Shown in pieces: positions 1 through 24,202 of a DNA stretch of 24,202 nucleotides. Each line of letters starts with the position of its first letter. Positions within the stretch are counted from its first letter, which is position 1. The notes beneath the pieces are model-generated. The model ran no database searches. It was not told the origin of the DNA and saw only the letters and a list, made by a program, of their open reading frames with translations. The position numbers were made by a program, and so were the translations under genes. Source of the stretch: a virus; IMG/VR virus record IMGVR_UViG_3300046674_000535, positions 1 through 24,202 of that record, one strand, 5' to 3'.

Positions 1-713
1 CGGTTGACCTCCTCCGGAGCGAGCATCCCGGTCGGGATCTGCTCGGTGGACGGCGAGTTGTGGAACGCGGCCCGGTACTCCGCCGTGGACCCGAGCAGCG
101 ACAACGCCTTCTCCGAGGAGATGACCCGCTCGGGGCGCGGCGCGCCAATGCTCTTCAGGTACTGGATCCACGCCAGCTCGTCGGTGACCGGGGTGGCCGC
201 ATCCGACTGGGACCACGGCACCGCGACCGCCGGCCGGTTCGCGGCCGGCACCTTCCAGTCGACGTCCAGGGCAACTCCGGGCAGGGACACCACACCGGTG
301 GACAACATCTGCCCGGCGGCGATCTCCATGGCGGCCTTCGTGGCCTCCACGTGCTGTTCGAGGTCGTCGTAGAGCAGGTCGAGGAACTCGCTGGTGTCCT
401 GGCCGCGGTCGACAGCGGACAGGATGATCTGGAGCTCGGAGAAGGGCAGTTCCTGGCCGACCCAGGGCAGCATGCCTTCGTTGATGACCTGCTCGGCACG
501 CCGCCTGGCGAGCGACGGGGCGGCTTCCCACGCGCGGAACTTCGCCGCGTTCACGCGCCGCTTGCTGCTCTTCGTACGGAACTTGACGTTGTCGATGTTG
601 CGTTCGGCAAACACCTCGCGGGTGAGGAGGTAGTCCTCCGGCGTGGTGATCGCGCGGATGAACGCCTGGATGTCCTCGGGGACGATCGCCTCAAGAAGCT
701 TCTCAAGTGCCAT
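1..713 (-). CDS. Major capsid protein, lambda gpE-like (3' part missing)
   Basis: Main head-shell protein of the phage. The minus strand is open from an ATG at 713 to the window edge, giving 237 residues; the C-terminus lies outside the window. The start has a strong GGAGGAG ribosome site about 6 bases upstream. The N-terminal stretch with LTREVFAERNID, and the later segment around ELPFSELQ and a Tyr-Asp-Asp-Leu-rich helix, resemble phage major capsid protein E family members (known family; assignment by eye). Context agrees: the gene lies 13 bases downstream of a gpD-like decoration protein and beyond a scaffold, portal and terminase on the same strand. It is probably cotranscribed with them as a late operon. 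Fairly sure of the family, less so of the exact fold subgroup. Confidence 0.85.
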   Translation of the reverse strand, partial: MALEKLLEAIVPEDIQAFIRAITTPEDYLLTREVFAERNIDNVKFRTKSSKRRVNAAKFRAWEAAPSLARRRAEQVINEGMLPWVGQELPFSELQIILSAVDRGQDTSEFLDLLYDDLEQHVEATKAAMEIAAGQMLSTGVVSLPGVALDVDWKVPAANRPAVAVPWSQSDAATPVTDELAWIQYLKSIGAPRPERVISSEKALSLLGSTAEYRAAFHNSPSTEQIPTGMLAPEEVN

Positions 714-726
714 GCGGGTCTCCTCC

Positions 727-1140
727 TTACCGGTAGTGGATGAACGCGGTCGTGTTCGCGGCGGCCGGGGGCGCGAACGTGACGGGCAGCTTCGACGCCT
801 GCACCTCGCCGCGCCACAGCAGCGCACCCGCGGTCTTCGCAGAGCCGGGAGTGAACGCAGTCTCGGCAACCAGGAAGCCGGCGAGGATCTGCGTACCGTC
901 ACTGGCCGCGGCGTTGTAGGGCGCGTACAGGCCGGACGCGGTGATCTTGCCGAGCGGGATGCCGGACTTGATGATGTGGCGGGGCTGGTTCTGCGTGCCC
1001 ACCGTGTAGTGAGTGCCTGCCGTCAACTTGCTGGTGTCGACGGTGATCGTCTGAGCTTCGTGGACGCCGTCCAGTGAAGCCAGCCATGTCCGGTCGTCGG
1101 AAACCGTCGTCGTGGTGGTGAGGACCTGGTAGTCGCTCAC
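727..1140 (-). CDS. Head decoration protein, lambda gpD-like
   Basis: Predicted 137-residue capsid-stabilising protein that would bind the outside of the expanded head. The sequence opens with a Thr-rich strand, continues through TVGTQNQPRHIIKSGIPLGKI, and has the turn LAGFLVAETAFTPG. This small beta-rich, Gly/Ala/Thr pattern is typical of the HDPD (gpD) family. A GTG start at 1140 is chosen because GAGGGAG sits about 5 bases upstream; the frame is open further upstream but without a better site. The stop (729-727) is 13 bases before the capsid start, so the two genes are one transcription unit, as in lambda. The 185 bases between this gene and the scaffold gene hold no ORF with a convincing start. 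Confidence 0.82.
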   Translation of the reverse strand: MSDYQVLTTTTTVSDDRTWLASLDGVHEAQTITVDTSKLTAGTHYTVGTQNQPRHIIKSGIPLGKITASGLYAPYNAAASDGTQILAGFLVAETAFTPGSAKTAGALLWRGEVQASKLPVTFAPPAAANTTAFIHYR

Positions 1141-1325
1141 GATGTCTCCCTCGTGGTGCGGATCGGGTTCCTCCCGCGCCCGGCGAGAGTTGCAGGGGGC
1201 GGTGTCCACGAGATGACGGCGGCCGAGCCGCGCCGGGGCGTGGTCCCTGATCAGCCCGACCGACTTCCGGAAGGGCGTCCACGATTGGAGGGGCGTGGTC
1301 CCACAGCCATGTCTCGTCGACGTGG

Positions 1326-2027
1326 TCAGTCGCTGATGAGACCTCGCCGCCGGGCCATTTCGAGCCCCGCCGCCCCGCGCCGGGGTGGAATGGCTCCGCG
1401 CTTCGGCGGGCCGCCGGCGGGAGATCCGCCGGGAGCTGGCGGCACGGTTTCCCGGGTAGCGCCGAACAACTCGGGGCGTCGTTCCTTGAGCTGCGCAGCG
1501 GCAGCGGCGACAGCCGCCTCGTCGGCGTCGGGTTGGTCGTGCAGGGCGCGATCGATCAGGAGGACCGCGTCATCGAAGTCGTCCCCCGTCGCGCCGAGTC
1601 CTCCGAGGGCACCGCGTCGGATGGCGGCGCGCTCCTTGGCCAGGACCTGCGCTTCGCGTGTCTCCGCTGACCTCAGTAGCTCCTCGGCGGCCTGCTCGCG
1701 GCGCTCGACCTCGGTCAGCGCGGCCTGCTCGGCGTCGCGCTTCGTGGTGATGAACTCAGTCAGCGCCTCGGAACTCTCAAACCCGAGATCGCCGAGGAGC
1801 TTCTTCACAGCGGCCCGACCGCCCTGGGTCTTCTCTCGGGCCAGCAGCCGCGAGAGGTCTTCCTGCGTGACGGCGCCGTTCGGGGCGCCGTCCTCGTCGC
1901 CGGGCTTGTTGGAGTCGTCGTCGGGCGAGGCCCCGAGGATCGGATAGATCGGCCGCCCATCACGGCGGTGCCCGACCGGTTCAAGCGGGTTGGGGAGCGA
2001 GGGGCGCGTCATGCGTGAACCATCCAC
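1326..2027 (-). CDS. Phage capsid scaffolding protein
   Basis: Predicted 233-residue internal assembly scaffold that guides procapsid formation and is then lost. Evidence is composition and position. A disordered acidic N-terminal third (PDDDSNKPGDEDG) is followed by a long charged coiled-coil region (about residues 55-135, rich in Ala, Glu, Arg). A Pro/Gly-rich linker and a basic tail (KRGAIPPRRGAAGLEMARRR) follow; basic C-terminal tails of scaffolds often contact the capsid shell (known of the class). The start at 2027 has GGAG 8 bases upstream; an internal ATG at 2012 has no good site. It lies just before the decoration and capsid genes, the standard scaffold position. No protease domain is visible, so a prohead protease, if any, lies elsewhere. 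Confidence 0.75.
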   Translation of the reverse strand: MDGSRMTRPSLPNPLEPVGHRRDGRPIYPILGASPDDDSNKPGDEDGAPNGAVTQEDLSRLLAREKTQGGRAAVKKLLGDLGFESSEALTEFITTKRDAEQAALTEVERREQAAEELLRSAETREAQVLAKERAAIRRGALGGLGATGDDFDDAVLLIDRALHDQPDADEAAVAAAAAQLKERRPELFGATRETVPPAPGGSPAGGPPKRGAIPPRRGAAGLEMARRRGLISD

Positions 2028-2126
2028 AGGTCTCCAGCGCCCCCGCGCCGTTGATCAGTTTAGCCGTTCCCGAACAACGAGCGAATCAATGATCGAAGTG
2101 GACTCCGGTACGGCTGGGACTGAACA

Positions 2127-2849
2127 ATGCCGCCCATGCCTTTTACGGATCTTGCCGTGCTCGCGGTGGCGGCTACTAAACACGCGCAGGGAACTTCGTG
2201 GGGGGATCTGGCCCTCAAGACCGTTCCGATCGCCGCGTTCACCACCGCCTTGCTCGCACCCGTCATGGCCGTGCTCACGGCTCAACGGCAAGAGCGGGGG
2301 AAGCGCCGGGCAGCCGATCTCGAAAAGCTCCAGCTGGCTGTTCTCGCCTTTCGCTCCCACCTCATCCATCACCGCTCCCGAGCCTCCGTTCGGGAACACT
2401 ATGACGAGGATTTCTTGCCCGACCTCGTGATCGAGAACTTCGTCGAGGAAGTGGTAAACAGCTCACTCAGCCAGGGGGATCGTCGGCAGGAAGCGATCCG
2501 GAGGGCGTTAGAACGGCTCGCAGGCGATAAGCGAGTGCGCATGGCAGAAGACATCGGGCTGGCCACCGCGAAACTCAAGAGCTCCAATGACCCTGACGAC
2601 CAGGTCAAACGGCAGGACGCGCGGTTGGGTTGGTTCCAGCAGAACTACCTGGAGCCGGGGATCGTGGACCTTTCGGGGGTCCTGGATATGCTCAGCCACA
2701 GGCCGAGCCGAAGCACTCGCCACGATGCGGCGCTGGAGGAGGTGGACAGCCTCCTGAAGGCCGTGGGCATCAAGCGGCTTGGCCTCAAGGGGAGGCACCA
2801 TCTTCCGGACGTAGCCTCCCTTCCCGACCCCGATCGCGCCTCTAGCTGA
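2127..2849 (+). CDS. Membrane-anchored helical protein of unknown function (cargo gene)
   Basis: A 240-residue protein on the plus strand, opposite to the flanking head genes, which suggests it is a moron-type cargo gene rather than a structural part. One clear hydrophobic segment (about residues 29-50, ALKTVPIAAFTTALLAPVMA) is followed by the basic stretch QRQERGKRR. This predicts an N-terminal membrane anchor with a cytoplasmic domain of roughly 190 residues. The rest is charged and predicted helical, with many Arg, Glu, Asp and few Cys. No enzyme motif is recognised. The ribosome site at 2127 is weak; an ATG at 2136 is an alternative start. It converges with the portal gene with only 24 bases between stops. 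Membrane anchoring would suit superinfection exclusion or an abortive-infection effector, but that is inference only. Confidence 0.65.
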   Translation: MPPMPFTDLAVLAVAATKHAQGTSWGDLALKTVPIAAFTTALLAPVMAVLTAQRQERGKRRAADLEKLQLAVLAFRSHLIHHRSRASVREHYDEDFLPDLVIENFVEEVVNSSLSQGDRRQEAIRRALERLAGDKRVRMAEDIGLATAKLKSSNDPDDQVKRQDARLGWFQQNYLEPGIVDLSGVLDMLSHRPSRSTRHDAALEEVDSLLKAVGIKRLGLKGRHHLPDVASLPDPDRASS

Positions 2850-2873
2850 CAGATCTAGTGGGGTCTACTGCGC

Positions 2874-4703
2874 CTACTCGGTCGAGCCACGGTCCGGAAG
2901 CAGCACCGATATGATCCCTTGGTCGGCCTCCGATAGACCGAGGTATTCCCGGACAGCGGCGTTGTCTCCGGTGGCGTCTGCGAGACGGGCTGCGGCTTCG
3001 AATCCTCGGGACTGGATTCGCTGAATCTCCTCTTGGGCATCGTCGATGGGGTATCCGGCGTCGATGAGCATCCGGACGCCGGTCTCTACGGACAGCACAG
3101 CGGCGCCTACACCCTTGACTACCTCGTCGAGGACTGCGGCTCGGTCGGTGGGGGTGTGCGGGCCCCACATCAGCCGTGCGGGCAATGACTCCCCTACGGG
3201 CCAGCCTTCGGCCTGTCCGGCTTGGTGGAGGCGCTGCACCATGCGCAGCAGCACGGCGTACTTGTGGTTACGGACCAGACGCATGGCGGCGACGAGAGAG
3301 TCGAGCGGGCCCAGTGCGAGCTGTAGTGCGTACCCGGAGGGGAGGGCGGTCGGGTCCAGAGTGCCGAGGCCTGCGGCGGTGAGGCGGCTGTTCGCTGCGA
3401 TCCGGTCGAGAATGTGGTCGACGCGGGCACGAAGTTCGGCAAGTTGAGACGACGTGTCGAGGACGTCCATGCGCCCGTTGTCATTGAGCTGCCACACCGT
3501 CCCGGCCCGGACCTTCACCGGCAGCGGCTGCCCGGTGGCGCGGTCGATGGGTAGCCGGGCCCCGGCCAGGCCGATGATCGGCGAGCCGGTGGTGGCCGAC
3601 GCGCCGGAACCGTCGGTGTCGGTCGCGGACAACTCGTCCAGGGCCTGAAGGACGGTGGCCACGGTCGGCTTCCCCCAGTGCTCTCCACTGGCAGGAATGC
3701 TGTTCGTGATGTGGACGACGGGTATGAAGTCCACCATCAGGTCGAGACTGTCGAGGACTTCGCCGTCCGAGCGGACCCTGTACCGGGCCTTGTGCATCGG
3801 CAAGTCGTACAGCAGGTCGGCGTGTGTGAGGTCGTCCAGGTCCCATTCCGCGTCGGTGAGGAAGCACGTCCACGGTGAGGGCCGGTTAGGCGCCCACGGG
3901 TAGGTGCGGGTGATGATGCCCGTGTCGGCGTTGCGTGCGTCGCCCTTCACCAGGATCGGGTCGCCGCTGTCGGTGTACAGGTACTCGCGTGCCGGGCTGC
4001 CGTCCTTCGCCGCGCCGCACCGACTGGCTGGATCGATCGGGCCGAGTTCGTAGGTGACGCGCCGAAGCCTCGTCTTGAGCCCGCGCCGTTTGTCCTCGGG
4101 CAGTTCCCACGCCAGGTGAACGCGTAGCGGGAACTCGGCTCCGTCCTGCTCGCCGTCCTCCGGCCACTCCGGGAAGTACAGGCCCGGATCCCAAGTACGC
4201 AGCAGGGCCCGGCCCTTCGCAGGTTCCCAGGCCAGGGTGTAGACGGCGTCGCCCAGCAGAATCGCGGTTCGCTCGGCCTGCTGAAGGCGCAGCGGCAGCA
4301 GTTCCTTCTCCGCCCAGGACCTCAGCTTGTCCTGTACGGCCAGCGCCGCAACTGCTTCGGCAGCCGGCTCGTCGTCAGTGTGCTCCGCGCCCGGGACACT
4401 GACGACCTGCTGGGAGCCGAGAAGGTAGCCGAGCGCCGTGTCGACCAGCTTGGAGGCGTCGCCGAGTTCCCTCCGCTCGACACCTGCATCGTCAGCGCCA
4501 GTCACGGCGGCGAACTGGCCAGCCTGGTTGGAGTCGTACGCGGCCAGGAGCCGGTAGGCGGCCAGGCGTCGCAGGTCCTCGTCCGGCACCCAGGAGCGGG
4601 TCAGTTCCGCCCAGGTGTTACGGCCCGGTCGGCGCGGGTCGGACATGGCTGGCTTGTAGTCCAGCCAGCTCCAGACGTCGGTGATCAGCTCGCGCAGGCC
4701 CAC
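2874..4703 (-). CDS. Phage portal protein
   Basis: A 609-residue protein predicted to form the dodecameric ring through which DNA enters and leaves the head. Position is right: downstream of the terminase and upstream of the scaffold and capsid on the same strand. Length fits large portals of actinobacteriophages. The segment around residues 330-480 (HWGKPTVATVLQALDELSAT, later PSGYALQLALGPL) and the C-terminal TPTDRAAVLDEVVKGVGA with an AQEEIQRIQ helix resemble SPP1 gp6-type portals (by eye). A GTG start at 4703 has GGAGG about 7 bases upstream. In most phages the portal directly follows the terminase; here a 2.3-kb plus-strand cassette separates them, so the portal must be read through antisense to that cassette or from its own promoter in 4704-4939. 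Confidence 0.9.
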   Translation of the reverse strand: MGLRELITDVWSWLDYKPAMSDPRRPGRNTWAELTRSWVPDEDLRRLAAYRLLAAYDSNQAGQFAAVTGADDAGVERRELGDASKLVDTALGYLLGSQQVVSVPGAEHTDDEPAAEAVAALAVQDKLRSWAEKELLPLRLQQAERTAILLGDAVYTLAWEPAKGRALLRTWDPGLYFPEWPEDGEQDGAEFPLRVHLAWELPEDKRRGLKTRLRRVTYELGPIDPASRCGAAKDGSPAREYLYTDSGDPILVKGDARNADTGIITRTYPWAPNRPSPWTCFLTDAEWDLDDLTHADLLYDLPMHKARYRVRSDGEVLDSLDLMVDFIPVVHITNSIPASGEHWGKPTVATVLQALDELSATDTDGSGASATTGSPIIGLAGARLPIDRATGQPLPVKVRAGTVWQLNDNGRMDVLDTSSQLAELRARVDHILDRIAANSRLTAAGLGTLDPTALPSGYALQLALGPLDSLVAAMRLVRNHKYAVLLRMVQRLHQAGQAEGWPVGESLPARLMWGPHTPTDRAAVLDEVVKGVGAAVLSVETGVRMLIDAGYPIDDAQEEIQRIQSRGFEAAARLADATGDNAAVREYLGLSEADQGIISVLLPDRGSTE

Positions 4704-4881
4704 AGTGCCCCTCCGGCAGTCGGCCCCGCGCCGCAGATAGCCACCCTACGTTCCCCACACCCACACCAAGAGTCATGCATAACGAATTAATAACGCAAGG
4801 CGGGAGTGGGTGAGAAGTTTCGCACCGCTTTCATCCGATATGAGCGGTTTAAATGCCACCACAGTTCCCGTGACCGGGTAA

Positions 4882-4907
4882 AGTCACCATCTCCAGTCAA
4901 GGTGACT
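4882..4907. promoter_or_regulatory. Inverted repeat upstream of the SRA-nuclease gene, probable operator
   Basis: AGTCACC at 4882-4888 and GGTGACT at 4901-4907 form a perfect 7-base inverted repeat with a 12-base spacer. A further half site GTGACC lies at 4870-4875. It sits 33 bases before the ATG at 4940, in the 236-base gap between the divergent portal and nuclease genes. A weaker repeat, ACCGCT at 4824-4829 with AGCGGT at 4843-4848, is in the same gap. A repressor binding here could control the nuclease gene; the protein is unknown. Confidence 0.4.
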
Positions 4908-4939
4908 GAGGTAGCCTTCACGGCATGGGAGGTGAGGAG

Positions 4940-5842
4940 ATGTCCGAGGATGAGCTGCAGATGGGCGAGGTAATAGCGCGGCATGATCTGCATGCCCGGT
5001 TCGGCGGTACCCCTCAAGGCGGTATCTCACCATCAACCCAAGCTCAGATGGTGATGGCCTTCGTCACCGAGCGGCCAAACCCAGATGACTTCACAGGGTG
5101 GGGGGAGGACGGAATCTTCCACTTCTCGGGCGCCGGCATTCACGGCAACCAGGAGATGACAAGGGGCAATCTGGCACTACTGCGCCACAAAGAGCAGGGT
5201 CGCGCGGTGCACCTGTTCCACCAACTCCCCAAGCAGGCGCACAAGCCCGGTCGGCTCTATCGCCACCTGGGCCGCTTCGAGGTCGACGCCGAGCAGCCGT
5301 ACTACATCGCGGACGCACCAGACGCGAGCGGCCACATGCGGAACGTGATCGTCTTCCGGCTGCGACCAGTAGGCGCTAGCGTGCCGGAAGGGCCGCGCTT
5401 GCCAGTCACTCCGCTTGCTGAAACACGCATCACCCAGGCACCCGAGATCACCGTTACCGGTGTGCGCCGACTGCCTCAGGAATCCCCAGACGGCATTGTC
5501 GGACGCCTGACCGCCGCTTATGCGAGCCACCTGCGCGGTCTCGGACGGGAGGCCGTCGGCGCACAAGTGCGGGTGAAGGGTGAGACCAGGATCGCCCGCG
5601 TCGATCTTCTGGACGCCACCAAGAACAGGCTCATCGAGGTGAAACACAACTCCACCCGGCAGTCAGTTCGAGGTGCGATCGGCGCCCTGATGGACTACCG
5701 GCGCTTTTTCCACCCGACGCCCACCCTCACGCTGCTCGTGCCCGCAGCACCGAGAGAAGACCTCCTCGACCTCTGCGCGTCCCTGTGCATTGAGGTCGTA
5801 TGGCCGACCCCTGAAGGAGGCTTCACATCCACCCATGACTAA
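4940..5842 (+). CDS. Putative modified-DNA restriction enzyme: SRA-like domain plus PD-(D/E)XK nuclease
   Basis: A 300-residue protein that appears to join a DNA-modification reader to a nuclease, as in type IV restriction. The N-terminal half (about residues 30-150) contains WGEDGIFHFSGAGIHGN, then EMTRGNLALLRH and a VHLF strand. This resembles the SRA/YDG pattern seen in ScoMcrA-like proteins of Streptomyces (known family; match by eye). The C-terminal part (about 190-290) has Asp222, then Glu233-Val-Lys235 in LIEVKHN, followed by a helix AIGALMDYRRFF and a strand TLLVPA: the PD-(D/E)XK core. The start at 4940 is preferred over 4925 because GGGAGGTG lies 7 bases upstream. On the plus strand inside the head-gene operon, it would most likely act in the host cytoplasm against incoming modified phage or plasmid DNA. 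Confidence 0.7.
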   Translation: MSEDELQMGEVIARHDLHARFGGTPQGGISPSTQAQMVMAFVTERPNPDDFTGWGEDGIFHFSGAGIHGNQEMTRGNLALLRHKEQGRAVHLFHQLPKQAHKPGRLYRHLGRFEVDAEQPYYIADAPDASGHMRNVIVFRLRPVGASVPEGPRLPVTPLAETRITQAPEITVTGVRRLPQESPDGIVGRLTAAYASHLRGLGREAVGAQVRVKGETRIARVDLLDATKNRLIEVKHNSTRQSVRGAIGALMDYRRFFHPTPTLTLLVPAAPREDLLDLCASLCIEVVWPTPEGGFTSTHD

Positions 5843-5967
5843 CGGCTGAGGCAGTACGCGCACTGCAATGCGCCGCCGCCTCAGCCGCCGTCTGGTTACC
5901 ACAGGGGTCCTAGTCGCTGTGAGTAACCGTGTGCCCATGTCCAGCAAAGAACAGGAGCTACTCCATT

Positions 5968-6144
5968 ATGTGCGAAAACAACGCCGCACCTGAAGTCACC
6001 AGTGGCCACGATGCCGCCGCGGCCCGGATGTACGGGCTCGCCCTGGTGGCCGGCGTACTGCTGATCGTCTTCGGGAACACCAGCCCGGTCGAGGCCACCG
6101 GGTTCGTTTCACCGTTCCTGGTGATGTTCGAGCAGCGCCGCTAG
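5968..6144 (+). CDS. Small single-span membrane protein
   Basis: A 58-residue ORF beginning MCENNAAPEV, with one hydrophobic segment (about residues 21-34, YGLALVAGVLLIVF) and a short tail ending in QRR. GGAG lies 11 bases upstream of the ATG, a little far. It is followed 7 bases after its stop by a perfect hairpin terminator, so it ends the transcription unit that starts with the SRA nuclease 125 bases before it. Small membrane proteins are common phage accessory products. No specific role can be given, and the ORF could be longer at its start (an open frame reaches 5929). Confidence 0.5.
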   Translation: MCENNAAPEVTSGHDAAAARMYGLALVAGVLLIVFGNTSPVEATGFVSPFLVMFEQRR

Positions 6145-6151
6145 CTTGACC

Positions 6152-6185
6152 GTGTCGGCTGCCCCACCCTCAGGGCAGCCGACAC
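6152..6185 (+). terminator. Strong hairpin terminator
   Basis: GTGTCGGCTGCCC at 6152-6164 pairs perfectly with GGGCAGCCGACAC at 6173-6185 across an 8-base loop: a 13-base GC-rich stem without a U tract, as is usual in high-GC actinomycetes. It follows the small membrane protein stop by 7 bases and would stop rightward transcription before the gene at 6348. Confidence 0.8.
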
Positions 6186-6347
6186 CACACCCCGACGGCT
6201 GGCTCGCGCAGGCCCGCGGTGCCCCTCCGGCCGTCGGCCACGCGCCGCCTACGAGACGTCTCTTGTACGTCGGATCTCCGCAGTTCACAGCGCCTTGGGA
6301 TCCGGAAATTCCGAGCAGCCTAAGGCTCCGGGGTCGAAGATTCCGTC

Positions 6348-7196
6348 ATGAACAACAACCTGCCGGATGATTGGTCCCCAGCGGACAATCCGTACTCGAT
6401 CGCGCTTTCGGAAGCGAGCTGGTGGCGTGCCACGGTCGCTTTGACCGTGGCACGCATGCACGGTGACGACGTCCCAGTCGGCTGGTTCAGCTCCCGGCAG
6501 ATCGACGCACGGACGCTGGTCGTCGCACTGCGCCAGCTCCTCGGCGCGGTAAAGCTCGAACGGATCGCCCTCACAGACCTCGGCATGGATCCCGCGGTGA
6601 TCAGCGCGCTCGATGATGCCGAGCAGGTCTTCCTTGACGCCCTGCCGAACATCAAGCACGTCCGCGACGGCCTCACTCACTTCGAGGACTGGGCCCGCGG
6701 CAGGGGCGGCGGGCCGCAGAAAGACGCCCGCAAGACCGCTGACCCTCGCGATGTAGCCCGCGACTTCTGGAGCTTCGGCTACGACCCGGCCGCCGACACC
6801 GTCACCATGGGGCCGTTCACCATCTCCGTCAGCGCGGCAGTCCCCGCCGCCAACGCACTGTTCGATGCGATCTACGCCGCGACACGCGCGGTCGACCAGC
6901 GGAGCACGGCCGAACTACGGGGCCAAGTTGTCCAGGCGCTGACCGACGCGACGATTTCCTGCACGCCCCCGCAGGGCCCGGTCCTCGTCTCGCAGGGCCA
7001 CGACATGCGGGTCTGGCTCTCCCTCAACCTCAGCAGCGTTCCGGACGCAGAACTCAAGGAACTGGCAGAGCGCGTTGCCAGGGTGATGGCTCACGCCGGG
7101 CTGCGACTAACGTCCTCCGCGTTTCCGGAAGCACAGGACATCGCTGCCCGCCTGGTCGCTGACGAGCCGCTGCGTGTGGAGAGGAACAGCCCGTAG
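6348..7196 (+). CDS. Protein of unknown function with a possible HEPN-like RX4H motif
   Basis: A 282-residue, mostly helical protein. I do not recognise the family with certainty. Residues 106-111 read Arg-Asp-Gly-Leu-Thr-His in a helix (HVRDGLTHFEDW), matching the RX4-6H signature of HEPN ribonucleases; the preceding helices would fit an all-alpha HEPN bundle. The C-terminal half (about 135-282) contains beta-like stretches (FTISVSAAVP, MRVWLSLNL) and is a separate domain. The ribosome site is weak. It is on the plus strand between a terminator and the convergent large terminase gene, in the same cargo cassette as the SRA nuclease. An RNase toxin or abortive-infection role is possible but unproven; the motif alone can arise by chance. 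Confidence 0.6.
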   Translation: MNNNLPDDWSPADNPYSIALSEASWWRATVALTVARMHGDDVPVGWFSSRQIDARTLVVALRQLLGAVKLERIALTDLGMDPAVISALDDAEQVFLDALPNIKHVRDGLTHFEDWARGRGGGPQKDARKTADPRDVARDFWSFGYDPAADTVTMGPFTISVSAAVPAANALFDAIYAATRAVDQRSTAELRGQVVQALTDATISCTPPQGPVLVSQGHDMRVWLSLNLSSVPDAELKELAERVARVMAHAGLRLTSSAFPEAQDIAARLVADEPLRVERNSP

Positions 7197-7224
7197 ATCG
7201 GCAAGTCCCCAGGCAGGCCACCGG

Positions 7225-7266
7225 GGGCCGTATCCACATGGGCCGTTTCCTCTTGGGGCCGTTTCC
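7225..7266. repeat. Three tandem copies of an 11-base motif
   Basis: GGGCCGTATCC at 7225-7235, GGGCCGTTTCC at 7240-7250 and GGGCCGTTTCC at 7256-7266 are direct repeats at 15- and 16-base steps. They lie in the 94-base gap between the convergent gene ending at 7196 and the large terminase ending at 7291. Regular spacing near 1.5 helical turns suggests a protein-binding array, but no function is known from sequence alone. Confidence 0.6.
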
Positions 7267-7290
7267 GGTCGAACGTCTGCCCTCGCCAGT

Positions 7291-8829
7291 TCAGCGGCGA
7301 CCGTCGAAGCGATCGTCATCGGTGTCGGTGGGCAGGGTGTCGAGTTGGTCGGGGTCGGCCAGTTCGGTCAGTCCGTGGACGGCGGCGTCCATGCGGTCGG
7401 GGCTGTCCATTCCCTCGACCCAGGTGACCATCTGGCCTTCCAGGTCGGGGTATTCGCCGACGTGGTGTACGAGCTGCTGTTCGTACAGCTGGGCCACGGG
7501 AGCGGCCCGCAGGCGTTTGCCGACCTTGGCGGTGACCTCCAGGATCATGGGCATGAGGAGCCCCTGAGTGACGCCTTCGCGGCGCAGCTGCTCCCATGCC
7601 TGGGTGACGATCTGCCGCGCCATGTCGCCGCCGTAGTTCTTCTCGACCACGATCGCGTCGGCCTTGAGTTCGAGGGCGAGACGGCATGCGGCCAGGCCCC
7701 AGTCGTTGGCGCCCATCGATCCGGATCGGTCGGCCAGGACATACAGCTGCCGGTCGAAGTCGCGGCCGACGCCGATGACGCCCGTCTCGTCGCCGACCGT
7801 GGACTCTCCGCCAGCGGGGTCGACGGCGACGACGATGCGCGCCATGTCGAGGCCGGAGAACTGGACGGCGTTGATACGGGCGGTCTCTATCCACTCCCGC
7901 TTCCAGACGCCTCCCTCCGGCGGACGGGGCTTCTGCAAGTAGAGGGCGGCCCAGACGCGTTCGCCGACTCGCTTGCGGGTCTTGGCGTGGTGGGTGACGT
8001 CGAAGCGTTCGGGCCACAGCGCCTCGCCAGGAGCGCGGCCGAGCGGGTCGTCGAGACCGTCGGCGATGGCGGGCAGGTCGATGACCCGCCAGGCATCGCG
8101 CTCAGTGGCGAGGATACGTCCGGCGAGGTCGTCTTCGTGCCACCGGGTCTGGATGAGGCAGATAGCGCCGACGGGTTCGAGTCGGGTCTGCAGTACCGAA
8201 GTCCACCAGTCCCAGGCGCGCTTGCGCATGGTGGGGCTGTCGGCGTCGGCCATGTCCTTGACGGGGTCGTCGACGATGGCGATGTGTGCGCCGCGTCCGG
8301 TGAGGCCGCCGCCGATACCGGCCGCGAGGAGGCCGCCTTCGCCGCCGACGATGTCGAAGCGGTTGGCGGCCTGGCTCCCCGCCTTGAGTTGGATGCCGAG
8401 GTCGTCGCCCCAGGTGTTGATGGCGTCCCTGATCCACCGACCGTGGTCGTCAGCCAGGTCGGCGGAGTAGCTGGCGATCATCATGCGATGGCCGGGGTTG
8501 CGCCGCAGGTACCAGAGGGGCGCCCATCGGGAGGCACGTCTGCTCTTGCCGTGCCGCGGTGGCATGGTCAACATCACCCGGTCGCACCGACCCGCGGCCA
8601 TGTCGATGAACGCCTGGTCGATGAGATCCAGGTGCGGGGCCTGCATCTCGCGCCCGCCGGTGAGGATGGCAGCGAGCGCGCCTGGCGAGCGGTCCATGGC
8701 GAGTTGGCGTTCGACGCGTACCAACTCGGCGCGCAGCGTGGGAGATGCGGCGCGTGCGATGGTGCGGCGCTGTGCCGGTGGAAGAGTCTTGTAGTGGGCT
8801 TTGACGCTTTCGTGGTCGCGCGGGGTCAT
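7291..8829 (-). CDS. Terminase large subunit (packaging ATPase and nuclease)
   Basis: A 512-residue motor protein that cuts concatemeric phage DNA and pumps it through the portal. The ATPase domain has Walker A PPRHGKS (residues 90-96), Walker B IAIVDDP (183-189) and the motif QTRWHEDDLAGR (from residue 227). The C-terminal RNase H-like nuclease domain shows VVAVDPAGG with its metal-binding Asp, and a later IVVEKNYGG with an acidic Glu. Length is normal for the family. The start ATG at 8829 overlaps the small terminase stop (ATGA at 8829-8826), indicating translational coupling. Open frame continues upstream of the start but is antisense-like sequence inside the small subunit gene. Confidence 0.95.
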   Translation of the reverse strand: MTPRDHESVKAHYKTLPPAQRRTIARAASPTLRAELVRVERQLAMDRSPGALAAILTGGREMQAPHLDLIDQAFIDMAAGRCDRVMLTMPPRHGKSRRASRWAPLWYLRRNPGHRMMIASYSADLADDHGRWIRDAINTWGDDLGIQLKAGSQAANRFDIVGGEGGLLAAGIGGGLTGRGAHIAIVDDPVKDMADADSPTMRKRAWDWWTSVLQTRLEPVGAICLIQTRWHEDDLAGRILATERDAWRVIDLPAIADGLDDPLGRAPGEALWPERFDVTHHAKTRKRVGERVWAALYLQKPRPPEGGVWKREWIETARINAVQFSGLDMARIVVAVDPAGGESTVGDETGVIGVGRDFDRQLYVLADRSGSMGANDWGLAACRLALELKADAIVVEKNYGGDMARQIVTQAWEQLRREGVTQGLLMPMILEVTAKVGKRLRAAPVAQLYEQQLVHHVGEYPDLEGQMVTWVEGMDSPDRMDAAVHGLTELADPDQLDTLPTDTDDDRFDGRR

Positions 8830-9362
8830 TCGCCGTCCGGATCGGTGAGCGCGATCAGGGCGTCGAGTTCGTCGACGGTCACGTTTTCGACCTGGACCGG
8901 TCCGCCGTCCGGGCCGGACAGTTCCGTACGGACGGGCATGTCGAGGCCGAGCAGCCGTGCGCGGCGCTCCATGATCCGCAGGGTGCGGTCGATGGCGGCG
9001 AGGTCCTGGTCGCGGACGGCCTTCTTGTAGGCGACGAAGAAGAGCCGGTCGAGTCGATCGGCTTCCAGCGCGCGCAACTCGTGTACGTCGTCGTTGAGTT
9101 CGGCGCGGCGGTCGGCGAGCGCGGTGCGGACGTCCCGGCAAGCGGCGTGAATCAGGGCCTCGTTGGTGGGCGGGTCCTGGTTCTTGCGGTACCGCTCTAC
9201 TCCGTAACCCTGCGGGTAGGCGATGCCGTCAGAGTTGACGGTCGGATCGGCAGCGAGCTTGCGGGCGATCGTCAACCAGTCCACGCCGGCGAGGCGTAGA
9301 TCGATGGCGTCCGAGCGGCGGCGCGCGATGGCCGCACGCGCGGCTCTGTCGGGGCGTCCCAC
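8826..9362 (-). CDS. Terminase small subunit
   Basis: A 178-residue protein expected to recognise the packaging site and present DNA to the large subunit. The N-terminal basic region with LAGVDWLTIARKLA looks like a helix-turn-helix. The middle (about residues 70-140) is a charged helical oligomerisation region with ELNDDVHELRALEADRLDRL. The C-terminus is acidic (ELDALIALTDPDGE), fitting an interaction tail for the large subunit. GTG at 9362 has AAGGA 8 bases upstream. The 4-base overlap with the large terminase makes the identification firm by context; sequence similarity among small terminases is low. A packaging site (cos or pac) would be expected nearby, but none was recognised. Confidence 0.82.
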   Translation of the reverse strand: MGRPDRAARAAIARRRSDAIDLRLAGVDWLTIARKLAADPTVNSDGIAYPQGYGVERYRKNQDPPTNEALIHAACRDVRTALADRRAELNDDVHELRALEADRLDRLFFVAYKKAVRDQDLAAIDRTLRIMERRARLLGLDMPVRTELSGPDGGPVQVENVTVDELDALIALTDPDGE

Positions 9363-9439
9363 GGCGGGGGTCCTTCACAGCTCGGGTGCACCCCCGCGCC
9401 CGAGCTCATGATCCCACTTCCGTCCCCACTGTGCGCGTC

Positions 9440-9792
9440 CTAACTTGACTCTGTCGGGGGTCTTGGAGTTGCCGAGGTCAACTGCCCAAGGTTCGCCAGG
9501 ACTTCGGCCGGGGTATCTCGCGCTGGTCGAAGTAGCTCTGGAAGGCAGTCGGCCGGTGGGGCGTGGGTGAGGGTGAGGGTGCTGGCCCCTGCTGGATCGG
9601 TGCCGAGCAGGTCGGCGAGCCCGCTCAGCGCGACACGCCACGCTGAACACCGGGGCCACGCGGGCGCAGAGTCGGGCCAGGGCCGCCTGCGGAGCCGACT
9701 TGGTCCACTGGCCGATTGCCGTGAACGAGGGGGCCTCGGCCCAGTACGGCGGAGCAGGCGATCAACAGCCCGCTCACGACAAGTGGCGCCTC
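9440..9792 (-). pseudogene. Degraded transposase remnant, ISAs1-like
   Basis: The roughly 700 bases between the small terminase and the peptidase hold no intact gene. On the minus strand, frames can be joined to give PLVVSGLLIACSAVLG, then after a frameshift near 9736 SFTAIGQWTKSAPQAALARL followed by CARVAPVFSVA. After another shift near 9640 comes VALSGLADLLGTDPAG, running to a stop at 9440. The first two pieces match the usual N-terminal pattern of ISAs1-family DDE transposases of Streptomyces (a hydrophobic helix, then S-x-x-AIG-x-W). At least two frameshifts and the missing catalytic part mean it is dead. I saw no terminal inverted repeats. The last piece may be unrelated. Confidence 0.55.
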
Positions 9793-10057
9793 CCGCGCCG
9801 GTGGCGCGGATCTGCCAGCGTGTCTGCGATAGATGCGGAGCGCGCGGTGCTGACGCGAGGACGACTTGTTCAGGCAGACGCTGGCAGACTGGCGGCGCAT
9901 CGAAGCCCCGGTTGGAGAAGGCGACTTGGCAAGGTCACCCGTTCAATTGAAGCTTCGTTGCGTACGTGGCAGGTCACCGATACACCGTCGCACGGCCGTG
10001 AACTGCATAAATTCATGAGACGCAGGCCTCTGAAACCGCCCTGCCCTATACCCGCCT

Positions 10058-11455
10058 TCAGATTCGAGGAAAAAGCTCCTCGGTAACATGCGTAATAAAG
10101 TGATCGTGAATAACTTGATAATCGCGATCTTCTTGATTCCATAGTTTGTACCCATACCTGGCTGAAAGGATATTTTCCCGTACAGCTTGCACGTGGGTCC
10201 GCATATGAAACCGCCGTTGGGCGGATCGCATCAGCCGCTCCCCCTGAAGCTCGTCCTCATTCCATGCCGATAGGCATGCGAGCATCAGCATCGCCGAGTA
10301 GAACGATTCGAATGCCTCCGTCGCTCTGTAGGCGGCGATGGCCCCAGAGTGTCCGGCCCAGCGAAATTCTTCTCTAGCCTTCAACGGTAGCGCGGCCAAC
10401 TGCGCTACCTCAAAACCCTCTTTGAGGTCCTTCCCGATTCGGCGCTGCGACGCAATGTCGGCTCCGGCAATCGTGTGGAGCCTGAACAGCCCGGGCGTAT
10501 GTTGAGCCTTACCCGCTTCTGCGATGGTGGCGTTGAGACTGGCAGTGAACGTGGCACGGTCCGCTTCCACTTCCCGCTCGTCATGCCATGAAGAAGGCGT
10601 TTCAGATACCCCGTCGCCTACAGGAAGGTCATCTTCTGGAATTCCAATGAGGTGACCACCCTGAATGTGGGCCATTTCGTGGGCCAGCGAGAATCGCAGG
10701 GCCGCACTCCAGACAGCCCTAGGCTGGCTCACTGGGTGAACCCAGGCACTTGCATTTGTCATTTCATTCATGCGCTCAAGGAAACTCTGGATCCTGCGCC
10801 TCCCGATGGAGATCCTACCGAGTGGCATCAACAGTTTAGGGTCGTATTCTCCAACCGCTTCAAGCCAGATCTTCTCGTCGAAAACCCCCTCGAGTAGCGG
10901 CAGGAATGCAGAGGGAACTCCCTCAATGAGGGGCTTAACTGAACCCTGTCGATTAACGCCAAAGGACAGGAGCTTCAGGTAAGCAAGAATGATGACGTCA
11001 AGGACAGCACTGGCGTTCGGATCCACTGCCACATGCGTCTCTGTGACGTTTCTGTACGCCACCGAGAGATGCCATGCTATATCTGTGGTCAAACTTACCA
11101 CGACCGGCGATATTCCGATGATATATCCCGGAGAATCTCCCGGATTTTCGAACACCTGGGACTCTAGAGCGAAGGATGGGAGTAGAAAAGCCTCCACCTG
11201 GGACGCCATTTCTCTGGCCGACCGGCTATCCTCCATCCAGGAGGCCATAAGGAGGCGGTCGAGCTGGACGCGCACATCGGAGTTCCATTCGAAATGCCGC
11301 TCCCATCCGATGGCAGCGTCACGATTCGACGTCCATGCCTTTATGTATCGGGGATCATGGAAAGCACGACACAGGCTCAATGCTTCACGCGCCAGGTCGG
11401 GATTCTGCACGTCAGCGAAAAGTTCGCTCACTGGATATTCGCCCGCGTTGCTCAA
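10058..11455 (-). CDS. M48-like zinc metallopeptidase, cargo gene
   Basis: A 465-residue soluble protein with a zinc-protease signature. His259-Glu260-x-x-His263 (SLAHEMAHIQGGH) gives two zinc ligands and the catalytic Glu. REVEADRAT around Glu295 matches the third-ligand motif of M48-type gluzincins (compare REFEADR). No membrane segment is visible, unlike HtpX. The N-terminal 230 residues and the helical C-terminal 140 residues have no recognised domain. The TTG start at 11455 overlaps the stop of the upstream small gene (TTGA), so the pair is translationally coupled. The coding sequence is clearly less GC-rich than neighbouring phage genes, pointing to separate acquisition. The substrate is unknown; a defence or conflict role is inferred from the setting. 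Confidence 0.75.
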   Translation of the reverse strand: MSNAGEYPVSELFADVQNPDLAREALSLCRAFHDPRYIKAWTSNRDAAIGWERHFEWNSDVRVQLDRLLMASWMEDSRSAREMASQVEAFLLPSFALESQVFENPGDSPGYIIGISPVVVSLTTDIAWHLSVAYRNVTETHVAVDPNASAVLDVIILAYLKLLSFGVNRQGSVKPLIEGVPSAFLPLLEGVFDEKIWLEAVGEYDPKLLMPLGRISIGRRRIQSFLERMNEMTNASAWVHPVSQPRAVWSAALRFSLAHEMAHIQGGHLIGIPEDDLPVGDGVSETPSSWHDEREVEADRATFTASLNATIAEAGKAQHTPGLFRLHTIAGADIASQRRIGKDLKEGFEVAQLAALPLKAREEFRWAGHSGAIAAYRATEAFESFYSAMLMLACLSAWNEDELQGERLMRSAQRRFHMRTHVQAVRENILSARYGYKLWNQEDRDYQVIHDHFITHVTEELFPRI

Positions 11456-11871
11456 TTCGCACCGGCCGATCCATGCTGCTCAGCCTGTCCGCTGGCAGCA
11501 CTCCGGTTAGTAACAGCAGAAATCAGGGATTCCGGGACTCCCTCCCCGTCACGGAATTCTAGTTCTCCATCTTGGGATCGGATAACTACCATTCCACGAG
11601 GGAGGTCGGGGTCAGCCCTGATTACCAGCTGTTGATCCAGCGCGTCGATCACAACGCCACGGCGGAGTGTGCGACGAAGAGCATTGATCACATACACCAC
11701 AGCATGGGCACCTGCGGTGGCGGTGATCAGCGTCTCACCAAGCGAGGCACTGCCTCGTGCGTATACCGACCTAGGCTCCAGCCCTACTTCTCGGAGTGAC
11801 GATAAAAAGTCCTCCGCAGAATTCTCTACGACTGAAGCAAAAAGGCGTAGTCGAATCACTTCCCCGGACAC
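11452..11871 (-). CDS. Small partner protein coupled to the metallopeptidase
   Basis: A 139-residue protein. A GTG at 11871 is chosen because GGGGGA lies just upstream; the frame is open to 12021 but reads poorly there. The sequence alternates strands and a helix: VIRLRLFASV, then AEDFLSSLREVGLE, a hydrophobic helix (AGAHAVVYVINALRRTLRRG) and a strand pair QLVIRADP with GMVVIRSQDGELEFRDG. The layout (strand, helix, hydrophobic helix before a basic patch, final strands) loosely resembles the small effector-associated EACC1-type proteins found next to peptidases and NTPases in actinomycete conflict systems; that is a guess from pattern. The 4-base overlap with the peptidase gene shows the two work together. 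Low GC like its partner. Confidence 0.65.
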   Translation of the reverse strand: MSGEVIRLRLFASVVENSAEDFLSSLREVGLEPRSVYARGSASLGETLITATAGAHAVVYVINALRRTLRRGVVIDALDQQLVIRADPDLPRGMVVIRSQDGELEFRDGEGVPESLISAVTNRSAASGQAEQHGSAGAN

Positions 11872-12057
11872 CGGTCCCCCAACTGTGCGCACATGTGTGG
11901 TTACACACTGACAGGCCAGCCTGCTCTCCGCCAGTGGATCTGGAGAAGAACTATGGTCGCGTGACGAACGCTTGTTCGCCTGGGTGACATGTGATCCTCT
12001 CGCGGCCCCTCGCCGTGCCAACGCGCGGACAGGATGATTCTGAATGGGTCAGGACCT

Positions 12058-12090
12058 GGCGGGGGCCGAGACTGCTTCTCGGCCCCCGCC
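12058..12090. terminator. Bidirectional-type hairpin terminator
   Basis: A 14-base perfect stem (GGCGGGGGCCGAGA at 12058-12071, complement at 12077-12090) with a 5-base loop. It lies 4 bases beyond the stop of the minus-strand gene at 12095-12607 and separates the early region from the peptidase cargo unit, which would therefore need its own promoter between about 11872 and 12057. Confidence 0.8.
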
Positions 12091-12094
12091 GAGG

Positions 12095-12607
12095 TCAGAT
12101 CAGTGACATCTGCTCGCCATCGCCGGGTCTCTTCGGAGGCAGGTACTCGGGTGGGGCGTGCGGCGCGTTGCGCTCCGTTCGGAGCCACCAGGCGAACTGA
12201 TAGTTGCGGCAAGTCCGGAAACGCAACGACTTCCGGCGCGGCTCGTTCTCGGGGATGTCGTGCTCGCCCCATCCGGTGATGGGGCGAGCGTTCTCCAGGT
12301 GCACATACAGGCCCGGAACCAGGGCGGGCCCCTCCCACTGCTCTCCGGGTGCACCCTCGAAGGCGAGGTGCGCGTTGTCGCTCCACTTCCACGGGTTGGG
12401 CAGCGCGCACAGGTACCAGGCCAAGGGCGGGTTACTCTCGGGGAGTTCGATCGCCTGGTGCCGGCGACGGACGTCCAGCCGGGGACGGTCGGGCTGGCCG
12501 AAGCTGCGCAGGCAGTGTTGGTCGAGGGCTACGTGCCGCACTCCTGCCAGCCACATGATGTGGTACCGAGTTCGCGATTCCATTTGGACCTTTATTCGCT
12601 GCGACAT
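12095..12607 (-). CDS. Conserved-looking hypothetical phage protein
   Basis: A 170-residue protein beginning MSQRIKVQMESRTRYHIMWL. ATG at 12607 has GGGGAA a few bases upstream; an open frame continues to a TTG at 12631. It is rich in Trp, Pro and Arg (PPLAWYLCALPNPWKW, CRNYQFAWWLRTERN), with no membrane span and no recognised catalytic motif. It is the last gene of the minus-strand run that begins with the ParB-domain genes; its start lies 21 bases beyond the stop of the ParB-methyltransferase gene. It is followed by a strong terminator. Function unknown; context suggests a role in phage DNA metabolism. Confidence 0.7.
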   Translation of the reverse strand: MSQRIKVQMESRTRYHIMWLAGVRHVALDQHCLRSFGQPDRPRLDVRRRHQAIELPESNPPLAWYLCALPNPWKWSDNAHLAFEGAPGEQWEGPALVPGLYVHLENARPITGWGEHDIPENEPRRKSLRFRTCRNYQFAWWLRTERNAPHAPPEYLPPKRPGDGEQMSLI

Positions 12608-12627
12608 CCGTTCCCCATTTACCCGTT

Positions 12628-14073
12628 TCAATTGGCAAGAGATTTATTTCTCTCTACTACCAATTTTATCAAATTTCCCACCAATTCCAGATGCCTGTCA
12701 TGCCGGAATCCATTCGGGTAAGGCATGTTGAATTCCTCTTCGAATGCCCTCTCGTATTCCTCCTTGGGGAGCGCGATGGGGCGGCGGCAGGTGGCCTTGA
12801 TGTTCGAGCCGCTGAGGTCGGTGACCTGCACGTCCTCGAAGTAGCGGCGGAGCAGTGGCTCCAGGGTTTCGGGGGTGTGGAAACGCAGCTTCTGCCACTT
12901 CCCCTTGACGAAGTTCATCTCGACGTTGTCCCCGTCGAGGAAGCTCATCTTGGTGGTGGCGGTCTGGGAGGTGACCCGCTTGGCCTGCTCGTCCCTGAGT
13001 TCGCGGGCGAGGTTGCGGGTGCCGAGGCACACGACCCCGTCCGCCGAGCAGAGGGCGTTGACGGTGTTCATCACCCAGTGCTGGTAGTCGAGAGTGGTCG
13101 TGGCGTTGATGACGGAGTCGAGGACCACCACGTCGTACAGGCCGTTGGTCTGGATGTCCTTGTCGATGTCGCGGATCATGCCGACGACGGCGCGGATGTC
13201 GACAGCGTACGAGCCGTCCCGGCAGCGGTAGGGCTCGTAGTCGTGGATGTTGAAGCCCTTGGCGCGCAGGTGCTTGGCGTAGTCGCCGTACCCGGCGCCG
13301 AAGTCCACGACCCGGTGGGTGGGCTTGAGCCAGGGCGTGACCAACTGGTCCCAGGTCTCCGAGCCGTAGGCGAGCTTTCCAGCCTTGGCCTTTGAAGAGA
13401 ACTTGCGAAGCCTCTTGGGCTGCACGATGTGCTGGTTCCACACCGGGGCCTTGCCCTCGATGGCGGTCCAGTCGTAGACGCCGTACTCGCCGGTGAGGTC
13501 GGCGTGAAGTTGGGCGGCGTCGGCCGACGTGACGGTCCAGGCAAGGAGGTCGAAGCGGTTGATGGAGGCGACGACGGCGTATTCGGCGTTGAGGACGATG
13601 CGGCCCTGGTCGTCGATGACCACACTCCCCCAGGGGCCGTGGCCGGCGGTCATGTGCCCGATGGCGTTGACGAAGGAGAGATTCTTCCGTTCCGCGACCC
13701 GGATCGACTGCCATGGAATCCACGACCAGGCGCCGATGACGCCGGGCTCGGCGTAGACGACGCTGGCCTCGGTCTCGACTCGGTTGTGCAGCAGGTTGAA
13801 CTGGATCTCGTCCTGCAACCTGACCTTCGTGCCGAGCATGACCGCGGGCGTGTGCGTCAGGCCGATGGCCTGGAGGCCCTTGGTTCTCTGGTGGCCTGCG
13901 ACCAGCGTGCCGTCGGCGTTGAGGATGACGGGCTTCACGACACCGTGGCGGCGTAGTGACGCCTGAAGCCTGACGAACGCGTCCTCGCTGAGGCGGCGCG
14001 GGTTGTAGTCGGCGGGGCGAAGCCGGTCGAGCGGGTACGCCTCGTAGAACGTCGTGGTGGGCGCGCTGCTCAT
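12628..14073 (-). CDS. ParB-domain protein fused to a SAM-dependent methyltransferase
   Basis: A 481-residue two-domain protein. The N-terminal ParB/Sulfiredoxin-type domain (about residues 12-100) shows PADYNPRRLSEDAFVRLQAS and the nucleotide-site motif GHQRTKG (60-66). After a linker region, a Rossmann methyltransferase domain starts with motif I VVDFGAGYGD (255-264) and an acidic ribose-binding position in HDYEPY, continuing to about residue 420. No DPPY or NPPF amino-methyltransferase motif is seen, so the methyl acceptor is unclear (DNA, protein or small molecule). ATG at 14073 overlaps the preceding ParB gene's stop (ATGA), so the two are coupled. Such fusions occur in actinobacteriophages; the ParB part may give CTP- or DNA-binding or nuclease activity. 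Confidence 0.82.
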   Translation of the reverse strand: MSSAPTTTFYEAYPLDRLRPADYNPRRLSEDAFVRLQASLRRHGVVKPVILNADGTLVAGHQRTKGLQAIGLTHTPAVMLGTKVRLQDEIQFNLLHNRVETEASVVYAEPGVIGAWSWIPWQSIRVAERKNLSFVNAIGHMTAGHGPWGSVVIDDQGRIVLNAEYAVVASINRFDLLAWTVTSADAAQLHADLTGEYGVYDWTAIEGKAPVWNQHIVQPKRLRKFSSKAKAGKLAYGSETWDQLVTPWLKPTHRVVDFGAGYGDYAKHLRAKGFNIHDYEPYRCRDGSYAVDIRAVVGMIRDIDKDIQTNGLYDVVVLDSVINATTTLDYQHWVMNTVNALCSADGVVCLGTRNLARELRDEQAKRVTSQTATTKMSFLDGDNVEMNFVKGKWQKLRFHTPETLEPLLRRYFEDVQVTDLSGSNIKATCRRPIALPKEEYERAFEEEFNMPYPNGFRHDRHLELVGNLIKLVVERNKSLAN

Positions 14074-14732
14074 GCCGCCTCGCCCTCCTCGTGGGCGTGC
14101 TGCAAGACGTGCCAGCCGAAGCCGAGGTCGCTGTTGGTGTCGTCAACGAACTTCGTGTAGATGGCGTTGAGGGCTTCGACCTCTTCGGAGGTGATCCTCA
14201 CCCGCTTGGACTCCCACTGGAGATAGCCCCATTGGAGGTAGTCGACGGTGGCTGCGGCACCGGTGCCCGCGCCATCGGAAGTGAGTTCCAACGTCTCGGG
14301 AAGAGAGGTGTCGTCGAGGAGCCGGTCTACGCTCTCGCGGTCGTAGCCGGTACCGGCCAGGTCCGGGATCTCGGAGAGGATCTCGGCCAGGAGCACGGTG
14401 TCGTATCCGGCGAGGTCGTTGGTCCGGTTGTCGACGATGACGATGCGGGCCGCCGCGTCGTCGTCGACGTCGACCCAGGTGACGGCGATCTGCTCCCAGC
14501 CGAGCTGCTGGGCAGCCGCGTATGTGTGGTTACCCGCCAGGATCTCGTTGTGGCGGCCCGTGTGGGTGCCCTTGTTGACGACGATCGCGCGGTACTGGCC
14601 GTTGACGGTCAGCGATTCGGCGATCGAGGGGAGGTCACCGTTGCGGGGGTTCCGGTAGTACGGAACGAGGTCCTCGGTGGGGACGGCGAGCGGCAGGAGC
14701 AGTTCGGGGATGTTGGCGGGGGTCGGGGTCAC
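14070..14732 (-). CDS. ParB N-terminal-domain protein
   Basis: A 220-residue protein. Residues about 13-110 form a ParB-like nuclease domain: VPTEDLVPYYRNPRNGD, then SLTVNGQYRAIVVN, the motif ILAGNHTYAAAQQLGW (from residue 64) and the strand ARIVIVDNRTNDL. The region after 115 has no helix-turn-helix like that of a true chromosomal ParB, so it is not a centromere-binding protein. The C-terminal part (SKRVRITSEEVEALNAIYTK) is helical and of unknown role. GTG at 14732 has AAGGGA about 6 bases upstream. It is the first gene of a coupled pair with the ParB-methyltransferase. The likely job is in phage DNA processing or modification, inferred from family and neighbours. Confidence 0.8.
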   Translation of the reverse strand: MTPTPANIPELLLPLAVPTEDLVPYYRNPRNGDLPSIAESLTVNGQYRAIVVNKGTHTGRHNEILAGNHTYAAAQQLGWEQIAVTWVDVDDDAAARIVIVDNRTNDLAGYDTVLLAEILSEIPDLAGTGYDRESVDRLLDDTSLPETLELTSDGAGTGAAATVDYLQWGYLQWESKRVRITSEEVEALNAIYTKFVDDTNSDLGFGWHVLQHAHEEGEAA

Positions 14733-14789
14733 TGGGCGTCCCTTGTGTAGGCCGTTCCCCGCGCCCTACAGCTAGTTCAGACTAGACGA

Positions 14790-15032
14790 TCACGCCGAGC
14801 CGCGGCGGTCGCCGGGGCGAGGGTTCAGCCGGTCCGTCAGTCGCCGACCGCCCACCCATCGCTGAACGTGGTGGATGGCGGCGGCCACCAGCCCGCAGGC
14901 GGGGAAGGCCACGAGGCTGGCGAGAAGGACACCGCCACCGCCGAGCTGTACGACGACCCAGGCGGCAACGGCGATGGTCGCCATGAGCAGGACGGCCATC
15001 GCGTCGGCGGCGAAGCGGAGGAGGGTGTGCAT
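14790..15032 (-). CDS. Small two-span membrane protein
   Basis: An 80-residue protein with two hydrophobic helices (about residues 9-28, AVLLMATIAVAAWVVVQL, and 33-52, VLLASLVAFPACGLVAAAI) joined by a Gly-rich turn, and a basic C-terminal tail. The ATG at 15032 overlaps the stop of the upstream 42-residue gene (TGATG), which fixes the start and implies translational coupling, since there is no strong ribosome site of its own. It could be a holin-like or superinfection-type membrane factor, but it lies in the early region, far from where lysis genes would be expected, so no function is assigned. Confidence 0.6.
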   Translation of the reverse strand: MHTLLRFAADAMAVLLMATIAVAAWVVVQLGGGGVLLASLVAFPACGLVAAAIHHVQRWVGGRRLTDRLNPRPGDRRGSA

Positions 15033-15160
15033 CACCGGTTGTTGCAGCCGCAGATGCCGGCAGGCAGACACCAGGAGTCACAGGATCGGCGCCACACCGC
15101 ACCGGGTACGGGAGGTGTCCGGCGCTCCGGCTCGGTGGGCGGTGCCTGCTTGGCGGTCAT
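15032..15160 (-). CDS. Tiny Cys-rich protein (42 residues)
   Basis: A 42-residue ORF beginning MTAKQAPPTEPERR and ending with four cysteines in 13 residues: Cys27, Cys31, Cys37, Cys39 (SCDSWCLPAGICGC). This spacing could bind zinc or form a knuckle. It starts 8 bases after the stop of the 65-residue gene and its own stop overlaps the next start (TGATG), so it is the middle gene of a three-gene string of small ORFs. No family recognised. Coding status rests on this tight packing. Confidence 0.5.
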   Translation of the reverse strand: MTAKQAPPTEPERRTPPVPGAVWRRSCDSWCLPAGICGCNNR

Positions 15161-15168
15161 GCTCCATG

Positions 15169-15366
15169 TCACTTTCGTCGCCGGGGAGTTGTGGCTGCTT
15201 CGAGTTCCGTGAGGTGCCGGGTCGCGTCTGGATCGGGGTCTGCTGGTACTTCGAGGCCCGGGTCACGTTCTGCGAGGGCCTTGATCGGCGTCCCGTCCCG
15301 CTCGACGAGGAGACGTTCGTACAGCTCGCGATCCTCTGGGTGCCCGGCGAAGCCCTCTGTGTTCAT
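15169..15366 (-). CDS. Small acidic hypothetical protein (65 residues)
   Basis: A 65-residue soluble protein beginning MNTEGFAGHPEDRELYERLL. ATG at 15366 has AGGAG about 5 bases upstream, a good site. The N-terminal half is a charged helix, the middle is Pro/Asp-rich (LEVPADPDPDA), and the end is basic (TTPRRRK). It is the first of the three-gene string and lies just after a perfect 13-base hairpin, so it is likely read from a promoter inside the hairpin-rich gap or by partial read-through. Function unknown. Confidence 0.65.
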   Translation of the reverse strand: MNTEGFAGHPEDRELYERLLVERDGTPIKALAERDPGLEVPADPDPDATRHLTELEAATTPRRRK

Positions 15367-15385
15367 GGCTCTCCTGAGTGCACGG

Positions 15386-15419
15386 GGACCCGCCCCCGGC
15401 GTGAGGCGGGGGCGGGTCC
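15386..15419 (-). terminator. Hairpin upstream of the small-ORF string
   Basis: GGACCCGCCCCCG at 15386-15398 pairs perfectly with its complement at 15407-15419 across an 8-base loop. It lies 20 bases upstream of the ATG at 15366 and could act as a terminator or attenuator for leftward transcripts. Confidence 0.6.
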
Positions 15420-15473
15420 GGTCGTGATCGTGGATCTTGGCGACGCTCCGGTGGCTCCGCTCAGGTGCGGGGC

Positions 15474-15522
15474 CGGTGCCTGGCGGGTTGGGCGCGGGGG
15501 ATTGGCCACCCGCCAGGCACCG
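15474..15522. repeat. Perfect 15-base inverted repeat
   Basis: CGGTGCCTGGCGGGT at 15474-15488 and its exact complement at 15508-15522 are separated by 19 bases. As RNA this would be a long stable stem; as DNA it is a large binding-site-like palindrome. A shorter stem, GTGCCG at 15530-15535 with CGGCAC at 15543-15548, follows immediately. Confidence 0.7.
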
Positions 15523-15547
15523 AAGGGGAGTGCCGCATGCCACGGCA

Positions 15548-15590
15548 CGTTGGTGAGCCGGTCCCTCGGCTGAGGCCGCCCTCACCAACG
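15548..15590 (-). terminator. Two-level hairpin after the adenine-methyltransferase gene
   Basis: CGTTGGTGAG at 15548-15557 pairs perfectly with 15581-15590, and inside it CCTC-GGCT-GAGG forms a second small hairpin. It begins 12 bases after the methyltransferase stop codon on the minus strand, the normal place for a terminator. Confidence 0.65.
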
Positions 15591-15602
15591 AGATCGACCG
15601 TA

Positions 15603-16523
15603 TCACGCTCCAGTGTTGGGATCTATCTCTAGCCATGGTGCAGCCCCGTACTCGAACCCGTCGAGGGGTGCTGTGCCGTGGGCCGTCGGCGCGTCAGTGA
15701 AGAACAGCTCCTGTTGGGCCGCTGCGGGCCTCGCGGTGAAGTCCTCGGGCCTGAGCGCCTGAGGGTTGAAGCGTGGAGGCGGCGCGGCCTCGCGGACCGG
15801 GATGACGGCGATCACGGTACGCACACCCACGACCGGGAAGGCGTCGTCAGGCAGTTCCGTGATGGTCCCGCGCACCTCCTGCACGCGGGCCCTGAAGTCC
15901 TTCGTCAGACGGTCGGTCCGGAAGGTGAGGCTGCCGAGCATGACCGCGACGACCAGGCCGCCCGGCTGAACGAAACGCAGTGCCCGTTCAACGTGCCGGA
16001 TGTCCTGCCGGTCAGCGAACGGCGGGTTCATGATGACCCGCTGGTAGCGGCGCTCTACCTTCACGCTGAGGAAGTCTGCGTTCACGATCTCGCGGGCATA
16101 CCCGCCAGCGCGGAGGTGCTCGGCGCGAGCAGTGTCGAGTTCGATGCAGTCGACGATGACACCGCAGGCGGCGGCAGCCTCGGCGATAGCACCACGTCCG
16201 GCCGACGGCTCCAACGCCTCGCAGCCGACCTCGAGTTCGGCCAGGTCCAGGAGTTGTTCAACGATGGGCTCTGGCGTGGGGTAGTACCCACACTCGGCAT
16301 CGGTGACCACCTGCCCCGTTGCGAGCAGCCCGGCGACGGCAGTAACGGCGGCGACCGGGAAGATGTGGGCGCGCCTGTAGCGGTTCCAGGTGCCACCGAC
16401 GGCGTGAAGGGCCAGATTGACCCGCTCGTACAGGTTGCGGTCGAGCTGGCCCCGTAGGCGGAGCGCCGAGCCATCGACCTCGGCGGAGCTGATGACGTCG
16501 AGAACGTCGGGATCTATCTGCAT
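15603..16523 (-). CDS. Adenine-specific DNA methyltransferase-like protein
   Basis: A 306-residue protein predicted to transfer a methyl group from SAM to adenine in DNA. The order is: an N-terminal region with LDRNLYERVNLALHAVGGTW (residues 28-46), motif X-like YYPTPEPIVEQLL (80-92), motif I EPSAGRG (105-111), an acidic ribose contact in IELD (127-130), and catalytic motif IV NPPF (166-169). The NPPF motif is typical of N6-adenine enzymes (known). No target-recognition domain of usual size is seen after motif IV, so specificity may be broad. The ATG at 16523 has GAGGGGGC upstream. It lies 10 bases after the 106-residue gene. Likely role: protecting phage DNA or altering host regulation. Confidence 0.82.
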   Translation of the reverse strand: MQIDPDVLDVISSAEVDGSALRLRGQLDRNLYERVNLALHAVGGTWNRYRRAHIFPVAAVTAVAGLLATGQVVTDAECGYYPTPEPIVEQLLDLAELEVGCEALEPSAGRGAIAEAAAACGVIVDCIELDTARAEHLRAGGYAREIVNADFLSVKVERRYQRVIMNPPFADRQDIRHVERALRFVQPGGLVVAVMLGSLTFRTDRLTKDFRARVQEVRGTITELPDDAFPVVGVRTVIAVIPVREAAPPPRFNPQALRPEDFTARPAAAQQELFFTDAPTAHGTAPLDGFEYGAAPWLEIDPNTGA

Positions 16524-16533
16524 GGTCGCCCCC

Positions 16534-16854
16534 TCACTCACTGCCGGTCTTGGTCTCGGCGGCGAGCAGCGCCGCTTCGAGCTCAACCAGACGGGCCGTG
16601 ACCATGAGGTGGGTGCGCACATATACCGAACTCCCGGCACCCTTCATCAGGTCGGAGGCGGCAATCAGGGTGAGGTTGTATGCCTCGTTCAGGGCGGCCC
16701 CGTCGTTGTCACGGCGCGCCTTGAACAGGTGCGCCGCAGCCTCGCGGACGAGTTCGGCCACGTCGGAGTCGTACTCCTCAAGGGCGTTGGCCGAGGCCGG
16801 CACGTCGAACAGGTTGCGGTTGATGTTGCGCATGGACTGGATGTCGTTCATCAC
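16534..16854 (-). CDS. Small helical hypothetical protein
   Basis: A 106-residue, almost entirely helical soluble protein (DVAELVREAAAHLFKARR, TARLVELEAALLAAE). GTG at 16854 is followed directly by ATG at 16851; GGAG lies 7 bases before the GTG, so either could be used. It precedes the adenine methyltransferase by 10 bases and follows a terminator-like hairpin after the ParB gene. It is probably cotranscribed with the methyltransferase. No motif that gives a function. Confidence 0.65.
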   Translation of the reverse strand: MMNDIQSMRNINRNLFDVPASANALEEYDSDVAELVREAAAHLFKARRDNDGAALNEAYNLTLIAASDLMKGAGSSVYVRTHLMVTARLVELEAALLAAETKTGSE

Positions 16855-16874
16855 TGTGGGGCTCCAGGCAGAAG

Positions 16875-16899
16875 GGGGCGGCCCGCTGGGGGCCGCCCC
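16875..16899 (-). terminator. Hairpin between the ParB gene and the 106-residue gene
   Basis: GGGGCGGCCC at 16875-16884 pairs perfectly with GGGCCGCCCC at 16890-16899 across a 5-base loop. It begins 12 bases after the ParB stop on the minus strand and would limit read-through into the methyltransferase pair. Confidence 0.7.
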
Positions 16900-16911
16900 G
16901 GGATGGACGGG

Positions 16912-18090
16912 TCAAGCTGCGACGGCGACCGGCTCGGCAGCCGCCTCGACCTCGGCGTCGCCCTCCTCCGGCGCTGCCGGACTCTCGGGCTCCACGTCGG
17001 CGGCCGGGGTGACCTCGGTCTCCGCGTCGACGTCGACAGCCGGGGCGGCCTCCGGCTCCAGGGCGGGCGCGACCTGTGTCTCCGCGTCGGCGTCGCCCAC
17101 AGCCGGGTCCACGTGAGCGAGTACGGCGTCAGCCTCGGCCACCAGGTCGGGCGCTGCGGCGGCGGGGTTGACCATGATCTCGCTGGCGTCGGCGTGCGCC
17201 TTCGCCTGACGGAGCTGGAACCGGGCCTTCTGTACGACGTCCGCGACCCGGTCCATCTGAGCAAGACGCTTGCCGACCTCCCCCGCCAGGGCGCGGGCCA
17301 GCTCCACGGGGTCCGCCTTACCGATGCTGTCCAGCAACGCCCACATCCCCTCGATGGCGTCGAGGTCGCTCTTGGTCTTGGCCTGCGCGCGACTCCGCTC
17401 GGCCTTCTCCTCGGAGGTCATCTCGTCGACGTCAACCATGGAGTCCTGCGTGGCCGCCGTCTCCTGCTTGCGCATGGCGTAGGCGATGTGGACGAGCTCG
17501 TTGTCGCTCTTGTCGCCCTTCTTCCAGTCCTGGAAGACCGCCGCCTGGTTGTCCTTCGAGAGGGCAGCGATCTGGACGGCGGCCTGGGTGCCGATGTGCC
17601 CGAGGTCGACGGCCGCCTGGATCTCCGGGCGCAGGGCAAGCAGGGCCAGGCGCTGGTTGACGAACTGGACCGACTTGGAGAAGGTCTTCGCGACGGCGGG
17701 AACCCGGTCGGAATCGCCGTCGTACTTGTCGTCCAGGACCTTCTTGAAACCGCGCGCCTCCTCCAGCGGGAGCATGTCCTCGCGGTTCAAGTTCTCGGCC
17801 ATGGCCTTCTCGAAGGAGTCCATGTCGCTGATCTCGGCCCCGCCCTCGGGCAGCAGGATCTTCGCCTCGATGGTGATGTTGTCCGCGAGCTCGTTGGCAC
17901 GGAAGCGGCGCTCGCCGGCCACGAGCTCGTACCCCTCCGCCACCTTCCGGACGACGATCGGCTGGAGCAGGCCGTGCTCCTTGATCGAATCGGCCAGCTC
18001 CTTCAGCGCGCCCTCGTCGAAGGTCTTGCGGGGCTGGTTCGGGTTGCGGTGGATCTGGCGCATCTTCAGGGCGGCGAACTTGTGCGACAT
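16912..18090 (-). CDS. ParB/Spo0J-like DNA-binding protein with acidic C-terminal tail
   Basis: A 392-residue protein with the full ParB layout. The N-terminal CTPase-type domain shows NPNQPRKTFDEGALKELADS (residues 16-35), LLQPIVVR and the motif GERRFRA (59-65). A helix-turn-helix region follows (about 125-150, VPAVAKTFSKSVQFVNQRL). The last 90 residues are low-complexity Ala, Glu, Asp, Pro, Val with repeated DAETxV blocks, unlike normal dimerisation tails. ATG at 18090 has GGAG 6 bases upstream and is preferred to the longer frame. No ParA partner is seen in the window. It may separate plasmid-like phage genomes, load on phage DNA or regulate transcription; a ParA outside the window would favour the first. 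Confidence 0.85.
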   Translation of the reverse strand: MSHKFAALKMRQIHRNPNQPRKTFDEGALKELADSIKEHGLLQPIVVRKVAEGYELVAGERRFRANELADNITIEAKILLPEGGAEISDMDSFEKAMAENLNREDMLPLEEARGFKKVLDDKYDGDSDRVPAVAKTFSKSVQFVNQRLALLALRPEIQAAVDLGHIGTQAAVQIAALSKDNQAAVFQDWKKGDKSDNELVHIAYAMRKQETAATQDSMVDVDEMTSEEKAERSRAQAKTKSDLDAIEGMWALLDSIGKADPVELARALAGEVGKRLAQMDRVADVVQKARFQLRQAKAHADASEIMVNPAAAAPDLVAEADAVLAHVDPAVGDADAETQVAPALEPEAAPAVDVDAETEVTPAADVEPESPAAPEEGDAEVEAAAEPVAVAA

Positions 18091-18147
18091 TTCGATCTCC
18101 AAGGGGTCGGTGGGGGCTTCTTCTTTCCCCCTTTCTTCTGGTTCTAT

Positions 18148-18177
18148 TCTATATGCATTCGGGAGGAAGATCTACAA
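18148..18177 (-). promoter_or_regulatory. Probable promoter of the ParB operon
   Basis: On the minus strand TTGTAG (18177-18172) and TATAGA (18153-18148) are 18 bases apart in an AT-rich island, followed by a leader of about 50 bases to the ATG at 18090. The match to the vegetative-sigma consensus is moderate, but the island stands out in a GC-rich background and lies just after a terminator. Confidence 0.5.
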
Positions 18178-18209
18178 TTTTCGAGGAAGTTTTTGCAGGT
18201 CAGACGCGT

Positions 18210-18238
18210 GAGAGCGGATCCCCTCGGGACCCGCTCTC
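18210..18238 (-). terminator. Hairpin terminator after the 75-residue gene
   Basis: GAGAGCGG at 18210-18217 pairs with CCGCTCTC at 18231-18238, and the stem continues inward for 4 more pairs after one mismatch. It starts 2 bases after the stop at 18241 on the minus strand and isolates this gene from the ParB operon promoter. Confidence 0.65.
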
Positions 18239-18240
18239 CG

Positions 18241-18468
18241 CTACTCGCGCAGATCAACTTTAGGCAGCACCCCCACGGGCCCCATGCCACCGCCGACCCG
18301 TTTCGGGTCGACGATCGCTAGAGCCCCCAACACGGCGAGCGCGACCTCGTCGCCCAAGACAACGTTTCCCCTTTCACCCGACTTCTCCAGTCGGACCAGC
18401 ACTCGATCCAGCTCGATCCCCACCCCGTACCCTCCCGCATTGCGGCGTTCCGCCTCCTTCACGGTCAC
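18241..18468 (-). CDS. Small hypothetical protein (75 residues)
   Basis: A 75-residue ORF beginning MTVKEAERRNAGGYGVGIEL. It reads as a small alpha/beta protein (LDRVLVRLEKSGERGNVVLG, EVALAVLGALAIV). The GTG start at 18468 lacks a strong ribosome site. The terminator directly after its stop supports it being a transcribed gene. It lies at the head of the minus-strand early region, where phages often encode short early proteins. No function recognised. Confidence 0.5.
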   Translation of the reverse strand: MTVKEAERRNAGGYGVGIELDRVLVRLEKSGERGNVVLGDEVALAVLGALAIVDPKRVGGGMGPVGVLPKVDLRE

Positions 18469-19394
18469 GAATCACTTAGATCCCCACACAGGCGAGTTCA
18501 TGGCGCGCACCGAAGCCCCATGGGCCGCCTGCGGCTGCCCCCGGGCGGGACCGAGGGAGCTGGCGACCTCAACAGCCGAACACCCCCTGCAGCGCACGCC
18601 TTCACCGATCTCACTACGGACATCACCTGCCGTCGACCAACACAGCCGACGCGCTGCACCACCAGCCGCAGACGCAAGCCTTGCGTTCTTGGCGCCCGCA
18701 AACATGGCGGCCCCCGGCAACGCAGCTGCCCGCGCGAGGCTCAAGCCCAGCCTCCGATCCCTTCCCTCATCCAATCTCAAGCTCTGCCAGCGGGAACTGG
18801 CCCATCGGCGCCCACCCGCCCCAAGTCCCACATAATGAACTACCTCGCCTTAACTAGACCAGAGAGCCCATCAGTCGAGGCCAGTTCACGTGAAGGTGAT
18901 GCACACGCTTGCCTCACACGCCATGAGGCACCTAGGCAGCACCCCAAGGTGTTCTTTCATGATCAAATATTCGGTGTGATGCATACCGCGAGCCAGCCAA
19001 CCCACTTCGAATGACCGAAATGTACTGCACCAGAACAAGCCTTCCTGGTCTTAAATAAACGTATCGGTCTAGTCCAACGAAGCCAAGTGTGGAAGCCTGA
19101 CGGGACGGCGTCAAGCGATTGATCACCGAGGGGGCACGAGTGTTACTCACCAGTCCAGGGGCGCGGCGCGGCGCGGGCCACGAACCCTTCCTGCGGCGGA
19201 TTGCGATCGAAGTACGCTCAAGGGCGACGACCGCAGCGGCCGTCTCGCAAATGGCGCTCGACGCCCTTCTCGCACATGCGCGAGCCAAAGCGTCGCGCCA
19301 CGCCGGATGCCGACGTCGCGATCCCGCTCCACCGACGTTCTCTGCGAATCGCGCGGGCGGAACCCACTCTCCCCTCCGTGACCGTGGAGGAGCA
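18469..19394. other. About 900 bases with no convincing gene
   Basis: Several long frames exist (such as 18500-18835 plus and 18472-18831 minus), but they are Pro/Ala/Arg-rich, lack good ribosome sites and overlap each other. From about 18836 to 19090 the sequence is distinctly lower in GC. Here an inverted repeat, TGCCTCA at 18910-18916 with TGAGGCA at 18924-18930, has a 7-base loop and looks operator-like. The segment separates the leftward early genes from the rightward regulator and probably holds control signals or decayed sequence. Confidence 0.5.
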
Positions 19395-19613
19395 GTGGCC
19401 GCAATCGGGGACCCGTCCAGCGCCGCGTACACCGTTGATGAATCGGGTACTCTCGGCGAGTTGATCAACGCATACGTGATCTGCCCAGCTAACTGCGACA
19501 CGCTGGAGTTTCTGTCACAGAGAACTCCGAGCGAGCTAGCGAAGCTCGGTAAATGCCCGATGCGTTGCGGAAACGATCTCGAATGGGTGCCCATTGAGTG
19601 GATTAAGGTGTGA
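19395..19613 (+). CDS. Small protein with two CxxxC motifs (72 residues)
   Basis: A 72-residue ORF with a GTG start at 19395 and GGAGGAG just upstream, a strong site. The C-terminal part contains CPANC and CPMRC spaced about 20 residues apart (ICPANCDTLEFLSQ, GKCPMRCGNDLEW), a layout that could bind zinc. The frame is open far upstream, but that part reads as non-coding low-complexity sequence. It lies before the butyrolactone-receptor-like regulator on the same strand, about 130 bases away, and could be its partner. No family recognised. Confidence 0.5.
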   Translation: MAAIGDPSSAAYTVDESGTLGELINAYVICPANCDTLEFLSQRTPSELAKLGKCPMRCGNDLEWVPIEWIKV

Positions 19614-19741
19614 TGTTCGGCTGTAACCCCGACACCCCCTGAAGAGATCCCAATAGGTCATGAACGGAAGACCGAACAGCACCCGATAGAACCGCCCGTA
19701 CCGCTCACTCCGGGACTGAATTTATCGAAAGGCAAGTGCGA

Positions 19742-20458
19742 ATGGAATCGAATCCCTCGAATGCTCCGCGCCGGCGGAGGCCTCAACAACGCGGCATCGA
19801 CACAAGGGCTCGGATCCTGGATGCCGCAGGACAGGTCTTCCTGGAGAAAGGCTTCGTGGGGGCCAGCATTGCCGACCTTATCTTTGCTGCAGACACGAGC
19901 AAAGGCGCCTTCTACGGGCACTTCAAGCCCAAGACCGCAAAACTTGACGTCGCCAAAGCCATCATGACCAATACGCTCACGATGGACGGACTGAAGCCAC
20001 AGAAGATAAAATTGCAGGAAATAGTCGACGTCGGAATGATCCTGGCATACAGAGTGGTCACCGAGAGTTCTTTTCTCGCGGCATTGACATTGTCATTCCA
20101 GCACGACGCACATAAAACCTATGGCACCCCATGGCCGGAATGGATCAAGTTCAACACCAGTCAGTTGGCCGAGGCCCAGAGGCGCGGCGAGGTAAGACCA
20201 CACATCATTCCAGAGACTTTTTCGTACCAAATCGCAGGAACATGGTCGGGTCTAGTTCTCACCGGGCGGGCTATCGATGGCGGGCTGGACGGTGTTCACG
20301 AACGGATTGCGTTCAGCTACAGGAGCCTGATGGCAGCCATCGCACAACCGGAGGTTATTCCATTCATAGACTTCTCAGCAGGCCGTGGAGAGCAGCTCTA
20401 CACGGAGTTCCTTGAGGAATCCAAACGCTTGCAAGCCTCCCAGCGAGAGTCACGCTAG
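19742..20458 (+). CDS. TetR-family regulator of the gamma-butyrolactone receptor type
   Basis: A 238-residue DNA-binding repressor resembling ScbR/ArpA-type autoregulator receptors. An Arg-rich N-terminus precedes the TetR helix-turn-helix (about residues 20-66): TRARILDAAGQVFLEKGFVG, then SIADLIFAA and the recognition segment TSKGAFYGHFKPK. The ligand domain has Trp131 and Trp134 (PWPEW), then AEAQRRGEVRP; a Trp at this place is typical of butyrolactone receptors (known), with the family's usual 210-240 residue length. ATG at 19742 has GAAAGG 9 bases upstream; a GTG at 19736 is an alternative. It is lower in GC than the phage genes. It probably represses itself and nearby lysogeny or cargo genes until a host or neighbour signal binds. 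Confidence 0.8.
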   Translation: MESNPSNAPRRRRPQQRGIDTRARILDAAGQVFLEKGFVGASIADLIFAADTSKGAFYGHFKPKTAKLDVAKAIMTNTLTMDGLKPQKIKLQEIVDVGMILAYRVVTESSFLAALTLSFQHDAHKTYGTPWPEWIKFNTSQLAEAQRRGEVRPHIIPETFSYQIAGTWSGLVLTGRAIDGGLDGVHERIAFSYRSLMAAIAQPEVIPFIDFSAGRGEQLYTEFLEESKRLQASQRESR

Positions 20459-20610
20459 CTGTCCTGGGGCGCCGGGAGTTCGTCCCCGGACTGGGAACGA
20501 GGGCGCCAATTCGCCTGGTAGCTCGAAAGGCCGTGCGATCCGGACATCGCGATCGCACTTCCTCGAAAAGTCCGAGGTTGGATAGGCGGCTCACCTCGCG
20601 GGTGACAGCA

Positions 20611-21573
20611 TCAGCCGCCTGACACACCGGACAGCCCGCGCCAGTGAAGGACGACTCGCCCCGGCTCGATCGTCCGGACGCCGCGGGCGCTGGCGGGGAA
20701 CACCTCGATCTTCTCCAAGAGAAGCAGCGTAATGCCCCTCTTCGATGCGGTGGGTGCAGAGTTCCACCACTTCACCAGGTCCTTGGCATGGCCGAGTGAG
20801 AAGTTCGCCATCTGCTCTGCGTAGCGAAGGCGCGAACGGATGCCCTTGAGGTTGGACGCGATCTCGCGCTCTCCGGCTACCAGCGCCTCGCCGCTGATCT
20901 CACGGTTTCCATAGAGCCTCCCAAGCTCCGCCTGACGGCCCTCCAGCTCCTTGATGTCCCTCTTGAGGTCCTCAACCTGCTTACGCACGGCGGCCTGCGC
21001 TTGGGCGATCTGGGCTCGGATACCGGGCTTGAGGAGTTCCGCCACAACGTTTTCGCCGACGTGGTCCTCCAACAGCTCGGCATCAATCCGGACCTCGCCG
21101 CAGCCGCCGATACCCTTCTTGTCCTTCGGGCGACAGCGGTATCCAGGCGTAACCGCATTAGTACGGGCGCCCCCGAGGTCCCATGTGCACTTGCCGCAGG
21201 TGCTGGCCCCACCAGTCAGGAGGTAGTCATACGCGGGCTCTGGGACCTTCGTGCTGCGAGCCTGCTCCCGCGCCAGAAGAGCCATGAACTCTTCGCGCGT
21301 GATAGCACCGGGGTGACCCGCATCAACGAGTTCGCCGTCATCGTCGTAGCGCAGTCCAGCGATCGCCGGGGTGCGGAACAGACGTCCAATCGACGCGTCC
21401 TTCCACTCCCCGCCGAGGGTTCCCCGGTAGCCCTCACCGTTCGCCCATACCGCAATGTCGTGGTTGGACTCATCGCTGATGAGCGCCCGGCTCACCATCA
21501 GCCGGGTCGCGTCCACTTCATCGTCACGTAGCCGACGACGTGAGGCGTCCTCGAAACCGTAGAGCCGTGGCAT
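20611..21573 (-). CDS. Large serine recombinase lacking the catalytic domain
   Basis: A 320-residue protein that matches only the C-terminal two thirds of large serine recombinases. The recombinase domain runs from about residue 5 to 95 (EVDATRLMVSRALISDESNH, ASIGRLFRTPAIAGLRY). A zinc beta-ribbon follows (Cys126, Cys129, Cys147, Cys158), then a long coiled coil (about 186-252, VRKQVEDLKRDIKELEGRQA) and a final beta region. The N-terminal resolvase domain with the nucleophilic Ser is absent, and the excisionase-like gene begins only 105 bases upstream, so it is not simply in another frame. The start is uncertain; an open frame continues to 21630. It could be a relic of an earlier integrase or a DNA-binding accessory factor. 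Confidence 0.8.
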   Translation of the reverse strand: MPRLYGFEDASRRRLRDDEVDATRLMVSRALISDESNHDIAVWANGEGYRGTLGGEWKDASIGRLFRTPAIAGLRYDDDGELVDAGHPGAITREEFMALLAREQARSTKVPEPAYDYLLTGGASTCGKCTWDLGGARTNAVTPGYRCRPKDKKGIGGCGEVRIDAELLEDHVGENVVAELLKPGIRAQIAQAQAAVRKQVEDLKRDIKELEGRQAELGRLYGNREISGEALVAGEREIASNLKGIRSRLRYAEQMANFSLGHAKDLVKWWNSAPTASKRGITLLLLEKIEVFPASARGVRTIEPGRVVLHWRGLSGVSGG

Positions 21574-21678
21574 GCAGTGGTCCGTTCTCGTCTCGTGCGC
21601 CCGTAGCGGCCTGATCCTAGGCCAGGGCACATGTCCCAGCCATGGCCCAGCGCGACCGACAGACTCAGGGCTACACGA

Positions 21679-21930
21679 TCACTGCACCAGTGGCGTCACC
21701 CCGAGCACTTGCCACAGTGCAGCAGTGGGGACTCTCACCGTGCCGCCCAGAGGGAGTGTCTGCACGGGGAAAGACCCCTCCTTGATCAAGTTGTAAGCCT
21801 TGTGTGTGCCGATCCCGAGTGCTCGCGCAGCCGTCACAACGTTCACGGTCGGTGGCAGCGCGAGTAGTTCCTCCAGGGTCATCGCGCTGACCCCGGAGGC
21901 CGTAGCTACAGATGCGTCCTTCGTTGTCAT
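21679..21930 (-). CDS. xis: Excisionase-like helix-turn-helix protein
   Basis: An 83-residue protein with a winged-helix/MerR-like DNA-binding domain at about residues 29-75: VNVVTAARALGIGTHKAYNL, IKEGSFPVQTL, then the wing GGTVRVPTAALWQVLG. This is the common actinobacterial excisionase pattern (known). The ATG at 21930 has only a weak ribosome site; an ATG at 21882 is possible. It is divergent from the tyrosine integrase with a 112-base gap that contains a perfect palindrome. The expected role is to bend attachment-site DNA and bias integrase toward excision, and perhaps to repress int. The frame is open to 22053 but that part overlaps the control region. Confidence 0.75.
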   Translation of the reverse strand: MTTKDASVATASGVSAMTLEELLALPPTVNVVTAARALGIGTHKAYNLIKEGSFPVQTLPLGGTVRVPTAALWQVLGVTPLVQ

Positions 21931-21976
21931 TCCCGTTGTCGCGTTCTCCCCCACGCCAACATGCCGTAAGGATACT

Positions 21977-21994
21977 CCAACACTGGAGTGTTGG
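21977..21994. promoter_or_regulatory. Operator-like palindrome between xis and int
   Basis: CCAACACT at 21977-21984 and AGTGTTGG at 21987-21994 form a perfect 8-base inverted repeat with a 2-base spacer. On the minus strand it lies between TTGCCC (21998-21993) and TATCCT (21973-21968), a weak promoter pair for the excisionase gene. A repressor bound here would block that promoter and could affect int, which starts 49 bases away. Confidence 0.55.
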
Positions 21995-22042
21995 GGCAAG
22001 ATAGGGATTCGGTCGACATAGACCGACACAGAAGTTCCACAA

Positions 22043-23950
22043 GTGAAGGCCATGAAGGGGATGTTCGTGTTCGACCCCAGCTACACGCGGCGTTGCGCCT
22101 GCCAGGAGCCCGTCATAGACGAGGACGGCAGACCGCAGAAGGATGCCAACGGCAAGCTGACGATGCGCAAGATCGGCGCTAGCTGCCCGAAGCTCGAAGA
22201 GAAGGACCACGGCACCTGGCACCTGTATTTCGAGCTGGAGCCCGGCGAGGGCGGCAAGCGTCAGCGCGTCCGGCGCGGCGGGTTCGCCAAAAAGGTAGAC
22301 GCCCAGCGGAAGGCGAAGGAACTATACGACGCCGCCACCGCCGGCACCGACGTACTGTCCGACGAAACGTGCGGCAACTTCTTCCTCCGCTGGATCAAGG
22401 CGAAGAAGTCCCTCGCACGCACCACTCGCCACGGCTATCAGGAGCACCTCGCCAACTACCTCGTCCCACACCTGGGACACATCAAGCGACGCGACCTCAA
22501 GGTCCGCCACCTCGACCTCATGTACAACGCGATCGACAGGGAGAACGCGGAGCGCATCCTCCACCGGCTCCGCGTGACGGAACTCCAGGAGGCTCGGGAT
22601 GAGGCCCACCGGGCCTGGGTGAAGACCGCTGGCTACGCCAAGAGAGAAGAACGCCGTCCGTACCGGCAAGCCTTCCTGGAGGCCAACAAGGCTCTACGCG
22701 AGGGCCGCAGGGGCCTGCGAAAGGTCACGTCCCCCGCAACCATGCACCGCATCAACGACACCCTCAGCTCGGCGCTCACCTGGGGGATCAAGCGCGAGCA
22801 GGCATTCGCCAAGAACTGGTCGCAGCTCGTCGAGCTTCCGTCGGTCACACGGCCGAAGCCGATCGTCTGGACCCCGGAACGCGTCGAGCACTGGAGGCGC
22901 ACCGGAGAGAAGCCCGGCCCGGTCATGGTCTGGACACCCAAGCAGACTGGGGAGTTCCTCGACTTCGTCAAGGACGACTGGCTCTACGAGCTGTGGCACT
23001 CATTCATCTTCAACGGCCCCCGACGCGGCGAAATGGCCGCACTGCCGTGGACCGAGGTCAGCACCGACGCGCTCTGGATGCGGATCTCCCAGCAGATCGT
23101 CGAAGTCGCCTACAAGCTGTACGGCGAGGCGCCGAAGGCCGACAGCGTCCGTACCGTGACGCTGAGCCTGGAGTCCACCGACAACCTGGTGAGCTTCCGC
23201 GCGAAGCAGGAGCAGAAGCGCCAGGAGTGGGGCGATGCCTACGTCGAGACCGGCCGCACGTGGACGCACGAGAACGGCGAGGCGCTCCACCCCGACTGGA
23301 TCTCCCGACGCCTCGCCCGTCTCGTGGAGCTGTCCGGCCTTCCGCCCGTCCGTCTCCACGACCTACGCCACCTGGCCGCCACCCTGTCCCTGCTCGCGGG
23401 CAATGACATCAAAGTGGTCCAGGAGAAGCTGGGGCACTCCTCGCGCCAGATCACTTCCGATACCTACACCAGCGTGCTGCCCGAGATGATGCGTGCCGAG
23501 GCCGAGTCGGTCATGGCCGTCGTCCCCCGCGAAGTCCCCTTCAAGGTGCACACGCCGCTGGAGATCCCCAAGACGGCTTGGCAGGGCGACGTCGCCGTCT
23601 TTTTCGCCCACGGCGCGCGCCAGGCGGGTGAGGACTGGTCCGTAGGCGCCCAGACCCTGCCCGACTCCGATCTCCTTGGCCTGGTCACCCTCGCCGGCCG
23701 GGGCCAGGACGACGCCGCCAATGCCGCCGTGAAATGGATGCGCGATCACTGCACGAACAACGACCTAGAGCTGGTCCGGATCGAGAACTTCAACGACCAG
23801 TACCAGGGAGATCAGCGCCAGGAGTTCGCCCTCCTCCGCTTCACGATCGCCCGAACGGAGACTCCGAGCATCGCGGGGTGGGACACCTCGCGCCCCGCTC
23901 CTCTCCGCCGCAACACCAGGCAGAAGAGGGCTCGTTCACGCGCCGCGTGA
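22043..23950 (+). CDS. int: Tyrosine-type site-specific integrase
   Basis: A 635-residue phage integrase. The catalytic set is complete: Arg327 in GPRRGE, His439-x-x-Arg442 in HDLRH, His465 in LGHSS, and the nucleophile Tyr475 in DTYTSV. An arm-binding region and a core-binding (SAM-like) domain precede this at about residues 40-230. The protein is longer than the usual 380-450 residues: it has an N-terminal Cys-containing segment (RRCACQEP) and about 150 residues after the catalytic Tyr. The start is GTG 22043 or ATG 22052; neither has a strong ribosome site. Its stop is 126 bases from the tRNA 3' end, the standard arrangement for integration into a tRNA. It would act with the excisionase encoded divergently. 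Confidence 0.95.
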   Translation: MKAMKGMFVFDPSYTRRCACQEPVIDEDGRPQKDANGKLTMRKIGASCPKLEEKDHGTWHLYFELEPGEGGKRQRVRRGGFAKKVDAQRKAKELYDAATAGTDVLSDETCGNFFLRWIKAKKSLARTTRHGYQEHLANYLVPHLGHIKRRDLKVRHLDLMYNAIDRENAERILHRLRVTELQEARDEAHRAWVKTAGYAKREERRPYRQAFLEANKALREGRRGLRKVTSPATMHRINDTLSSALTWGIKREQAFAKNWSQLVELPSVTRPKPIVWTPERVEHWRRTGEKPGPVMVWTPKQTGEFLDFVKDDWLYELWHSFIFNGPRRGEMAALPWTEVSTDALWMRISQQIVEVAYKLYGEAPKADSVRTVTLSLESTDNLVSFRAKQEQKRQEWGDAYVETGRTWTHENGEALHPDWISRRLARLVELSGLPPVRLHDLRHLAATLSLLAGNDIKVVQEKLGHSSRQITSDTYTSVLPEMMRAEAESVMAVVPREVPFKVHTPLEIPKTAWQGDVAVFFAHGARQAGEDWSVGAQTLPDSDLLGLVTLAGRGQDDAANAAVKWMRDHCTNNDLELVRIENFNDQYQGDQRQEFALLRFTIARTETPSIAGWDTSRPAPLRRNTRQKRARSRAA

Positions 23951-23955
23951 CCTGC

Positions 23956-23992
23956 GTCCAGAATTTGTCCAGACGATCATGAAATCATGATC
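23956..23992. repeat. Probable attachment-site arm repeats after int
   Basis: GTCCAGA occurs twice, at 23956-23962 and 23967-23973, 11 bases apart (one helical turn). A perfect palindrome follows at 23975-23992: GATCATGA, two bases, TCATGATC. They lie between the int stop and the tRNA, where arm-type integrase or excisionase sites of attP are expected. The palindrome could also be the int terminator. Confidence 0.5.
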
Positions 23993-24076
23993 ACGACAGG
24001 GTCGCCAGGACCCTCAACTCGCCCGACCCTCCAGCGAAGTTGCTGGTCAGAACGATTCTGCGTGGGCAATGCAGAG

Positions 24077-24150
24077 TGGGGCGGGTGGGACTCGAACCCA
24101 CGGCCGACGGATTATGAGTCCGCTGCTCTAACCGGCTGAGCTACCGCCCC
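24077..24150 (-). tRNA. tRNA with anticodon CAU (elongator Met or Ile2); inferred prophage attachment site
   Basis: A 74-base cloverleaf on the minus strand. The 7-base acceptor stem GGGGCGG (24150-24144) pairs with CCGCCCC (24084-24078), with discriminator A at 24077. The D arm is GCTC...GAGC; the anticodon stem GCGGA/TCCGT holds the loop CTCATAA with CAU at 24116-24114. The T arm is GTGGG, TTCGAGT, CCCAC. CCA is not encoded, as usual in Streptomyces. It is not the initiator, whose 5' end differs. The CAU loop could be elongator Met or lysidine-modified Ile2; acceptor features would decide. The 3' half faces the integrase, so the crossover core probably lies within about 24077-24116. Confidence 0.93.
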
Positions 24151-24153
24151 ATT

Positions 24154-24184
24154 ACGGCGCGTCGCGCACATTTGTACGCGCCGT
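24154..24184. repeat. Inverted repeat upstream of the tRNA
   Basis: ACGGCGCGT at 24154-24162 and ACGCGCCGT at 24176-24184 form a perfect 9-base stem with a 13-base loop. It is on the host side of the tRNA 5' end and could be a terminator of an upstream gene or part of the tRNA control region. Confidence 0.5.
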
Positions 24185-24202
24185 CTGCCGCAGCATAGCC
24201 GC

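Follow-up and report, generated by a model that had tools for sequence, protein, structure and literature searches.

An exact exchange of a regulator cassette was found at a conserved slot in a Streptomyces prophage, and this exchange is what is new here. The prophage is represented by the 24.2-kb IMG/VR record IMGVR_UViG_3300046674_000535, positions 1 to 24,202, which is called the window below. The record is evidently partial, because related prophages span 68-78 kb. The swapped segment (18499-20583, no strand assigned) replaced an operon of about 1.53 kb, which encoded an XRE regulator and a MAB_1171c-family membrane protein in the relatives. The incoming cassette appeared to comprise the gene of a TetR-family repressor similar to ScbR and AvaR1 (19742-20458, + strand), a small gene for a protein with two cysteine pairs, and a clade-specific promoter/operator-like element.

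The swapped segment in its prophage

Comparison with 11 relatives by blastn revealed that the flanks were 72-94% identical and that the homology ended at 18436-18531 and restarted at 20573-20619 in nearly all of them. The identity with the relative L093 was 91.5% through position 18498 and 94.3% from position 20584, with zero shared DNA between these positions; therefore, 2.09 kb of incoming DNA replaced the ~1.53 kb. Leftover pieces of the XRE or membrane-protein genes in the window were rejected because the tblastn matches were no better than chance. It is highly improbable that the cassette is a non-functional passenger or an assembly chimera: the swap was borne by a single record, the operator was partly degenerate, and the GC content dropped to 0.52-0.58 within the TetR gene, but both junctions coincided with the slot boundaries seen in the relatives, the TetR ORF, the small gene and the promoter part were all intact with the conserved positions retained, and the low GC3 of the TetR gene (~0.65) was likewise found in homologues from AICE-like contexts.

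The TetR gene was located inside the prophage and not in host DNA, with phage genes on either side. To its left were genes for terminase, portal (phrog_64), methyltransferase, and three ParB_N proteins; to its right were a gene for the C-terminal domain of a serine recombinase, an HTH_17 gene, and a tyrosine integrase gene, which ended at a tRNA-Met. Both flanks were common to 11-12 related prophages. The early operon was led by the gene of a ParB-family protein (16912-18102, - strand); a conserved sequence resembling a promoter of this gene, GCATATAGAATAG, lay beyond the swapped segment. The stretch 12628-18102 (- strand) formed one operon with three ParB_N-domain proteins, one of which was fused to a methyltransferase domain. 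The gene o18241 (18241-18468, - strand), which encodes a small conserved phage protein of 75 aa, was kept in all close relatives. The closest annotated terminase, from Streptomyces phage ZL12 (pZL12), shared 58% identity with the terminase of the window. ZL12 is described as a linear-plasmid prophage, whereas the integrase in the window adjoined a tRNA-Met gene, and no such TetR gene was listed in the annotated 40.5-90.4 kb part of ZL12.

On the other side of the swapped segment, the large serine recombinase (20611-21630, - strand) consisted of the C-terminal domain only, without the catalytic domain. It was kept in the relatives with 72-95% identity, and in every close relative it lay next to a tyrosine integrase that was intact. 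The idea of a decaying remnant was rejected, since dN/dS was about 0.2 in five close in-register pairs; two more pairs, most likely out of frame, yielded values without meaning. Because of this conservation and the low dN/dS beside an intact integrase, the protein appears to be retained for some other function. The excisionase-like HTH_17 protein (21679-22053, - strand) was divergent from the tyrosine integrase (22043-23950, + strand), and the palindrome CCAACACTGGAGTGTTGG at 21977-21994, between the two genes, was nearly invariant in all relatives and is probably the core operator of the integration module. The tRNA-Met gene (CAT; 24076-24150, - strand) had its 3' end towards the integrase, and the sequence was conserved with the relatives to position 24202; this gene is the probable attachment site, with host DNA probably lying past it.

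Regulators found in the same slot

Twelve close relatives that spanned the region were collected from IMG/VR scans in which terminase, ParB, and serine recombinase served as queries. All of them had neighbour genes in common with the window, and the TetR gene was absent from all of them. The slot was occupied by an XRE regulator in 12 of 12, followed by the MAB_1171c-family membrane protein, which was intact in 11 of 12, and both genes were on the same strand as the window TetR gene. This pair was the usual occupant of the slot (L093:4348-5717 and equivalents), and a literature search found no paper naming MAB_1171c. In the XRE version, the inverted repeat AATGTC-N10-GACATT was conserved in front of the XRE gene, and it was absent from the window; therefore, the regulator and its operator move together.

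A wider survey, in which the serine-recombinase protein was searched against 393 Streptomyces genomes, identified 10 further loci with the XRE regulator and the membrane protein (two distant, one in which the membrane gene was degraded). Four distant prophages, whose ParB, recombinase, and HTH neighbours were of the same kind, carried LuxR/TrmB-like regulators (L197, L200, and L201) or a PucR-like regulator (L199), and a fifth distant relative (L234) had a LuxR-like regulator in the slot. Divergent from the LuxR-like regulators lay the gene of a small protein that looked exported and began with a hydrophobic stretch (signal peptides were judged by eye). This protein contained two to three identical copies of a locus-specific D-x-x-W tetrapeptide (DTTW, DSTW, or DVQW in the slot versions, with DSSW and DSVW as well over the full set of loci). 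These pairs filled the same slot as the TetR gene in L197:4419-5862, L200:3415-4803, L201:4460-5876, and L234:6715-8051, and were also found in L235 and L236. Judged from these features, the LuxR/TrmB-like regulator and the DxxW protein look like a propeptide-receptor signalling pair. In the relative G002, lanthipeptide-cluster-like cargo was recognized by eye (L160, ~34033-38922 of its record), namely proteins resembling LanB and LanC together with a Cys-rich precursor that ends in GGCGSTCGTSCVSNAA.

The earlier note had placed the TetR gene between the early genes and the integration module, and this position was borne out, with a regulator in the slot of essentially all related prophages. 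Regulators have turned over at this place, and the slot is, on this comparative reading, a regulator-exchange site in the Streptomyces prophage family. A more far-reaching proposal, which we consider rather unlikely, is that the slot is a dedicated lysogeny-signalling site, where swapped sensor modules (XRE, LuxR/DxxW, PucR-like, and TetR) would answer different chemical or peptide signals and the window phage would eavesdrop on a host-made hormone.

The TetR protein, its clade and its pocket

The ORF of the TetR protein (19736-20458) opened at GTG 19736, and the in-frame ATG at 19742 was preceded by an AGG-type ribosome-binding sequence. The protein contained a TetR_N domain with an E value of 1.1e-8 (Pfam, over the curated cutoff). 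Residues 17-200 matched positions 1-187 of the 191 in the NCBIfam model NF041196, "ScbR family autoregulator-binding transcription factor" (E 5e-33), with a score of 114.8 bits, which was below the equivalog cutoff of 150. The top solved structure was AvaR1 (6wp7; E 6e-26, residues 16-235), although the similarity was distant (phmmer, 94.5 bits). The N-terminal HTH and the full-length similarity linked the protein, at the level of sequence, to the ScbR/ArpA-type family. The butyrolactone-receptor-like repressor proposed in the earlier note was thus upheld as an intact ORF with similarity to this family.

The residues of the ligand pocket were compared with those of AvaR1. In AvaR1, Gln64, Thr162, and Gln165 contact the lactone and Thr108 serves in coupling, while Gln64, Thr108, and Trp127 were invariant across all 90 butenolide receptors mapped (PMC7347384). 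Trp127 was retained in the window protein and in the whole clade described below, and Leu88 of the pocket was also retained. Five residues were changed in the window protein (Gln64 to Thr, Thr108 to Ser, Phe161 to Trp, Thr162 to Ser, and Gln165 to Val, in AvaR1 numbering). Gln64 and Gln165 were replaced in the clade, and Thr162 was retained only by L155.

Phylogenetic analysis grouped the window protein with two proteins from plasmids and eight from genomes in a clade (n=11, support 100/100), which stood apart from the AvaR1/5xay branch and from the other sampled ScbR-family proteins. The best homologues in the genus-wide search of 393 Streptomyces genomes were 57% identical. Members were located on Streptomyces linear plasmids, in AICE-like settings (called by eye), and at chromosomal loci. 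The clade was under purifying selection, with dN/dS of 0.11-0.29 for close pairs; the value for the window TetR against L150 was 0.24, with dS near saturation. No second phage carrier of the TetR gene was found by tblastn in 50,697 phage records, and no other carrier was found in IMG/VR by pattern scan, with either a single protein or the clade alignment as the query. A pattern scan of the genome contigs returned solely unrelated TetR N-termini.

Since the lactone-contacting residues were replaced and the clade lay outside the AvaR1 receptors, sensing of gamma-butyrolactones in particular, which had been part of the earlier proposal, was not supported. A true gamma-butyrolactone or butenolide receptor, with which the prophage would read a host hormone and leave repression as the hormone accumulates, would agree with the family-level match and with the retention of Trp127 and Leu88; we regard it as improbable in view of the five pocket changes, the NF041196 score under the cutoff, the place of the clade in the tree, and the result that a Pfam scan of 20 window ORFs detected no AfsA-type synthase domain, the record being a fragment of the element. 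A standard lactone ligand is not supported by these residues, and the protein does not count as a demonstrated butyrolactone receptor.

The small gene directly upstream of the TetR gene (19395-19613, + strand; GTG start taken at 19395 after GGAGGAG) encoded a protein of ~72 aa that contained two pairs of cysteines (CPANC ... CPMRCG), possibly a zinc ribbon. It was recognized as the 3' part of the ORF 19119-19613. A homologue was directly upstream of the TetR gene in L002, L003, L155, and L156, and L157 kept a C-terminal remnant. A P450 gene followed the clade TetR gene in L002 (14929-18100), L155, and L156, and an enoyl-CoA hydratase gene was present too in L002 and apparently in L155. The P450 and the enoyl-CoA hydratase are possible biosynthetic partners for the ligand of the TetR clade.

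The promoter/operator-like element and its proposed role

An unaided palindrome search upstream of the TetR homologues found no common site, and pairwise footprinting of the close homologues revealed a shared element. At the ten clade loci, TTGACG-N17/18-CAnaCT was found upstream of the cassette on the strand opposite to the TetR gene, with AGACC-N4-GGTCT 13-16 nt further on. In the window, the element (19041-19121, - strand) consisted of TTGACG-N17-CACACT followed by the operator-like sequence ACTAGACCGATACGTTTA, and it faced o18241, the first gene in its path, and ParB. A PWM built from the 10 other loci scored the window at 31.1 bits at 19115 (- strand), a value that was not wholly independent because the GTCAAG anchor was picked after the alignment and the window had been seen; the second-best window site scored 13.3. 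The clade members scored 28-48 when left out by group. The maxima of 12 first-order Markov sequences were 12-20, the XRE-bearing relatives gave at most 13.9, and 31 non-clade ScbR-family loci gave at most 18.0, with a wider spacing range in the window scan than for the control loci and with 3.6 kb for each non-clade locus against 24 kb for the window. The element was therefore present in the window and specific to the clade. The two promoter boxes gave most of the window score, and the operator, with a degenerate right half-site, contributed 6.4 of the 31.1 bits. By eye, the element showed no more than a loose likeness to the aco ARE given in PMC7347384. An ECF-like promoter on the + strand (GGAAC-N15-CGTC) was ranked lower as a reading of the element because GGAAC was intact at 5 of 11 loci, whereas TTGAC and CA...T were intact at 11 of 11. 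The promoter reading of 19041-19121 is pattern-based, and the site is a candidate.

The region 18836-19741 and the gap at 21931-22042 had been proposed as targets of the TetR protein. The putative element lies within the former, but the latter is not a supported target because the palindrome there was kept in all XRE-bearing relatives and the clade element occurred once in the window, with no copy in the integrase/xis gap or at the ParB promoter. Binding of TetR in the integrase/xis gap was rejected, since the palindrome was conserved in relatives without TetR.

The best explanation, for which we judge the case to be evenly balanced, is a ligand-responsive TetR cassette of the ScbR-like clade that was swapped in and acts on the divergent promoter and on itself. 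The cassette, with the divergent promoter/operator, the cysteine-pair protein, and TetR, would have entered the prophage and displaced the resident XRE and membrane-protein operon. A TetR dimer would bind the operator-like sequence, most likely the one just 3' of the divergent - strand start at 19041-19121, and the bound TetR would block transcription towards o18241 and the early operon that ParB leads, besides autoregulating its own operon. TetR would then be freed from the DNA by a small molecule, which may or may not be a butyrolactone. In favour of this reading, the - strand had no site resembling a terminator from the element to o18241. The TetR gene is placed as in a prophage lysogeny regulator: it is flanked by the early operon and the integration module, and it is transcribed away from the former. 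The binding to DNA, the way in which TetR regulates, its ligand, and a possible influence on induction are inferred, and control of prophage induction by TetR is plausible.

Several features argue against TetR as a master switch. The leader from the element to o18241 was about 600 nt, and the window contained one element, compared with several operators for classical phage repressors. Moreover, the early operon may escape control by TetR because the conserved promoter-like sequence of ParB lies outside the swap. The best explanation is further weakened because the gene past the divergent promoter was not conserved among the other clade loci and because the operator was the poorest-scoring part of the element in the window. 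The same single element and separate ParB promoter would also fit an accessory cargo, in which the cassette regulates itself alone, or perhaps host operators, and the slot is a permissive cargo site that plays no part in the cycle of the prophage. This possibility is doubtful but deserves weight: the XRE repeat was likewise single in the 68.7 kb of a relative, and clade members elsewhere adjoined P450 and enoyl-CoA hydratase genes instead of phage genes. However, a DNA-binding regulator was found in the slot of nearly every relative, which exceeded the expectation for random cargo, and the slot regulators were mostly in the same orientation, divergent from the o18241/ParB operon. In G002, the sole other convincing repressor candidate by eye was an XRE-DUF397-like pair.

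The proposed ligand-responsive cassette resembles several known systems in part. It shares with the AvaR1, ScbR, and ArpA receptors (NF041196; PDB 6wp7 and 5xay) the full-length TetR similarity, Trp127, and an operator-like element beside the gene; in contrast, the window TetR is distant from them in sequence, pocket and clade, is prophage-borne, and has no AfsA partner in the scanned ORFs. The pseudo-receptors (ScbR2, SrrB, BarB, and AvaR2) are also ScbR-like, have no linked synthase gene and altered lactone-contacting residues, and possibly respond to a different ligand, but the window clade is set apart by a promoter/operator element of its own and by the cysteine-pair partner. Those sampled non-clade homologues that have Ala at position 64, as candidate pseudo-receptors, formed separate branches. 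The TetR/ScbR-like genes of Streptomyces linear plasmids (NZ_CP108436.1 and NZ_CP107890.1) belong to the same clade, with the element and the upstream small gene, but they adjoin P450 (and enoyl-CoA hydratase) genes, whereas the prophage copy is the regulatory cassette alone. Heteroimmunity in temperate phages, such as the lambdoid phages, arises from exchange of the immunity region. Here, too, a regulator and its operator were exchanged as a block between otherwise nearly identical phages, but the incoming module is a putative ligand-sensing TetR with plasmid and chromosomal kin, and its role in immunity is putative.

Because the regulator was exchanged for a hormone-receptor-like repressor, the window prophage may listen to and obey a different signal from its relatives. 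The open papers that were searched yielded no description of actinophages reading host hormones. Should the swapped modules decide lysogeny, close Streptomyces prophages would differ mainly in the signal that they obey, and hormone reading by actinophages would become directly testable. The promoter/operator element of the clade could be used as an in vitro probe for a new Streptomyces signalling molecule.
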